From Nitrospira sp. (GTDB lineage Bacteria > Nitrospirota > Nitrospiria > Nitrospirales > Nitrospiraceae): DNA of 64,000 nucleotides. The DNA is taken from assembly GCA_029194675.1 (NCBI GenBank), contig JARFXP010000002.1, forward strand, positions 1,054,001 to 1,118,000, given 5' to 3'. Positions 1 through 64,000 of the stretch are shown here, in pieces. Position 1 is the stretch's first letter. Each line of letters starts with the position of its first letter. Below the pieces are notes generated by a model, which worked only from the letters and a program-made list of their open reading frames with translations, did no database searches and was not told the origin of the DNA. Both the position numbers and the translations under genes were made by a program.

Positions 1-886
1 TGAAATGAACCGTGTCGTGCCGTGGGCGGACCTGGTGGCGGCCATTGAGCCGGTCTATCCCAAGGCCGAAGGCCCCGGGCGGCCACCGGTGGGCGTCGAG
101 CGCATGCTGCGCCTCCATTGTCTGCAACAGTGGTTCAACCTGTCGGATCCGGCCGTGGAAGAGGCGCTGGACGACTCACGGGCGATGCGGCAGTTCGTGG
201 GCATTGATCTGGGCCGCGAGCCCGTGCCCGATGAAACGACGATCTGCAAGTTTCGGCATCTCTTGGAAGCCCACCAACTGGGCGAGCGGCTCTTTGCACG
301 GATCGGCGCGTATCTGGCAACCCACGGCATAAAAGTCAGTCGCGGGACCATCGTGGATGCCACCATCATCAGTGCGCCCAGTTCAACCAAGAATCGCCAG
401 AAGGCGCGGGATCCGGAGATGCATCAGACGAAGAAGGGCAATCAGTGGTACTTCGGCATGAAAGCGCATATCGGTGTGGACAGCCAGACCAAGCTGATTC
501 ATTCAGTGGCCGCGACTGCCGCGAATGTGCATGACAGCCAGGGGTTACCGAAGTTGCTGCATGGACAGGAGACGCGGGTGGGGGGCGATGCCGCGTATAG
601 CGGGCAGCGCGACGTGATTCGACACCACGCCCCCAGGGCTAAGAGCTTTGTGCAGACTAAAGCGCATCGCCATCGGCCCCTGAGTGAGACCGAGCGGGCC
701 CGGAACCGCACGAAGTCGAAGGTGCGGGCGAAAGTCGAACATGCGTTCTTGGTGATCAAGCAGATCTTCGGGTGGGCCAACGTCCGCTACCGGGGGTTGG
801 CGAAGAACACCCACTGGCTGTTCATCAGTTGCGGCTTGGCGAATCTCTATGTGACGCGCCGGCAGCTGCTGGCGGAAGCCTCGTGA
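1..886 (+). CDS. IS5-family transposase (5' end outside window)
   Basis: DDE transposase that cuts and joins the IS ends. The visible part matches residues 26-319 of the complete copy at 5657-6616. It shows the DUF772-like N-terminal helical region and an RNase-H-like catalytic core. In full-length numbering the likely acidic triad is Asp144 (TIVDATIIS), Asp221 (GGDAAYSG) and Glu271 (VRAKVEHAF, followed by the lysine and arginine typical of the family). An in-frame ATG at 5 exists, but the protein of the intact copy begins 26 residues earlier, so the real start is outside the window. It is likely functional. Confidence 0.93.
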   Translation, partial: EMNRVVPWADLVAAIEPVYPKAEGPGRPPVGVERMLRLHCLQQWFNLSDPAVEEALDDSRAMRQFVGIDLGREPVPDETTICKFRHLLEAHQLGERLFARIGAYLATHGIKVSRGTIVDATIISAPSSTKNRQKARDPEMHQTKKGNQWYFGMKAHIGVDSQTKLIHSVAATAANVHDSQGLPKLLHGQETRVGGDAAYSGQRDVIRHHAPRAKSFVQTKAHRHRPLSETERARNRTKSKVRAKVEHAFLVIKQIFGWANVRYRGLAKNTHWLFISCGLANLYVTRRQLLAEAS

Positions 887-1037
887 GCCCGTGTGCGAAC
901 GGAGTCATGGGCAGCCTGACAGAGCGGGCGAGCCCCGAGAAAGACGATCCCGGACCAGCGGATTCCCACCTGATGGCCAGTAGTGATTCCCCCAGGGACA
1001 GATTGCTTCGTGCAACTGTGAATTAATCAGACGTTCC
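1..1037 (+). mobile_element. IS5-family insertion sequence, copy 1 (left end outside window)
   Basis: This is the visible 1037 bases of an IS whose right terminal repeat lies at 1020-1037 and is followed by CTAG at 1038-1041, the usual 4-bp target of this IS5 subgroup. It reads as the reverse complement of 5506-6542 in every stretch I compared, so the two copies are probably very recent. The left end is missing because the window starts inside the transposase gene. The insertion abuts the restriction-endonuclease-like gene at 1044 and has apparently removed its 5' end. Confidence 0.93.
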
Positions 1038-1043
1038 CTAGCG

Positions 1044-1622
1044 ATGCAACATGATCTGATTGCTCGGGAGGAGTTGGATAAAGGTATTGTCAAGAAGCGA
1101 TTAGCTGAGGAGCAGAACCGAGTTGTGCAAGAACGATCAAGAAAGCTGGAAGCTCTTCGGAAATCATTTAACTCTGCTGTTGTTTCATCAAATCGCCAAG
1201 AAGCCGGGTATTCTCTTGAAGATATCCTGAAGGATCTGTTTGCTTTATTTGAGGTCGAATATCGCAAGCCATTTAGAACGGTGACCCAGCAGATTGATGG
1301 ACACTTCAGCTTCCAAGGTTTTGATTACCTTGTGGAAGCCAAATGGCGGCAGAACCAACCTGTAGAGCAAGAGCTTGGCGCCTTTAAGCATAAGATAGAT
1401 GGCAAGCTGGAAAGCACACGAGGATTCTTTGTTTCGATACCAGGCTTCCGAGAGGAAGTTATCGCTCAATTTAATGGACGGGGAGCTAATGTGATCCTAA
1501 TAGACGGGCGCGATTTAGTACACATTCTTGAAGGTCGGATTGATCTTCGCGATGCCCTTAAAAGAAAAATTGAGAAGGCTGCGCAGGAGGGAATTGTTTT
1601 CGCTCCTCTGTACGAAGGGTAA
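1044..1622 (+). pseudogene. Restriction-endonuclease-like (Mrr/PD-(D/E)XK) protein, 5'-truncated by the IS
   Basis: The 192-residue reading frame opens two bases after the IS target CTAG with no ribosome-binding site, so its true start was probably lost. Residues 1-50 are a charged helix. Residues 55-160 form a PD-(D/E)XK nuclease core: Glu60 in YSLED, Asp85 in QIDG and Glu98-x-Lys100 in VEAKW fit the catalytic D-(E)xK signature. Proteins of this family act as stand-alone or type IV-like DNA nucleases. The domain looks intact, so a shortened protein could still be made if transcription enters from the IS. The function is inferred from the fold only. Confidence 0.7.
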
Positions 1623-1804
1623 CTGTTTGTCTCGGGAACGGTGGAGTTGGATTTGCATAAGTCGATTCGATAGTCGCTTGTCTCTAAGAACAGTGTTCTA
1701 TGGCCGAAGTGCTCGTATCAGAACGTCAGCCGCGGAAGAGGTCGTGGATCTGACCGATCGGCTTGAGGCGGTGATCCGTAAGACGAAGATGCAGCTAAAA
1801 AAGG
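1623..1804. other. Short decayed stretch, no supported gene
   Basis: The stretch between the nuclease fragment and the CopG-like frame has only short frames. One ends at 1815 with a helical, charged tail (VVDLTDRLEAVIRKTK) that may be a gene remnant, but I do not recognise it. Confidence 0.3.
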
Positions 1805-2092
1805 ATGGGGTCTGATCTTGAACTGTGCCTATGCTTCTCTGATGCAACTCCACAGCTTGTGGCTTCACACGATTCCACGGCGTATGTCGACTACACCAAG
1901 GGACGCCGCCTGTTATTCCCGCATCTGAAACCGTCGACGGAAACCATTTCCCTTCGGCTGCCCAAGTCGCCGCTCGACCAACTCGAGACCTTGGCCAACA
2001 AGCGCGATGTACCGTATCACCCCCCCTTGAAGCTGTTTGTCCTTGAACGCGTGCAGGCTGAACTTCGCCCGCGACCTGCCAAGACTTCGTGA
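1805..2092 (+). pseudogene. CopG-family antitoxin remnant
   Basis: Residues 22-90 of this 95-residue frame match the ribbon-helix-helix CopG antitoxin type paired with BrnT-like toxins: the HDST-YVDY segment, FPHLKPSTETISLRLP, and ANKRDVPY before the second helix. The normal N-terminus (about 20 residues before HDST) is replaced by unrelated sequence, and the expected YQSLLKLF reads YHPPLKLF next to a run of seven Cs, which suggests decay. No BrnT-like toxin was found on either side. It is either an orphan or a broken remnant of a toxin-antitoxin pair. Confidence 0.6.
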
Positions 2093-2194
2093 CGTTGGCC
2101 CGATGCTCACGCCTAGAAGGCGAGCAATCACCGGCGATCTCGAAGCCGCTTTGTATTCAGTTCGATGATGAACGAGGGTGTGTGAAGGCCGGGC

Positions 2195-2881
2195 CTATCG
2201 CCGTAGGAAGGCGATCCAGCGCCACAGGTTCAACAGACTGGCGAGGGACGCCGCGACGTAGGTCAGCGCGGCTGCGGTGAGAATGCTGCGAGCCCCCTGC
2301 TCATCTTCAGGCGACAGATACTGGCCCTGCCGGAGGACGGGAAGGGCACGCTTGAAGCTGGCGTCCCACTCGACGGGAAGCGTGAGGAGATGGACCAGCG
2401 TGGAGATTCCCATCGTCGCCATTCCGGCCATCATGACGACCACACTCGCGACCGGCGTTCGAGCCACGGCCGCCGCGACCGGAATCCCCATCATCAGAAC
2501 CGCTCCGACCTTTTCCGCGCCCTGCGCGACCCGTACGAGCTTGGTGCGCTCTGCGAGCGGCTGGTAACCCAGGTGATCTTGAATGGCATGCCCGACCTCG
2601 TGGGCAGCGATCGTAATTGCCGTGAGAGATTTCCCATCGAAGATAGCAGGCGTCAGGCGAACCGCTTTGATGACAGGATCGTAGTGGTCGCCGGTCTCGG
2701 TCGGTTCGACTTTGATGTGCTGCAGGTCGAACCGATTGAGCAGATGCCGGGCCAATTCTCCCCCGGTTCCTGGAAAGTCGGCACGGGGCGCACTATGCTT
2801 GGCAAACACCCGCCTGGTCCAGAGTTGCGGCCCAACAAGGACCAGGCCGACGACGATCAAGAATAGGACGAGACGCACCAT
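2195..2881 (-). CDS. Membrane zinc metallopeptidase, YugP-like
   Basis: A 228-residue neutral zinc metallopeptidase of the YugP family. A transmembrane helix lies at about residues 4-20. The zinc site HEVGH is at 94-98, followed by QDHLGYQPL. Two more hydrophobic helices lie at about 125-165 and one near the C-terminus (about 200-220). The start at 2881 is chosen because GAGGAG lies about 8 bases upstream and the protein then begins with the first membrane helix. The longer upstream frame lacks such support. The substrate is unknown, and membrane-protein turnover is only a guess. Confidence 0.85.
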   Translation of the reverse strand: MVRLVLFLIVVGLVLVGPQLWTRRVFAKHSAPRADFPGTGGELARHLLNRFDLQHIKVEPTETGDHYDPVIKAVRLTPAIFDGKSLTAITIAAHEVGHAIQDHLGYQPLAERTKLVRVAQGAEKVGAVLMMGIPVAAAVARTPVASVVVMMAGMATMGISTLVHLLTLPVEWDASFKRALPVLRQGQYLSPEDEQGARSILTAAALTYVAASLASLLNLWRWIAFLRR

Positions 2882-3080
2882 GGATCTTGATCTCCTCACA
2901 ACGCTTGTCGGCCGAAGCACCCGGCCAAGGCTCTGGGCCAACACGGTTGTGGGATGAGCTCCCTCTTCATACAGGCTAACACAATTGAAGACAGGAACCG
3001 AAAATTTGGCTACAATTCCCTCCCATAGAGAGATGAACGAGTTCCTTTTACCCATGCACTGATGATAGGAATTGTTCTCT

Positions 3081-3311
3081 ATGCCTGATCGGTCCGATTT
3101 TAGCTTTTTCGAGTCGCTCACCGGTGACCACCGTCGACGGTTCTACGAAGACCATCGGTTGCTCGCGCTGTTCATGATTCTCATCTTGTTGCTGGCGCCA
3201 TTTGCCGGGCTCTATGTGACGGGCCTGCTCGGATCGGTGGTCGGCGTGCTGTTGTCTGTCGCTGCCTATTATCTGACGCCCCCTCTCTGGATCATGCTCG
3301 ATCTCCAATAG
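3081..3311 (+). CDS. Small two-helix membrane protein
   Basis: A 76-residue protein with a polar head (about residues 1-24, FFESLTGDHRRRFYEDHR) and two hydrophobic segments at about 27-48 and 50-70. I chose the ATG at 3081, 9 bases after an in-frame TTG, because AGGA lies at a workable distance. It lies 75 bases upstream of the reductase gene on the same strand and could be co-transcribed with it. I do not recognise the family. Confidence 0.55.
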   Translation: MPDRSDFSFFESLTGDHRRRFYEDHRLLALFMILILLLAPFAGLYVTGLLGSVVGVLLSVAAYYLTPPLWIMLDLQ

Positions 3312-3386
3312 CCCCATCGCGTCAGAGGGGTTCTGGAGGCAGAAAAAGTAGACCGGACCTTCTTTGAATGGCCATAGGGGCGAAGC

Positions 3387-4577
3387 ATGAACCGCATCTA
3401 TGACGTCATTGTGGTCGGCAGTGGACCGGCCGGGTCTTGCACGGCATGGCGGCTGGCGAAGGCGGGAGTGTCGGTCGCCGTACTCGAGAAAGCTGCGCTG
3501 CCGCGGTACAAGACCTGTGGTGGCGGGATCGTTGGACGGGCCATGAACGCGTTACCACTGGATGTGCGCCACGTGGTCGAACAGGACTGTCATACGGCGC
3601 GGTTAAATTTTCTCGATGCAGGACTGTCTTTCACAACGCATCGACCGACTCCCATCGTCTCGATGACAATGCGAGACCAATTCGACTATGCCCTGCTTTC
3701 CGCTGCTCAAGAATCCGGAGCTGCCGTTCATCAACGCTGCGCCGTAGAAGACGTCTTGTTCCACGGCGATTTTGTCATGCTCGTCACCAACGGAGGCGCG
3801 ATGCAGGCCAAGTTTGTCGTGGCAGCCGACGGGGCGCTCAGCACGGTCGTGCGAAAAATGAGTCTGGTAGACGGGCACATCCTGATTCCGGCGCTTGAGT
3901 ACGAAGTGACGGTTCCTCATAACCGGTTGGACGCATTTCACGGCACAGCGAGATTTGATTTTGGATTGCTCGCCCACGGGTATGCCTGGGCCTTTCCCAA
4001 GAAAAATCATCTGTCGATCGGTGTGCTGTCGATGGTCGAACGTGGAAGCGATCTCAAGCGGCCAATGGTGCGCTATCTCGACCTGCTCGGCTGTGGTTCC
4101 GTCACGCAGGTCGCGCGTCAGGGGTTTGTCATTCCCATCCGACCACGAGGACAGTTCGTCGAGAAGCGCATCCTGTTGATCGGAGATGCCGCAGGCTTTG
4201 CCGATCCTGTCACCGGGGAAGGCATCTCGTTCGCCGTTCGAAGCGGCCTGATGGCAGCCCAATCGTTGATTGACGGGCATCTGGAAGAGGAGCCTGTACG
4301 ACAGGTGTATACCAGTTCACTGACTGAAACGATCCTTCCTGAACTGCAAAGAGGACGATTGCTGGCCCGACTGCTGTACGATTTTCCGCGCACCAAATCC
4401 TGGGCGTTTTCTCAACTGGGGCAGCGCCTCTGTGAAGCGGTGACGGACGTGATGGCCGGGAAGAGGCAGTATCAAGACTTGTCGCTCAAGCCACGAACCC
4501 TTCTCCGGCTGCTATCGCCAAAATGGTTGCGGAACTCCGCCCACAGGCCTGCTCGGCCACGCGATGATCGAGCCTGA
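3387..4577 (+). CDS. Geranylgeranyl reductase family FAD-dependent oxidoreductase
   Basis: A 396-residue flavoprotein. The N-terminal dinucleotide-binding motif GSGPAGSCTA lies at about residues 12-21. The YKTCGGGI segment near residue 46 is typical of the geranylgeranyl reductase family, and the second FAD motif GDAAGFADPVTGEGI is near residue 265. Members saturate isoprenoid chains (chlorophyll side chain, archaeal-type lipids, quinones) or act on other polyprenyl substrates. No pigment or isoprenoid genes are nearby, so the substrate cannot be named. The length is normal for the family. Confidence 0.85.
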   Translation: MNRIYDVIVVGSGPAGSCTAWRLAKAGVSVAVLEKAALPRYKTCGGGIVGRAMNALPLDVRHVVEQDCHTARLNFLDAGLSFTTHRPTPIVSMTMRDQFDYALLSAAQESGAAVHQRCAVEDVLFHGDFVMLVTNGGAMQAKFVVAADGALSTVVRKMSLVDGHILIPALEYEVTVPHNRLDAFHGTARFDFGLLAHGYAWAFPKKNHLSIGVLSMVERGSDLKRPMVRYLDLLGCGSVTQVARQGFVIPIRPRGQFVEKRILLIGDAAGFADPVTGEGISFAVRSGLMAAQSLIDGHLEEEPVRQVYTSSLTETILPELQRGRLLARLLYDFPRTKSWAFSQLGQRLCEAVTDVMAGKRQYQDLSLKPRTLLRLLSPKWLRNSAHRPARPRDDRA

Positions 4578-4592
4578 CAGAGGGTCGAGCAG

Positions 4593-4615
4593 GGACGGGA
4601 AGTTTTGTCCTGTCC
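4593..4615. terminator. Stem-loop between convergent genes
   Basis: GGACGGGA (4593-4600) pairs with TCCTGTCC (4608-4615) through eight base pairs including one G-U, with a 7-base loop containing TTTT. It sits between the converging reductase and beta-barrel genes, where a bidirectional terminator is expected. There is no clean T-run after the stem. Confidence 0.4.
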
Positions 4616-4621
4616 TTGGAA

Positions 4622-5350
4622 TCAGAAGCGCACTGACAGCCCCGCGATGACGTGATGCGAGTCATAAGTGGTCTTGAATGTTTCAGTGGCGGGGGCCGGC
4701 TGGTTGTTCTGATAGTCCAATTGGGTGGTGAAGTGCGTGAAGCGATATTGCGCGAACGCCCCGATTCGTTTCGTGATCATGACGGTTGCTCCGGCGTCGA
4801 CTTTGGCGCCGACGGAAACGTCGGTAGAGCTTTGTCCGCCCGGCTGAACAAACGTGTTTTGACCAGCGTAGGTAATGAACAGCGTAGGTCCGGCGGCAAT
4901 ATACGGCTGCACACGCCCATGGACGAATTGTTCATCTCGAAGGAGCGGGAGCCGTAGACGGAGCACGTCGAAGCCGATTCCCCATGCCGGCAAGCTCCAA
5001 TTGGCATCTACCGTGGTGTTGCCTCCGGTACCGGTCACGCCAACCTGTTGTCCCGGGGGCGTCTTGAGGTCGAAGAAGAAGACATCCAACCCGAATCCAA
5101 GCCAGTCCATCTTCCTCTTATCCAGCCAGTACCCCCCACGGCCACCGGCCGTCCAAGTGTTGTGTACGTTGAGGTCCTGGTAGGTCGTCGTGGTCCCTAA
5201 CGTGCTGGTCACGGTCAAGTCCGCGTTTTCGGTCCAGACGGCCCCCGCGTAGGCATCAACATACCATTCAGCTGATCCGTCCGTTGGGCATACCAGAAGC
5301 CCCACATACAGCGCGAGACCAAGAAGGCCGATGATCTTTCGATTGATCAT
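4622..5350 (-). CDS. Outer-membrane beta-barrel protein
   Basis: A 242-residue secreted protein. The signal peptide spans about residues 1-28 (hydrophobic core GLLGLALYVGLLVC). It is followed by alternating polar/aromatic strands (WYVDAYAGAVW, GGRGGYWL, FAQYRFTHF) and ends with HHVIAGLSVRF, whose final Phe is the usual outer-membrane insertion signal. This fits an OmpA/OmpW-like eight-strand barrel. The start at 5350 has GGGGGAG about 8 bases upstream, whereas an upstream in-frame ATG would spoil the signal peptide. The role is unknown. Confidence 0.82.
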   Translation of the reverse strand: MINRKIIGLLGLALYVGLLVCPTDGSAEWYVDAYAGAVWTENADLTVTSTLGTTTTYQDLNVHNTWTAGGRGGYWLDKRKMDWLGFGLDVFFFDLKTPPGQQVGVTGTGGNTTVDANWSLPAWGIGFDVLRLRLPLLRDEQFVHGRVQPYIAAGPTLFITYAGQNTFVQPGGQSSTDVSVGAKVDAGATVMITKRIGAFAQYRFTHFTTQLDYQNNQPAPATETFKTTYDSHHVIAGLSVRF

Positions 5351-5505
5351 GATCGTGCTCCCCCTGTGAGTAAATCCTCTTGGCCACAATTACATACCGA
5401 TAGCAGTTTCTTGGCCAGCACTATTCAATTTTTTGAACGTGGTTTATGACACGATAGGCGCGTTGTGGCCAGTTTCGCTGAGTGACACAGCAACCGGAGC
5501 CCTAG

Positions 5506-5523
5506 GGAACGTCTGATTAATTC
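5506..5523. repeat. Terminal inverted repeat, IS copy 2 (transposase 3' side)
   Basis: This 18-base IS end pairs with 6669-6686, with mismatches at positions 5 and 14. The same end occurs at 1020-1037 in copy 1. Confidence 0.9.
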
Positions 5524-5656
5524 ACAGTTGCACGAAGCAATCTGTCCCTGGGGGAATCACTACTGGCCATCAGGTGGGAATCCGCTGGTCCGGGATCGTC
5601 TTTCTCGGGGCTCGCCCGCTCTGTCAGGCTGCCCATGACTCCGTTCGCACACGGGC

Positions 5657-6616
5657 TCACGAGGCTTCCGCCAGCAGCTGCCGGCGCGTCACATAGAGAT
5701 TCGCCAAGCCGCAACTGATGAACAGCCAGTGGGTGTTCTTCGCCAACCCCCGGTAGCGGACGTTGGCCCACCCGAAGATCTGCTTGATCACCAAGAACGC
5801 ATGTTCGACTTTCGCCCGCACCTTCGACTTCGTGCGGTTCCGGGCCCGCTCGGTCTCACTCAGGGGCCGATGGCGATGCGCTTTAGTCTGCACAAAGCTC
5901 TTAGCCCTGGGGGCGTGGTGTCGAATCACGTCGCGCTGCCCGCTATACGCGGCATCGCCCCCCACCCGCGTCTCCTGTCCATGCAGCAACTTCGGTAACC
6001 CCTGGCTGTCATGCACATTCGCGGCAGTCGCGGCCACTGAATGAATCAGCTTGGTCTGGCTGTCCACACCGATATGCGCTTTCATGCCGAAGTACCACTG
6101 ATTGCCCTTCTTCGTCTGATGCATCTCCGGATCCCGCGCCTTCTGGCGATTCTTGGTTGAACTGGGCGCACTGATGATGGTGGCATCCACGATGGTCCCG
6201 CGACTGACTTTTATGCCGTGGGTTGCCAGATACGCGCCGATCCGTGCAAAGAGCCGCTCGCCCAGTTGGTGGGCTTCCAAGAGATGCCGAAACTTGCAGA
6301 TCGTCGTTTCATCGGGCACGGGCTCGCGGCCCAGATCAATGCCCACGAACTGCCGCATCGCCCGTGAGTCGTCCAGCGCCTCTTCCACGGCCGGATCCGA
6401 CAGGTTGAACCACTGTTGCAGACAATGGAGGCGCAGCATGCGCTCGACGCCCACCGGTGGCCGCCCGGGGCCTTCGGCCTTGGGATAGACCGGCTCAATG
6501 GCCGCCACCAGGTCCGCCCACGGCACGACACGGTTCATTTCATCCAGGAACTGCTCGCGGCGAGTGGGCTTGCGATACGGTTCAAACGTGACCTCGGCAA
6601 ATGTCTGCTGTTGCAT
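5657..6616 (-). CDS. IS5-family transposase (complete)
   Basis: A 319-residue DDE transposase, full length for the group. Residues 1-110 carry the DUF772-like DNA-binding region (GRPPVGVERMLRLHCLQQW). The catalytic core has Asp144, Asp221 and Glu271. There are no stops or frameshifts, so the element is probably still mobile. GGAGG lies about 7 bases upstream of the ATG at 6616. About 130 bases of non-coding IS sequence separate the stop from the right end. Confidence 0.95.
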   Translation of the reverse strand: MQQQTFAEVTFEPYRKPTRREQFLDEMNRVVPWADLVAAIEPVYPKAEGPGRPPVGVERMLRLHCLQQWFNLSDPAVEEALDDSRAMRQFVGIDLGREPVPDETTICKFRHLLEAHQLGERLFARIGAYLATHGIKVSRGTIVDATIISAPSSTKNRQKARDPEMHQTKKGNQWYFGMKAHIGVDSQTKLIHSVAATAANVHDSQGLPKLLHGQETRVGGDAAYSGQRDVIRHHAPRAKSFVQTKAHRHRPLSETERARNRTKSKVRAKVEHAFLVIKQIFGWANVRYRGLAKNTHWLFISCGLANLYVTRRQLLAEAS

Positions 6617-6668
6617 CGGATGCGCCTCCCGTTCAGTGCTGCGCTATCCGTAGCACATCTCGCGAGGA

Positions 6669-6686
6669 GAATAAATCAGACCTTCC
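6669..6686. repeat. Terminal inverted repeat, IS copy 2 (transposase 5' side)
   Basis: The outer 18 bases on the transposase promoter side, adjacent to CTAG at 6687-6690. The matching end of copy 1 is outside the window. Confidence 0.9.
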
Positions 6687-6782
6687 CTAGCCGGGTGGCT
6701 TTCCAATCGCGGTCCAGTGCGGTATCCTCCCGGGACGCATGAACGAGAGGAGCCTTGACTGAGCTTCAAGATTTTCTCCTGC

Positions 6783-7778
6783 GTGTCCCGCATGTTTGGT
6801 AGATCTTCGAATCACGTTGCCGGCTGTCTACTTGTAACGTGTAGTGGACTCTGGACTGGATGCAGCACCACCCCTGTGGCTCAATCTGACCGTGACCGAG
6901 AGTCACAGACCGTGTTCCATCAGTTGGCCGGTCTGGAGGTCGCGTCGGATCGTTTGTACCAGGCGGTCGCGGACCAAGCCGATGTTGTGGGGTTCAGCCA
7001 CCAGTTGGAGGTCGAGTCTGACCTTGCCGATCCGTTCACTTCATCAGAGATGGAGCGCATCGCGCAGTCGTTTGTGCGTTCGCTCAAAGTCATGCTGTTC
7101 GATCTGGCCCCGGCCAATTTCTGGGAGCACCATCTCGCGCAATACTATGCCTCAACATTGTCGGCTCCAGAAGCCAGGCGGTTGGTCAGGAGATATGGCA
7201 GCGAGCTCCTCACCCCGACGTCCAGGGTGCAGGAACTTCGTTGGAATTTTGTGACGCACCGCCTGCCGGACCTTTTGCCGGTGGTGCGGGCACAGTCACA
7301 GCGGCTCCACATCTCGAATGAGGCGATGGCACCGACGCTCTTGCCGGGAGACCATGTAATTGCGCATAGGGCTGCGTATCATGCAGCCGAACCTCAGCGC
7401 GGAGATATAGTCGTCTATCGCTATCCGGACGAGAATGGAACGCTCTTTCTCCACCGCGTGATCGGGGTTCCCGGCGATCGGATCGATATTCGTGATCAGG
7501 TGGTCTCTGTGAACGAAGAAGCCGTCGCCGAATCCTATGTGCAACATACGGACCGATCCAGTATGGTCGGAAACGTCCGTGATAACCTCGGGCCTATGAT
7601 CGTGTCTCCCGACGCCTATTTTGTTCTGGGTGACAACCGGGAAGAGAGTCTGGATAGTCGCTTCTTGGGACCCGTCAGCAAGGAGCACATTCTAGGGCAG
7701 GTGCGGTTCATCTACTGGTCGGTTGATCCCAGCACGAGGACTCCTCGTTGGGATCGTCTCAATCAACCGGTGCAGTGA
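6783..7778 (+). CDS. Signal-peptidase-I-like lipoprotein lacking the catalytic serine
   Basis: A 331-residue protein in two parts. It starts with a lipoprotein signal (LWTGC, lipid Cys27). Residues about 35-165 are helical and resemble DUF2059-type domains (FWEHHLAQYYAS). Residues about 170-325 are a signal peptidase S26 fold: box B reads ISNEAMAPTL with Ala181 where the serine nucleophile belongs, the box D region FLHRVIGVPGD has His224 in place of the usual lysine, and box E GDNREESLDSR is at about 283-293. The fold is therefore kept but the nucleophile is absent, suggesting a non-proteolytic role. The start is uncertain: GTG 6783 or ATG 6792, neither with a good ribosome site. Confidence 0.8.
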   Translation: MSRMFGRSSNHVAGCLLVTCSGLWTGCSTTPVAQSDRDRESQTVFHQLAGLEVASDRLYQAVADQADVVGFSHQLEVESDLADPFTSSEMERIAQSFVRSLKVMLFDLAPANFWEHHLAQYYASTLSAPEARRLVRRYGSELLTPTSRVQELRWNFVTHRLPDLLPVVRAQSQRLHISNEAMAPTLLPGDHVIAHRAAYHAAEPQRGDIVVYRYPDENGTLFLHRVIGVPGDRIDIRDQVVSVNEEAVAESYVQHTDRSSMVGNVRDNLGPMIVSPDAYFVLGDNREESLDSRFLGPVSKEHILGQVRFIYWSVDPSTRTPRWDRLNQPVQ

Positions 7779-7913
7779 TTGTGGCATGGAGGCCTAGCAC
7801 GAGATAGATGACACCACTAATCCCAGTGGATCATATCCGACGCTGCCTTGTCGCAATGGTTCAAGATGCTGGCGCTTGCCATAGTGTCTATGACGCCTAT
7901 TGACGTCACCTGA

Positions 7914-10703
7914 GTGGGTTTCACCGTGCTCGGAATGTGCGATCCCTTGCTTGCCGCTTGCTCGATGCTGCTTGGTGGAGCGGCTGCCTACGTCATCCTT
8001 AGCATCGCCGAACGAATGCGCTCGCCCGACCAAGGACCAGTCAGGGTGCGATGGCTGAGCATCGGTGCCGTCGCAGCCGGCCTTGAAATATGGGCGATCC
8101 ACTACGTCGGCAATCTGGCGTTCTGTCCGCCGGTCTCGGCAACCCAGGACTCAGCGCTCGCCGTTCTTTCCCTCCTGTCCGCCGGGGCGACAGGAGCCGT
8201 GGCTGTGCATATGATCAGCAGTCATGCCGACTGTCGAATGCGGCTCGTCTCCGGAGGGATGCTGATGGGTGCTTGCATGATCCTAACCCATTTCTCCAGC
8301 ATGCTGGCGGTCCACCAGCCGATCGATCTCCAGCATGACGTGCTGCTCTTTGTGCTGTCGGTTGTCGGAATTGTGGCACTGAGCATCATCGTCCTCGCAC
8401 TCGGGGCCTGGAATATCGCGTACGGAAACTGGCGGGTGACGGAAAAGGCGAGTGCCATGGGATTTGCTCTTTCCGGCTCTCACCTCATCGGCATGATGCC
8501 GACGTACGGTATTTCCAACGTGACGACCAGTGCTCCGCCGCCGGGAATCGAGGTGGATCTACTCGCGGTTGTGGCCGTATCGCTCTCGACACTCCTGGCC
8601 ATCATCGATCGGCAAGTGACGGCGGCATCCAGTCTGGCGCGTGATAGCCATGCCCGGATGACCGAGGCCATCGAGAGTGTTCCCCAATGGTTTGCTCTGT
8701 TTGACCCGGACGACCGTCTGGTCATCTGTAACCGCAAGTATCGCGAAGTGGTGTCGGGGAGAGGGGCCGAGGTACAGCTCGGCGATTCGTTCGAATCGAT
8801 CATTCGCCGTATGGCCGAACGGGGCGACATCCCCGCTGCGATCGGGGATGTCGAATCCTGGATACGGAAACGCCTCGACATGCACCACAATCCTCAAGGG
8901 CTCTACATGCAATACCGTTCCAGCGGCGAGTGGATCCAGATTAACGAACGGAGGACGCACGACGGAGGCATTGTCTTCATCGCCACCGACATTACGGCTC
9001 TGAAACGTGCGGAACAGGCTGCCGAAGATGCCAAGGCGCGGTTAGCGGATTCGTTGGCGTTGGTGGAGGCCGCGAAAGCCCGCATGCAGGAAGAACTGAA
9101 TGTCGGCCGGGATATTCAGCGGAGTATGCTCCCACGCGTATTTCCGGCTTTCCCGGATCGGAAGGAGCTGGAGCTCTATGCGGTGCTCGAACCGGCCTTG
9201 GAAATCGGAGGCGATTTGTACGATTTCTTTCTGGTCGATGACCATCGGCTCTGTTTCGTCATCGGCGATGTGTCGGGCAACGGAGTCCCTGCTGCGCTGT
9301 TCATGGCGATGACCAAGATTATGGTGAAAACCAGGGCGGCCTCCGATCCCTCACCGGCCAGTATCGTCACTCATGTGAACGATGCGCTCAGCGCGGAGAA
9401 CGATTCTTGTATGTTTGTCACCCTGTATCTGGGCATCTTAAACCTCCGCGACGGCACACTGCTTACCACGAACGCAGGTCATAATCCTCCTCTGTTGAAG
9501 CGACGAGATGGACAGTTCGAATGGTTGACGGCTCAAGACGGACCCCTTGTCGGTCCCATGCCTGGCATCGCATTCAAGGAGAGCCTCATCCAATTGGGAC
9601 CGGGAGATGAGCTCTTCTTGTACACCGATGGGGTTACCGAAGCAGACAATAGATGGCGCGAATTGTTCGGCAAAGACCGGTTGAAAACGGTTCTCGACCA
9701 ATCCATGGCTGTTTCAGTGGTCGATCGGATCGGTGATGTCATGAAGGCGGTGAAGACCTTCGCCGGTGATGCGCCTCAGGCGGACGATATCACCATCTTG
9801 GGGATACGGTATCTCGGCGTCGCCCCGTCCGATGTGGCGGTCAGCGTGTTTCGTCAGACCATGCTCAACCAATTGGCGTCCATTCCTACGATACAGCTGG
9901 CGTTTGAGCGATATGTGGGTCAATGGGAACGGGCCAAGCCGCTGATCCCGACACTCAACATGGCGCTGGATGATCTCCTCAACAACATCGTGCAGTATGC
10001 CTTCCCGAATGACCCGACAGAGCACACCATTGTGGTGGAAGGCGAAGTGCGCGATGAGTGCGTGGCCTTGACCATGACGGATGACGGGATTCCCTTCAAC
10101 CCTTTAACGGTCGCCGCGCCGGATCTGTCGCTGCTCCTGCACGAACGCGAGATCGGCGGTTTGGGAATTCATCTGGTGCGCTCTATGTTCGACGAGGTGA
10201 CGTACCATCGCAACGTGGGCTGCAACGTCTTGACCGTGAAAAAGAAGTTCGTATCTAAGCCGTCGGTCTCTATGAGACATCCTGATCAAACCGGAATCAG
10301 GGTGTTCGAAGGTGGATGGAAGTCGTCACAACCAGGCCGAGACTCAACGAGCATGGCCATGAGCGTCACATCACACCGAAGCGGTGATGTGATGATCGTC
10401 ACCCCGCAGAACCGCTTCGACACGAGCAGCGCACCGGCGGTCGAGCGCATCCTGACGGAATATATCGAACGCGGGGAACGGCGAATAATCCTGGATCTCT
10501 CTCGAATTTCGTACATCTCATCTATTGGACTACGAGTGATCTTGAAAGCCGTCATGACCATGACCCGAACAGGCGGAAGAGTCGTACTGAGTGGAGGGAA
10601 CGACCACGTCGCCACGGTGCTCCAATTGAGTGGAGCGCTGATGATGAGCCTCCATGCCCCCACGCTGGAAGACGCCGTCTCGAAGGTCCGGGGGCCACGC
10701 TAA
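7914..10703 (+). CDS. MHYT-like/PAS/PP2C phosphatase/HATPase/STAS partner-switch protein
   Basis: A 929-residue membrane protein that seems to carry a whole partner switch. Residues 1-230 are seven or so hydrophobic helices with MHYT-type signatures (WAIHYVGNLAF, LTHFSSMLAV). A PAS-type domain spans about 250-360, followed by a short coiled coil. A SpoIIE/RsbU PP2C phosphatase spans about 390-620 (IGGDLYDF, GDVSGNG, ADDITIL). An RsbW/SpoIIAB-like HATPase spans about 650-770 (N-box NMALDDLLNNIVQYAF, DDGIPFNP, GGLGIHLV). A STAS domain spans about 820-925 with SSIG at the expected phosphoserine loop. The start is uncertain between GTG 7914, GTG 7926 and ATG 7935. Confidence 0.88.
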   Translation: MGFTVLGMCDPLLAACSMLLGGAAAYVILSIAERMRSPDQGPVRVRWLSIGAVAAGLEIWAIHYVGNLAFCPPVSATQDSALAVLSLLSAGATGAVAVHMISSHADCRMRLVSGGMLMGACMILTHFSSMLAVHQPIDLQHDVLLFVLSVVGIVALSIIVLALGAWNIAYGNWRVTEKASAMGFALSGSHLIGMMPTYGISNVTTSAPPPGIEVDLLAVVAVSLSTLLAIIDRQVTAASSLARDSHARMTEAIESVPQWFALFDPDDRLVICNRKYREVVSGRGAEVQLGDSFESIIRRMAERGDIPAAIGDVESWIRKRLDMHHNPQGLYMQYRSSGEWIQINERRTHDGGIVFIATDITALKRAEQAAEDAKARLADSLALVEAAKARMQEELNVGRDIQRSMLPRVFPAFPDRKELELYAVLEPALEIGGDLYDFFLVDDHRLCFVIGDVSGNGVPAALFMAMTKIMVKTRAASDPSPASIVTHVNDALSAENDSCMFVTLYLGILNLRDGTLLTTNAGHNPPLLKRRDGQFEWLTAQDGPLVGPMPGIAFKESLIQLGPGDELFLYTDGVTEADNRWRELFGKDRLKTVLDQSMAVSVVDRIGDVMKAVKTFAGDAPQADDITILGIRYLGVAPSDVAVSVFRQTMLNQLASIPTIQLAFERYVGQWERAKPLIPTLNMALDDLLNNIVQYAFPNDPTEHTIVVEGEVRDECVALTMTDDGIPFNPLTVAAPDLSLLLHEREIGGLGIHLVRSMFDEVTYHRNVGCNVLTVKKKFVSKPSVSMRHPDQTGIRVFEGGWKSSQPGRDSTSMAMSVTSHRSGDVMIVTPQNRFDTSSAPAVERILTEYIERGERRIILDLSRISYISSIGLRVILKAVMTMTRTGGRVVLSGGNDHVATVLQLSGALMMSLHAPTLEDAVSKVRGPR

Positions 10704-10892
10704 TGGCCCCTTTCGATCGACCAAGGTACAGTGAAGGGTTGACGCCCCGTCCAGGATATCGTCCGGATGGAAGGTGGGAAAGTATCGATGGTATGATGGG
10801 GCATCCTATGGCAATAGCGGGTCCAGGTCGAATAAGACAGCCGCTGTGAACGAGATTGTTGGAGGGGAGACAAAGAAAGAAGGAGTGCACCC

Positions 10893-11276
10893 ATGGAACA
10901 AGAGACCCGACACACGTTGGCGATGACCTCTCGCGAGAACGCCGGAGTTACCTTCGTCAAGATGCAGGGTAGCCTTTCCGCCACCACGGCCGAACAAGGA
11001 ATCCAGGAGATGAAAAGGATCCTGGACACCGGTACGAAAAAGGTCGTCATCAACCTGGCTGATGTGGACTATATCAGCAGCGGCGGCATCAGGGTCCTTA
11101 TTCTGGCGGGCAAGCAGCTCAACAACGTTCAAGGGCAGATGAAAATTGCCGCAGCGAAGGGGATGGTCAAAGAAGCTCTTCAGGCAAGCGGTTTTGATCT
11201 GCTAAGCCGCGTGTATGGTGAAAATATTCAATTGTGCAACACGGAAGAAGAGGCTGTGGCCGCTTTTTCAAGCTAG
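10893..11276 (+). CDS. STAS-domain anti-sigma factor antagonist
   Basis: A 127-residue single STAS domain of the SpoIIAA/RsbV type. The loop YISSGGIRVL near residues 59-68 carries the serines that anti-sigma kinases phosphorylate in this family. AAGGAG lies 7 bases before the ATG. It lies 189 bases downstream of the multidomain phosphatase/kinase on the same strand, so that protein's PP2C and HATPase domains are its most likely partners. The sigma factor or other final target is not visible here. Confidence 0.88.
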   Translation: MEQETRHTLAMTSRENAGVTFVKMQGSLSATTAEQGIQEMKRILDTGTKKVVINLADVDYISSGGIRVLILAGKQLNNVQGQMKIAAAKGMVKEALQASGFDLLSRVYGENIQLCNTEEEAVAAFSS

Positions 11277-11430
11277 AAGTCTCGATCCTTAAGGAGTCGG
11301 GACATTGTGCTCCGTCCTTTCTCTCGCTCGTGCGCATCGGTTCCTCTTTCCCTGCTTCCGACGGCTGTCGCCTCGCTTACGATCGAGCCTCTTCAAATCG
11401 TCGATTATTTCAGGTGCTACGTCGTGATCC

Positions 11431-12210
11431 ATGCCCCGCGACGATCCTGACAGGAGCAAATCTTCCCGAGCCGGTGCTCGGCGACTCATCGAACAGACGC
11501 CGAAGGCATTAGCCGGATTGGCCGCCATGAGTGGAGTGGCGTATCTTGCCGGATCGATCTACACGAAAGCTTATTTTTCCGAATTTGGAGCCTCATGGAT
11601 CTTAGAGGAGGTTCCGGCGGCGACCTATTTTAGCCAAAGCTGGGTGCCGTTGTTATTGATGCTCTACTTCGGATATCTGGCTACGACGAATCTCGCGGTG
11701 ATCGGGAGTCAAGATGACGTGACGGAAAGCTTTCAGTTCAAGCTCTCCGTGGTCTTGGTTCGGCATGGTTCATGGTTCTTGTTCGCGCTCATAGTGATAA
11801 CCCCGTTCCTGAGCACATTCGGCTATGTCATGGCTGCTATCGTTCTGTCGATTATCGGTGTTGTCGCGATTCTGCTCTTGTTCAGTTCAGCGCTCGAGCT
11901 GGTCGTGGTACGGTTCAATACAACGGGCCGGCTCATTGATCTGTCGATGGCGTACATCGCATTCGCCGTGGTTGCTGTCGCTCTGTATGTGGTCCCTGGG
12001 CAGCTCGGTCTGAATTGGGCACGGGTCGACCAACAACCAACATCCTCGCTGCTCACAGTATACCTGCGTAATGATCCTGAAACGGAGTATCGGCTGTTGT
12101 TCTCGGTCGGGGAACGCCTGTACGTGTTTCCGTCGAGATTCGAAGAGGCCTATCCCCCTGTCCAAGCCACTGCCATCGCCAATGTCGGCTTCGTGCCTCC
12201 TCAGCGGTAA
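11431..12210 (+). CDS. Unknown multi-pass membrane protein
   Basis: A 259-residue protein with a basic, polar N-terminus (about 1-28) and hydrophobic segments at about 30-47, 66-87, 107-127, 131-152 and 170-190. A soluble C-terminal tail of about 65 residues follows (ARVDQQPTSSLLTVYLRNDPETEYRLLFSVGERLYVFP). I do not recognise a family. It follows the STAS gene by about 155 bases on the same strand, with no visible terminator, and may belong to the same signalling unit. The start was taken as ATG 11431. Confidence 0.5.
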   Translation: MPRDDPDRSKSSRAGARRLIEQTPKALAGLAAMSGVAYLAGSIYTKAYFSEFGASWILEEVPAATYFSQSWVPLLLMLYFGYLATTNLAVIGSQDDVTESFQFKLSVVLVRHGSWFLFALIVITPFLSTFGYVMAAIVLSIIGVVAILLLFSSALELVVVRFNTTGRLIDLSMAYIAFAVVAVALYVVPGQLGLNWARVDQQPTSSLLTVYLRNDPETEYRLLFSVGERLYVFPSRFEEAYPPVQATAIANVGFVPPQR

Positions 12211-12473
12211 AGATCAGTTGTACAATCGAACCAGTGGAGATTACACTTCTGTTCCATGGTTAATCTGCATCTCCTTGCATCAACACCTACACAGGACTGC
12301 GGAGTGATGCATCACTGCTAGCGTTTATGAAAAGGTTTTCATCTACCTCTAATGGTCTTCTCATGTTCCGTGATTATGTAAATATGGTATGTAAGAATGA
12401 GCTGAAACTGCAACCGCCCACGGCGCCTGAACCGTGACGTACGAGGCGATGATTCAAGCACAAGGAGGACAGT
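12211..12473. other. Intergenic region with small palindromes
   Basis: No gene was found. ATGAAAA-GG-TTTTCAT at 12326-12341 is a short perfect palindrome that might be a protein site or weak terminator. A strong ribosome site (AAGGAGG) ends the region just before the gene at 12474. Confidence 0.35.
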
Positions 12474-12794
12474 ATGAAAGAAGTGACAAAGGAACTGACC
12501 GTACCCACATCCGTGATTCCCGGTCCGGCGAAACGAGGACCTCAGCGGTTGTCACCCAACCATCTTCTGGAATTGGTCACCCGGTTGTGTATCTTCAAGG
12601 CTGAGCGTTGGGGGCGTCGGGCGCGCTTTTACGAGCGGCACCGCGATTATTTCCCCCGGTTGTCCTCCGGTCAATTCGTCAATCGGTGCCGTGAATTGGA
12701 AGCGAGCTACCGAGCGCTCGCACAGATCATGTTCCTTATTCCGACAGAGAAGCGGTTAGTTCCGATACGCCCATTGACGCTGTCGAAGCTATAG
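12474..12794 (+). CDS. Small basic protein of unknown function
   Basis: A 106-residue protein, rich in Arg and Lys, with no signal peptide or membrane helix. AAGGAGGACAGT directly precedes the ATG, which strongly supports translation. The middle (LLELVTRLCIFKAERWGRRARFYERHRDYF) is a basic, aromatic-rich helix that could contact nucleic acid or membrane surfaces. It is not recognised and its neighbours give no clear hint. Confidence 0.55.
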   Translation: MKEVTKELTVPTSVIPGPAKRGPQRLSPNHLLELVTRLCIFKAERWGRRARFYERHRDYFPRLSSGQFVNRCRELEASYRALAQIMFLIPTEKRLVPIRPLTLSKL

Positions 12795-13181
12795 GAGCAG
12801 CAGGTCTCTGTCCGATTACCTTGCCGCACATATGGGAGCGGGCAGGTGTCGGATGCCCTGTCCGCTCAGTTGTGGGGCCGACCCTCTTTGATACCGTGAT
12901 TCCTGTCCGGCTGACTGAGAATCGATCTCCACTCCGGTACGTGGTTCCAACCACTGTGCTCACCGATCTGCCGTGCTGATGATCTCTGAGAACCTACTCG
13001 GACCAGGTCTTGCGCTATCGCCTCATTCAACGTAACATCCAGCCTCCGGTGAAGCCCCACGGCTTGACAGCCGTGATCCCTGGGTGATTCTTTGGCGACA
13101 CCTCGCCAAAGGCGGGTGAGTTGCCCTTCCACTCTCCACGATTTCACGATCGTGGAAGACAGAAAGGCCGTTGAGTACGAT
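12795..13181. other. Long leader region of the DEAD-box helicase gene
   Basis: No protein gene was supported in these 387 bases. TTGACA at 13063-13068 is a possible -35 element, but its -10 is poor. A perfect hairpin lies at 13090-13111. Such a long upstream region is common for cold-inducible RNA helicase genes, but regulation here is inference. Confidence 0.35.
13090..13111 (+). promoter_or_regulatory. Perfect hairpin upstream of the RNA helicase gene
   Basis: CTTTGGCGA (13090-13098) and TCGCCAAAG (13103-13111) form a perfect 9-bp stem with a 4-base loop CACC, 71 bases before the chosen helicase start. It has no T-run, so it is more likely an mRNA structure or operator than a terminator. 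RNA helicases of this kind often control their own leader RNA. Confidence 0.5.
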
Positions 13182-14921
13182 ATGAAACATGGCTCGCCCT
13201 CAGAGTCCGCTCTTCCGACCGTCACAGGATTTTCACCAGGCTTCGTCGCCTTGGGAATTGAAGCGCCATTGCTCGCGACACTGGAAACACTGGGCTACGA
13301 AGAACCCACCCCCATTCAAGGCGAAGCGATTCCGCCGCTTCTCGCCGGCCGAGATCTGCTTGGACAGGCGGCGACCGGCACCGGCAAGACGGCCGCCTTC
13401 GCGCTACCGATGCTGCAGTTGATCAGTCATGCAGCGAGGGTACGCCCGTCTGCTCTTGTGCTCGTACCGACCCGCGAGTTGGCGATTCAAGTTGGGGAAG
13501 CAGTGCAACGGTACGGAAAGGAGTTACGGGTGAGCGTGCTACCGGTGTACGGTGGCCAGGCCATCGGGCCGCAGTTGCACGCACTGAAGCGAGGAGTCGA
13601 TGTGGTCGTCGCCACACCGGGCCGCGCACTGGATCATATTCGTCGTGGCACGCTGAAACTGCAGGAGGTGCGGATCGTCGTCCTGGACGAAGCAGACGAA
13701 ATGCTCGACATGGGGTTTGCAGAGGATCTGGATGCAATCCTGGCCGGGACGCCCAAGACCAAACAGACCGCCCTGTTTTCAGCGACAATCCCTCCAAGAA
13801 TCCGCGCGATCGCCCATCGGCATCTGCAGAATGCGATCGAGATCACCATCGCTAAGGAACCGGTCAAGGCCGGCACGGCCCCACGCGTCCAGCAGATGGC
13901 CTATATCGTCGCGAGGCCTCATCGAGCGGCAGCGCTCGCCCGTGTGGTCGAGGTGACAGGCGCGAACTCCGCGCTGGTCTTCTGCAGAACCAGACTGGAA
14001 GTCGATGAAGTGACGGCAATGTTGGCCGGCCGTGGTCATCGAGCTGAGGCCATTCACGGTGGCATGAGCCAGGGGCAGCGTGACCGTGTCATGCAGGCCT
14101 TCAAGGCCGGGCAAGCCCAACTACTGGTGGCGACCGATGTGGCGGCGCGTGGGCTGGATATTCCGCAGGTATCTCACGTCATCAACTACGACCTTCCATC
14201 CTCCGCTGAAGTCTATGTTCATCGGATCGGGCGGACCGGACGGGCTGGTCGGGAGGGTGCCGCGATCACCATCCTCGATCCCCGTGAACAGCGCTTACTA
14301 CGAACGATTGAACAGCATACGAAAGCTCGGGTCACGGTTTTGCCGATCCCGAGCGTGGCCGATCTTCGTGCCAAGCAGTTAGATCGGGTGCAAGGCGCAG
14401 TTGAACAGATGTTACGCGATGGCCAGCTGGATGCGTTCAAGCATCTCGTCGAGAGGCTCTCCGCCCATCCACCGGTAGAGGTGGCGGCAGCGGCGTTGAG
14501 GCTACTGGCTCGCGCGCAAGGGGGCGAGCGTCAGGAGCAGGAGATCCCTGCCATACCTGTCAGGCAACCGGAATTTGGACGTCCGATTCGAGAGGCACGG
14601 CATTCGATTGGTCGGAGTCACGGTGGATCGGCTGGAGCGGAACGTCCGCCGATAGGACGGTCGCGACAGGGCGGGCGAACGGTCGAGATGGCACGGCTGT
14701 ATGTTGGGGTGGGGCGTGAGGCAGGCATCAGACCCGGCGATTTGGTGGGCGCGATTGCCAACGAGGCGAGAGTCAATTCCAGCCTCATCGGTGCCATCGA
14801 AATCGAAGATCGGTTTTCCATCGTTGATGTACCGGCCTCCATGGCCTCGGATATTATCGAAACACTCGGTCGCGTGCGCATCAAGGGCCGCAGAGTGCCC
14901 ATACGACTGTTTCGTGACTAG
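13182..14921 (+). CDS. DEAD-box ATP-dependent RNA helicase with DbpA-type RNA-binding domain
   Basis: A 579-residue DEAD-box helicase of the CsdA/DeaD group. It has the Q motif (YEEPTPIQGEAIP), Walker A ATGTGKT near residue 64, DEAD near 167, SAT near 199, RGLDIP near 323 and HRIGRTGR near 346. After a basic linker (about 450-500), a DbpA-like RNA-binding domain spans about 500-575 (MARLYVGVGREAGIRPGDLVGAI). It likely remodels ribosomal RNA or mRNA, especially in the cold. ATG 13182 is preferred because the extra N-terminus from TTG 13092 would be encoded inside the leader hairpin. Confidence 0.92.
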   Translation: MKHGSPSESALPTVTGFSPGFVALGIEAPLLATLETLGYEEPTPIQGEAIPPLLAGRDLLGQAATGTGKTAAFALPMLQLISHAARVRPSALVLVPTRELAIQVGEAVQRYGKELRVSVLPVYGGQAIGPQLHALKRGVDVVVATPGRALDHIRRGTLKLQEVRIVVLDEADEMLDMGFAEDLDAILAGTPKTKQTALFSATIPPRIRAIAHRHLQNAIEITIAKEPVKAGTAPRVQQMAYIVARPHRAAALARVVEVTGANSALVFCRTRLEVDEVTAMLAGRGHRAEAIHGGMSQGQRDRVMQAFKAGQAQLLVATDVAARGLDIPQVSHVINYDLPSSAEVYVHRIGRTGRAGREGAAITILDPREQRLLRTIEQHTKARVTVLPIPSVADLRAKQLDRVQGAVEQMLRDGQLDAFKHLVERLSAHPPVEVAAAALRLLARAQGGERQEQEIPAIPVRQPEFGRPIREARHSIGRSHGGSAGAERPPIGRSRQGGRTVEMARLYVGVGREAGIRPGDLVGAIANEARVNSSLIGAIEIEDRFSIVDVPASMASDIIETLGRVRIKGRRVPIRLFRD

Positions 14922-14962
14922 CTTGTGTGATCACGAAAGGCTGTCTATCATGACCGACTATC

Positions 14963-17008
14963 ATGAAGGATTCCGAGCCCTTCGTCCCTGCCACCGTCAC
15001 ACTCCCTGAGATTACCGTTAAAGCGGTCCTGTTGTCGATCATCCTGGCAGCGGTCTTGGCGGCAGCCAATGCCTACCTAGGTTTGTTTGCCGGTATGACG
15101 GTGTCCGCGTCTATTCCTGCGGCGGTCGCTTCTATGGCGATTCTGCGGTTGTTCCGCGAGTCAAACATTCTCGAAAACAACCTCGTTCAAACCGCGGCTT
15201 CGTCGGGGGAAGCATTGGCGGCCGGTGTCATCTTCACGATTCCTGCACTCCTGCTGGTCGGATATTGGTCTGAATTTCACTACTGGCAGACCGTTCTCAT
15301 CGCTGCGGTCGGTGGTTTGCTCGGTGTGCTCTTTACAATTCCGCTGCGGCGGGCATTGATCGTGACGGCGGGTTTGCGGTTCCCAGAGGGATTAGCCACA
15401 GCGGAAGTCCTCAAGGTCGGCGCAGCGGAACGGAGTGGAGCCGGGCCAGGCGGATCATTAAAGGGTTTTCGGTCCCTGTTGTCGGCTGCTCTTCTGGGTG
15501 GCCTGGTGAAGTTCGACGAGAGCGGCCTGCGCCTGTGGACCGAATCGCTGGAAGGGGCTACCCAAGTTGGGCGCACCGTGTTCTATGCAGGACTCAATCT
15601 TTCGCCGGCGCTTCTTGCAGTTGGATTTATCATCGGTCTCCAGACAGCGGCGGTGGTCTTTCTTGGAGGGGTCATCGGATGGGTGATCCTGATGCCCGCT
15701 TATGGACTCATCCATGGGCTACCACCTGATCGGACAGGACTGGCGGCGGCGATGTCGATCTGGAGCGGGCAGATTCGATATGTTGGTATCGGAGCGATGC
15801 TGACCGGCGGGCTGTGGACACTCACGAAATTGCGTGAGCCGGTCTGGAAGAGTCTTCTGACGCTCCGAGCAAGTTACCGGAGAGTCCAGGTTAAGGCTCA
15901 GGTTGAGGTTAATGAGCCTCTGAAGGGCGAAAACATACTCAGAACGGAGCAGGATGCTTCATTCCTGTGGATCGTCGTGCCATTTGGCCTCTCGCTCCTG
16001 CCGATGGCCTGGATCTATTCAACGGTCGTAGACAGTCCCCTTCTCGGTCTGCTGATGACGATCGTGATGGCACTGGCCGCCTTCCTTTTCTCATCGGTCG
16101 CCGCCTATATGGCTGGAATGGTCGGAAGTTCCAGCAACCCCGTCTCAGGTGTGACGATTGCTACTATTATGATCGCCGCTCTGCTACTCGTGCTCTTCAT
16201 GGGAGCCGGACATCCGACAGGACCGGCGGCCGCACTGGTCATCGGAGCAGTCGTCTGCTGCGCCGCCGCGATGGGCGGAGACAATCTCCAAGATCTCAAA
16301 ACAGGTCAGCTGGTCGGGGCGACGCCATGGAAACAGCAAGTCATGCAAGTAGTCGGAGTGGTGACAGGCGCTCTCGTCCTTGTGCCGGTTCTGTCTCTCC
16401 TGCAAGCCAAGTATGGAATCGGCGAACCGACGAGCAGCCATCCACAGTCCCTCAGTGCGCCGCAGGCAACCCTAATGGCTAACCTCACAAGAAGCGTGTT
16501 CGGAGCTGGATTGCCCTGGCCTCTTGTAGGACTGGGTGCTGTGATCGGGATTCTGATCATTCTGGCAGATCGACGGCAAGAACTCCGTGGCAGTGCATTG
16601 AGGTTACCCGTGCTTGCCGTGGCGCTCGGGATCTACTTGCCGCTGAAACTTTCGGCGACTATTTTTCTGGGTGGCGTGATCGCGGCCTTGGCACATAGGC
16701 GCATGGGTGGAGGGCAAGAGTCGTCGCAGGGGGGATTGCTCTTTGCGGCCGGACTGATCACTGGGGAAGCCTTGATGGGGATCATGCTTGCGATGCCGAT
16801 CGCGCTCGCCGCCCTGTGGCCAGACTTCAGTGCCGATCCATTTACGATGTTTGCCGTTCCTCCGTTCGGCGGGTGGCCTGGTCTTGTCATGGTGGCCGTC
16901 GCAGGATTCGCGCTCTATCGGATGGTGGTGGGGCGTGAACGGACCACGCGGACATCCTCATCCAAAACTGCGTCGAAGGATCACTCATCGAGTGAGACAC
17001 CGCGATGA
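14963..17008 (+). CDS. OPT-family oligopeptide transporter
   Basis: A 681-residue inner-membrane protein with roughly 15 hydrophobic helices. It carries the OPT-family N-terminal segment (NAYLGLFAGMTVSASIPAAV) and the middle motif GMVGSSSNPVSGVTIATI. OPT proteins import small peptides or metal chelates using the proton gradient. The C-terminus ends in a Ser/Thr/Lys-rich tail. The gene starts 41 bases after the helicase stop. The ATG has only a weak ribosome site, so the start is tentative. Confidence 0.9.
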   Translation: MKDSEPFVPATVTLPEITVKAVLLSIILAAVLAAANAYLGLFAGMTVSASIPAAVASMAILRLFRESNILENNLVQTAASSGEALAAGVIFTIPALLLVGYWSEFHYWQTVLIAAVGGLLGVLFTIPLRRALIVTAGLRFPEGLATAEVLKVGAAERSGAGPGGSLKGFRSLLSAALLGGLVKFDESGLRLWTESLEGATQVGRTVFYAGLNLSPALLAVGFIIGLQTAAVVFLGGVIGWVILMPAYGLIHGLPPDRTGLAAAMSIWSGQIRYVGIGAMLTGGLWTLTKLREPVWKSLLTLRASYRRVQVKAQVEVNEPLKGENILRTEQDASFLWIVVPFGLSLLPMAWIYSTVVDSPLLGLLMTIVMALAAFLFSSVAAYMAGMVGSSSNPVSGVTIATIMIAALLLVLFMGAGHPTGPAAALVIGAVVCCAAAMGGDNLQDLKTGQLVGATPWKQQVMQVVGVVTGALVLVPVLSLLQAKYGIGEPTSSHPQSLSAPQATLMANLTRSVFGAGLPWPLVGLGAVIGILIILADRRQELRGSALRLPVLAVALGIYLPLKLSATIFLGGVIAALAHRRMGGGQESSQGGLLFAAGLITGEALMGIMLAMPIALAALWPDFSADPFTMFAVPPFGGWPGLVMVAVAGFALYRMVVGRERTTRTSSSKTASKDHSSSETPR

Positions 17009-17111
17009 GTATCACAGCAAGGCCGGACACAACTTCCTAAAATCGTCGTCCCTTGGTATGCTACATCGCACCGGGTGCATGTGGCACAAGCCCATTCGTC
17101 AGGAGGTGAAC

Positions 17112-17417
17112 ATGAAGGTATCGACGAGGTTCATTGAGTTATTGCGCATGATCGGTCGTCTCTGGACGGATCTTCCGCTCTTGGTTCGGCTACTCAAAGC
17201 GTGGAAGGATGGCAGCTACAGCGGGCTCTCGGTGCGTACGCTCGCATCGTGTGCGGCAGCCCTACTCTATGTGCTGAGTCCGGTGGATTTGATTCCGGAC
17301 TTTGTTCCGGGGATTGGATTGATCGACGACGTTACGGTACTGGCGTTGTTGCTCCATAACCTCGCACAGGATCTTGCGGCGTTTCGAGTATGGGAGCAGA
17401 GCCGCGTCAAGGTATGA
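17112..17417 (+). CDS. YkvA-family (DUF1232) small membrane protein
   Basis: A 101-residue protein with the DUF1232 core LLYVLSPVDLIPDFVPGIG-IDD at about residues 58-80 and two hydrophobic segments around it. AGGAGGTG six bases upstream of the ATG is near-perfect. The family's role is unknown. A Ser/Gly/Leu segment before the core (SGLSVRTLASCAAA) is likely the first helix. Confidence 0.85.
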   Translation: MKVSTRFIELLRMIGRLWTDLPLLVRLLKAWKDGSYSGLSVRTLASCAAALLYVLSPVDLIPDFVPGIGLIDDVTVLALLLHNLAQDLAAFRVWEQSRVKV

Positions 17418-17436
17418 CGGTCTCACGTGACCGTCA
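17415..17436. terminator. Stem-loop after the YkvA-family gene
   Basis: TGACGGTC (17415-17422) pairs perfectly with GACCGTCA (17429-17436) across a 6-base loop. The left arm overlaps the stop codon. There is no T-run, so termination would be weak or protein-dependent. Confidence 0.4.
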
Positions 17437-17534
17437 CTCCGACGACCAGCCGTCAGAGTCGGTGATATCGTGGCCTCCTATCCCGATCACAGCAAGGAGC
17501 ATGAGCAGCCGGTTGAGAGGCGACCTGGCGGTAC

Positions 17535-17942
17535 TTATCCTATCAAGTCGGAGTTGAGCTGATTGAGGGGACGTACGGTGAAGGCATTCACTTCGTTATA
17601 CACGGTGAGGCGGCCGCCTTGTCGACGCCGGGTAAACATACCTTCGACAATGACCTGATCCCCATTCTGAACTTGGACTCGGCTGGTCACTTTAAGCGTG
17701 CCGTCGTCGTCGGCCAGTAGAAACCTGAACGTCGGTTCACCTTTCTGATCGATGACCAGTTGCACATCCTTCACCGAACCGATCACCACCACAGCTTTAT
17801 GATCATACACCTCGGGATGGGCCACGAGATCGGCCATCTCCAGCAAGTTGGCGCCGGCAAGAGGCGCGAACAGAAAGCTCACGAAAACAGCCAGTGGTGC
17901 CCGGAGTCTGCACCACATATGAACTAGGGTGTTGCTTGCCAT
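17535..17942 (-). CDS. Periplasmic OB-fold-like protein
   Basis: A 135-residue protein with a signal peptide at about 1-31 (APLAVFVSFLFAPLAGA). The mature part resembles small OB-fold domains of the tRNA_anti/BOF kind: VVVIGSVKDVQLVIDQKG, FRFLLADDDGTLKVTSR, GDQVIVEGMFTRR. Such periplasmic OB folds may bind ligands or partner proteins. No ribosome site is evident, and ATG 17918 is an alternative start. Neighbouring genes give no functional hint. Confidence 0.6.
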   Translation of the reverse strand: MASNTLVHMWCRLRAPLAVFVSFLFAPLAGANLLEMADLVAHPEVYDHKAVVVIGSVKDVQLVIDQKGEPTFRFLLADDDGTLKVTSRVQVQNGDQVIVEGMFTRRRQGGRLTVYNEVNAFTVRPLNQLNSDLIG

Positions 17943-18401
17943 AATCGGGGCGTATTGTACCGAAGATCACGGCAAGTACAAGATAGGCAATCACCTTACT
18001 CAAAGGTCTCCAGTTCTGTAACGGGGTGGCGGAGTGATGGGCTGAGGCGTAATTCAGCGGAAGGTATTGAGCCTGTGCGACGTATTGGAGGGGGCAGGGT
18101 CGTCGTCCGGCTGTTGCAGAGTCTCTGTCTTCTCCATGGTCACAGTCGGTGCGATTTGCATGGAAGCCGACAGAGATTGTCGACCTTGCTCACACTGTGA
18201 GTGTCTCGGCCTCCGGCAAACACACCGACGCTCACGAGGAATGCGAGCGCAACGGCGATTCCCTTTATATCCACTTCATCTATTTCCAGAGAAAGGTTTT
18301 TCTCTAACCGGTGACGTGACGGCATAGGTCCTGTATGTGCTAAACAAGGAGGTTGTGTTCTGTGTACCCTTCCCACATCGAACAAGCCACAAGGAAGAAC
18401 C
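17943..18401. other. 459-base region with a possible decayed small secreted-protein gene
   Basis: No intact gene is supported. On the minus strand around 18140-18290 there is a signal-peptide-like run (KGIAVALAFLVSVGVFAGG), followed in another frame (18043-18160) by an acidic tail MEKTETLQQPDDDPAPSN. An ATG that would start the first part (MKWI) is out of frame by a base. This could be a frameshifted small periplasmic protein or chance. Confidence 0.3.
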
Positions 18402-20927
18402 CTAGCGGTTTCTCTGCTTCGCCTTGGCGGTTGGCACGGCACCTATCGGGTCTTCGGGCCAATGGTGCTTGGGATATCGGCCGCGTAATTCTTTGCGGAC
18501 ATCTTGATAGGCCCTCTTCCAAAAACCACCAAGATCTTGGGTGACCTGCACCGGCCGTTTGGCAGGCGACAGGAGATGTAAGATCACAGGAATCTTTCCG
18601 TCCGCTACGCGCGGCGTGTCCTTGCAGCCAAACATTTCTTGGAGCCGCACCGCCAACACTGGAGACTCGGTTTGCTCGTAATCGAGTGGAAGGCGGGAGC
18701 CGCTCGGAACAAGGATATGGGTGGGAGCCAGACGGTCAAGACGACGCTGTTGTTCGTGCGTCAGTAAGGCGTGGAGCGGCGCGGTCAGATCGAGTCGTTT
18801 CACCCGATCGAGGGTGGTGATGCCGGTCAAGTAGGGACCAAGCCACTGATCCAATGTCTGAAGCAATGCCTCGTCGGAAAGATCGGGCCATCCTGATTGA
18901 GAACCATCAATACGTCTCAGCCACATGACGCGAGCGCGCCACTGTTGAAGCAGATGGTCGAACGATAGAACTTCAAGATAATATTTAAGAATACCTTGTA
19001 AAATGGCGCCCCTTATTTTATTTGTATCGGGTGACGAGACGGCCTCCTCTACAAGAATCATCGCTCCGAGTCGTTGGCGGCGTACGGCTCGTACCGCGCT
19101 GACGGCCTCATCCCAGGCAATCTCTTCTTCTTCAACCAACCGGTCATGGTAAAGCGATTCAATATCTTTTACTGTGATCGGAACCGCGAGATTGATCTCG
19201 GACCACTGATCGCCCCCATCCAGGTCGGCGATCACCAAGAAGGGTTCGACGGTCAAGGAATCGGCGGTCCTAAACCGTGCGCCTCGGCCATTCACAAGGC
19301 GGTAATGCCCCGCACGGTCCGCCTGCCGTCGCGCAATTCGATCAGGGTAGGCCAGTGCAACTAAGCGCCCGACCGAGGTTGAACGATCGTATCCATTGTC
19401 TTCCGACTCATGGGATGACTCATTGATGAGCCGCCTCCGCCACAGATGAGTGGTTCGCCTCACTCGGTCAACCGCGGCTCGATTCACCACAAGCCCAATG
19501 GAATCGTACTGCCCCCGCAGAACATCCATCCTGATCCGCAAGTCGGTGTTCTGCCGTTCGCGTGGTCCCTGAAGAATGTCTCGTTCACCCAACAGCGCCG
19601 CCACCTCGCAAGCGAGATCGGCAAGACCCAATGGCACTGCCCGAAGCATCATGTGCGCGAGGCGGGGATGCAGCGGAAGGTCGGCCATTCGTCGAGCATG
19701 GTCAGTCGGTCGGCCATCGGCCGAAAAGGCTCCGAGTTGGATCAACAAATCTCTGGCCTGAGCTACCGCCCCGGCAGGTGGAGGAGTGAGCCACGACAAT
19801 TCCGACGGATCATGAGCGCCCCACTGGGCAAGATCGAGCATCAGAGGAGTGAGATCTGCCTCGAGAATTTCCGGTGGACGACGCGGAGCAAGCAGAGCCT
19901 GCTCTTTTCCGGTCCATAGCCGGTAACACATGCCCGCTTCAAGTCGTCCGGCCCTGCCGCGACGCTGTTCAGCAGAATCTTTTGTGATGCGAATGGTCTC
20001 CAATCGAGTGAGACCGGAGCGAGGATCGTACCGTGGAATACGTACCAGGCCTGCATCGATCACCACGCGGATACCGTCGATCGTCAGACTGGTTTCGGCG
20101 ATGGAGGTGGCAAGCACGACTTTTCTCCGTCCGGGAGCTGTCGGCCGAATCGCTGCATCTTGCATGTCCTGAGGAAGATCGCCGTGCAGCGCCGCAATCT
20201 GTACGGAATGGTCTAGGTTGGAGTCGAGCAGTAGTCGTTCGACTCGGCGAATGTCTGCCATCCCCGGGAGGAAGACTAACAGACTACCGTGATCTTTTAT
20301 GAGTGATTGACGGATGCGCTGCGATACAGCCACGTCGATCCGTCCGGTAAGCGGCTGATCAAGGTACTGGGTCTCGACCGGAAACATCCGGCCTTCGCAC
20401 GTGATGAGGGGAGCTCGACCCAACAGTTCGGCTACCGGACCACAGTCCAGAGTGGCCGACATGATTAAGAGACGAAGGTCGGGGCGGAAGAGGCGTTGAG
20501 CTTCGAGGCACAGGGCAAGTCCCATGTCCGCTTGCAGGCTTCGTTCATGGAACTCGTCGAACAGCACGATGCCATAGGATTCCAGCGACGGATCTTGTTG
20601 AAGCAACCTGGTCAATACCCCTTCAGTGACCACCTCGATTTTAGTCGTCGGCCCGATCTTGGTTTCGAGGCGCATCCGATAGCCGACGGTCTCCCCGACC
20701 TGTTCGTGGAACTCTTCCGCCATGCGACGAGCGGCGGCTCGCGCGGCAAGCCGCCGGGGTTCGAGCAGCAAGAGGTTTTTACCCGACAACCAGGGCTCGT
20801 TCAGGAGCGCCAAGGGGACGCGAGAGGTCTTGCCGGCTCCTGGCGGGGCGGTCAGCAATGCATTCGGGCCGGCTTCCAATGCTCGGCGGATTGACGGCAG
20901 GACATCTTCTATTGGAAGTGTGGACAT
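18402..20927 (-). CDS. hrpB: ATP-dependent helicase HrpB
   Basis: An 841-residue DEAH-family helicase with normal HrpB length and layout. Walker A APPGAGKTSRVP lies near residues 25-36, the DEFHERSLQADMGL box near 125, SATLD near 157, and QRRGRAGR near 330. The HrpB-specific C-terminal domain ends with the conserved PKHHWPEDP motif. HrpB acts on RNA or RNA-protein complexes, with a poorly known role. The stretch around 18950-19025 is locally AT-rich but in frame. No clear ribosome site precedes the start. Confidence 0.93.
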   Translation of the reverse strand: MSTLPIEDVLPSIRRALEAGPNALLTAPPGAGKTSRVPLALLNEPWLSGKNLLLLEPRRLAARAAARRMAEEFHEQVGETVGYRMRLETKIGPTTKIEVVTEGVLTRLLQQDPSLESYGIVLFDEFHERSLQADMGLALCLEAQRLFRPDLRLLIMSATLDCGPVAELLGRAPLITCEGRMFPVETQYLDQPLTGRIDVAVSQRIRQSLIKDHGSLLVFLPGMADIRRVERLLLDSNLDHSVQIAALHGDLPQDMQDAAIRPTAPGRRKVVLATSIAETSLTIDGIRVVIDAGLVRIPRYDPRSGLTRLETIRITKDSAEQRRGRAGRLEAGMCYRLWTGKEQALLAPRRPPEILEADLTPLMLDLAQWGAHDPSELSWLTPPPAGAVAQARDLLIQLGAFSADGRPTDHARRMADLPLHPRLAHMMLRAVPLGLADLACEVAALLGERDILQGPRERQNTDLRIRMDVLRGQYDSIGLVVNRAAVDRVRRTTHLWRRRLINESSHESEDNGYDRSTSVGRLVALAYPDRIARRQADRAGHYRLVNGRGARFRTADSLTVEPFLVIADLDGGDQWSEINLAVPITVKDIESLYHDRLVEEEEIAWDEAVSAVRAVRRQRLGAMILVEEAVSSPDTNKIRGAILQGILKYYLEVLSFDHLLQQWRARVMWLRRIDGSQSGWPDLSDEALLQTLDQWLGPYLTGITTLDRVKRLDLTAPLHALLTHEQQRRLDRLAPTHILVPSGSRLPLDYEQTESPVLAVRLQEMFGCKDTPRVADGKIPVILHLLSPAKRPVQVTQDLGGFWKRAYQDVRKELRGRYPKHHWPEDPIGAVPTAKAKQRNR

Positions 20928-20984
20928 GACGTGATAGGGTCACAAATAGAGCTGTACTGTATCAGAACATGACGATAGGGATGA

Positions 20985-21215
20985 ATGGCGAAACGTCCAG
21001 AACATGAGGAAGAACCGATGGCGCCCTATCGTTGGAGCCACAACAAACCGGCAAGCCCTGGCTGGTACTGGTTCCGCGGGCTGGCCCACGAAGCCGACCC
21101 GTTTATCGTGCTTGTCGATCAAGCGGGAGAGTTCCAATGGCCGGACGGCGGATTTCAAGAGGTATCGCTCGCCACAGGCGAATGGGCTGGCCCAATCGAG
21201 GAACCAGAAGAGTAG
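20985..21215 (+). CDS. Small acidic protein of unknown function
   Basis: A 76-residue frame, or 65 residues if translation begins at ATG 21018, which has AGGAAG about 7 bases upstream and is the better start. It is rich in Trp and Gly (YRWSHNKPASPGWYWFRGL) with an acidic end (EEPEE). It resembles a single beta-rich domain. It lies divergently from hrpB. Not recognised. Confidence 0.45.
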   Translation: MAKRPEHEEEPMAPYRWSHNKPASPGWYWFRGLAHEADPFIVLVDQAGEFQWPDGGFQEVSLATGEWAGPIEEPEE

Positions 21216-21254
21216 ATCGAGGCCCTACCTAAAAGGGGACAGAGAATTAGGGGT

Positions 21255-21291
21255 TTCGTCCATTGACGAACGACAGGATGAGTCATAGCTT
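21255..21291 (+). promoter_or_regulatory. Candidate zwf promoter with overlapping palindrome
   Basis: TTGACG (21263-21268) and TAGCTT (21286-21291) are spaced by 17 bases. The perfect inverted repeat TTCGTC-CATT-GACGAA (21255-21270) overlaps the -35 and could be an operator. This is a sequence resemblance only. Confidence 0.35.
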
Positions 21292-21325
21292 CAGTATATA
21301 TTAGGAATCATCACGGGGATGATGG

Positions 21326-22792
21326 ATGACGAAGGAAACGGTCGAGCCACATCTGTTTATTATTCTGGGGGCGACAGGAGATTTAACGCGACGGAAACTG
21401 CTGCCTGCATTGTTTCACTTGCGAACCTACGGTGAGCTGGAGAAGCAGAATACGCTCATCGTCGGAGCCGCATTGCCCGAAATGAGCGCGGACGCGTTCC
21501 GCTTGTGGGCTTATGAGGGGTTGCGCAATTCAGGAGTTTGTAACGCTTCTGATCTCCGGCGATGGTGCGAAGACCAGCTGTACTATCAGGCCCTGCGGGA
21601 AGGCAAATTGTCGGACTACCAAGCCCTCGCGGCGTTTATCGCCCGCCTTGAAGTTGCCAGGAATCTGCCTCAAAATCGTATTTTCTATCTGGCGCTTCCC
21701 CCGACGATCGTGCCTGAAACCTTAGAATTACTCGACCAAGCTGGCTTGCTGAAAAGCCGCGGGTGGGTGCGCGCCGTCTTGGAAAAACCCTTTGGTCACG
21801 ATTTTCATTCTGCCCGTGCGCTCAATACCCTGTTACACCGTTATCTGGACGAATCGCAGATTTATCGCATCGATCACTATCTCGGCAAAGAGACCGTGCA
21901 AAACTTACTCGCCTTTCGCTTCGCGAACCCCATTTTTGAGTCGCTGTGGAATCGCAATACGGTGGAGAGCGTGGAAATCACCGTCGCTGAAGACCTCGGT
22001 GTCGAACATCGCGGAGCCTACTATCAAAAAGCCGGTGCCTTCCGTGACATGGTGCAGAACCATTTAACGCAACTATTGACCGTCGTAGGCATGGAGGTGC
22101 CGACTTCCTTCGAAGCTTCCGAGATCCGGGCTGAAAAACTGAAAGTCCTTCGCTCTATTTCACCGATTCGTTCACAGGACGTGATCTTCGGCCAATATAC
22201 GGCGTGGGATGTTGCCGGCCAGAGGATTCCCGGCTACCTGGAAGAACCAGGTGTACCTTCAGACTCGACCACCGAGACATATGTGGCGCTGAAGTTGGAG
22301 ATTCACAATTGGCGCTGGAGGGGAGTGCCGTTTTATTTAAGAACTGGAAAACGGCTTCCTCGCAAGATCACGCAAGTGGCCGTCACCTTCCGAGCGGCGC
22401 CCACGCAAGTCTTTCGATCTTTGGAGCCGGGTAGTTTGAATTCCAACAAGCTGTTGATCACCTTGCAGCCGGGTGAAGGCTTCTCGCTCTGCTTTTCCGT
22501 GAAAACTCCTGGGCGGCCCTTCAAGTTTACCGATCGAGCGCTGGGATTCGACTATGGTCAGGGATTCGGCGGCGAGTTACCGGAAGCCTACGAGACGCTA
22601 TTGCGTGACGTCATGATCGGTGACCAGACATTGTTCGTCACCGCAGACTTTACGGAAACAGCCTGGCGACTCTACGACCCGCTTTTGATCGGTCCCCGAC
22701 CAGTGCATCTCTACACCGCCGGATCGTGGGGCCCAAAGGAAGCGGACGCGCTCGTGGAACGGAACGGTCTGAACTGGCAATTGGGTTGGTAG
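21326..22792 (+). CDS. zwf: Glucose-6-phosphate 1-dehydrogenase
   Basis: A 488-residue cytosolic enzyme that oxidises glucose 6-phosphate to 6-phosphogluconolactone, making NADPH. The nucleotide-binding motif GATGDLTRRKLLPA is near residues 12-25. The active-site RIDHYLGKE is at about 187-195 with catalytic His nearby. The family motif LEKPFGHD is near 153, and VPFYLRTGKRLPRK is near 335. The length is normal. The gene is followed 51 bases later by an MFS transporter, but no 6-phosphogluconolactonase is adjacent. Confidence 0.95.
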   Translation: MTKETVEPHLFIILGATGDLTRRKLLPALFHLRTYGELEKQNTLIVGAALPEMSADAFRLWAYEGLRNSGVCNASDLRRWCEDQLYYQALREGKLSDYQALAAFIARLEVARNLPQNRIFYLALPPTIVPETLELLDQAGLLKSRGWVRAVLEKPFGHDFHSARALNTLLHRYLDESQIYRIDHYLGKETVQNLLAFRFANPIFESLWNRNTVESVEITVAEDLGVEHRGAYYQKAGAFRDMVQNHLTQLLTVVGMEVPTSFEASEIRAEKLKVLRSISPIRSQDVIFGQYTAWDVAGQRIPGYLEEPGVPSDSTTETYVALKLEIHNWRWRGVPFYLRTGKRLPRKITQVAVTFRAAPTQVFRSLEPGSLNSNKLLITLQPGEGFSLCFSVKTPGRPFKFTDRALGFDYGQGFGGELPEAYETLLRDVMIGDQTLFVTADFTETAWRLYDPLLIGPRPVHLYTAGSWGPKEADALVERNGLNWQLGW

Positions 22793-22843
22793 GCTCTCCA
22801 GGCATTGGACAGACGGCACTCCGTTGCCGTATTACTAGGACGC

Positions 22844-24286
22844 ATGCCTCCCGGCATGCCGATCACCACCAATATTCCGCAACGGATGGACCGGTTGCCC
22901 TGGGCACGCTGGCACTGGTTGGTCGTCGGAGCGCTGGGGATCACATGGCTGCTCGACGGGCTTGAAGTATCGATCGTGGCCTCACTCGGCCCGATGCTGA
23001 CCCACCCTGACACACTACATCTCACACAATCGGAAGTAGGACTCACGGCCTCCGCCTACCTGGCTGGTTCGGTCCTCGGCGCGCTCGTCTTTTCATATCT
23101 CACCGACCGCCAAGGACGAAAAAAATGGTTCATGATCACGTTGGCGCTCTATCTCACGGCGACGGTTCTGACGGCGTTCTCATGGGACCTGATGAGCTTC
23201 ATGTTCTTCCGATTCCTGACCGGAGCCGGTATCGGAGGCGAGTATGCAGCCATCAACTCCGCCATTGATGAATTGATTCCCGCCCGAAATCGAGGCCACA
23301 CCGATCTGGCGATCAACGGAACCTGGTGGCTTGGCTCAGCGGCCGGCGCCTTGATGACACTGCTCCTGTTGAATCCGGTGTTCTTCCCAGAGTCCATCGG
23401 ATGGCGGCTCTGTTTTGTCCTCGGTGCCGTGCTCGGAGTCGCCATCATTCTTGTTCGGCGCGTCATTCCAGAAAGCCCTCGCTGGCTCATGACCCACGGT
23501 CGCGTCCCCGATGCGGAAGCCATTGTGTCACAGATTGAACAGCAAGTGGCTCTGGATCGAAAAACCAGGCTGGCGGAGCCTCAAGGCACGATCACAGTAC
23601 ATGCCCGTCATCACGCGACGATCGCGACCGTGGCACGAGAGCTCTTTCAGGCTTATCCTCGACGCACAGTCTTAGGCATGGGGCTGATGATCACGCAATC
23701 GTTCATGTACAACGCCGTGTCGTTCACGTATCCATTGCTGTTGACGAAATACTATGCCGTGTCGACTGCCGACATCGGTCTCTACATCCTCCCGTTCGCA
23801 CTCGGCAATTTTTTGGGGCCACTCTTGTTAGGTCGTCTGTTTGATACGGTCGGCCGCAAACCGATGATCAGTCTCACGTATGGTATCGCCGGTATCCTCT
23901 TGGGGTTTACGGGATATCTGTTCTGGGCAGGTTCTTTGACGCTCTCCACACATATGCTGTTATGGTCCTTGATTTTCTTTTTTGCATCGGCCGGGGCAAG
24001 CGCCGCTTATCTGACGGTGAGCGAGGTGTTTCCGATGGAGATCCGGGCGATGGCGATCGCCTTTTTCTTCATCGTGGCACAAGGCGCCGGTGTGGCGGCG
24101 CCGTGGCTCTACGGGATGCTCATCGAAACATCAATCACAAGCGTCTTCTACGGATATCTCTTAGGTGGAGGCATGATGCTCGTCGGTGCGGTGATTGAGC
24201 TGTGGTTGGGAATCAATGCGGAAGGGCAGTCGCTCGAGCAATTGGCGCCCCCATTATCCGTGCGAAAGTCTACCGAGGTGGGATGA
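22844..24286 (+). CDS. MFS transporter (sugar/metabolite:proton symporter type)
   Basis: A 480-residue 12-helix major facilitator. It carries the loop motif DRQGRKKWF between helices 2 and 3, RFLTGAGIGGEYAAINS at helix 4-5, PESPRWLMTHGRVPDAEAI after helix 6, and the second-half copy DTVGRKP. This pattern places it in the sugar porter/SV2-like group. The start is ATG 22844 (AGGA just upstream) or ATG 22856. The substrate is unknown. Adjacency to zwf suggests carbon metabolism but is not proof. Confidence 0.88.
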   Translation: MPPGMPITTNIPQRMDRLPWARWHWLVVGALGITWLLDGLEVSIVASLGPMLTHPDTLHLTQSEVGLTASAYLAGSVLGALVFSYLTDRQGRKKWFMITLALYLTATVLTAFSWDLMSFMFFRFLTGAGIGGEYAAINSAIDELIPARNRGHTDLAINGTWWLGSAAGALMTLLLLNPVFFPESIGWRLCFVLGAVLGVAIILVRRVIPESPRWLMTHGRVPDAEAIVSQIEQQVALDRKTRLAEPQGTITVHARHHATIATVARELFQAYPRRTVLGMGLMITQSFMYNAVSFTYPLLLTKYYAVSTADIGLYILPFALGNFLGPLLLGRLFDTVGRKPMISLTYGIAGILLGFTGYLFWAGSLTLSTHMLLWSLIFFFASAGASAAYLTVSEVFPMEIRAMAIAFFFIVAQGAGVAAPWLYGMLIETSITSVFYGYLLGGGMMLVGAVIELWLGINAEGQSLEQLAPPLSVRKSTEVG

Positions 24287-24400
24287 GTCTCAGTCCAGAT
24301 TGCTGAGTCATCAAGGAAGCCTTTCTAAGGCTGTCTCCAGTGCTTGGAAATCGTTCATGCGTGCTACTGATGTAGTGGGAACTTGTGTAAGGAGAACACC

Positions 24401-24607
24401 ATGAACAACACGATGACCGCGGTACATGACAGCCGAATGGTCCTTACCGACCAACAAGGCAAAATCGTCTTCGACCGAACCACGACAAACCCGCAACTGG
24501 ACCACTCCGAAAGGCTGGCGTTCGACCGAGACGCCCGACTCTATTGCGGCGGCGAACGGGGACAGATCTTTCCTCTCCCTCCAAGATCGCTCCTTGGAAC
24601 AAGCTGA
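24401..24607 (+). CDS. Small hypothetical protein, possibly truncated
   Basis: A 68-residue frame with AAGGAG 7 bases before the ATG. The sequence (VLTDQQGKIVFDRTTT, DRDARLYCGGERGQIFP) looks like part of a small soluble domain. The frame closes abruptly, and an overlapping frame runs on to 24725 with a hydrophobic end, so a frameshift is possible. This fits with the decayed gene that follows. Not recognised. Confidence 0.4.
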   Translation: MNNTMTAVHDSRMVLTDQQGKIVFDRTTTNPQLDHSERLAFDRDARLYCGGERGQIFPLPPRSLLGTS

Positions 24608-24770
24608 CGACACGGGCGGTTTTTGCTTGGGAATGGCCTTCAAAGAAGAATATGTTCTGCTAGGTGTCCCCTTGGATTGTTACCTGTATCTGTGCTACAT
24701 CCTCATGCGACTGAAGGCGTTTTGAGCGAGTTTTCATAAATGCCGGTCACATTACGGAGGGAGCCGACCT

Positions 24771-25173
24771 ATGGGGCTTATGGATCAATTGGGACCAGCA
24801 GTAGGTGGGCTGCTGGGAGAACAAGGAGGACACATTCCTCTTCTACAGGCGGTAGCGGGACTACTCGGATAAGGACGGCAGAATCGGTGGACTAGCAGGT
24901 CTTGTCCAGGTCTTTCAGGAAATGGCCTGGGCGGCATCGTGAATTCCTGGGTGAGCACAGACTAGAATCTGCCCGTCACACCGAGCCAGATCGATCAATG
25001 TTCGGGAGGCAACCTGCTGAGCCAAATTAGCGAGTCAAGCCGGACTCTCCTCTGACTCGGCTGACTCCAAGCTTGCCGGGCTTCTTCTTGATCTCGTCGA
25101 CAAGCTGGCATCGAACGGAAAGATCGAAGCCGGTGGACTCGATCAGCTGCTGAAACTCGTGCATGGCAGGTAA
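24771..25173 (+). pseudogene. YidB/DUF937-family gene, broken by frameshifts and a stop
   Basis: Joining pieces from different frames rebuilds a YidB-like protein: MGLMDQLGPAVGGLLG (24771 on), GGLAGLVQVFQ (frame shift after 24872), NGLGGIVNSWVSTD (second shift), an in-frame TAG where CAG is expected before NLPVTPSQID, LLSQISESS, a third shift, then SKLAGLLLDLVDKLA and a closing LLKLVHGR ending at 25173. The family consensus order (GGLGGLL, GLGDVVNSWV, PISPEQL) is preserved. At least three indels and one nonsense change make this a clear pseudogene unless the assembly is poor here. Confidence 0.85.
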
Positions 25174-25207
25174 CGACCTGAGGCCTTGAACTTCCCATCA
25201 TACCGTT

Positions 25208-26071
25208 ATGATCAATCAATTTGGATTATGGCTGCGTCTCATTGCTGTTCTTTTTCTTCTTGATCAATGGCCTCTTGGCGTTGTCGCTTTTCCGGAAGAA
25301 GGGCAACGAGATGGTGCCGCTGTGGAGATCATCAAGGGCAATGACGGGGCGTCCATGGTCCTCATCCCTGCCGGACCCTTTCTCATGGGCAGCAACGATG
25401 GTTTGCCGAACGAGCGCCCGGAACATCATGTCACAGTCGACGCCTATTACATCGATCAATTTGAAGTCACCGCCGGCCGCTACCAGAAGTTTGTCGAATC
25501 GGCCAAGCGCGGCTTGCCGCCGATGTGGGATGATGAAGCGGCTCGGACCCTGAGCGACCTCCCTGCCGTGGGGATGTCGTGGCCTGACGCAGTGGCATAC
25601 TGCACATGGGCTGGTCGTCGTCTTCCCACTGAGGCGGAATGGGAGAAGGCTGGGCGTGGGACGGACGGTCGACGCTATCCGTGGGGATATATGCAGCCAT
25701 TTGTTGATATCGCAAACTACAATCGAGGGATGTGGGTCAATGAAGCGACGACCTTGGTTCCGGTCACCAGCGGTCTCGCAGGAATGAGTGTGCGACACGG
25801 TCTGAAGGAAGGTGGCAAGAGTCCATATGGGCTGGCTCATATGGCCGGCAATGCGGCGGAATGGGTGGCTGATTGGTATGACCGCGAATATTACCTCAAA
25901 AGCCCAGAGCAGAACCCGACCGGTCCAGCGGCTGGTGAGAAGCGCGTGATGCGAGGCGGATCTTGGGCCGACTTGCCGGTCGCGCTGCGCGTGACTGCTC
26001 GATTTTCAGCTGAGCCGGATTTTGAAGATCGCACGATCGGCTTCCGGTGCGCAGCGGATGCCGATAAGTAA
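25208..26071 (+). CDS. Secreted SUMF1/formylglycine-generating-enzyme-like protein
   Basis: A 287-residue protein with an N-terminal hydrophobic signal (about 6-27) and a full FGE-sulfatase/SUMF1 fold: FLMGSNDGLPNERPEHHVTV near 60, FEVTAGRYQKF, RRLPTEAEWEKAGRG, LAHMAGNAAEWVADWYD, and MRGGSWADLPVALRVTAR to IGFRCA at the end. The region where true formylglycine-generating enzymes carry their catalytic cysteine pair has none here, so it is probably another member of the fold with an unknown envelope role. Confidence 0.82.
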   Translation: MINQFGLWLRLIAVLFLLDQWPLGVVAFPEEGQRDGAAVEIIKGNDGASMVLIPAGPFLMGSNDGLPNERPEHHVTVDAYYIDQFEVTAGRYQKFVESAKRGLPPMWDDEAARTLSDLPAVGMSWPDAVAYCTWAGRRLPTEAEWEKAGRGTDGRRYPWGYMQPFVDIANYNRGMWVNEATTLVPVTSGLAGMSVRHGLKEGGKSPYGLAHMAGNAAEWVADWYDREYYLKSPEQNPTGPAAGEKRVMRGGSWADLPVALRVTARFSAEPDFEDRTIGFRCAADADK

Positions 26072-26238
26072 CCTCTTCTCCCTTCAAACGCAGCGATTTG
26101 TGGTGCGAGGCTACCTTGAGCATACGATGCCGAATTGGTACGGATCCCGACTCAGCGCTCTGGCTCTTGAGAAGATGGCGTCGTATCTTCAGCGTCAAAC
26201 CGAAGGGAGTTCGGTCCCTTGAGGATCATGCGGGTGAT

Positions 26239-27414
26239 CTATCGTTTGCGAAGCGGAGTGACGTTTCCGGAAGCGCCGCCCTGAATCTTAAACGCGTCGG
26301 TGTCCTGGCCTCCCAACTGTTTGTCGAGCAACGCGTTCACGGCGTCATCGCCTTTGAGTCCTTCAAGTTTGATTTTCAGACGAAGGTTGTTCGCGCTATC
26401 GGCATTGATGAGGGCTTGCTCCAGTGAGATCTTGTTCGTTTTGTATAATTGAAACAGCACGTGATCGAAGGTTTGGCAGCCTTCGTCCACTCCCTGTTCC
26501 ATCGCTTCTTTCAACGTATCGACCTCCGCTTTTTTGATCAGATCCTTGATGCGCGGCGTGTCCAGCATGATTTCCAAGGCGGGGACACGTTTGCCGTCGA
26601 CCGACGGAATCAATCGCTGTGAGATGATCGCGCGAAGATTCAGGGACAGTTGCAGGTAGATCTGAGCATGGCGTTCGACGGGAAAGAAGTTCATGATGCG
26701 TTCGATCGCCTGGTTGGCGTTGTTGGAGTGCAGAGTGCCAATGCACAGGTGCCCGGTCTCGGCGAAGGTAATCGCCGCTTCCATGGTTTCCGTATCGCGC
26801 ACCTCACCGATCAGAATCACATCCGGAGCTTGACGGAGTGTATTCTTCAGCGCGTTTTGGAAGGTCAAGGTATCGAATCCGACCTCGCGCTGGGTGATGA
26901 TGGACTTCTTGTGCTGATGAACAAACTCGATCGGGTCTTCCACGGTAATGATATGGCCCTGGTGGATGGTGTTGCGATAGTCGATCATGGCTGCCAATGA
27001 CGTCGACTTCCCGGAGCCGGTTGCGCCCACCACCAGCACGAGGCCACGTTTGGTCATCGCGATATCTTTGATGATCGGGGGGAGTTGCAACTGTTCGACG
27101 GTCTGAATATCCGCTTTGATGTGACGGAAAACCAATCCGACATTACCCCTCTGCCTGAAGATGTTGACGCGGAACCGACCCAACTCTTTGTAATAGAGCG
27201 CCAGGTTCATCTCCATCTTCTCTTCGAATTCACTTCGCTGTTGCCCCCGCATCAAGGCCAATGCCAGTGCTTCGAGCTGTTCGTTGGTGAACGGGGGAGC
27301 GTCGGTCGGCTGAGTGGCGCCATGGACGCGGTAGATCGGCGAGGCGTCGACGGTCAAATACAAGTCCGAGGCTTCGCGGTCCACCATGACTTTTAGGAGA
27401 CTTCGAACATCCAT
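26239..27414 (-). CDS. pilU: Type IV pilus retraction ATPase PilU
   Basis: A 391-residue PilT/PilU ATPase acting as a hexamer at the pilus base. Walker A GATGSGKS is at about 130-137, followed by the Asp box EDPIEFVH, Walker B LIGEVRDTETM and the His box FAETGHLCIGTLH. The acidic residues and the longer, charged C-terminus (LKIKLEGLKGDDAVNALL) are PilU-like rather than PilT-like. It lies 26 bases downstream of pilT in the same direction, so the two are co-transcribed. Confidence 0.92.
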   Translation of the reverse strand: MDVRSLLKVMVDREASDLYLTVDASPIYRVHGATQPTDAPPFTNEQLEALALALMRGQQRSEFEEKMEMNLALYYKELGRFRVNIFRQRGNVGLVFRHIKADIQTVEQLQLPPIIKDIAMTKRGLVLVVGATGSGKSTSLAAMIDYRNTIHQGHIITVEDPIEFVHQHKKSIITQREVGFDTLTFQNALKNTLRQAPDVILIGEVRDTETMEAAITFAETGHLCIGTLHSNNANQAIERIMNFFPVERHAQIYLQLSLNLRAIISQRLIPSVDGKRVPALEIMLDTPRIKDLIKKAEVDTLKEAMEQGVDEGCQTFDHVLFQLYKTNKISLEQALINADSANNLRLKIKLEGLKGDDAVNALLDKQLGGQDTDAFKIQGGASGNVTPLRKR

Positions 27415-27440
27415 CGGATGTGCTCCGCCTTGTGTGCGTG

Positions 27441-28499
27441 CTAAGCCACTCCGGCCATCGGCGCACCGAAAAGATTGGGGTTCATGCTGCGGGACTGTGC
27501 TTCGGCCTTATGGACCATTCCCCGCGTCGCGAGATCGACCAACGCCATGTCCATCGTTTGCATGCCGTCTTTTTGGCTGGCCTGCATGATCCCCGGGATT
27601 TGGTGCAGTTTGGCTTCCCGGATGAGATTGCGCACGGCCGTTGTCGCAACCATGATTTCGAGTGCGGCGACGCGTCCGCCGGCTTTCTTCTTCAGCAACG
27701 TTTGGGTGATGACGGCTTCCAACGCCTCCGATAGCTGGGTCCTGATTTGCGCCTGCTGCGCCGGCGGGAATGCGTCGATGATGCGGTCGATCGTTTTGGG
27801 CGCGCTGGATGTGTGGAGGGTGCCAAAGACCAAGTGCCCGGTTTCTGCGGCGGTCAACGCCAACTGGATCGTCTCCAAGTCCCGCATTTCGCCAACCAGG
27901 ACGATATCCGGATCTTCGCGAAGCGCCGACTTTAGAGCGTTGGCGAAGGACAATGTGTGAACACCGAGCTCGCGTTGATTGACCAGGCATTTCTTGGATT
28001 TGTGGACAAACTCGATGGGATCCTCGATGGTGATGATGTGACCTTCAAACGTGTTGTTCAGATAGTCCACCATGGCCGCAAGCGTGGTGGACTTCCCTGA
28101 TCCGGTCGGTCCGGTCACCAAGATCAATCCCTTTTCCTTGTCGCAGAGTTGGCGAAGAATCGGCGGCATGCCGAGTTTTTCCAACGGAAGAATGGTGGTC
28201 GGAATATTCCGAAAGACGGCGCCTAACCCACGCTGTTGCACGAACACGTTGACGCGGAAACGGGCGATGTCCCCGAGTTCGAACGAAAAGTCACATTCTC
28301 GCTTTTCTTCGAAGGTCTTCCGCTGAGCGTCATTCATCATGTCGTAGATGAGGGCGTGTGTTTCTTCGGGAGTAAGGAAAGGATGGTCGAGCTTTTTCAG
28401 ATCGCCGTGAATACGAATCATCGGGGGTTCGCCGGCACTGATATGACAGTCGGAGGCGCCTTCCTTTACTGAGAAGGTAAGCAGCTTGGAAATATCCAT
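27441..28499 (-). CDS. pilT: Type IV pilus retraction ATPase PilT
   Basis: A 352-residue secretion-type AAA ATPase that depolymerises the pilus and drives twitching. The N-terminal PAS-like domain begins with GASDCHISAGEPPMIRIHGD. Walker A GPTGSGKS is at about 130-137, EDPIEFVHKSKK follows, Walker B LVGEMRDLETI is near 202 and the AETGHLVFGTLHT His box near 222. The conserved C-terminal AIRAGK-like region reads MVHKAEAQSRSMNPNLF. First gene of the pilT-pilU pair. Confidence 0.95.
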   Translation of the reverse strand: MDISKLLTFSVKEGASDCHISAGEPPMIRIHGDLKKLDHPFLTPEETHALIYDMMNDAQRKTFEEKRECDFSFELGDIARFRVNVFVQQRGLGAVFRNIPTTILPLEKLGMPPILRQLCDKEKGLILVTGPTGSGKSTTLAAMVDYLNNTFEGHIITIEDPIEFVHKSKKCLVNQRELGVHTLSFANALKSALREDPDIVLVGEMRDLETIQLALTAAETGHLVFGTLHTSSAPKTIDRIIDAFPPAQQAQIRTQLSEALEAVITQTLLKKKAGGRVAALEIMVATTAVRNLIREAKLHQIPGIMQASQKDGMQTMDMALVDLATRGMVHKAEAQSRSMNPNLFGAPMAGVA

Positions 28500-28618
28500 C
28501 GCCCGTGATCCTCGGTGTTATGGGTTGTTCGTGAGGTAAAAATCTTCTGTGCATCATGCCATAGCAAAGCCTGAAAGCAAGAAAATAGCCGGAAGGCGCG
28601 TGCCGATGAGGAGGTCGA

Positions 28619-29779
28619 TTAGAGGAGGCCGGTCTCACGACCCGCGAGGTCAAGCGCATGAAGCGCTTCGTCAATCTGCTCGGTCGTGTGTTCCGACGTC
28701 ACAGTGAAGCGTATGCGGCTGGTTCCAGCCTGAACGGTCGGCGGGCGGATTGCGGAAGCGTAGATTCCATGAGTGAGCAGTCGTTCGGCTAATGCTGATG
28801 CAGTGGCTGCGTCGCCCACCAGGATCGGCAGAATTGGACTGACGGTCTGCGTCATCCGAAAACCGAGCTTCTGCATTCCATTGAACAGCCGTTGTCGATT
28901 CGACCAGAGCCTCATCCGACGTTCTGGTTCGCGCTGAATGACCTCGATCGCAGCCGCGGCGGCCGCCGCGATGGCGGGTGGAAGCGCTGTTGCAAAAATG
29001 AATGGACGGGTCACGTTGACTAAATACTGAATCAAGTCGTTGGGCCCGACGATGTAGGCCCCATGGTTTCCCAGTGCTTTACTGAGCGTCCCCATGTGAA
29101 AGGGGATTCGTTGTTCCAGACCGAAATGTTCGATCGTTCCCCGGCCGGTCGGCCCCATGATGCCGGTCCCATGGGCATCATCGACATACAACGTCGCTTC
29201 ATATCGCTCGGCCAGCGATACCAGATCCGACAAAGGAGCGAGGTCGCCATCCATGCTGAATAGCCCTTCTGTGATGATGACAGTGGGACGATTCGCTCGC
29301 CGCCGTCGAAGCAATGACTCCAGGTGCGTACAGTCTCGATGGCGGAATATCCGAAAATCGGCTCGGCTCAATCGACATCCATCGATGAGACTGGCATGAC
29401 ACAATTTATCCGCTAGGATCAGACCTCCTTGCCCGATGAGGTTCGGAATGACACCGATATTTGCTAAATAACCGGCTCCGAACAACAGGGCGGCTTCCGT
29501 CCCTTTAAAGGTCGCAAGGGAGGTCTCGATGCGCATATGGGGAGGGAGAGTTCCACTGACCAGTCGAGAAGCTCCGGACCCAGTCCCATACTGTTCCGTT
29601 GCATGTATTGCGGCGCCGACGACTTCCGGATGGGTTGCAAGTCCCAGGTAATCGTTGGAGGACAGCAAGATGACCTCGCGTCCCGCATATTGGATGGTCG
29701 GCCCGGTGCCTGACTCCAAAGGAGACAATCGGCGCATAAGCGATCGGTCAGCGAGTTCTTTGAGCTTGCTTCGAAACAT
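28619..29779 (-). CDS. bioF: 8-amino-7-oxononanoate synthase
   Basis: A 386-residue PLP enzyme of the alpha-oxoamine synthase family. It condenses pimeloyl-thioester with alanine in biotin synthesis. Motifs: NDYLGLATHPEV near 41, GSGASRLVSGT near 71, DDAHGTGIMGPTGRG near 198, and the PLP lysine in GTLSKALGNHGAY near 236. No other bio genes flank it. Related enzymes (2-amino-3-ketobutyrate CoA ligase, HemA-type) share the fold, but the motif spacing favours BioF. Confidence 0.9.
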   Translation of the reverse strand: MFRSKLKELADRSLMRRLSPLESGTGPTIQYAGREVILLSSNDYLGLATHPEVVGAAIHATEQYGTGSGASRLVSGTLPPHMRIETSLATFKGTEAALLFGAGYLANIGVIPNLIGQGGLILADKLCHASLIDGCRLSRADFRIFRHRDCTHLESLLRRRRANRPTVIITEGLFSMDGDLAPLSDLVSLAERYEATLYVDDAHGTGIMGPTGRGTIEHFGLEQRIPFHMGTLSKALGNHGAYIVGPNDLIQYLVNVTRPFIFATALPPAIAAAAAAAIEVIQREPERRMRLWSNRQRLFNGMQKLGFRMTQTVSPILPILVGDAATASALAERLLTHGIYASAIRPPTVQAGTSRIRFTVTSEHTTEQIDEALHALDLAGRETGLL

Positions 29780-29845
29780 GCTGATTTGAAACTTTCTTTA
29801 GAGCCTCACAGGTCGTGACCGTACAACGAGTGTATTCCGACTGCA

Positions 29846-29875
29846 TTGACAAGCAGAATTCATCCTTAGTATAAG
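29846..29875 (+). promoter_or_regulatory. Sigma-70-type promoter of the TPR membrane protein gene
   Basis: TTGACA (29846-29851) and TATAAG (29870-29875) are separated by 18 bases. Transcription would start near 29882, leaving a leader of about 47 bases before ATG 29929. Confidence 0.6.
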
Positions 29876-29928
29876 ACAAAAGTTCTGGAGCAAATAGTCT
29901 GGTCTCAACCGTGAAGTGATGATTTCTG

Positions 29929-30711
29929 ATGACCTACCGAATTAAAGTTCCGCCTCGGACATTGCCGGTGGATGAAGCTCACCTCGTGAGTGGGCTTGAG
30001 CACTGGGTGCTCGGACTGGCGAACTACCGCTGGTCGATTTTGGTCGGGTTCCTGCTTCTCCTTTTGATAGGGGGGGGGATGTGGGGTGTCTTCTGGTATG
30101 ATGCACAAAATGCCGACAAGGCTCAGGAGCTGGAACGAGAAGCGACACTCCATCTCTTTACACGTGCGGCCAATGATCCGCAGAAGGCGGCCGCCAACCT
30201 GAAGGAAGCAATTGCCCTGTATAAGAGGATACTCGACGAGTATCCTCGAACTCCGACGGCCCCACTCGCACAGTTTAGTCTTGGAAATGCCTATCTTCAG
30301 TCCAACGACCTCGCGTCAGCGATCGAAGCCTATACCCGGTTTATCTCCACGTATGGGGCTCATGTGTCGCTTCTTGGGCTCGTACAGCAAAAACTGGGGT
30401 ATGCCTATCTGCTCAAGGGAGATCTGGATCAAGCGGCCAAGGCCTATTCGACGATCCTCGAGATCCCCGGCGCGATGAATCGGGATTACGCGCTCTTTGA
30501 ACTTGCCAGGTTGGAAGAGAATCGCCCTAGACTGGATGAAGCCTTGAAGCGTTATCAGGATCTGATGAAGACCTTCCCGAATTCTCCCTTGACGAGCGAA
30601 GCCGCCATGCGTGTGAAGGTGATCGAAGCCAAGAAAACTCCCGAGCTGTCACCCACTTCAGCAACTCCTGCTCCTCCTGCTTCCAGCCCTTCGAAGCCAT
30701 CCAAGCCGTAG
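29929..30711 (+). CDS. Membrane-anchored TPR protein (YfgM-like)
   Basis: A 260-residue protein with a cytoplasmic N-terminus (about 1-38), one transmembrane helix (about 40-60, ILVGFLLLLLIGGG) and a periplasmic part of four or more TPR-like repeats (FSLGNAYLQSNDLASAIEAY, QKLGYAYLLKGDLDQAAKAY). The tail is rich in Pro, Ser and Ala. This layout is that of YfgM-type proteins, which help secreted proteins fold near the Sec translocon. A BamD- or YbgF-like role is an alternative. Confidence 0.72.
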   Translation: MTYRIKVPPRTLPVDEAHLVSGLEHWVLGLANYRWSILVGFLLLLLIGGGMWGVFWYDAQNADKAQELEREATLHLFTRAANDPQKAAANLKEAIALYKRILDEYPRTPTAPLAQFSLGNAYLQSNDLASAIEAYTRFISTYGAHVSLLGLVQQKLGYAYLLKGDLDQAAKAYSTILEIPGAMNRDYALFELARLEENRPRLDEALKRYQDLMKTFPNSPLTSEAAMRVKVIEAKKTPELSPTSATPAPPASSPSKPSKP

Positions 30712-30766
30712 ACAAGCTTCTTCCCTCGGAGAGCGGAGCTCCTCACTCGTTCAAGACCGGTGCGTC

Positions 30767-32077
30767 CTAACGAGTGATCACCAGGAACTCCCCCGCCTTA
30801 ATCGCCGGATTGGACAGATTGTTCAACGCTTTGAGAGTTTTAAGCGGAATATGAAATCGTCGAGAGACTTTCTCAAGCGTGTCACCCATGCGGACCCGGT
30901 ATCGGCGGGCAGCATCGGTCTTGACACGCTGACTGCTGACATGCAAGGGAGGGAACTTATGGGTAGGGACTCGGTCGATCAGTTCGACTACTTTGGCGCT
31001 CGTTCCCACTGGGACCTTGAGATGATACGCCGAGTCATCAGGAGGTGTCGCATCTCGCCGCAGCTCTGGATTCAGTAACCGCAGCTCGGCGTACGGAATC
31101 CCTGTCACATTGGCAATCGCGCGGAAGTGCAAGGGGCGGGTCACCATGACCTCTTCAAATTGGTGAAGAGGGACCGGATCTTGATTGAAGCCGTATTGGT
31201 CGGGGTTCTTCGCAATAATTGTCGCAGCCATAATCCGGGGAACGTATTGCTTTGTCTCCCGCCGAATAAGTTTTGTTTTTGAGATTTCTGAAAAGGACTC
31301 CGCCTGAGCCTTCTGAAGGGCTCGCAGGACCTTCCCTTCGCCGGCATTGTACGCCGCCATCGCCAAGGGCCAAGCGCCGAATAAATCATAGAGGTCTCGC
31401 AGGTACCGCGCCGCGGCGACAGTGGATTTGATAGGGTCACGACGTTCGTCAACATAATGATCGATCCGCAACCCATAGAGCTGTCCAGTGCCTTTCATAA
31501 ACTGCCATGGACCTGTGGCTTTTGCTCGTGAATAGGCGTAAGGGTTGAAGCCGCTCTCAACAAGGGAGAGATTCACAAGGTCGCTCGGAAGGTCGAATTC
31601 GGCAAAGATGTTTTCGACCAGCGGACGATAGCGGCTGAAGCGCAGGAGCCATTGCTCAAACCTATTTCGAATTGAGGTGTTGAAAAAATGAATGTGGCTT
31701 TGCACGGTCTGATCGATGACGACGGGGATGTTGTACACCGGACCTTGAGTATCGACACTCGTCGCGTCCGGAGTGTCTAGAGCGGCCTTACCAGGTGTCT
31801 CGTCAGGTTGCTCTGCAATACCGTCCGCCGATGGGAGGTCGGGAGGAGAAACCGTCAGCTCAGGCTCTAAAGGGACCAGGTTTGAGTCAATGCCATCATC
31901 TTCTTGGGGTGATTCTATTTCACCGGCAGGATTACCTTGTTCACCAACAGGACTACCCTGGTCACCGGCAGAATTACTCTGCGCCCGCGCCTCAAATGCG
32001 GGCAACAGCAGAGTGGCACTGAGTACGGCCGCGATTGTCGCTTGAGTCCCCCGCAGTCTGACACACATTGTCATCAT
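30767..32077 (-). CDS. Membrane-bound lytic murein transglycosylase (MltD-like) with LysM domain
   Basis: A 436-residue exported enzyme that cleaves peptidoglycan glycan strands to 1,6-anhydro ends. A signal peptide is followed by a Ser/Pro/Asp-rich linker to about residue 110. The SLT catalytic domain begins at about 150, with the catalytic Glu in SLVESGFNPYAYS and ATGPWQFM, and contains AMAAYNAGEGKV. One LysM motif closes the protein (YRVRMGDTLEKVSRRFHIP). The start at 32077 fits the promoter at 32099-32127 and GAGG six bases upstream. The upstream ATG at 32098 would precede the likely transcription start. Confidence 0.9.
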   Translation of the reverse strand: MMTMCVRLRGTQATIAAVLSATLLLPAFEARAQSNSAGDQGSPVGEQGNPAGEIESPQEDDGIDSNLVPLEPELTVSPPDLPSADGIAEQPDETPGKAALDTPDATSVDTQGPVYNIPVVIDQTVQSHIHFFNTSIRNRFEQWLLRFSRYRPLVENIFAEFDLPSDLVNLSLVESGFNPYAYSRAKATGPWQFMKGTGQLYGLRIDHYVDERRDPIKSTVAAARYLRDLYDLFGAWPLAMAAYNAGEGKVLRALQKAQAESFSEISKTKLIRRETKQYVPRIMAATIIAKNPDQYGFNQDPVPLHQFEEVMVTRPLHFRAIANVTGIPYAELRLLNPELRRDATPPDDSAYHLKVPVGTSAKVVELIDRVPTHKFPPLHVSSQRVKTDAARRYRVRMGDTLEKVSRRFHIPLKTLKALNNLSNPAIKAGEFLVITR

Positions 32078-32098
32078 GGATAGCCTCGATCGCATCAA

Positions 32099-32127
32099 AG
32101 ATTATCGATCCACCACATACTTGTCAA
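32099..32127 (-). promoter_or_regulatory. Sigma-70-type promoter of the lytic transglycosylase gene
   Basis: On the minus strand TTGACA (32127-32122) and TAATCT (32104-32099) are spaced by exactly 17 bases. Transcription would begin near 32092, which rules out the ATG at 32098 as the start of the gene. Confidence 0.65.
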
Positions 32128-32365
32128 GAAATTGAGCGGGCAAGATGCTGGTGCTTTCGTGGCATGCCAAGAGAGGAGAAAACGGTGTGCGGGGGAATTT
32201 GAGACGATGTTTTGATGTTCTATAGCGTCATCGCAAGAGAAAAACTCCTGACGCAGGCTTCGTTTACGCCGATCGATTTCTTGACAGCCTCCCGGCGCAA
32301 ATGATAGCGTACCGGCTCTCCCAGTGGAACCCCATCAGAATTGCATTGTCAAGGAGGATCGATCA

Positions 32366-33508
32366 ATGTTGAAGCGGTATCTCTTGGCTCCTGGCCCAAC
32401 GCCCGTCCCTCCGGAGGTGTTGCTGGCGATGGCTCGTCCGATGATCCATCATCGCGCACCCGAGTTCGATCCGATATTCGCGGAGGTCCGCGAAGGACTC
32501 AAGTGGTTGTTTCAAACACGGAATGATGTCCTGATGTTGGCGGCATCCGGAACAGGTGGCATGGAAGGGGCAGTTTCAAACTTTTTATCTTCTGGCGACA
32601 AGGCCTTGTTTGTCAACGGGGGCAAGTTTGGAGAGCGCTGGGGCAAAATCTGTAAAACCTTTGGAGTCCAAGCGAACGAGATCAAGGTTGAATGGGGACA
32701 TGCGGTGAATCCTCAGCAAGTTGCTGATGCTCTCAAAAAAGATCCTTCGATCAAGGCAGTGTATGTGCAAGCCAGCGAAACCTCGACGGCCGTCGCTCAT
32801 GATGTCAAGGCGCTCGGTGAGCTTATCAAGGGCTATGACAATACGATTTTGGTGGTCGATGCCATTACAGCCCTGGGTGTATTTGACATCAAGACTGATG
32901 CATGGGGTCTGGATGTCGTGATCACCGGCTCCCAGAAGGCCCTGATGCTGCCTCCCGGCATGGCGTTTGTCAGTGTCAGCGATAAGGCGTGGGCCTTAGC
33001 CGACAAGGCTAAAAATGCCGCCTTTTATTTCAACTTCAAAAAGGAACGTGAAAACCAGGTCAAGAATCAGACCGCATTTACGCCGGCCGTCTCGCTTATT
33101 ATCGGACTTCAAGAGGTCTTTCGAATGATGAAGACGGATGGGCTAGAAAAAATATTTGCACGGCAGGGTCGGCTGGCTCTGGCGATGCGAGAAGGTGTGA
33201 AGGCTGCCGGGATGACTCTGTTCCCAAAGGAGTCGCCCAGCGATGCCTTGACGGCGGTGTGTGCTCCTGATGGAATTGACGGACAGGCGATTTATAAGAA
33301 TCTCCGTGTGCAATACGGCATGACCGCGGCCGGTGGACAAGATCACCTCAAGGGGAAGATATTTCGACTATCTCATATGGGATATGCGGATTCTTTTGAC
33401 GTGATCGCGGCACTAGCCGCTACTGAGATGGTCTTAAAAGGGCTCGGCCATCCGGTGAAGCTGGGAAGTGGTGTCGGAAAAGCGCAGGAAATCTTGATGG
33501 CAAAGTAA
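32366..33508 (+). CDS. Class-V aminotransferase (alanine-glyoxylate/serine-pyruvate type), candidate phosphoserine aminotransferase
   Basis: A 380-residue fold-type I PLP enzyme. It begins YLLAPGPTPVPPEVLLAMARP, as in the alanine-glyoxylate aminotransferase family. DAITALGVFD lies near 167 and the PLP lysine in ITGSQKALMLPPG near 193. AAGGAGG lies 8 bases before ATG 32366. It sits 17 bases upstream of serA, so it probably supplies the transamination step of serine synthesis (3-phosphohydroxypyruvate to phosphoserine) in place of SerC. Glyoxylate transamination is the alternative. Confidence 0.85.
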   Translation: MLKRYLLAPGPTPVPPEVLLAMARPMIHHRAPEFDPIFAEVREGLKWLFQTRNDVLMLAASGTGGMEGAVSNFLSSGDKALFVNGGKFGERWGKICKTFGVQANEIKVEWGHAVNPQQVADALKKDPSIKAVYVQASETSTAVAHDVKALGELIKGYDNTILVVDAITALGVFDIKTDAWGLDVVITGSQKALMLPPGMAFVSVSDKAWALADKAKNAAFYFNFKKERENQVKNQTAFTPAVSLIIGLQEVFRMMKTDGLEKIFARQGRLALAMREGVKAAGMTLFPKESPSDALTAVCAPDGIDGQAIYKNLRVQYGMTAAGGQDHLKGKIFRLSHMGYADSFDVIAALAATEMVLKGLGHPVKLGSGVGKAQEILMAK

Positions 33509-33525
33509 TCACGGCGAGGATGCAC

Positions 33526-35124
33526 ATGGTTGCAGCGGGAATGAAAATTTTGATCAGCGACAGCTTGTCGAAACAAGGCGTCGATGCGCTCGAAAAGGCG
33601 GGATTCACCGTGGTGGTGAAATCTAAAATGCCGAAGGACGAGCTGTTCAAAGAGATCAAAGACGCCGACGGACTTATCGTGCGATCCGGCACCAAGGTGA
33701 CGGCGGAACTGATTGCTGCAGCGGAGAAACTCAAGGTCGTCGGAAGGGCAGGGTCCGGCTTGGACAATGTCGACACCCCTGCTGCCACCCGCCGGGGCAT
33801 AGTCGTCATGAACACACCGGGGGGCAACACTGTCACCACTGCCGAGCATACGATGTCGATGATCTGTGCGATGAGCCGGCGCATTCCCCAAGCCACTGCG
33901 TCAGTGAAAGCGGGCAAGTGGGAAAAGGACAAATTCATGGGCGTCGAGCTCTACAACAAGGTGCTCGGCATCATCGGCGCTGGACAGATCGGCAGTCACT
34001 TGACCAAGATGGCGCAAGGTATCGGCATGAGTGTCGTCGCGTTCGATCCCTACCTAGCGTCTGAACGAGCCGAACGAATGGGCGTGACGATGTTGGACCT
34101 CGATGCACTCTTCCGGCAGGCGGACGTGATTTCGGTCCATACACCGCTCACGCAGGAGACACGCGGGATCATCAACGCAGAGTCCATTGCCAAGATGAAG
34201 CCCGGCGTGCTCATTGTGAATTGCGCCAGGGGTGGCATCATCAATGAGCCCGATCTGTGTGAAGCATTGAAAACAAAGCGCGTCGCCGCCGCCGCCTTCG
34301 ACGTGTTTGAAGAAGAGCCGGTCAAGCCGGACAATCCGCTCCTCGCCTTGGATAACTTCATCTGCACCCCGCATATTGGAGCCCAGACGACCGAGGCTCA
34401 GGAAAACGTCGCGATTGGAATTGCGGAACAGATTGTCGACTACTTTACCAAGGGAGTGGCCAAGGGTGCGGTCAATATTCCGTCGGTCGCTCCGGAATTA
34501 TTGCCTCGGTTGCAACCCTTTCTGACGTTGGCTGAGAAGCTCGGCGTCCTTCAAACTCAGCTTGTTCAGGGAGGAATCGAACGAGTTATGGTGGAATACA
34601 GTGGGGAGGTCGGCGCGCTCTCACTCGCGCCCGTGACCATCGCCGTCCTCAAGGGCCTGCTCACCCCTATTATGGAACACCCAGTGAACTATGTGAATGC
34701 CCCTATCGTGGCGAAAGAGCGAGGTATCGAAGTCAAGGAAATTAAGAGCACGGATGCCGGGGATTTCACAAGCTTGATCCGGGTTCGGGTCGAGGCCGGC
34801 AAGGTCTCACACCAAGTTGCAGGGACGCTGTATCACAAAAAAGAAGCCCGCGTCACGGAGATCGACCAATTTAAAGTTGAAGTTGTGCCAGAGGGGCATA
34901 TGTTATTGATTCACAATGTCGATCGTCCAGGGGTCATCGGTATGGTCGGAAAGGTACTGGGAGATCGGGGAATCAACATCGTGCGGATGCAGTGTGCCTT
35001 GGAGAAGCGGGGAGGGGATGCGTTGCTGATCATCGGTTCCGATACGGAGTTCTCATCTGCGGTCCTGGATGAGATCCGGTCGAGCTCGAATATTCTGTCC
35101 GTCAAGGTCGCCAACCTCTCGTAA
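33526..35124 (+). CDS. serA: D-3-phosphoglycerate dehydrogenase
   Basis: A 532-residue long-form SerA that oxidises 3-phosphoglycerate with NAD, the first step of serine synthesis. Substrate and NAD domains contain GRAGSGLDNVDTPAATRRGI, the Rossmann motif GIIGAGQIGSHL, NCARGGIIN with catalytic Arg, and the catalytic His in TPHIGAQTTEAQ. An allosteric substrate-binding domain follows, and a C-terminal ACT domain (MLLIHNVDRPGVIGMVGKVL) is the usual serine sensor. ATG 33526 is best placed for GGCGAGG. ATGs at 33520 and 33541 are possible. Confidence 0.95.
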   Translation: MVAAGMKILISDSLSKQGVDALEKAGFTVVVKSKMPKDELFKEIKDADGLIVRSGTKVTAELIAAAEKLKVVGRAGSGLDNVDTPAATRRGIVVMNTPGGNTVTTAEHTMSMICAMSRRIPQATASVKAGKWEKDKFMGVELYNKVLGIIGAGQIGSHLTKMAQGIGMSVVAFDPYLASERAERMGVTMLDLDALFRQADVISVHTPLTQETRGIINAESIAKMKPGVLIVNCARGGIINEPDLCEALKTKRVAAAAFDVFEEEPVKPDNPLLALDNFICTPHIGAQTTEAQENVAIGIAEQIVDYFTKGVAKGAVNIPSVAPELLPRLQPFLTLAEKLGVLQTQLVQGGIERVMVEYSGEVGALSLAPVTIAVLKGLLTPIMEHPVNYVNAPIVAKERGIEVKEIKSTDAGDFTSLIRVRVEAGKVSHQVAGTLYHKKEARVTEIDQFKVEVVPEGHMLLIHNVDRPGVIGMVGKVLGDRGINIVRMQCALEKRGGDALLIIGSDTEFSSAVLDEIRSSSNILSVKVANLS

Positions 35125-35146
35125 CGATTATCGCGACCAGGTTATT

Positions 35147-36541
35147 ATGGCCTCTGCTCCTCCTCTGCGTAGGACTTCTCCGGGGCAGTTCCCTCTTTTC
35201 CGCGAGCACTCACTGGTTCCAGTCGGGATGGCCACCATCCTTCCGGAAGCCGCGCGCCGTGTTCGGCATCTGGAAGCCGAATTGTTGGCGTACTTCAATC
35301 GATTTGGGTACGACGAAATTATCCTTCCGACATTCGAGTATCTCGATGTGCTGGCGCCAGGCCTCGAATCAACGCTGTTAGAGAACTCCTACAAGATTGT
35401 GGACCGGACGACCGGCCGTATTCTGTTGTTGCGGCCCGACGTCACGGCTCAGATTGCCCGCACGGTGGCGATGGGCATGGTGGGCGTGCATTTTCCGTTG
35501 CGCTTGTCGTACCGGGCCACCGTCTTTCGGTATGAACCGGAACATGCCGGCCGGGATCGAGAAATCTTTCAGGTAGGCGTCGAGTTGATCGGGGCGGATG
35601 ATCCATCCGCCGATAGTGAAATCATCATACTGTTGATCGAGTGCCTACGGCAGGTCGGACTGCGTTCGTTCAAGATTTCCCTGGGGCATGTTGGGTTTTT
35701 CAAAGGTCTCCTCATCCGTGCGGGACTCTCGCCGGAAGGGCGGAAGCGAGCTGAGCAAGCAGCATCACGAAAAGATGTACCGAGGCTTGGGGAAATCCTG
35801 TCGCAAGAGCGGGCGACCAAACGGTCGGCTCATAGAATTTTGGAAGCGCTGGAACTTTGCGGACAAGCTGAAGTGCTATCGAAAGGGCGCGCATTGGCGA
35901 AGGGTGAGAAGTCGTTGGTCCAAGCATTAGATCGGCTGGAGAATGTTTATCGGTTGCTCTGCACAACCGGATTTCAAGAGGCCGTCTTGCTGGATCTAGG
36001 AGAATTCCGAGGATTCGACTACTATGACGGCATTGTCTTTGATGTCTTTACCGACGGGATTGGGGTGGAGTTAGGCGGCGGTGGGCGCTATGATCACCTC
36101 ATCGGACGATTCGGTCGGAACCTTCCGTCAACCGGGTTTGCTCTCAGTGTGGACCGGCTCTTCCGTGGGCTGAATCTTTCCGAGACGACGAAGTCTGTGG
36201 ATCCGGAGGTCTTGGTCATAGCGCCCCGAAGGTTGTCGACGCGACTGGTTTCGGTCGCGCAACAACTTCGCCGGGGTGGGATACGAGCGGTTCAACGATC
36301 CGTGGATCCATCGGGACGGGGCTTGATCGGTGCCGCGGTCAAGGCCGGTCTTGAAGCAGAAATCGATACTATCATCGTGGTCGGTGCGGACAGCCTTGCA
36401 TCCGAACAGGTCGTCGTCCTTCATCAGGGCGACCGCCCGCGCGTCGCGGGATCGAGCGGCCGCGCTCATGTTCGCAAGAGGACCATGTCGGTCGCTGGTC
36501 TCATCGCAAGTTTGCGTGCCGACCTCGAAGGGGCGTTATGA
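35147..36541 (+). CDS. hisZ: ATP phosphoribosyltransferase regulatory subunit HisZ
   Basis: A 464-residue class-II histidyl-tRNA-synthetase paralogue. Motifs include LRPDVTAQIARTVA near 92, REIFQVGVELIGADDPSADSE near 130, GFDYYDGIVFDVF and GGGGRYDHLIGRFG near 310. HisZ activates the short HisG enzyme in histidine synthesis. It is longer than usual: residues about 350-430 (EVLVIAPRRLSTRLVSVAQQL, IIVVGADSL) look like a HisRS anticodon-binding domain, which most HisZ proteins lack. The stop overlaps the dnaB start by 4 bases. Confidence 0.87.
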   Translation: MASAPPLRRTSPGQFPLFREHSLVPVGMATILPEAARRVRHLEAELLAYFNRFGYDEIILPTFEYLDVLAPGLESTLLENSYKIVDRTTGRILLLRPDVTAQIARTVAMGMVGVHFPLRLSYRATVFRYEPEHAGRDREIFQVGVELIGADDPSADSEIIILLIECLRQVGLRSFKISLGHVGFFKGLLIRAGLSPEGRKRAEQAASRKDVPRLGEILSQERATKRSAHRILEALELCGQAEVLSKGRALAKGEKSLVQALDRLENVYRLLCTTGFQEAVLLDLGEFRGFDYYDGIVFDVFTDGIGVELGGGGRYDHLIGRFGRNLPSTGFALSVDRLFRGLNLSETTKSVDPEVLVIAPRRLSTRLVSVAQQLRRGGIRAVQRSVDPSGRGLIGAAVKAGLEAEIDTIIVVGADSLASEQVVVLHQGDRPRVAGSSGRAHVRKRTMSVAGLIASLRADLEGAL

Positions 36542-37890
36542 ATTCCCTCGGGACGGTGGATCTCTCGCAACCTAAACTACCGCCGCAGAACTTGGAGGCG
36601 GAGCAATCGGTGCTCGGCGCCATCCTCCTCGATAACGTCGCCATGCCGAAGGCGATGGAACTGCTGGTGGAGGAGGATTTCTATCGAACGGCCCACAAAA
36701 AAGTCTACCAAGCCATGCTTGAGCTGTCCGACACCGGAGAAGTGATCGATCAGATCACGCTGACGGAGCGATTGAAATCGCGCGGTGAACTCGAGACCAT
36801 CGGAGGCGCGGCCTATCTGGCTGAACTCGTCCAAGTTGTTCCCAGTTCCGCCAATATACGGTATCACTGCAAAATCGTCCGAGATAAAGCCGTACTCCGC
36901 GAGTTGATCAGTACCTCCACCGAGGTGCTGACCAGGGGCTATGAAGGCACCGCCTCAATCGATGACCTGCTCGATTTTGCCGAGCGGTCGGTCTTCAGTA
37001 TTGCGCAAGGCAAACTCGAACGGTCGTTCAGCCCGATCAGTCAGGTCATTAAGGAAAGTCTGGATGTCATCGATAAGCTTTCGAAGCGAAAGGAACACGT
37101 CACGGGAGTACCCACAGGGTACTACGACCTCGATGATATTACCGCGGGGCTTCAGGCTTCGGACTTGGTGGTGGTCGCCGGGCGGCCGAGCATGGGTAAG
37201 ACGAGCCTCGCCTTGGGGTTTGCGACGCATGCCGCCATTCACGCCGATGCAGTAGTGGGGATCTTCAGCTTGGAAATGTCCAAGCCGCAGATCGTCCTTC
37301 GTATGCTCAGTTCTGAAGCGAGAGTCGATTCCCATGCGTTGAGGACGGGGAAACTTCAAAAGGAGGATTGGTGGCGATTGGCGGAGGCGGCCGGCCGATT
37401 AGAACAAGCACCGATCTATATCGACGACACGGGCGGCATTACCGTCCAACAGATGCGCGGCAAAGCCCGCCGACTCAAGGCCGAGAAAGGTCTTGATCTT
37501 CTCATCGTGGATTACCTCCAACTCATGCAAGGGCGAAGCGACTCGGAGTCTCGTCAGCAAGAGATTTCCGATATTTCCCGCTCATTAAAAGCATTGGCGA
37601 AGGAATTGAACGTGCCGGTTGTGGCCCTGTCCCAGTTGAGTCGTGCGGTGGAGGCACGTAAGCCTCCAATCCCCATGCTGGCCGATCTGCGAGAGAGCGG
37701 TGCGATCGAACAGGATGCCGATGTGGTCATCTTCATTTACCGCGAAGACGTGTACGATCAGAATTCGGAGCGCAAAGGGATTGCCGACATCATCGTTAGT
37801 AAACATCGTAATGGTCCCATTGGGAAAAAGGAGTTGTTTTTCCAGGACCGATTCGCCAAATTCGAAAGCCTCGATCTTCGAGAAGCATAG
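36538..37890 (+). CDS. dnaB: Replicative DNA helicase DnaB
   Basis: A 450-residue hexameric helicase that unwinds DNA at the replication fork. The N-terminal domain (PPQNLEAEQSVLGAILLD) and the RecA-like C-terminal domain are both complete. Walker A GRPSMGKTSLALG is near residue 218. Walker B LLIVDYLQLM is followed by SRAVEARKPPIPMLADLRES and EQDADVVIFIYRE. No intein is present. The ATG overlaps the hisZ stop in ATGA, implying translational coupling. Confidence 0.96.
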   Translation: MNSLGTVDLSQPKLPPQNLEAEQSVLGAILLDNVAMPKAMELLVEEDFYRTAHKKVYQAMLELSDTGEVIDQITLTERLKSRGELETIGGAAYLAELVQVVPSSANIRYHCKIVRDKAVLRELISTSTEVLTRGYEGTASIDDLLDFAERSVFSIAQGKLERSFSPISQVIKESLDVIDKLSKRKEHVTGVPTGYYDLDDITAGLQASDLVVVAGRPSMGKTSLALGFATHAAIHADAVVGIFSLEMSKPQIVLRMLSSEARVDSHALRTGKLQKEDWWRLAEAAGRLEQAPIYIDDTGGITVQQMRGKARRLKAEKGLDLLIVDYLQLMQGRSDSESRQQEISDISRSLKALAKELNVPVVALSQLSRAVEARKPPIPMLADLRESGAIEQDADVVIFIYREDVYDQNSERKGIADIIVSKHRNGPIGKKELFFQDRFAKFESLDLREA

Positions 37891-37914
37891 CCGGAGAGTC
37901 ATTTGCGCATCGCC

Positions 37915-37941
37915 TTGACACTCGGTATAATCATCTTATTC
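37915..37941 (+). promoter_or_regulatory. Candidate promoter of the TPR lipoprotein gene
   Basis: TTGACA at 37915-37920 is followed by TATAAT at 37926-37931 (too close to pair) and by TTATTC at 37936-37941 (15-base spacing). Either TATAAT works as a -10 with a weak upstream -35, or TTGACA pairs with TTATTC. Confidence 0.35.
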
Positions 37942-38023
37942 AGTCGCCCTCCACTTGTCCTGACGTAAGGTTATGCGAAACACACGAACGGTCTTGTACG
38001 GTCTGTAATTCAGACAGAATGGT

Positions 38024-39826
38024 ATGCCCATGTTCATGTTGAGGACGATGCTGCTCTCGCTGTTTCTCTCCGGTGCCCTTGTCGCCTGCGCAACCTCCCC
38101 CCTGTCACAAACAACGCCTCCTCCACCCGCCACAGAATTGGCACCTCCAGCATCGGCACCCGAGTCGGATGCCACCTACCATTTTATGATGGGGCATCAA
38201 GCGGAACTCGCTCAGGATCTCGATACCGCGTTAAAGGAATATCATACCGCCCTGAAAGTCGACCCCAAATCTCGCGAGGTTAAATCTCGTTTGGCCGCTC
38301 TGTATTTCGCATTGGGTGATGTGCCTCAAGCGGTTCAGTACGCGGATGAAGTCGGAGAAGGAACGGGACAAGAACCGCAAATGCTGACCCACATGGCCGG
38401 TATCTTAGCCAGTGCGGGGAAGCCGGAGCGTGCGTTGGAGCTACTGGACAAGGGCATCGAACGCGATCCGGAAAGAGGTGAATCCTACTTTCCAAAGGGA
38501 CTCATTCTCTTGAACCAAAAACGAATTGCGGAAGCGGAACAGGTCGTTAAGAAAGGGTTGCAATATACCTCGGATTCGCCGATCGGCTACTACTATTTGG
38601 GCCGCATTTCGATAGAAGCGGGCAATACCGAACAGGCCGTGGCCAACTTCGATCGGGCCATCGCGGTAAACCCGGCGTTCGAGCCCGCCTATTTAGCCCA
38701 GGCGTCAGTCCATGAATCACGTCAAGAGAAAGGCAAAGCCATCGCCGTCCTCCAAAAGTATCTCAACCAGGTGAATCCTCGGAACCGGGATATCCGACAA
38801 CACCTCGTCCAGTTGTATATTGCGACCAAAGACTATGCTGGCGGTCTTGCAGAACTCGAAAAGCTGCTGGAGGACAACCCCGGTGACCTGGATGCGCAGT
38901 TACGCATGGCGCTGATCTATGGGGAGAAAAAGGAATTCGCGAAGGCGATCAGACAATTGACCGAGATCTTAATGGCCAAGCCAGCTGAACTTAAAGTGAG
39001 AGATTACCTCGGGTATTTATACGAAGAGACCAAGGATTTTCCAAAGGCGATGGAAACCTATCGCTATAATATTCATCTGGATCCAAAATTCGCCGACAGC
39101 CATATTCATCTGGGCATTCTCCTCTATCGCCTCAAGCAATTCCCGGAAGCGGTGACTCATCTCGATGAAGCCGTCCGTCTCACGCCGGCACAGCCTGAAC
39201 CGCATATCGTCCTAGGGCTGGCACATTTCCAAAGCGAGCAATTCGAAAAGGCGTCACGGGCGTTTGAAGAGGGGATTCGGCACAATCCGAAGAGCGCCGA
39301 TCTGCATTTCAACCTCGGCACGGCCTACGACAAGCTGAATCGGTTTGACGATGTGGAGCGTGCGATGGAAACCGCACTCTCCCTCGACCCGCATCACGCC
39401 GATGCCTTGAACTATCTCGGCTATAGTTATGCGGAAAGAGGCATTAAGATCGATCAAGCCTTGTCCTTGACGAAACGTGCGGTGGCGCTCAAGCCCGAGA
39501 ACGGCTACTACGTCGATAGTCTTGGATGGGCCTTTTACAAATCCGGCATGCTAGCCGAGGCGCTCTCGGAGATCAAAAAAGCCGTGGCGATGGTCGGCGA
39601 TGATCCCGTCATTTACGAGCATTTGGGGGAGATTTATTTGAAGCAGCGGAAGGTTGCCGATGCTCGCGAAGCCTGGCTCCACTCACTGGAGATCGACCCC
39701 TCCAATGAAAAGCTGCTCCAACGCTTCCGCGAGCAGGGCCTGGCCAATCCGGCCTATGAAAACCGTATCCAGCAAGCCAAACGCCGCGTATCAGAAAAAG
39801 CCCAGACTCAGCAAGCCATTCCTTAA
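38024..39826 (+). CDS. TPR-repeat lipoprotein
   Basis: A 600-residue protein with a lipoprotein signal (SLFLSGALVACATSP, lipid Cys about 22), a Pro/Ala-rich linker, and about fourteen TPR repeats from residue 45 to 580 (LALKEYHTALKVDPKSREVKSRLAALY type). The repeat array suggests an assembly scaffold anchored in the outer membrane. It is located between dnaB and pilA. A pilus-assembly (PilF-like) role is possible, but the protein is much larger than PilF. Confidence 0.8.
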   Translation: MPMFMLRTMLLSLFLSGALVACATSPLSQTTPPPPATELAPPASAPESDATYHFMMGHQAELAQDLDTALKEYHTALKVDPKSREVKSRLAALYFALGDVPQAVQYADEVGEGTGQEPQMLTHMAGILASAGKPERALELLDKGIERDPERGESYFPKGLILLNQKRIAEAEQVVKKGLQYTSDSPIGYYYLGRISIEAGNTEQAVANFDRAIAVNPAFEPAYLAQASVHESRQEKGKAIAVLQKYLNQVNPRNRDIRQHLVQLYIATKDYAGGLAELEKLLEDNPGDLDAQLRMALIYGEKKEFAKAIRQLTEILMAKPAELKVRDYLGYLYEETKDFPKAMETYRYNIHLDPKFADSHIHLGILLYRLKQFPEAVTHLDEAVRLTPAQPEPHIVLGLAHFQSEQFEKASRAFEEGIRHNPKSADLHFNLGTAYDKLNRFDDVERAMETALSLDPHHADALNYLGYSYAERGIKIDQALSLTKRAVALKPENGYYVDSLGWAFYKSGMLAEALSEIKKAVAMVGDDPVIYEHLGEIYLKQRKVADAREAWLHSLEIDPSNEKLLQRFREQGLANPAYENRIQQAKRRVSEKAQTQQAIP

Positions 39827-39938
39827 GCTTTTCCCCACCGATCCTTTCAATAGAACATCCGGATCCTCACCAATTTGCTGAAAGCGGCATTACCACTTTG
39901 ATGCCGAAGATGCCACATCGGTACAAGTCCGAGGGAAT

Positions 39939-39953
39939 TGCCAATTCTTGGCA
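39939..39953. promoter_or_regulatory. Inverted repeat, possible activator site upstream of pilA
   Basis: TGCCAA-TTC-TTGGCA is a perfect 6-bp inverted repeat with a 3-base spacer. It lies about 130 bases before the -24 element of the candidate sigma-54 promoter, the usual place for an enhancer-binding protein such as PilR. This is inference. Confidence 0.4.
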
Positions 39954-40066
39954 CTCCGAAGCACATTGCGGAAGGATAACGGGCTAATTACCGATCCATC
40001 GCCTGCTGATTCTTTGTAAGTTGTTGCATAATCAAGGATCAATGCTAGGCTAGGCCTTGTCATTGA

Positions 40067-40083
40067 TCGGCACCAAACCTGCT
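40067..40083 (+). promoter_or_regulatory. Candidate sigma-54 promoter of pilA
   Basis: TCGGCAC-CAAAC-CTGCT has the -24 GG (40069-40070) and -12 GC (40081-40082) with exactly 10 bases between them, as sigma-54 requires. It differs from the consensus TGGCAC-N5-TTGC at one base in each box. pilA is a classic sigma-54/PilR target. Confidence 0.55.
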
Positions 40084-40163
40084 ATGGCAACCGGTAGGCG
40101 GCAACATGAGCGCCGCGATGATTAACGGGGCCGTCAGTGAACCATCAACAAGGAGGCGGTACG

Positions 40164-40763
40164 ATGTTTAAGTCGCTCCGTAAACAAGAGGGGTTCACCC
40201 TCATTGAGTTGATGATCGTCGTGGCGATCATCGGGATCCTGGCGGCCATCGCCATCCCCAACTTCCTGCAGTATCAGCTGAAGTCTCGGCAGTCAGAGGC
40301 GAAGACAAACCTTCAAGCGGTCCGCACATCAGAATTATCTTTTGGTGGTGAGCGTGGGTGCTTTCCTGGTATTGCAGCATATGGTGTGGTATTGCCAGCA
40401 GCCAACACTAAGACGATTCCATTTGCTTGGCAAAATGCGGCTCTTCCTGCTCCTCGTCCTGCTGGTACAGTGTGGTGCACGGGCGCTGGCGCAGTCTTTA
40501 CGGGCAACTTCTCTGATATCGGGTTTGCTGCTTCGGGTAACGTGAATTTCTACTATGCCGTGCAAGCCCAGAACGCTCCTGGTCCTGGGCTGCCGATTGC
40601 GGCGTGCACACTTGCTGCGGCCAACGCGAACGGAAACGCGGTCGGTGGTGAGGTTGGGTTTATTGTGACCGCCAGTTCAAACTTGGACGGCGATGGAAAC
40701 GTCTCGTACTGGGGAGGGAGCAATGACAACGGGGCAACCGACTGTACAGTGGGTGTCTACTAA
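40164..40763 (+). CDS. pilA: Type IV major pilin PilA
   Basis: A 199-residue pilin. The prepilin leader MFKSLRKQEG is cut before FTLIELMIVVAIIGILAAIA, with the conserved Glu5 of the mature chain and the hydrophobic assembly helix. The mature protein is about 189 residues, longer than Geobacter-type short pilins. It has four cysteines that could form two disulfides, and a Gly/Ala/Asn-rich globular domain. The ATG at 40164 follows AAGGAGGCGGTACG. A strong stem-loop follows the gene. Confidence 0.95.
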   Translation: MFKSLRKQEGFTLIELMIVVAIIGILAAIAIPNFLQYQLKSRQSEAKTNLQAVRTSELSFGGERGCFPGIAAYGVVLPAANTKTIPFAWQNAALPAPRPAGTVWCTGAGAVFTGNFSDIGFAASGNVNFYYAVQAQNAPGPGLPIAACTLAAANANGNAVGGEVGFIVTASSNLDGDGNVSYWGGSNDNGATDCTVGVY

Positions 40764-40784
40764 GCAATTAGTGTGACATCTATG

Positions 40785-40820
40785 GCCTGGCCCGCCGGTG
40801 TGACAATCGGCGGGCCAGGC
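40785..40820 (+). terminator. Strong stem-loop after pilA
   Basis: GCCTGGCCCGCCG (40785-40797) and CGGCGGGCCAGGC (40808-40820) form a perfect 13-bp stem with a 10-base loop, followed by TGTTT. It likely ends most pilA transcripts and stabilises the mRNA, with some read-through into the next genes. Confidence 0.8.
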
Positions 40821-40841
40821 TGTTTCCACCGATAATTTCTC

Positions 40842-41768
40842 ATGGCCTCTTCTTCTGTTCCTCAGGCAACCTCAAACTATACAGTCCGTGCTGCTCCAGC
40901 TGCATTTCTTATATTTTGGTTTGCTTTAGCTCTTGGCGTTATTATTAAGCTGCAACACAATTTAGAAAACCGGATTGATCAAGGCCTTACTCAGATCGAA
41001 GAACTAGCTCAACTGCCTCGCGGAGAGTATCTCAAGCCAGCACTGTTGGGATATCACCACCTCGGGGCAGATGTCCTGTGGCTTCGACTGCTGCAGGTAC
41101 TTGGAAAGAAACGAAACACGGCAGACGAATATGAGTGGATTTATCATGGGCTCGACGTCCTCACCACTCTCGATCCACAGTATGACTACGCGTACTATGT
41201 CGGCGGTGTCGTACTGACCAACTTAGCCAATCGTGTTGATCTCAGCAACCAGCTACTTGAAAAAGGGGTTAAGGAGAACCCGCGTGAATGGAGCATCCCT
41301 TTCCTACTAGGCTACAACCATTACTTCATCCTTGGAGATGCAGCTAAGGCTGCCGAATACATAGCTGCCGCGGCGCAGCTACCAGGCGGCCCAGCGTATC
41401 TGTCTGGCCTTGCGTCACGCATGTACGCAGAGGCGAACAACCCTGACACAGCGCTCCAATTTCTTGAAGCGCTGTGGCGACAGACACAAGACGAGGGCAT
41501 GCGCGAAGTCATAGCAAAACGGGCAAAAGAAGTCATGATCGAACGGGATATTCGCTTGCTGGAATCAGCAGCGCAACAATACAGAGTCGCACACGGACAC
41601 CTTCCAGGAAAGCTGCATGAACTTGTGATCAACGGTCATCTCAGACAGCTTCCTCAAGAACCATTCAATGGGTCGTACGAACTAGATCCCGAGACTGGCA
41701 AGGTCACAAGCTCGACCCATCCTGACCGACTGAAAGTCTTCAGACTAGACAAGCAGGGTAAGGTATAA
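40842..41768 (+). CDS. Membrane-anchored helical protein, PilG-like by position
   Basis: A 308-residue protein with one N-terminal membrane helix (about 20-38) and a TPR-like helical domain (about 85-245, LLGYNHYFILGDAAKAAEYIA). The C-terminal domain (IRLLESAAQQYRVAHGHLPGKLHELV) resembles the pilin/pseudopilin pattern for small-residue beta ends. It is the first gene after pilA and directly before an ABC ATPase and permease, the same order as pilA-pilG-pilH-pilI in Myxococcus. Locally it is a little more AT-rich than its neighbours. Confidence 0.65.
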   Translation: MASSSVPQATSNYTVRAAPAAFLIFWFALALGVIIKLQHNLENRIDQGLTQIEELAQLPRGEYLKPALLGYHHLGADVLWLRLLQVLGKKRNTADEYEWIYHGLDVLTTLDPQYDYAYYVGGVVLTNLANRVDLSNQLLEKGVKENPREWSIPFLLGYNHYFILGDAAKAAEYIAAAAQLPGGPAYLSGLASRMYAEANNPDTALQFLEALWRQTQDEGMREVIAKRAKEVMIERDIRLLESAAQQYRVAHGHLPGKLHELVINGHLRQLPQEPFNGSYELDPETGKVTSSTHPDRLKVFRLDKQGKV

Positions 41769-41784
41769 AGCTGGGTCAGAAATC

Positions 41785-42750
41785 ATGGATGAAGTAGCCC
41801 AACTCATCGTCCAAGTCCAAGATTTTCGTAAGGTGTTCCGTGTCGGCTTTTGGGGCCAACGGGCGACGGCAGTTGATGGATTGTCGCTTGAGGTACGGCG
41901 TGGTGAAGTCTTTGGTTTTCTCGGCCCCAATGGCGCTGGGAAAACGACAACAATCAAAATGCTGATGGGGCTGATTTATCCGACTGGGGGAACTGCAACT
42001 CTATTTGGATTGCCCGTTGGCAATCCATCCGCAAAGGCCAAAGTCGGCTTTCTTCCGGAATCACCGTATTTTTATGATTATCTCACCAGCCGAGAATTCT
42101 TGCGATTCTATGGTCACCTCTTTGGGCTGGTGGGATCTGCGCTCGAAAAACGCACTGACGAATTGTTGGAACTAGTAGGCATGACACATGCCCGCGATCT
42201 GCAATTGCGGAAGTTCTCGAAAGGCATGTTGCAGCGCGTAGGGATCGCCCAGGCCTTAATCAATGATCCGGAGCTGGTCATCTTGGATGAACCAATGTCA
42301 GGACTGGATCCAATCGGGAGGAAAGAGGTACGAGATTTGATTCTGCGCCTCAAGGAGTCCGGCAAGACCGTGATGTTCAGTTCTCACATCCTGCATGATG
42401 CGGAACTGCTGTGCGATCGTGTGGCGATGATCATGAAGGGGAGATTGGTCGCCTGTGGGCTGGTCAGCGATTTGGTCGGACAGAGTGCCACGCAATCCGT
42501 GGAGATGGTCGTCGAGAGGCTCAATGCCGATGGCATGGAGCACTTACGTCCCTTCGCCAAGAAGCTCTTGACGCAGGGGACTCAAACGCTGATTGTGCTG
42601 AAGGACCAGCATCAAGTCAGGCAGGCTCTCGAAGTCGTGCGAACAGCCAAAGGCGAATTGGTCTCGCTGACTCCTCATCGCAGCTCTCTGGAGGATCTCT
42701 TCATCCGAATGGCCACGGGACTGGAGTCTCGCCTGCAGGAGGCGGCATGA
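41785..42750 (+). CDS. ABC transporter ATP-binding protein, PilH-like
   Basis: A 321-residue ABC ATPase. Walker A GPNGAGKT is at 47-54, the Q-loop is in VGFLPESPYFYDYLTSREFL, a degenerate signature reads FSKGMLQRVGIAQALI, Walker B is VILDEPMSGLDP and the switch His is in MFSSHILHDAE. A C-terminal extension of about 80 residues follows. It is 16 bases after the PilG-like gene and overlaps the permease by 4 bases. By synteny it corresponds to PilH, needed for pilus formation in Myxococcus. Confidence 0.9.
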   Translation: MDEVAQLIVQVQDFRKVFRVGFWGQRATAVDGLSLEVRRGEVFGFLGPNGAGKTTTIKMLMGLIYPTGGTATLFGLPVGNPSAKAKVGFLPESPYFYDYLTSREFLRFYGHLFGLVGSALEKRTDELLELVGMTHARDLQLRKFSKGMLQRVGIAQALINDPELVILDEPMSGLDPIGRKEVRDLILRLKESGKTVMFSSHILHDAELLCDRVAMIMKGRLVACGLVSDLVGQSATQSVEMVVERLNADGMEHLRPFAKKLLTQGTQTLIVLKDQHQVRQALEVVRTAKGELVSLTPHRSSLEDLFIRMATGLESRLQEAA

Positions 42751-43508
42751 AAGTCTGGTCGATCGCCTTCAACACCTTCCGGGAAAACCTTCGGGATAAA
42801 CTTCTGTACAACCTCATAATCTTCGCCCTGTTGATGATCGGAAGTTCGCTGATTTTGGTGCGGCTCACGCTCGGGGAGTTTCAGCGCCTCATCTTGGACA
42901 TTGGGCTCGGCAGCATCAACTTTTTTGGTGTCCTGATCGCCATCTTCATCGGCATCGGCCTCGTGAGTAAAGAAATCGAAAAGAAAACCATCTATACGAT
43001 CGTTTCCAAGCCTGTCGCGCGGTATCAATTCCTTTTAGGAAAGTATCTGGGGCTCACTTTCACACTCTTCATCAATACAGCCATCATGGCGGCGGGATTG
43101 TTAGCGGTCTTGTCCTTTCAGGACGTTCCCATTCATGCCGTTTTGTTCAAGGCACTCGGGATGATTGTGCTGGAGTTCATGGTCATCACAGCAGTGGCGC
43201 TGCTGTTTTCCACCTTCTCAAGCGCGACACTCAGCGCGATCTTTACTCTGGCCATTTACGTAATCGGCCACCTGACGCCTGATTTGAAAGCGTTCGGTCA
43301 GAAAATGGAAGGCACAGGACGGACGGTGCTGGAGGGCATGTACTATATCCTGCCTAACCTGGATCGATTCAATCTAAAAGGACATGTGACTCATCAGCTT
43401 GAGGTGCCGGCTGGCGATCTGCTGATGATCGCGGCCTATGGATTGGCCTATACAACCTTTCTCCTCATGCTCGCCTCGGTCATCTTTCAGCAGCGGGACT
43501 TTCGCTAA
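42747..43508 (+). CDS. ABC transporter permease, PilI-like
   Basis: A 253-residue ABC-2 type permease with six hydrophobic helices (first LLYNLIIFALLMIGSSLILV; last AAYGLAYTTFLLMLASVIF) and the family loop KEIEKKTIYTIVSKPVARYQFLLGKYLG. The start is ATG 42747, overlapping the ATPase stop in ATGA. A longer in-frame upstream extension inside the ATPase gene is not real. It pairs with the upstream ATPase and is the last gene of the pilA cluster. Confidence 0.88.
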   Translation: MKVWSIAFNTFRENLRDKLLYNLIIFALLMIGSSLILVRLTLGEFQRLILDIGLGSINFFGVLIAIFIGIGLVSKEIEKKTIYTIVSKPVARYQFLLGKYLGLTFTLFINTAIMAAGLLAVLSFQDVPIHAVLFKALGMIVLEFMVITAVALLFSTFSSATLSAIFTLAIYVIGHLTPDLKAFGQKMEGTGRTVLEGMYYILPNLDRFNLKGHVTHQLEVPAGDLLMIAAYGLAYTTFLLMLASVIFQQRDFR

Positions 43509-43634
43509 GCCCATATTCTCTCATCCATTCCCTTGGTTACATAGTTTTTAACTATTAGTGGTGGCCTTCATGACAAGAGAATATTCCAGCTCAATAATTG
43601 ATTACGGGAATTTACTTCAAGCTGAACTTTCATG

Positions 43635-45308
43635 TTAGCTGGTAACCGCGCCTTCTGATGCGGACGAGACGTGTCTGGCATATTTCGCCATCACGCCAGA
43701 AGTATACCGTGGTACCGGTGGTTTCACCTTTTTCAGTCGAGCGAGGATTTCCTTCTGCGAAAGGGCTACGTCCAGGCGACGTTTGGGAATATCGAAGGTG
43801 ATGGCATCGCCGTTCTTGACCGCAGCGATGGGCCCGCCCTTAATGGCTTCAGGGGCTACGTGCCCGGCCATCAACCCATGTGTCGCTCCAGAGAATCGGC
43901 CGTCGGTAAGCAGCGCAACGGAGTTGCCGAGTCCGGCGCCGACGATCGCGGCTGTTACCCCTAACATCTCACGCATGCCCGGTCCACCTGACGGGCCTTC
44001 ATACCGAATGACGACGACATCACCTGGTTTGATTTGTCCCGCCTTGACCGCCACGAAGGCATCTTCCTCCCGGTCGTACACCTTGGCTCGTCCTTGGAAT
44101 TTCATCATCGAGTGGCCAGCCACCTTGACCACACAGCCCTTCGGTGCCAAGTTGCCCTTCAGAATGACAAGGCCGCCCGTCGGTTTAATGGGATGGGAGA
44201 GGGGACGCAGGACTTGTTGTTCGGGTGCTTCACGAGCCTGTGATGCCTCTTCACCGATTGTTCGACCTGTGACGGTGGGTTGATTCCCATGAAGGAGTCC
44301 TGCCTCCAGCAATCGCTTCGCCACCAGCGTTGTGCCGCCTGCCGCATAGAGATCGGCTGCAGCAAAGCGGCCGCCGGGTTTGAGGTCGGCGAGCAACGGG
44401 ACTTTGCGATTGATCTTGTCGAAGTCGTCGATGCTCAGCTTGATTCCGGACTCACGGGCAATGGCAAGGAGATGCAATATGGCGTTTGTCGAACCTCCTG
44501 TCGTGGCGACGGCGGCAATGGCATTCTCCAACGACTTGCGGGTGATAATCTGACGCGGGCGCAGATCCTGCTTCACGAGCTCCATCACCATCTTGCCGCA
44601 CTCATACGCAACATCGTCTTTCCGGCCATCCATGGCGGGAACCCCATTGAGACCCATCGGTGAAATGCCGAGGAATTCAAACGCAATGGCCATGGTATTG
44701 GCCGTGAACTGGCCTCCACAAGCTCCTGGCCCAGGGCACGCGTGATCTTCCAAGTCTTTCAGCTCGGCGTCTGTCATCTTTCCCGACGCATGTTTGCCGA
44801 CTGCTTCAAAGACATCCTGAATGGTCACATCATGCCCCTGAAATTTTCCCGGCATGATCGAGCCGCCGTAGAGCATGAGCGACGGCACGTTCAATCGAGC
44901 AAGGGCCATGACCGTCCCAGGAATCGTTTTGTCGCAACCCGACAGGGCGACGACGGCATCAAACAAATGTGCACGCGCAACGAGCTCGATCGAATCCGCG
45001 ATGACCTCGCGACTGATCAGGGACGCCTTCATCCCTTCCGTTCCCATCGAGATCCCATCGGATACCGCGATGGTGTTGTATTCGATCGGAGTTCCACCAG
45101 CGGCTCGAATGCCGGCCTTCACTCGTTCTGAAAGCCGCCGCAAGTGAAAATTACACGGCATGACCTCGATCCATGTATTGGCCACACCAACGAGAGGTTT
45201 CGACAGGTCGTCGTCCGTAAAGCCGACGGCTTTTAACATGGCCCTCGCCGGGGCCCGAGCTGGCCCACTCAAAAGATCATGGCTCTGAAGTTTCGCTTCT
45301 TTGTGCAT
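43635..45308 (-). CDS. ilvD: Dihydroxy-acid dehydratase
   Basis: A 557-residue iron-sulfur dehydratase that makes 2-oxo acids in valine, leucine and isoleucine synthesis. Cluster and metal ligands appear in GCDKTIPG near 117 and [16 protein letters not shown] near 185. The C-terminal swivelling domain contains [21 protein letters not shown]. The start is ATG 45308, with GGAAGGA just upstream. It starts 17 bases after the Spy-like gene in the same direction, an unusual pairing. Confidence 0.96.
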
Positions 45309-45325
45309 GGTCCTTCCGGCTCGTG

Positions 45326-45973
45326 TCACTGTACAGACATGCCGCTGGGAGGGGTAGGCGACACACCTTCATGGGGATTCTTACCGTATGGGTAACCTCC
45401 ATGAGGATTGCCACCATGCGGATAGGCGCCATATGGCAGTGCGCCTCCATGCGGGGTGCCGGACCCCTTGTGCTGCTGCATCACCTTGTCATGCTCGGAG
45501 TTTTCCTTCGCACGTTGTTCTGGGGTCAGCAGACTCATCACCTCGCGACGTGTCTTGATGGAAGTCATCCGCAGGCCGACTTGCAAATCTTCGCTTTGCT
45601 TCAGCTTGGTTTCGATCGCGGCGAGATCGGATTTCTCTTCATCGGTTAGCGCTCTCAGTTCACGTTCCGCGATTTGGATATCGGCTTCGGCCTTGATACG
45701 GGCTTTGTCAAGATTGAGCTGGATATCCTTCAGTTTGGTGACCTGGTCGGCGGTGAGTCCGATGTCCTTTTCGTGTTTCAATAGATGGCGGATCAGGTGA
45801 CCGGTCCCGCTGTGCATCATCCCTTTACCATAGCCATGTCCTGCTCCAGCGCCATGCACGGCTCCACCATGGCCATAGCTCGGATCATTTGCCCAGAGGC
45901 TTGGTATGCCCACCATCAACAGACATGCCGACGTTATAGCAACACCAGCCGTGGTCTTGGTTATAGACGTCAT
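45326..45973 (-). CDS. Spy/CpxP-like periplasmic metal-binding protein
   Basis: A 215-residue secreted protein. A signal peptide (about 1-28) leads into a His/Gly-rich stretch ([18 protein letters not shown]). A Spy-type four-helix core with the LTXXQ-like motifs [10 protein letters not shown] and LLTPEQR lies at about 65-155. The tail repeats PHGG and YPYG units (about 170-205). Spy/CpxP-type proteins are periplasmic chaperones or metal-stress sensors. The His-rich ends suggest Cu, Ni or Zn binding. AAGGAGGAATTC precedes the ATG. Confidence 0.8.
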
Positions 45974-46080
45974 GAATTCCTCCTTGGTTGAGAGACCTCC
46001 AAGTCAAAGCTTGCCATAGCAGTCAGCGCAACGCAAGCGAGTCTGTCGACTCAAAACCATTGTCGACGCCGATTGTATTC

Positions 46081-47136
46081 TCAACGCCGTTGGGCACTGT
46101 AGAGAAGCTCCGTTCGCGGATCCGGATGCCGTTCCTTGCTCAAACGTTCATACAGTATCCGTTCATCTTCGCTGATACTGGCGGGCAGGACAATTTGCAA
46201 CGTCAGAAAAAGATCGCCATGCCCGCCTGTGGCGGAGGGAAGCCCCTTCCCCTTGAGCCGGAGTTTCCCGTCGGCCTTGCTGCCTGGTGGAACTTTGACT
46301 TTCACCGGCTCGGCTAAGGTGGGAGCGGTGACCTCTGCTCCAAGAATGGCTTCCCAAGGATAGATGGGCAGGGTGACATGTAAGTCCGAACCTTGCCGAC
46401 GAAAGATGGGATCGGAGGGAATGACCACGTGAAGATATAGGTCCCCGCGTTTTCCACCATTTGTTCCAGGCTGGCCCTTTCCGGCAACTCTGACGCGCGT
46501 TCCCTCTTGAACTCCAGCAGGAATCCGCACTTCTATGGTTTTGTATTCGGACATCATTCCGGTTCCCTGACAGGTCGCGCAAGATCGGCCGCGCACGGTA
46601 CCACTCCCTTGACAGGTCGAGCATGCCCGGGGTTCACGCAGATTTACACGTTTGGTGACACCGGTTAACACTTCACGCAATCCCAACTGGACTTCAGCCT
46701 CGATATCCTCTCCCGGCATTGCGGCATTGCGTCCGGCTCCGCCGCGTCCGCGGTTTCCGAAGAGGTTCTCAAAAAAATCGGAGAAATGCTCACTTCCGGA
46801 TTCGCCACTGCCTTGACTGGTGTGGCCTCCTTCGAACTCCCATGGTCCGCCAAACCCTTGTGTTCTGGCCTGCTGACGAGCTTTCTCGAAGGCTTGAGCT
46901 TGATCCCAATCAGCCCCGTACTGGTCATACTTCTTCCGCTTATCCGGGTCAGTCAGAACCTCCTGTGCCTCGTTGAGCTCCTTAAATTTCTTTTCCATCT
47001 CGACCTTCTTTGCACCCGCGTGGAGATCGGGATGATACTGACGGGCCAGGCGTCGAAAAGCCTTTTTGATATCGTCAGTCGAGGCGGTTCTGGGGACGCC
47101 CAGGATGTGATAGTAATCGCGTGGAGTAGTTGCCAT
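46081..47136 (-). CDS. DnaJ-family co-chaperone with half zinc finger
   Basis: A 351-residue J-domain protein. The J domain ([24 protein letters not shown] at about 35-37) is followed by a Gly/Phe region. A short zinc finger carries only two CXXCXGXG motifs (CSTCQGSG and CATCQGTG at about 176-198) where DnaJ has four. C-terminal substrate domains follow ([22 protein letters not shown]). The layout is intermediate between DnaJ and CbpA. It stimulates DnaK. No dnaK or grpE is adjacent. Confidence 0.88.
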
Positions 47137-47213
47137 ACGTGCTCTGAGACGAGAAACGCGATGGTACGGATCAGCTTACGGAGTATAGAAACGGTTTGCA
47201 AGGGCCGAAGGGG

Positions 47214-48149
47214 TCAACGAGCGGTCGAAGTTTTCGCCCGGGCCATAAGTTTACAGTAGGAGCAGGTCTCGGCCGTAGTCGGTTGGCCACAGCTGGAACA
47301 GGGGTGCAGTGACGAGCGATCTTTTTCCGCAACGGTCGTGGGTGTCTCGGTCGTGAGAGACTTTTCAAGAAACCCCCAGTAAAACATCTGCTTGGTGCCG
47401 GGCGACTCGGTTTCCAGGCGATTCAAAACCTCCTTATAGAGGAGCGTGCGCGCTCCTTGCGCCATTGGACACTCCTCAACAACATAGTCGATCTTATTCA
47501 GGACGCAATAGGCTGCCAATTCGCGCTCAGTCAAGCGATACAGAGGCTTCACTTTCTTGGCGAATCCATCGACGGAGGCGGGAAGGCTGGGACCTTGTTT
47601 TTCAAGGTATTCGGTCTGCCAATGCAGCACGTTTCCGAGCAGCCGAGCCGCTTCATCATCCAAATTATGTCCCGTCGCCATGACATCGTACCCATGCCGG
47701 ATTGCCGCATGGTTGAATTGATAGCGTTTGATCGTGCCGCATGTCGAGCAAGTCGGACGGTGGGCCATGATGGCCAGCTCGCGAATGCCGGCGCCTTCTT
47801 CTCGGTCGACCGTATGAACATGGAGCACGGCGCCGTATCCTGCGGCCACGGTTTCGGAAAAGTGCACGACTCTTTCTCGTGATGATTCGGAATAGCCTCC
47901 GATCCCGAGGTTCACATACAGCGCATCGGTCTTATAGCCCAACTTCAGAAGAATATCCCAGAGAGCCAAACTATCCTTGCCGCCTGAAACGGCGACAAGG
48001 AGACGGTCAGTTTTTTCGAACATCTTCTGAGATCGAATCGCTTTGTGTACCTGGTCGTACACAAAACTGTTAAAGCAATTCTTGCAGAATGCTGCATGGT
48101 GGCGGGGTAACTTGAGGACTGCTTTGGTCTTACATTTCGTACAGTTCAT
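47214..48149 (-). CDS. ttuA: TtuA-like tRNA 2-thiolation enzyme
   Basis: A 311-residue PP-loop sulfurtransferase. The N-terminal zinc ribbon starts MNCTKC with a second CKNC pair near residue 22. The PP-loop VAVSGGKDSLA is near 51. The cluster cysteines are in PTCSTCGTIKRY and in EECPMAQGAR, and the C-terminal zinc site is CSSCG with CSYC. This Cys pattern matches TtuA, which thiolates U54 of tRNA, rather than TtcA. The start at 48149 gives the zinc ribbon first, and ATG 48161 is possible. Confidence 0.82.
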   Translation of the reverse strand: MNCTKCKTKAVLKLPRHHAAFCKNCFNSFVYDQVHKAIRSQKMFEKTDRLLVAVSGGKDSLALWDILLKLGYKTDALYVNLGIGGYSESSRERVVHFSETVAAGYGAVLHVHTVDREEGAGIRELAIMAHRPTCSTCGTIKRYQFNHAAIRHGYDVMATGHNLDDEAARLLGNVLHWQTEYLEKQGPSLPASVDGFAKKVKPLYRLTERELAAYCVLNKIDYVVEECPMAQGARTLLYKEVLNRLETESPGTKQMFYWGFLEKSLTTETPTTVAEKDRSSLHPCSSCGQPTTAETCSYCKLMARAKTSTAR

Positions 48150-48211
48150 CGCTCGGATCATACGGCGTAGCCGAGGTGATTGCAAATCGGTACCGCCACG
48201 GCATGAAGCGA

Positions 48212-48241
48212 GATGCTGAACGATCGGATGCTGAACGATCG
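48212..48241. repeat. Tandem 15-bp duplication
   Basis: GATGCTGAACGATCG occurs twice head to tail (48212-48226, 48227-48241), just upstream of the TtuA-like gene. It is probably a replication-slippage duplication. Confidence 0.8.
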
Positions 48242-48403
48242 AATTGGGCAAGCACCAGTGTCACAAACCAAAAAAAATCTCCTGCACGATTGATCTCCGA
48301 ATCATGATCCGCTATGAAGATACTGGTGGGAGAGGAGCTATAAAAAGGCGGTAGGGGTAAGGGGCGAAGAGCTATAAGTTTACATAATATCTCTTATCAG
48401 ACT

Positions 48404-49093
48404 ATGACATTTGAGCTACTCGGCCGTGTGCATAAAGAACTTTCAATTACCGGACAGGCGATCTACGAGACTATTCTCTCGATTTCTGAACTGGTCAACC
48501 GAAAGGTTCAGGTTATTCGTCTCCATTGGCAGGCTTCCATTTTGCTGCAGCAAATTGACGATGTCACTGCCAAAGTCGGCCAACAAATCGTTGCGCAGGT
48601 TTCTGAGCGACTGCTATACCAGAATCACCCCGATTCAGTTGTCGGTGCAATCGATCAGATGCTTGCTGCTACCACTTCACGCGTTCAAGAGTTGAAGCAA
48701 TCGTTGAAGGAGGTTGATGCCCAGATACGTGATCTCAAAATCGAGACGGTCCATCAGGACCTGCTCTCCCTCCAACGTGATTTGGCGCTTCGTTCTGGAG
48801 GGATTGAACGGTTGACCATCGTTCGAGGCGCTGCCGCGGCCGGACAGCCGCTCAGTGCGCTCCCACTCTATTCCTCTTCCTCCGCTTACGTGGTCGTGGT
48901 ATTTCGAGGGCCTTTTCTGTTGGCTCCAACCAACGATCTCCTCTTCCGACCCGGTGACATCGTGGTCTTGATCGGTGCTCAAGCCGAACTCGATCAACTC
49001 GTCTCATGGTTTACCGGTCAACGCCCCCTGACAACGTCGCTCACAAGATCGGCCTATGAGAGTAGGCACACCGACAGAGATCGGCTACAATAA
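48404..49093 (+). CDS. Coiled-coil protein with RCK_C (TrkA-C) domain
   Basis: A 229-residue soluble protein. Residues 1-125 are helical, with heptad-like stretches (VQELKQSLKEVDAQIRDLK). Residues about 130-210 match an RCK_C/TrkA-C ligand domain: GGIERLTIVRGAAAAGQPLSALPLY, NDLLFRPGDIVVLIGAQAELDQL. RCK_C domains bind small ligands such as cyclic dinucleotides or ions and normally belong to K+ channels or transporters, but no membrane helix is present. It is 6 bases upstream of an HtrA protease gene, so they are co-expressed. Confidence 0.68.
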   Translation: MTFELLGRVHKELSITGQAIYETILSISELVNRKVQVIRLHWQASILLQQIDDVTAKVGQQIVAQVSERLLYQNHPDSVVGAIDQMLAATTSRVQELKQSLKEVDAQIRDLKIETVHQDLLSLQRDLALRSGGIERLTIVRGAAAAGQPLSALPLYSSSSAYVVVVFRGPFLLAPTNDLLFRPGDIVVLIGAQAELDQLVSWFTGQRPLTTSLTRSAYESRHTDRDRLQ

Positions 49094-49099
49094 CACTCG

Positions 49100-50491
49100 A
49101 TGTCAGCTGTCGCATTCCCACGATCACGCGTTCTGCTCGCTTGTGGTTCTCTCCTCTTTTCCTGTGTCATAGGCGGCGGCCGAGCCGAGGCATTATCGGC
49201 CGACTCACCCGGCCTTCGTATGCTAGAGGAGATCCAGACCGTCATTACAGAACTTGCGGAACAGACCAAACCTTCCGTCGTGAACCTGTTTCCCATCACC
49301 AGAGCAGGTAGGCTTCGCGGAGGGCCCGGCGAGCGTACGCCGAATGCGTCAGGTTCCGGCTCGGGCCTGATTGTCGACGATGAAGGCCACATTGTGACGA
49401 ACAACCATGTGATCGGCGATGCGACTGAAATCGAAGTGCGGTTTTCCGATAAGACGATGCTCAAGGCTCATGTGATCGGTAAAGATCCGGATACCGATTT
49501 AGCGGTGCTCAAAGTAAACACTGATCGACGGCTGCCCAGTGCTCGCTTCGGTGATTCTGCCGGCGTCAAGGTCGGCCAATGGGTGTTGGCCGTCGGGAAT
49601 CCGTTCGGGCTGGACCAGACCGTGACGCTCGGTGTGGTCAGCGGCATTGGTCGCGAAAACATCAACCTTTCACGGTATGAAAACTTCATTCAGACCGACG
49701 CCTCGATTAACCCTGGAAATTCCGGGGGGCCGCTCTTTAACCTCCGAGGTGAGGTGATCGGTATCAATACGGCGATCATCAATTTTGCCCAAGGTATTGG
49801 ATTCGCCATTCCCTCGAATATGGCCAAGCAGGTTATCGAGCAGTTACTGGCCAAGGGCAAGGTCATGCGGGGTTGGCTCGGGGTCGGAATTCAGCCGCTG
49901 ACGGCTGACTTGGCGAAACAATTCGGAGTGGCTGAAGGCGAAGGAGTACTGGTGAACGAAGTGTTCGAGAAAGACCCTGCAGCCCTGGCTGGGATCAAAC
50001 CGGGCGATGTCATCGTCAGGATCGACGGTGTCGTCGTTGATTCACCGAATAAACTGTCTCGTCTCATCGCGACGGTGACTCCGGGCGCGAAGTCAAAGAT
50101 AGAAATAGTCCGGGATCTGAAACGCTTGACGATGGACGTGCCCCTCACCGAGCGGCGGGATACCTCTGTTGTTGCATCGATTCCTCAACCAGAGGAGAAG
50201 CTAGGAGTCAGACTTGGTCTTGACCTCCAAGACTTGACGGCCGCCCTGTCGGAGCGGTTCAAGCTCGGTGAGGCGAAAGGCGTGCTGATTGCAAAGGTTG
50301 AACCCAACAGCCTTGCTCAAGCCGAAGGCCTCCGCGAAGGCGACCTCATCAAAGAAGTCAATCGCATGGAAGTGTCCTCCGTAGTAGAATTTAGGTCAGC
50401 GATTGCGCGGTTCAGGCGTGGCGATGCATTGTTGCTCCGTGTACTTCGTGAAAACCACGCATTTTATGTCGTGCTTAAACCCTCCGACTGA
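49100..50491 (+). CDS. HtrA/Do-type periplasmic serine protease
   Basis: A 463-residue DegP/MucD-type protease. A signal peptide spans about 1-32. The trypsin-like domain carries the triad His103 (TNNHVIG), Asp133 (DTDLAVLKV) and Ser about 209 (GNSGGPLF). Two PDZ domains follow, about 265-355 (GWLGVGIQPL, GIKPGDVIVRIDG) and 370-460 (GVRLGLDLQDL, LREGDLIKEVN). It degrades or refolds damaged envelope proteins. It follows the RCK_C protein gene closely, and its stop is 5 bases from the converging EF-G-like gene. Confidence 0.93.
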   Translation: MSAVAFPRSRVLLACGSLLFSCVIGGGRAEALSADSPGLRMLEEIQTVITELAEQTKPSVVNLFPITRAGRLRGGPGERTPNASGSGSGLIVDDEGHIVTNNHVIGDATEIEVRFSDKTMLKAHVIGKDPDTDLAVLKVNTDRRLPSARFGDSAGVKVGQWVLAVGNPFGLDQTVTLGVVSGIGRENINLSRYENFIQTDASINPGNSGGPLFNLRGEVIGINTAIINFAQGIGFAIPSNMAKQVIEQLLAKGKVMRGWLGVGIQPLTADLAKQFGVAEGEGVLVNEVFEKDPAALAGIKPGDVIVRIDGVVVDSPNKLSRLIATVTPGAKSKIEIVRDLKRLTMDVPLTERRDTSVVASIPQPEEKLGVRLGLDLQDLTAALSERFKLGEAKGVLIAKVEPNSLAQAEGLREGDLIKEVNRMEVSSVVEFRSAIARFRRGDALLLRVLRENHAFYVVLKPSD

Positions 50492-50496
50492 AGATT

Positions 50497-52599
50497 TCAG
50501 TGGGCCGTGGCGGCTTGTCCTTCCGCCTTATGTCGCTCGATGACCCGTGCAGCCAACTCTCGTGGCACTTCATCATACTGCGCGAAATCCATGACATAGC
50601 TGCCCCGTCCCCCGGTCATGGCGTTGAGGGCCGTCGCATATCGAAGCAGCTCAGCAAGCGGAACCAACGCTGTAATTTGTTCCGCATGGTCTTGCGCGTT
50701 CACAGCCACGATCCGCCCCCGTCGGGCGCTCAAGTCGCCCATGACAGCTCCGACCGCGTCGGTCGGTGTATCGATTTCGATCGTCATGACAGGCTCAAGT
50801 AACACCGGATGCGCCGTCTCGATCGCTTTCTTGAAGGCCATCGATCCCGCGATCTTGAACGACATCTCAGATGAATCAACTACATGATAGGATCCGTCAT
50901 AGACGGCCACCTGCACATCAACGACCGGAAAGCCGCTCAACGGTCCATCCTGCATGGCTTCGATGACCCCTTTTTCAACGGCGGGAATAAAATTTCGAGG
51001 AATCGCTCCTCCGACCACGCGATTCTCAAATGCATACCCGTTACCGCGCGGGAGCGGCGCCACTTCAAGCCAGCAATCGCCGTATTGTCCGTGCCCGCCG
51101 GTTTGCTTCTTGTACTTGCCCTGTGCCTGTGATTTCGTCTTGAGCGTTTCTCGGTATGGGACCTTCGGTGTATGTAAGACGACATCGGCTCCGAACTTTC
51201 GATGGAGCTTCTCGAGCGCCAAATCGATATGGAACTGCCCCATGCCGCTGAGCACCATTTCCTTGGTTTCGGCATTGCGCGCAAATTCCAGCGTAGGGTC
51301 TTCTTCGATGAGCTTGTGAAGGCCAAGACTTACCTTATCGATGTCCGTCTTGGACTTGGCTTCAATCGCGAACGACAGGATCGGCTTTGGTAGGCTCAGC
51401 ATGGGGTAACAGATGGGAGCATTTTCCTGACACAACGTGTCACCGGTATGCGTGTCTTTGAGTTTTCCGATGGCCACGATCTCTCCCCCTCTTGCAGAGT
51501 CGATGGCCGTGTGACGTTTGCCCAAGACCGTGTAGAAATGGCCGAGTTTCTCCCGCACATGTTTTGAAGCATTCAGCACGGTCGCATCGGCATGGATTGT
51601 TCCCGACAAGACCCGGCAATAGGACAACCGACCGATGAATGGGTCTATGATCGTCTTAAGGACATAGGCTGAAAACGGTTCCTGCTGACTCCCCTTCCGT
51701 TCACACACTTCATGAGTCTCTGGGTGGATCCCTTGCCATGGATGAGCCAGGCCACGCTCGGAGGGGGCCGGCAATAAGGTCACAATGGCGTCCAGCAGAG
51801 ACCAGACTCCTACATTCTGGGTTGAGGAGCCGGCATACACGGGAAGAAATTGATTTGTGTGGATGTCGCGGCGGAGCCCTTGTAGGAGATCTTCCTGGCT
51901 TAAATCGCCCTGAGTCAAGTAGGTCTCCAATAAAGTTTCCCCGCTCTCCGCGACTGCCTCCACGAGCTGCTTGCGCGCTCCGCTGAGAACTCTTTCCAGG
52001 TCACTTGAAATCGGGAGGTGTTCGACTTGGGCGGAACTCGGTCCAGACCGCACAAGCTTCTCATGCCGCACATCAATGACACCGTGCAAATTCACGCCAG
52101 GGTTGACCGGCACCGTCATAGGGATGGGAGCACGAACAAGCTGCTGGCGGCAGATCTCCAGAACGTTCTCGAACGAGGCGCCTTCCTTATCAAGTCCGTT
52201 CACGAACACGAGACAAGGAAGATCCAATTCTTTAATTCTCGCCCACAGTCGTGCCAGCTCCGTCCTCACCCCCATGGTTCCGCTCAGAAGCAGAATGACC
52301 GCATCAACGGCCTGCAGGGCGGCAAGCGGTTCTCCAAGAAGATCAAGGGCGCCCGGAGGGTCAATTAAATTGATGCTGGTGTGATTCCACGAGAACTGAA
52401 GGAGACTGGTGCTTGTCGAATTACGATGGCGAAGCTCTTCCGGCTCGAAATCAGAAACGGTAGTACCCTGTGTCACAGAACCGAGCATGGGGATCGCTCC
52501 ACCGGTATACAGCAGGGCCTCACTGAGCGAGGTCTTTCCCGCGCCGGCACTGGATACGATCGCCACGTTTCTGACGGGCTCCAGACGGGCTGTTTCCAT
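50497..52599 (-). CDS. EF-G-like translation factor GTPase with altered motifs
   Basis: A 700-residue EF-G paralogue with all five EF-G domains. The P-loop SSAGAGKTSL is intact. The switch II motif reads DPPGALDL, so the His that catalyses GTP hydrolysis in EF-G (DTPGHVDF) is Ala. The NKxD base motif reads NGLD. Domain IV and V motifs are present (GHGQYGDCWLEV, SARRGRIVAVNAQDHAE). AAGGAGGGTAGACT precedes the ATG. It resembles FusA2-type proteins of unknown role and is not the main EF-G. Confidence 0.87.
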   Translation of the reverse strand: METARLEPVRNVAIVSSAGAGKTSLSEALLYTGGAIPMLGSVTQGTTVSDFEPEELRHRNSTSTSLLQFSWNHTSINLIDPPGALDLLGEPLAALQAVDAVILLLSGTMGVRTELARLWARIKELDLPCLVFVNGLDKEGASFENVLEICRQQLVRAPIPMTVPVNPGVNLHGVIDVRHEKLVRSGPSSAQVEHLPISSDLERVLSGARKQLVEAVAESGETLLETYLTQGDLSQEDLLQGLRRDIHTNQFLPVYAGSSTQNVGVWSLLDAIVTLLPAPSERGLAHPWQGIHPETHEVCERKGSQQEPFSAYVLKTIIDPFIGRLSYCRVLSGTIHADATVLNASKHVREKLGHFYTVLGKRHTAIDSARGGEIVAIGKLKDTHTGDTLCQENAPICYPMLSLPKPILSFAIEAKSKTDIDKVSLGLHKLIEEDPTLEFARNAETKEMVLSGMGQFHIDLALEKLHRKFGADVVLHTPKVPYRETLKTKSQAQGKYKKQTGGHGQYGDCWLEVAPLPRGNGYAFENRVVGGAIPRNFIPAVEKGVIEAMQDGPLSGFPVVDVQVAVYDGSYHVVDSSEMSFKIAGSMAFKKAIETAHPVLLEPVMTIEIDTPTDAVGAVMGDLSARRGRIVAVNAQDHAEQITALVPLAELLRYATALNAMTGGRGSYVMDFAQYDEVPRELAARVIERHKAEGQAATAH

Positions 52600-52680
52600 A
52601 GTCTACCCTCCTTGTTAAGTCGGGATTTAGGCCATTCGCTTCCTCATATTGCTCGGGGCCGTTGGTTCGGCCGGCAGATT

Positions 52681-53406
52681 TCAGAGGCGCTCGCACTCAT
52701 TGCTTTGTCCTGTCATCCATCCTTCGTCGGCAAAGCTCACGTACCGACCATCTCCAATAATCAGATGGTCCAATACGCGGATCCCCAACAGTTTGCCTGC
52801 CGTTGCGAGTCGATCGGTCAGTTGCCGATCCTCCGGGCTTGGAGTCGGATCTCCGCTGGGATGATTGTGAAGAAAAATGACGGCGGCGGCCGATTCACGC
52901 ACCGCGAGCGCAAAGACTTCACGTGGATGCACAATGCTGAGCGTGAGGCTTCCCTCTGAGACCGTGGCCTCTCTGATCACGATATTTTTTGCGTCCAGCA
53001 GCACAACTTTGAAAAGTTCGTGCTTCACATCGCGGAGTGCAGGGTGAAAATGTTTGAACAGATCCGCACTTGAGGAAATACGAGTGCCGGTGGACATTGG
53101 AACGGCCAGCGACCGTCGCCCCAATGCCAATGCAGCCTTGAGTTGGGCTGCCTTGGCGGGACCAACACCGGGGATGGCGCAGAGTTCTTTAGTGCCGCAG
53201 GCCGCCAACCCTCTCAGCCCACCTACCCGGTCGAGGAGTTCGATGGCTACTTGTACGGCGGACGAATCGCGGCGGCCGGTTCTCAGGAGGATGGCGAGAA
53301 GATGGGCGTCGGATAAGGCCTCAGATCCCTTGGCAAGAAGACGCTCACGTGGACGTTCGGTTTTTGGCCAGTATGCAATCCCTTTTCTCGGTCCCGTGTC
53401 TGCCAC
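52681..53406 (-). CDS. radC: RadC-family JAB-domain protein
   Basis: A 241-residue protein. The N-terminal helical domain contains a helix-hairpin-helix (GLAACGTKELCAIPGVGPAKAAQL), and the C-terminal JAB metal site has FLHNHPSGDPTPSPED and the downstream LLGIRVLDHLIIGDGRYVSF. GTG 53406 is chosen: GAGGG lies about 7 bases upstream, and the longer frame has no support. Despite its name, the role of RadC proteins in DNA repair is doubtful. JAB folds are often peptidases. Confidence 0.88.
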   Translation of the reverse strand: MADTGPRKGIAYWPKTERPRERLLAKGSEALSDAHLLAILLRTGRRDSSAVQVAIELLDRVGGLRGLAACGTKELCAIPGVGPAKAAQLKAALALGRRSLAVPMSTGTRISSSADLFKHFHPALRDVKHELFKVVLLDAKNIVIREATVSEGSLTLSIVHPREVFALAVRESAAAVIFLHNHPSGDPTPSPEDRQLTDRLATAGKLLGIRVLDHLIIGDGRYVSFADEGWMTGQSNECERL

Positions 53407-53529
53407 GAAAACCCTCAGATGACAAAAAATTGACGGTCTGGACGCTTTTGTACCGACAAATAAGTGAAAATTACCCGCCTGAGGCAAATACGTAATTCAT
53501 AACTCGTTGAAATATTGAAATACGACAAA

Positions 53530-53546
53530 TTGGTGCAGCTCTTGCT
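53530..53546 (+). promoter_or_regulatory. Candidate sigma-54 promoter of the zinc-ribbon gene
   Basis: TTGGTGC-AGCTC-TTGCT carries the -24 GG (53532-53533) and -12 GC (53544-53545) exactly 10 bases apart and a consensus TTGCT -12 box. Transcription would begin near 53557, 35 bases before the gene. Confidence 0.55.
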
Positions 53547-53591
53547 TAACTTTACCGACAGCTGTGAACGTAACCACCTTGGGAGGGATCA

Positions 53592-53765
53592 ATGGAATGT
53601 CCGAAGTGCAAGGGTATGATGATGTTGGAACGGTTCTCTGATTTCTTTCTCGTGTTCTATGCATGGAAATGTATCAATTGCGGCGCCATTATTGATCGCA
53701 CCATCTCTAACAACCGTAGAAAGAGTCTCGCCGCCCGCGAATCTCAGACCGTCGCGGCTCGGTGA
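53592..53765 (+). CDS. 57-residue zinc-ribbon protein
   Basis: A small protein starting MECPKCKGMMMLERF, with a second pair CINCGAIIDR near residue 27, so two CxxC knuckles about 20 residues apart can hold one zinc. The tail is basic. GGGAGGGAT lies about 5 bases before the ATG, and a sigma-54-like promoter lies upstream. It is probably a small regulatory or RNA/DNA-binding protein. No family name is certain. Confidence 0.72.
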   Translation: MECPKCKGMMMLERFSDFFLVFYAWKCINCGAIIDRTISNNRRKSLAARESQTVAAR

Positions 53766-54004
53766 ATTCATACTTCGAGCTCGGAGCCTTGGTCCTTTCT
53801 GAGGACCTGCAGGGACTCGCAGGCCGATCGTGTCTTCCTTGATCTACCAAGAGAGGACGATCGTATTATAGTCTTCCGCAAGCAGACGGTCAAAAGAGTA
53901 CCGATGATCTTCCTCGAATCAATCGCGGCTCATACCGTCAGCCATCCCTTCCGCATTTCTTGACCCCTGCAAAAACGCTATGTTAGAGTCTGACGCTCAC
54001 GACG
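53766..54004. other. Intergenic region with a candidate rsmD promoter
   Basis: No gene was seen. TTGACC (53960-53965) and TTAGAG (53983-53988) at 17-base spacing may drive rsmD, with a very short leader. Confidence 0.35.
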
Positions 54005-54589
54005 ATGTTGTCTCGCATGCGTGTAATCGCCGGGACCCTCCGAGGTCATCGACTCTACGGGCCTCGAAAATTGGCTCTTCGTCCAACCTCCGACCGAGTT
54101 CGAGAAGCCCTGTTCTCCATTCTCGGTAATCGGCTTACGAACAGCCGGTTTTTGGACCTCTATGCGGGGACCGGAGCCGTGGGGATCGAAGCCGTAAGTC
54201 GTGATGCTGAGCACGTGACCTCCGTCGAGTCGAACCGAAATGCATTGAAACTGCTACGGCAAAATCTGGATCTCTGTCATATTGGTGGTGATAAACTAGC
54301 CGTGCTGGGTGTGACTGTCCAACAATTTCTGAACCGTCCCGATGAGTGGAGCGGTCCTTATGATATTGTCTTTGCCGACCCACCCTATGAGGAGGCATTG
54401 GAGCTTCCATCATTATTTGCTAAGTCCAGGTCCGATGAACTGTTTGCCCTGGACTCGTGGCTGGTCATCGAACATGCAGCAAAGAACGTCTTACCCATGT
54501 GGCTAGGATGCACCACGTTTTTGCGCCTCTATCGCTACGGTGATACCGCTTTGTCCCTCTACTCGCACTCCCACGCTGTACAGGCATGA
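54005..54589 (+). CDS. rsmD: 16S rRNA (guanine966-N2)-methyltransferase RsmD
   Basis: A 194-residue SAM methyltransferase acting on 30S subunits. RVIAGTLRGHRLYGP is near the N-terminus, with LRPTSDRVREALFSIL following. The SAM motif LDLYAGTGAVGIEA is near 50 and the catalytic FADPPYE near 123. ATG 54017 (MRVIAG) is an alternative start and closer to family practice. The stop overlaps the coaD start in ATGA. Confidence 0.93.
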   Translation: MLSRMRVIAGTLRGHRLYGPRKLALRPTSDRVREALFSILGNRLTNSRFLDLYAGTGAVGIEAVSRDAEHVTSVESNRNALKLLRQNLDLCHIGGDKLAVLGVTVQQFLNRPDEWSGPYDIVFADPPYEEALELPSLFAKSRSDELFALDSWLVIEHAAKNVLPMWLGCTTFLRLYRYGDTALSLYSHSHAVQA

Positions 54590-55074
54590 AAATCGGTATC
54601 TATCCAGGCACATTTGATCCCATTACGCATGGCCACACGGACATCATCACACGCAGCCTCCGTGTGTTCGACAAGGTGGTGGTGGCCGTCGCCCCGAATC
54701 CCTCCAAACATCCACTCTTCAATTTGGCGGAACGCCTTGATATGGTAAAGCTGGTCATGAAGGATGTAGGACATGTCGAGGTGACACCGTTCGACGGGTT
54801 GCTCGTCGATTATGTCGAGCGTTCAGGTGCCCATGCGATCATCCGTGGCTTGCGTGCCATTTCCGACTTTGAACATGAGTTTCAGATGGCGCTCGTCAAC
54901 CGAAAACTTGCGAAGACGGTGGAGACCGTGTTCTTAATGCCCAGCGAAGAGTACTCGTATTTGTCCTCGACCATCATCAAAGACGTGGCACAGCACGGTG
55001 GAAGTTTAATCGACTTTCTTCATCCGGAAGTAGCTCGGCGCCTACAAGCTCGTATCAGGAGTCTCAAACCATGA
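54586..55074 (+). CDS. coaD: Phosphopantetheine adenylyltransferase
   Basis: A 162-residue hexameric enzyme that makes dephospho-CoA from 4'-phosphopantetheine and ATP. It has the nucleotidyltransferase motif GTFDPITHGHTDI at about 8-20, the RGLRAISDFEHEFQMA segment near 90 and SEEYSYLSSTIIKD near 124. The length is standard. It overlaps rsmD upstream and the aminotransferase downstream, both by 4 bases. Confidence 0.96.
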   Translation: MKIGIYPGTFDPITHGHTDIITRSLRVFDKVVVAVAPNPSKHPLFNLAERLDMVKLVMKDVGHVEVTPFDGLLVDYVERSGAHAIIRGLRAISDFEHEFQMALVNRKLAKTVETVFLMPSEEYSYLSSTIIKDVAQHGGSLIDFLHPEVARRLQARIRSLKP

Positions 55075-56264
55075 GATTGGCAGCACGTGTAGGTCGTATT
55101 GCACCTTCCCCGACGCTGGCCATGGCTGCAACCGCCAAGGCCATGGCCGCGCAAGGACTGGACGTCATCGACTTTTCAGCCGGCGAACCGGATTTTGACA
55201 CGCCGGAACCGGTGAAGGCCGCAGCAGAAGCGGCTATGCGCGAGGGATTTACCAAATACACCCCGTCGTCCGGGATCGATGAGCTGCGGGGAGCGATTAC
55301 CGACAAGCTCCAGGCTGAACTGGGTCTTCGGTATGAAAAATCTCAAATCCTCGTCTCTTGCGGAGCGAAGCATTCGCTCTACAATTTAGCAGAAGCCTTG
55401 CTCGAAGCAGGTGACGAGATCATCATTCCGATCCCCTACTGGGTTTCCTATTCGGATCAGGCACTTCTCAACGATGCAACACCGGTCCTGTTGCCGACCA
55501 AGGAGGAGGACGGTTACGCAGTCCATGCATCAGAGTTGGAACGACTCATTACACCGAGAACTAAAGCCATCATCGTGAATAGCCCGTGCAACCCTACCGG
55601 CGCAACCTATGATCGGGCGACGCTGGAACAGATCGCCTCAGCCGCGGTCCGGCATGATCTGCTTGTCATTTCAGATGAGATTTATGAAAAAGTGCTTTAC
55701 GATGGGGCCACGCACCGCAGTATTGCCTCATTGGGATCGGAGATTGCCGCCCGAACGGTCATTATCAACGGGGTATCGAAATCGTATGCCATGACAGGGT
55801 GGCGAATCGGATACGCGGCCGGTCCAAAAGATCTGATAACGGCGATGGCCAATATCCAGAGTCAGAGCACCTCGAATCCCTGCTCGATCTCACAGAAGGC
55901 CGCAGTCGCCGCCTTGCGCCTTGGGGATTCCTTCACTCGCAACATGGTGGAAGAATTTTCCCGTCGTCGAATCACCATTGTGGAAGGATTGAACAAGATT
56001 CCGGAAGTGTCCTGTCGAATGCCGAGCGGGGCTTTCTATGCCTTCCCGAATATCAAGGGTGTGTTGGGGAAGCGCGGTCCCTCGGGTGTACTCAAGACTC
56101 CCAATGATGTGGCTCATTATCTCTTGCATGATTCCCGAATCGCGGTCGTTCCGGGTGAACCCTTTGGAAGCCCGGAGCATCTCCGGCTGTCCTATGCGAC
56201 CAGTATGACGAACATTACCCGAGGCCTTGAGCGACTGGAGCAAGCGTTCGCGAAGTTGGGATAA
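55071..56264 (+). CDS. Class I aspartate aminotransferase (pyridoxal-phosphate)
   Basis: A 397-residue aminotransferase of the Ib subgroup. It has ISFDFSAGEPDFDTP-type start (VIDFSAGEPDFDTPEP), CNPTGATYDR near 172, DEIYEKVLYDGA, and the PLP lysine in NGVSKSYAMTGWRIGYAAGP near 236. The arginine that binds the alpha-carboxylate lies in LRLSYATS. It likely interconverts aspartate and oxaloacetate, and prephenate or other amino acids are possible. The ATG overlaps the coaD stop. Confidence 0.92.
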   Translation: MRLAARVGRIAPSPTLAMAATAKAMAAQGLDVIDFSAGEPDFDTPEPVKAAAEAAMREGFTKYTPSSGIDELRGAITDKLQAELGLRYEKSQILVSCGAKHSLYNLAEALLEAGDEIIIPIPYWVSYSDQALLNDATPVLLPTKEEDGYAVHASELERLITPRTKAIIVNSPCNPTGATYDRATLEQIASAAVRHDLLVISDEIYEKVLYDGATHRSIASLGSEIAARTVIINGVSKSYAMTGWRIGYAAGPKDLITAMANIQSQSTSNPCSISQKAAVAALRLGDSFTRNMVEEFSRRRITIVEGLNKIPEVSCRMPSGAFYAFPNIKGVLGKRGPSGVLKTPNDVAHYLLHDSRIAVVPGEPFGSPEHLRLSYATSMTNITRGLERLEQAFAKLG

Positions 56265-56314
56265 GTGAGGGTTGGTTCATCTAGCGCTGTGCAAAGCTAA
56301 GAGGGAGGGAAGCG

Positions 56315-56674
56315 GTGCCGATTTACGAATATCAGTGTGACGGCTGTTCGTATCGTTTTGAAGTGAAGCAGAGCATCAAAGACGATCCGCTCTCAATATG
56401 TGAGCGGTGTGGAAAAGCGGTCAGGCGGCTGATTTCATCGCCTGGAATCATGTTTAAAGGAAGTGGCTGGTACGTCACCGACTACTCCGATAAACTCAAA
56501 CCGCCGTCAATCTCAGGTAATGAAACCGGTACGACGAAGACGGAAGAGAAGAAGGAGCCGACCCCTTCAGCGCCGACGCCCACAACGGCTTCAGCTCCAG
56601 CCGCGACGCCGGCGGCATCTGCCGGCTCGTCACCAACCACATCCAATACGACGACGTCTTCCTCTTCACAATAG
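56315..56674 (+). CDS. FmdB-family zinc-ribbon protein
   Basis: A 119-residue protein that starts with GTG (GAGGGAGGGAAG just upstream). The FmdB zinc ribbon PIYEYQCDGCSYRFE with ICERCGK gives two CxxC pairs. SSPGIMFKGSGWYVTDY is the usual family end. The last 55 residues are low-complexity Thr/Ala/Pro/Ser. FmdB-type proteins are thought to be regulators or RNA-related. It ends 19 bases from the converging lipoprotein gene. Confidence 0.85.
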   Translation: MPIYEYQCDGCSYRFEVKQSIKDDPLSICERCGKAVRRLISSPGIMFKGSGWYVTDYSDKLKPPSISGNETGTTKTEEKKEPTPSAPTPTTASAPAATPAASAGSSPTTSNTTTSSSSQ

Positions 56675-56693
56675 GAAGGAGGATCGAGGGCTG

Positions 56694-57131
56694 TTATCGG
56701 ATGCCGCCTGCCTTCGGAGCCGAGCTTTTGTTGGTCGGTGCCTTGGGGGCCGTTTGGGAAGCTGGTCTGGTCGTGCCCCTCGCAGTGGGTTTCGCCAGTT
56801 TTTTATGGGGCGATGCTTTCGGCGCCATCGCTTTCAACGCCCTCGCGCGGGTCGCCTCCAACTGATTTTGAAGACTGGTGATCATTCCGGTTTTCTCCCG
56901 GTTGATGCGACTCAGTTCATCGACCTGCCCCAGCAACTCCTGTTTGATCTTGGACAAGTCGGTGACCTGGGCCTGAAGCTGAGTCGTCTCCATCGTCAGG
57001 GTTTGGATCTCAGAGCGCAATTGTTCGATCTCGGCTTGCAAGGCTGGAGGCCAATAATCGCATCCCACAAGACCTAGTACGAAGCTGAAACCGACAACTG
57101 TTCGGATTAACCGCATCGGATGACATTTCAT
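56694..57131 (-). CDS. Coiled-coil lipoprotein
   Basis: A 145-residue protein. A lipoprotein signal ends LGLVGC, and a clean coiled coil follows at about 30-88 (LQAEIEQLRSEIQTLTMETTQL), then a Lys/Ala/Pro/Thr-rich tail. The start is 57131, with GGGAGG 4-5 bases upstream. Such Lpp- or YbgF-like coiled coils bridge the outer membrane and cell wall. The basic tail may bind peptidoglycan. The specific function is unknown. Confidence 0.7.
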   Translation of the reverse strand: MKCHPMRLIRTVVGFSFVLGLVGCDYWPPALQAEIEQLRSEIQTLTMETTQLQAQVTDLSKIKQELLGQVDELSRINREKTGMITSLQNQLEATRARALKAMAPKASPHKKLAKPTARGTTRPASQTAPKAPTNKSSAPKAGGIR

Positions 57132-57195
57132 GACGCCTCCCATCTCATCAGAAATGATCGCTGCACACAAAGTGTTGGTATCATTGTGGGAGGGT

Positions 57196-57223
57196 ATTCT
57201 AACAGATCATATGAATTGGCTAA
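57196..57223 (-). promoter_or_regulatory. Candidate promoter of the coiled-coil lipoprotein gene
   Basis: On the minus strand TTAGCC (57223-57218) and TAGAAT (57201-57196) are spaced by 16 bases, with a leader of about 58 bases to the ATG at 57131. Confidence 0.4.
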
Positions 57224-57349
57224 GAAAAAGAACGGCCCCGGCTGTTTGGATCTAGGTTTACTAGGGTAAGTAGATCTATGTCGGCAGCGGGCGGGATACG
57301 ATCGACGAAGTTGCTGAATCGGTTGTTCGCGGATGGTGGACGGTCCGAT

Positions 57350-58624
57350 TTATATCTTGAGAGCCCGGTGAGCGATGTCCGTCCGGAAGTGGCATCCCTC
57401 AAAGGAGATCGTCTTCACGACTCGATAGGCCTCGCGTTGTGCCTCGGATAACGTTTGCCCTCGACCGAGAACGCCGAGGACGCGGCCTCCAGCTGTCACG
57501 ATCTCATTCCCCTTCTGTGCTGTTCCCGCATGAAAGACCACCGAGGAGTCCGACGAAATGGTTACCGGGGGGAGTCCAGAGAGTACCATCCCCTGTTGAT
57601 AGGAACCGGGGTAACCTCCCGACGCTATCACCACGCAGACCGTCGCGTCCGGATGCCACTTGACGGAAAGTTGGTCAAGACGATGTTCAACTACCGATTC
57701 AATGACGTCGAGAAAATCGGTCTTGAGCAAGGGGAGCACAACTTGTGTTTCAGGATCGCCCATACGAGCGTTGAATTCGAGCACGTAAGGTGTTCCATTC
57801 ACCACCATCAGTCCTGCATACAGCACACCTTGGAATGGCGAGCCAAGCCTGGCCATGGCGTCCACCATCGGCTGCAAAACCTCGCGACGGACTCGATCTT
57901 GGATTTCGACTGTTCCTAGCGGCGCCGGGCAATAGGCGCCCATCCCGCCGGTATTTAGGCCTGTGTCACCATTACCGACCCGCTTATGATCCTGTGCCGG
58001 CGGCATCGGCACCACGGTCTTGCCATCGGTAAACGCCATGATCGTCAGTTCCTCGCCGTCGAGAAACTGCTCGACCAGTACCTGTTTGCCGGCTTGGCCG
58101 AACACAGCCTTCTCCATTGAATCGATGATCGCTTGGCGAGCCTGGTCACGAGTGGTCGCAATGATGACGCCTTTTCCTTGCGCCAACCCGTCCGCTTTGA
58201 TCACGACCGGTAACTCCTGCCGCTCGACATAGGAGAGCGCGTCCGTGATCTTTTCGAAACTCTTGGCGTGAGCCGTCCGAATCTTCGCTTGTGCCATGAC
58301 CTCCTTCGAGAAGGTCTTGCTGGCTTCCAAACGAGCGGCGTTCCTGGTCGGCCCAAACACTCTGAGCCGAGCTTTGCGAAATTCGTCAACGATGCCCAAC
58401 GCAAGCGGTGCTTCAGGCCCGATCACTGTCAGATCAATCTTCTCTCGAAGTGCGAAGTCTTTCAGACCGGCAACGTCGTCCGATCGAATTGAGATACATT
58501 CCGCCAGTGACGCAATCCCCGCATTGCCGGGGGCACAGTAAAGGACCGGCTTGCGGGGACTCTGCGCAAGTTTCCATACCATCGCATGCTCGCGCCCCCC
58601 ACTGCCGACCACAAGTATTTTCAT
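57350..58624 (-). CDS. purD: Phosphoribosylamine-glycine ligase
   Basis: A 424-residue ATP-grasp enzyme making glycinamide ribonucleotide, step two of purine synthesis. It begins MKILVVGSGGREHAMVWKL. ATP-grasp motifs include VIKADGLAQGKGV, QDHKRVGNGDTGLNTGGMGA and VLEFNARMGDPETQ. The length is standard. It lies 151 bases downstream of purH in the same direction, separated by a palindromic repeat. Confidence 0.96.
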   Translation of the reverse strand: MKILVVGSGGREHAMVWKLAQSPRKPVLYCAPGNAGIASLAECISIRSDDVAGLKDFALREKIDLTVIGPEAPLALGIVDEFRKARLRVFGPTRNAARLEASKTFSKEVMAQAKIRTAHAKSFEKITDALSYVERQELPVVIKADGLAQGKGVIIATTRDQARQAIIDSMEKAVFGQAGKQVLVEQFLDGEELTIMAFTDGKTVVPMPPAQDHKRVGNGDTGLNTGGMGAYCPAPLGTVEIQDRVRREVLQPMVDAMARLGSPFQGVLYAGLMVVNGTPYVLEFNARMGDPETQVVLPLLKTDFLDVIESVVEHRLDQLSVKWHPDATVCVVIASGGYPGSYQQGMVLSGLPPVTISSDSSVVFHAGTAQKGNEIVTAGGRVLGVLGRGQTLSEAQREAYRVVKTISFEGCHFRTDIAHRALKI

Positions 58625-58650
58625 CGATTCTCTTTAGGTAGGAAAGATAA

Positions 58651-58775
58651 AGAGGCTGCTCAAAATGGCCTGTCGCAAGGCCGCAGGAAGCTCGGACACC
58701 GAGGCGTACGTTTTCTGGTACGTTGAGGTGGACGGGCGACCGAGAACGCAGCGAGAGACCATTTTCAGCTGTCGA
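58651..58775. repeat. Palindromic intergenic repeat between purH and purD
   Basis: Outer arms around 58657-58668 (..CTCAAAATGG) and 58759-58770 (CCATTTTCAGCT) pair with few mismatches, and an inner stem CGTAC (58705-58709)/GTACG (58718-58722) has an 8-base loop. The whole unit of about 115 bases can fold as a large hairpin. It resembles a dispersed intergenic element I recall from Nitrospira genomes, but no other copy is in this window. Confidence 0.55.
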
Positions 58776-60329
58776 TCAATGGCGGAAATGCCGCATGCCC
58801 GTCAAAATCATCGCCATCCCATGTTCATCCGCGGCCTTGACCACTTCTGTATCTCGGATCGATCCGCCCGGTTGAATGACGGCCGTAATGCCGACTTCGG
58901 CTGCAGCATCCAGGCCATCGCGGAACGGAAAGAACGCGTCCGAAGCCATGACACAGTCTTTAATCGGTATTTGCGCTTTCATGGCCGCCAACTTCACGGA
59001 ATCTACGCGGCTCATCTGTCCTGCCCCGATGCCGATGGTCTGGCCCGGCTTGGCATAGATGATGGCGTTGGACTTGACGTGTTTGCAGACTTTCCACGCA
59101 AACGCACAAGCGGCATATTCTTCATTTGTCGGCTTACGGATGGTCGGCACTGCAAGCGTCCGAAGATCCGACAAGACACCGAGGTCCCGATCCTGTACGA
59201 TGAGCCCGCCGACAAGTTTTTTCAGATCGAACCCTTCCTGCTTCACCTTTGTCAGCGGGCCCACATCCAACAAACGCAGATCCTTCTTTCGCCTCAATTC
59301 GGCCAATGCCTCTTCAACAAACCCTGGAGCGATCACGACCTCAACAAACGTGGAGGTGATTTCCTTGGCAGCAGCCAGATCCACCGGCCGGTTGAAGGCA
59401 ATCACGCCGCCGAAGGCAGACACGGGATCCGTCTCTCTGGCCTTGACGTACGCCTCCACCGGCGTCTCACCGAGCGCCACACCACAGGGATTATTGTGCT
59501 TGATGATCGCGACCGCAGTCTCTTCATACTCCTTCACCAACTCGAGCGCGGAATTCGCATCGAGGAAGTTATTGTAGGACATCGCCTTGCCGTGCAAGAT
59601 CTTCCCACGAGAAACAGAAGGTTCCTTGCTGTCCAATTCTCGGTAGAACGCGCCTTGCTGGTGAGGATTCTCCCCGTAGCGGAGGGATTCAGCCAACTCA
59701 AACTGAAGCGACAACACTTTCGGGAACTTGACCTCCCCGCCTTTCACATGTTTCTCCAGATAGCCGGCGATCAATCCGTCATAGCGTGACGTATGCTGGA
59801 AGACCTTCATCGCCAACTCACGACGCAGCGCCGGTGTCACCGCCTTGCTGTTCACCGCCTCCAGTACTCGCGAATAATCGGCTGGATCGACGACGACCAA
59901 CACATCATCATGATTCTTGGCCGCCGACCGCAACATGGACGGGCCGCCGATATCGATATTTTCGATGGCATCCTCGAAACGGCAATCGGGCTTGACGATC
60001 GTGGCTTCGAAGGGGTAGAGATTGACCACCACCACATCGATCGGGCCGATCCCATGTTGATTCATCTGCTCGACATGCGCCGGAAGCGACCGGCGTCCCA
60101 GCAAGCCGCCATGAATCTTGGGGTGCAACGTTTTCACCCGACCATCGAGAATCTCCGGTGATCCCGTATAGGCCGCGACATCCGTGACGTTCACTCCCGC
60201 GTCGCGCAACGCTTTGGCTGTTCCTCCCGTGGACAAAATTTCCGCGCCAAACGCTTCCAGCCCCTTGGCCATCTCGATGACTCCGGTCTTATCTGAAACA
60301 CTGATTAACGCCCGCTTGATGCCGGCCAT
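58776..60329 (-). CDS. purH: Bifunctional AICAR transformylase/IMP cyclohydrolase
   Basis: A 517-residue enzyme for the last two steps of IMP synthesis. The N-terminal IMP cyclohydrolase domain ([42 protein letters not shown]) is followed by the AICAR transformylase domain, with [22 protein letters not shown] and [15 protein letters not shown] 60329 has AAGGAG 8 bases upstream, and a good promoter lies at 60394-60422. The upstream extension to 60422 is not real because it overlaps that promoter. Confidence 0.96.
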
Positions 60330-60393
60330 GTGAGTACTCCTTAAAAATCGTGTGTGAGGTGGAAGAGCTCCGTCGACTACGAAAGGCGGGCGA

Positions 60394-60422
60394 AGAATAG
60401 CAAATGGGTGGGGTAAGTTCAA
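60394..60422 (-). promoter_or_regulatory. Sigma-70-type promoter of purH
   Basis: On the minus strand TTGAAC (60422-60417) and TATTCT (60399-60394) are 17 bases apart. Transcription would start near 60387, 58 bases before the ATG. Confidence 0.6.
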
Positions 60423-60593
60423 GGCGACATGCAGCCGACTGTCCTATCTGAAATAGAACTTCTATCGACCGTGACGGGGTCGGCGGAGCCGGTTGAATCC
60501 CGGCCCGCTCCTTGTCTGGCATACTCCCGTACATCGAAGTGGAAGTACGGCATTTACCAGCCTCAACCTCGACAAACGTGTCATTGACGTTGG

Positions 60594-60602
60594 TGCTATA
60601 AT
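60594..60602 (+). promoter_or_regulatory. Extended -10 promoter of the RsbRD-like gene
   Basis: TGCTATAAT is a perfect extended -10. No good -35 is at the usual distance. TTGACG lies only 7 bases upstream. The leader to ATG 60677 is about 68 bases. Confidence 0.5.
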
Positions 60603-60676
60603 TCAAGTAATGTCTCCTCGGCGATGAGGAATCCCCACGCATCCCCTTACATGACCACTTACTATGGAGGTACGCT

Positions 60677-61162
60677 ATGCTGGCTGGTCGGCTGGTGAAA
60701 CTGATCGAGAAGAACTCCGAACAGCTTGCTCATGAGCTCAGCGAGAAAGTGTGGAGTTCTCACCGCTGTAGCGATCTGCGCAAGGTCCCACCAAACGAAC
60801 TCCAAGCCCGCACCCGTGAGATCTACCAGAACTTGAATAATTGGCTGATGGATATGACGGAGGCTGAAATCGAGCGCCGCTACACAGAGCTGGGCGCCCG
60901 TCGGGCCTCGCAAGGTGTCGCCTATAGCCATTTCCTCTGGGCGATCACCGCGACCAGGGAGCACATGGTGGCCTTTGTCCGGCGTGAAGGGTTGTCCGAC
61001 AGCGCGGTCGAGTTGCACGGTGAGTTGGAACTCATGCAGGTGCTCAGTCAGTTTTTTGATCGCGCGCTGTACTATACGGCTCTCGGGTATGAAGGAGAGC
61101 GGGCTCGCATCGGAACGAACCTTCGCAGACGGAGGGACGATCATCAGAAAGTGCGTACGTAA
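60677..61162 (+). CDS. RsbRD-N-like helical protein
   Basis: A 161-residue all-helical protein resembling the N-terminal domain of RsbRD-type stressosome proteins (LVKLIEKNSEQLAHELSEKVW, RRASQGVAYSHFLWAITATREHM). The STAS half is absent. TGGAGG lies 8 bases before the ATG. The family senses signals in the general stress response. A link with the partner-switch genes at 7914-11276 is only a possibility. Confidence 0.6.
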   Translation: MLAGRLVKLIEKNSEQLAHELSEKVWSSHRCSDLRKVPPNELQARTREIYQNLNNWLMDMTEAEIERRYTELGARRASQGVAYSHFLWAITATREHMVAFVRREGLSDSAVELHGELELMQVLSQFFDRALYYTALGYEGERARIGTNLRRRRDDHQKVRT

Positions 61163-61326
61163 GGTTCTGCGCGAGCGAAATTCGTGATATCCACCACATC
61201 TACGGGTTCGCAGCCTGAAGGATGAGCCCATACCTACTTAACCGAGCTGTTCTCCCAGTAATGCTGACCTCCTGTAGCCCGTAATTGCCATTGGTACAGA
61301 AAACTCTCGATCTCGCTTGAGGCGCT

Positions 61327-62055
61327 TCACCATTCAGCGCCTAAGCGATCAATAACGATCTGATGCACCACGGCATACATCCCTAGCGTCGAGAGGAACA
61401 CCGCCGCTTCCGCGATGTCAAAGGGATCGATCTTTTCGCTCTGCTCGATGTCCGCTGGAGATGCGTCTACCAACTCGTCTGCAACAGCCCCTGGACAGAT
61501 GGCGCTGACTTTGATGTGGTAGGGCCGGCCTTCGTCGGCCAATGATTTGGTCAATGCCATGATGCCGTGTTTCGAGGCGCTATATGTCCCGGTGCCAGCC
61601 CAGGCTTGCACACCAGCCACGCTCGACATGTTGATAATCACTCCGCCGCCCTGCTGCTTCATCTGTCGGAAGCCGGCCCGGCAGCAGAGGAACGTGCCGC
61701 GCAAATTGACGCTCATCACCTGATCGAATGCCTCGGTGCTTGTGTCAGCCAAACGCCCCCCACCACCGATACCGGCATTGTTCACAAGAATATCGATCCG
61801 ACCATAGCGATTAACCGTATCGGAGATCAGTCGTTCCACCTGCTGCTCGTCAGCAACATCGGTCTGAATCGGCCACGCCTCCCCACCCTGCTTCTTGATT
61901 TGTGAAACGGTCTGCTCACACAATGCCAACCGTCTCGCGGTTACGACGACCTTTGCCCCTTCCTGGCCAAACCGAAGGGCAATGGCCTTTCCAATTCCGC
62001 TGCTGCTGCCGGTGACGATCGCAACTTTGTCCTTCAGTCGTGGCATGTCAGTCAT
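61327..62055 (-). CDS. Short-chain dehydrogenase/reductase
   Basis: A 242-residue classical SDR. The cofactor motif TGSSSGIGKAIA is near residue 15 and NNAG near 93. The catalytic Ser-Tyr-Lys appear as INMSSVAG, TYSASKHG near 158-162. Arg pairs before the second strand (TARRLALCE) suggest NADP. The substrate is unknown. The start may be ATG 62055 or 62046. It follows the OsmC gene by 61 bases in the same direction. Confidence 0.88.
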   Translation of the reverse strand: MTDMPRLKDKVAIVTGSSSGIGKAIALRFGQEGAKVVVTARRLALCEQTVSQIKKQGGEAWPIQTDVADEQQVERLISDTVNRYGRIDILVNNAGIGGGGRLADTSTEAFDQVMSVNLRGTFLCCRAGFRQMKQQGGGVIINMSSVAGVQAWAGTGTYSASKHGIMALTKSLADEGRPYHIKVSAICPGAVADELVDASPADIEQSEKIDPFDIAEAAVFLSTLGMYAVVHQIVIDRLGAEW

Positions 62056-62116
62056 CTCTACCCGTTGTAATAACCAAGCCGTGGCCTTTCGAGATCGGGA
62101 CGAACAGCCACAACGA

Positions 62117-62542
62117 TCACCATTCCAACTTGGCATCCATCGTGATCGTTGTGTTCAAGAGCCGAGAAATCGGACAGCCGGTCTTAGCCGTTTGCGTGGC
62201 CTTGTTCCAGGCCGCTTCATCGGCCTTGGGCACCTTGCCTTTGACGCTCAGAGCGATGTTTGTCACGGTCCAGCCGGCCTCCACCTTATCGAAGGTGACG
62301 GTGGCCGTCGTTTCCAGCTTCTCCGGAGTCAGACCGGCCTCGCCCAATTGAGCCGAGAGCGCCATGGTGAAGCAACCGGCATGGGCGGCGGCGACCAGTT
62401 CTTCAGGATTTGTCCCTTTGCCGCTCTCGAACCTCGTCGAAAACGAGTATTGTGTCTGTGATAAGACTCCACTTTCCGTAGAGACCGTACCCTTGCCGTT
62501 CTTCAAATCACCTTGCCATACCGCAGATCCTGTGCGTTTCAT
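62117..62542 (-). CDS. OsmC-family peroxiredoxin
   Basis: A 141-residue OsmC/Ohr-type thiol peroxidase. The first cysteine is in VAAAHAGCFTMALS near 58 and the second in AKTGCPISRLL near 127. It reduces organic hydroperoxides. GGAGGAATTATT precedes ATG 62542, and the longer frame to 62908 is a shadow through the neighbouring gene. It lies downstream of the sulfite dehydrogenase pair and could help handle oxidised sulfur compounds, but that is inference. Confidence 0.9.
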   Translation of the reverse strand: MKRTGSAVWQGDLKNGKGTVSTESGVLSQTQYSFSTRFESGKGTNPEELVAAAHAGCFTMALSAQLGEAGLTPEKLETTATVTFDKVEAGWTVTNIALSVKGKVPKADEAAWNKATQTAKTGCPISRLLNTTITMDAKLEW

Positions 62543-62663
62543 AATAATTCCTCCATAAGTTAATGATGAGTTAATGATTGTCGAAAGCCGACAGGAAAGT
62601 CCATTGCGTCTTTCGGTTGACCGGAACTCACGTCGGCAAAACGATTCTGGGCATTCTGAAGCG

Positions 62664-63146
62664 TTAGACTCGGAAGGCGTCCTCTGCGACGATTCCGTTT
62701 TGCTGCAGCAACCAGGCGATAAGCGCGTAGATTTCATCGGGAGTGAGAGACTGAGGCGCGTTGAAGGGCATGGCCCGACGGAGATAGTCGTACAAGGTCG
62801 TCGTGTAGGGCCAATAGCTCCCGATCGTCTTGAGCGGCTTGGATGTCGCCAGACTGTTCTGTCCGCCCACCAGCACATCATTCGGTCCTTCCTTACCCGT
62901 CGGCCCATGGCAGCCGGCGCATTTCACTGCGTAAATATGCCTCCCCTGCTTTACAGTGCCAGAGCCCGGAGGCAATTCTTGGCCATTCGGCGAGACATCG
63001 ATGTTCCAGGCTTGGATGTCTCGAATCGTCGCAGGGCGCCCCAGTCCATAACCCGGTTCTTGCTGATCAGCCGACGCGACCGCCGGTGTGACTGAAAACG
63101 TGAGGCTCATGAACATGGCAGAAAGGACCGGCAGAAATTTATGCAT
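62664..63146 (-). CDS. Monohaem c-type cytochrome, sulfite dehydrogenase partner
   Basis: A 160-residue periplasmic cytochrome with a signal peptide (about 1-26). The haem site CAGCH is at about 77-81, and the axial Met is likely in RRAMPFNAPQSLTPDEIYALIAWLL. The start overlaps the end of the upstream molybdenum enzyme gene by 8 bases, so it is very likely its electron acceptor (SoxD- or SorB-like), passing electrons to the respiratory chain. Confidence 0.88.
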   Translation of the reverse strand: MHKFLPVLSAMFMSLTFSVTPAVASADQQEPGYGLGRPATIRDIQAWNIDVSPNGQELPPGSGTVKQGRHIYAVKCAGCHGPTGKEGPNDVLVGGQNSLATSKPLKTIGSYWPYTTTLYDYLRRAMPFNAPQSLTPDEIYALIAWLLQQNGIVAEDAFRV

Positions 63147-64000
63147 ATGTATTCTTCACAACACCATCCCCTCCGATCTTCCAACTTTGAATACCGTTGT
63201 AATGGTAGCTGGAATGGGTGCCTCGTACCCTGATGAGCGATTCGCGGGTTGGCTGCTGGTATCCCGTGACATCCGTGCATCGACTCTGAATGATGGTCTC
63301 TTGACCATCCCATTTCCATGACAGACGAAAACGTGTATGACACTTGGGTAACACAGGTTCTTGTAGGCGTGCTGCCTGCCAGGTCCTCCCAGCATCAATA
63401 CTGACCTCCACTGTTGTGATGCATCCTCGCCCGCTCCAGGCCAGTCCCTGAATTTCGTGGAAACCAGGTCGTAGCTGCTGTTGCCCGGAAGGTCTCGTGA
63501 TAACGGACTTGGCCTCCATGACGAGGCTGAACTGATAGGCTTTCCCATCCGGCATGAGGTCCGTGTATTTCGCCGTCTCCCATCTCGTCATGAATGGGGC
63601 CGATCCGAGCTTCAACCGCCTCAGCCACTTCACATTGATGTTGCCCTCGAAACCTGGCAAGAGCAGCCGCAGGGGATATCCCTGTTCCGGCCGCAACGCT
63701 TCGCCATTCTGGCCATAGCACACCATGGCTTCGTTCAGCACTTCATCGGTGAGCGGCACACTGCGAGCTAGTGCGGCCGCATCTCCCCCTTCAGCCAACA
63801 TCCATGTCGCTTCTCGCTGAATCTCTGCCGCTTCCAACAATGTCGAGAGTTTGATGCCGGTCCACTCACTGGTGCTCGTTAAGCCATGCAGTTGCTGGAC
63901 GGTCAAATCCTGCGCCTCATCCCACCCATCTCGGCTGTTACCTGAACATTCAAGGAAGGCGATGCGGGAGACAGACGGAAATCGCTTCAGCTCCTCGACC
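63139..64000 (-). CDS. Sulfite dehydrogenase (SoxC/SorA-type molybdopterin enzyme), N-terminus outside window
   Basis: At least 287 C-terminal residues are visible. The frame runs to the window edge, with RFPSVSRIAFLECSGNS just inside. The Cys in LECSGN is the molybdenum ligand of the sulfite oxidase family. The Moco domain continues (GYPLRLLLPGFEGNINVKWLRRL) and a dimerisation domain ends it (VSIDAGRTWQAA, SRCTDVTGYQQP). It oxidises sulfite to sulfate in the periplasm. A TTG at 63906 is not the start, as the frame is open and conserved upstream. Confidence 0.88.
   Translation of the reverse strand, partial: VEELKRFPSVSRIAFLECSGNSRDGWDEAQDLTVQQLHGLTSTSEWTGIKLSTLLEAAEIQREATWMLAEGGDAAALARSVPLTDEVLNEAMVCYGQNGEALRPEQGYPLRLLLPGFEGNINVKWLRRLKLGSAPFMTRWETAKYTDLMPDGKAYQFSLVMEAKSVITRPSGQQQLRPGFHEIQGLAWSGRGCITTVEVSIDAGRTWQAARLQEPVLPKCHTRFRLSWKWDGQETIIQSRCTDVTGYQQPTRESLIRVRGTHSSYHYNGIQSWKIGGDGVVKNTYA

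What the first reader, a model, noticed from the sequence alone, without database searches (positions are those of the whole stretch)
6783..7778. Signal-peptidase-I fold without its nucleophile, on a lipoprotein
Box B reads SNEAMAPTL with Ala181 where the serine must be, and the general base position is His224. Other S26 boxes are well kept. Joined to a DUF2059-like helical domain and a lipid anchor, this is likely a pseudo-peptidase that binds rather than cuts, perhaps a sensor or chaperone for the next genes.
Basis: partly seen in the sequence, partly recalled or inferred. Interest (0 to 1): 0.7.

Follow-up and report, generated by a model that had tools for sequence, protein, structure and literature searches.

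The report
Dead signal peptidase lipoprotein in Nitrospira
A nitrite-oxidising bacterium carries, besides its normal signal peptidase, a secreted and probably lipid-anchored copy whose cutting residue has been missing since the origin of a small protein family; the rest of the fold is kept by selection, so it probably holds peptides rather than cutting them.

Summary
The gene at 6783-7778 (true start probably CTG at 6759) encodes a type I signal peptidase domain (PF10502 E 5e-39, TIGR02227 E 2e-41) with Ala181 at the nucleophile and His224 at the general base. Neither a sequencing error nor a decaying gene explains it. Of 36 homologues in the genus Nitrospira, 28 have Ala, 3 Thr and 5 Ser; relatives in two other Nitrospiraceae genera have Ala or Gly but keep the Lys. 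On a tree built without those two columns, Ser loss is ancestral to the family, Lys to His came later, and the five Ser proteins form one derived clade (98/93): an apparent regain of Ser beside a His. The domain is under purifying selection (dN/dS about 0.05-0.2 in most close pairs). Cleft-lining hydrophobic residues and the box E scaffold are retained. The same genome also carries a normal Ser-containing lepB next to lepA, cut by a contig end. The N-terminal helical domain occurs only in Nitrospiraceae; likeness to DUF2059 is weak. Closest known analogues are the dead SipA and SpsA. Most likely it is a periplasmic peptide-binding pseudo-signal-peptidase. The partner is unknown, and "sensor for the next genes" is weakly supported.

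The parts
6747..6752 (+). Shine-Dalgarno-like GAGGAG, conserved in orthologues
6759..7778 (+). pseudo-signal-peptidase gene with its likely conserved CTG start (339 aa); called 6783-7778 with a GTG start by ORF finding
6759..6863 (+). signal peptide with lipobox-like LWTGC; Cys27 (6861-6863) is the presumed lipidated residue
6864..7298 (+). N-terminal all-helical domain (residues 28-172), Nitrospiraceae-only, weakly DUF2059-like
7299..7760 (+). S26A signal peptidase I domain (residues 173-326)
7323..7325 (+). GCG codon, Ala181 at the nucleophile position (E. coli Ser90)
7452..7454 (+). CAC codon, His224 at the general-base position (E. coli Lys145)
7629..7661 (+). box E GDNREESLDSR; invariant Gly283, Asp284, Asn285, Ser289, Asp291, Ser292, Arg293
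3387..4577 (+). neighbour: FAD-dependent oxidoreductase / geranylgeranyl reductase-like, syntenic in the genus
4622..5389 (-). neighbour: outer-membrane beta-barrel protein (PF13505), syntenic in most of the genomes compared
7914..10703 (+). neighbour: MHYT-PAS-SpoIIE-HATPase-STAS (RsbU-type) phosphatase
10893..11276 (+). neighbour: STAS anti-sigma antagonist

Best explanation
A secreted, probably lipid-anchored pseudo-signal-peptidase. SHOWN by sequence: the type I signal peptidase catalytic domain lost its serine nucleophile at the base of a Nitrospiraceae-specific family, then (in Nitrospira) its lysine, and has been kept by purifying selection since, with its peptide-cleft chemistry largely retained and the usual transmembrane anchor replaced by a signal peptide plus a helical domain. 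INFERRED: the cleft binds an extended peptide segment of an envelope protein (signal-peptide-like or terminal strand) without cutting it, and the helical domain positions or recruits a partner, so the protein acts as a chaperone or assembly factor in the way proposed for streptococcal SipA. The client is not identified.
For: Ser replaced in 31 of 36 genus homologues and in all five outgroup or paralogous members. Tree without the catalytic columns: Ser versus not-Ser is one change. dN/dS in the SPase domain 0.03-0.25 for most close pairs, 0.4-0.5 in a few pairs with very low dS. Cleft positions equivalent to E. coli 84, 86, 91, 95, 101, 132, 143, 144 stay almost wholly hydrophobic, and Gly272, Asp273, Asn274, Ser278, Asp280, Ser281, Arg282 equivalents are invariant, while the nucleophile loop (87-89) drifts. 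AlphaFold model matches SPase structures, including SipA 4n31 at TM 0.69 by target. A separate, membrane-anchored LepB with box B serine is present in the same genome. No TM segment after Cys27 by hydropathy.
Against: The eight cleft residues are not more conserved than random residues of the domain (P 0.30), so peptide binding specifically is not proven. The active-site loop of the model (287-292) has pLDDT under 50. The client is unknown. The five Ser-bearing orthologues could be active.
Confidence: 0.6

Rival explanations
1. Envelope sensor for the adjacent RsbU-type partner-switching phosphatase: the lipoprotein binds a peptide signal and modulates the MHYT/SpoIIE phosphatase.
For: Co-directional and adjacent in most Nitrospira; all 32 genomes with the gene have this phosphatase, against 10 of 27 without it.
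Against: The phosphatase occurs without the gene in 10 genomes; relatives in genus g2 lack these neighbours; in G006 and G056 the outer-membrane gene lies between the two while the SPase-like gene stays intact; co-occurrence is confounded by ancestry within one genus.
Confidence: 0.12
2. Still a peptidase, using another nucleophile, or Thr/Ser in some members with His as base.
For: Scaffold around the base is invariant. Five members have Ser plus His, and His is the base in the human Sec11 signal peptidase (PMC12984324). Three have Thr.
Against: 31 of 36 genus members have no Ser at the site; positions 178-180 vary with no conserved Ser, Thr or Cys; outgroups with Lys still lack Ser.
Confidence: 0.12
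3. A decaying former signal peptidase (pseudogene).
For: Catalytic residues lost; a 3' remnant of a second copy exists in G006 and G056; the copies in G001 and G028 are split between frames.
Against: Full length and open in frame in 29 of 32 genomes; low dN/dS; conserved synteny.
Confidence: 0.03
4. Sequencing error GCG for TCG.
For: A single base would suffice.
Against: An Ala codon in 28 of 36 genus homologues from separate assemblies.
Confidence: 0.005

Closest known systems
SipA of Streptococcus pyogenes (signal-peptidase-like protein essential for pilus polymerisation, PMC4049620)
   Same: SPase I fold without Ser and Lys, no cleavage shown for SipA, peptide cleft retained in SipA and cleft residue chemistry largely retained here; present alongside an active SPase
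   Different: SipA has Asp/Gly at the dyad, a TM anchor, lies in sortase pilus clusters of Gram-positives, and lost the Gly272 and Ser278 equivalents; here Ala/His, a signal peptide plus helical domain, and Gly283/Ser289 invariant. Only about 27% identity; no pilus genes among the neighbours checked
SpsA of Staphylococcus aureus (inactive SPase paralogue, PMC12445088)
   Same: second, inactive SPase beside an active one
   Different: membrane-anchored without the extra domain (own knowledge); no lipobox; Firmicutes
LepB / type I signal peptidase of Nitrospira itself
   Same: same domain, boxes C-E; likely evolutionary source
   Different: LepB keeps Ser and Lys and an N-terminal TM helix, next to lepA
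ER/archaeal-type Ser-His signal peptidases (Sec11; SipW from own knowledge)
   Same: His at the base position
   Different: domain matches the bacterial model (141 bits) far better than the archaeal one (26 bits); no Ser in most members
DUF2059 (PF09832)
   Same: weak profile and fold resemblance of the helical domain
   Different: no Pfam match; fold match not significant

Membership tests
Type I signal peptidase, S26A, as a sequence family | S26 domain with boxes B-E | tested here: met
   PF10502 134 bits against cut-off 22.9; TIGR02227 141.5 against 47
Type I signal peptidase, S26A, as an enzyme | serine nucleophile in box B | tested here: not met
   Ala181; Ala/Thr/Gly in nearly all homologues
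Type I signal peptidase, S26A, as an enzyme | lysine general base in box D | tested here: not met
   His224; Lys kept only in the g2 and g4 homologues
Type I signal peptidase, S26A, as an enzyme | N-terminal transmembrane anchor next to the catalytic domain | tested here: not met
   no hydrophobic segment after Cys27; LepB of the genus has one
Type I signal peptidase, S26A, as an enzyme | cleaves pre-proteins | not testable with these tools
   needs a biochemical assay
SipA-type pseudo-signal-peptidase | dyad lost, fold and cleft retained | tested here: met
   fold from a model of moderate confidence, cleft judged by residue chemistry only
SipA-type pseudo-signal-peptidase | encoded in a sortase/pilus gene cluster | tested here: not met
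   neighbours are oxidoreductase, outer-membrane barrel, RsbU and STAS
Bacterial lipoprotein | signal peptide plus lipobox Cys | tested here: inconclusive
   Cys27 at least 90% conserved with G/A/S before it, but Trp at -3 is unusual; absent in the g2 homologues
DUF2059 | match to PF09832 | tested here: not met
   no match in 30 members
DUF2059 | same helical fold | tested here: inconclusive
   6f03 and 3oao in top ranks but E above 1, TM 0.34-0.38; 3oao is named DUF2059 in its entry, that 6f03 is DUF2059 is recalled

The most novel reading that the evidence does not exclude
A signal peptidase lineage dead since its origin regained a serine in one Nitrospira subclade, next to a histidine rather than the old lysine, and may have re-evolved an ER-type Ser-His peptidase from a pseudo-enzyme.
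Probability: 0.12. Interest if true: 0.85.

Novelty: new variant of a known kind. Interest (0 to 1): 0.48.

Why it matters
As far as the library searched shows, pseudo-signal-peptidases are described from Gram-positives; this is a conserved Gram-negative family, confined to Nitrospira and close relatives, that moved from the membrane to a secreted helical-domain protein and lost catalysis. The family preserves the order of loss (Ser first, Lys later) and an apparent regain of Ser, which makes 'can a dead protease come back' testable with natural sequences. Its client could reveal an unknown envelope assembly step in Nitrospira.

Tried and rejected
A first orthologue table mis-read minus-strand loci and was redone. 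The PDB search with the N-terminal profile gave only chance hits. The plasmid search with the N-terminal domain found nothing. Partial matches in G002 and G019 looked like degenerate copies but are canonical LepB. Literature on Nitrospira with signal peptidase: 12 papers judged by title and abstract, none describing this family; 'pseudoprotease' with signal peptidase gave nothing relevant. The conservation test of eight cleft residues was not significant (P 0.30), so cleft retention is stated only as chemistry kept. Considered and rejected: sequencing error, pseudogene, LexA/S24 autoprotease (S24 match below cut-off).

Full report
WHAT IS THERE. The window lies in a 5.2 Mb Nitrospira-like genome: relatives in its genus are on record as Nitrospira sp.. 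The gene encodes a signal sequence ending in a conserved Cys, a helical domain and a C-terminal type I signal peptidase domain. Ala181 and His224 sit at the catalytic Ser and Lys; the alignment to the S. aureus SpsB structures is unambiguous, and one of those (4wvg) itself reads Ala there (that 4wvg is an engineered Ser-to-Ala mutant is own knowledge).

CONSERVATION OF THE LOSS. Of 59 genus genomes, 32 hold the gene by my count of the table. Among 36 homologues read from the genus, 28 have Ala, 3 Thr and 5 Ser; the base is His in 34 and Gln in 2. A divergent 45% paralogue has Gly/Gln. The N-terminal domain was found in 20 of 246 phylum genomes and 22 of 117 family genomes, only in Nitrospiraceae, in three genera. 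The members of the two other genera have Ala/Lys (three) and Gly/Lys (one).

ORDER OF EVENTS. Trees built without the two catalytic columns place the Ser proteins as one derived clade, support 86/78 on the SPase domain and 98/93 on the whole protein; 'Ser versus not' needs one change. With canonical Ser/Lys LepB as the source, the likeliest history is loss of Ser at the base, Lys to His in Nitrospira, and one regain of Ser. The regain is an inference by parsimony. L080 and L039 are long branches, and in the SPase-domain tree L080 falls with the canonical proteins, so its loss may be independent.

CONSTRAINT. dN/dS (own Nei-Gojobori calculation) for the SPase domain is 0.03-0.25 in most close pairs and 0.4-0.5 in four pairs with very low dS. 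The domain is more conserved than the helical one (mean entropy 0.74 against 1.06 bits). The nucleophile loop has drifted (Pro87, Ser88 and Gly89 equivalents vary) while Met91, Gly272, Asp273, Asn274, Ser278, Asp280, Ser281 and Arg282 equivalents are invariant. Cleft-lining positions stay almost wholly hydrophobic, but are not more conserved than chance sets of residues of the domain (P 0.30).

STRUCTURE. AlphaFold with 30 sequences: mean pLDDT 75.6; Foldseek gives 24 PDB matches at E below 0.001, all SPase I or SipA. The helical domain alone folds at pLDDT 87.6 with no significant PDB match; two DUF2059-type structures are among the top six.

CONTEXT. Oxidoreductase, outer-membrane barrel (opposite strand), this gene, MHYT-PAS-SpoIIE phosphatase and STAS are syntenic through the genus, with exceptions for the barrel. 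An IS5-type transposase (5657-6616) lies between barrel and gene in this window. In genus g2 the neighbours differ. All 32 gene-bearing genomes have the phosphatase; 10 have it without the gene (Fisher P 3e-8 ignoring ancestry).

HOW IT MOST LIKELY WORKS. Sequence shows a non-catalytic, selected, secreted SPase fold. By analogy with SipA, which lacks the dyad, keeps the cleft and is needed for pilus polymerisation (PMC4049620), I propose peptide holding in the envelope. The client and the benefit are not shown. Inactive SpsA is a second precedent (PMC12445088). His as base is known from Sec11 (PMC12984324), which makes the Ser/His subclade the interesting exception.

NOT SETTLED. Lipidation, membrane location, client, start codon, and activity of the Ser/His members.

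Noticed in passing
window 6747-6761: Likely non-canonical CTG start codon with a strong Shine-Dalgarno, conserved as CTG or TTG, and ATG in one subclade; the GTG/ATG starts found by ORF calling are not conserved.
   Followed up: partly
L039 2019-3158 (G038:C20): Second full-length paralogue at another locus with Gly/Gln at the dyad and no lipobox Cys.
   Followed up: partly
L042 2066-3457 (G057:C2): A multi-TM SPase homologue without the helical domain, with Ala at the nucleophile and Arg at the base: another dead SPase in Nitrospira.
   Followed up: no
L049 7006-7149; [quoted passage not shown]
   Followed up: partly
window 5657-6616: IS5-type transposase inserted between the barrel gene and this gene.
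   Followed up: no
L057 1372-1611 (G000:C13): Own lepB with intact box B next to lepA is cut by a contig end, so its Lys was not read.
   Followed up: yes
L033 11693-12802: Partial second copy of the RsbU-type phosphatase C-terminal half downstream.
   Followed up: no
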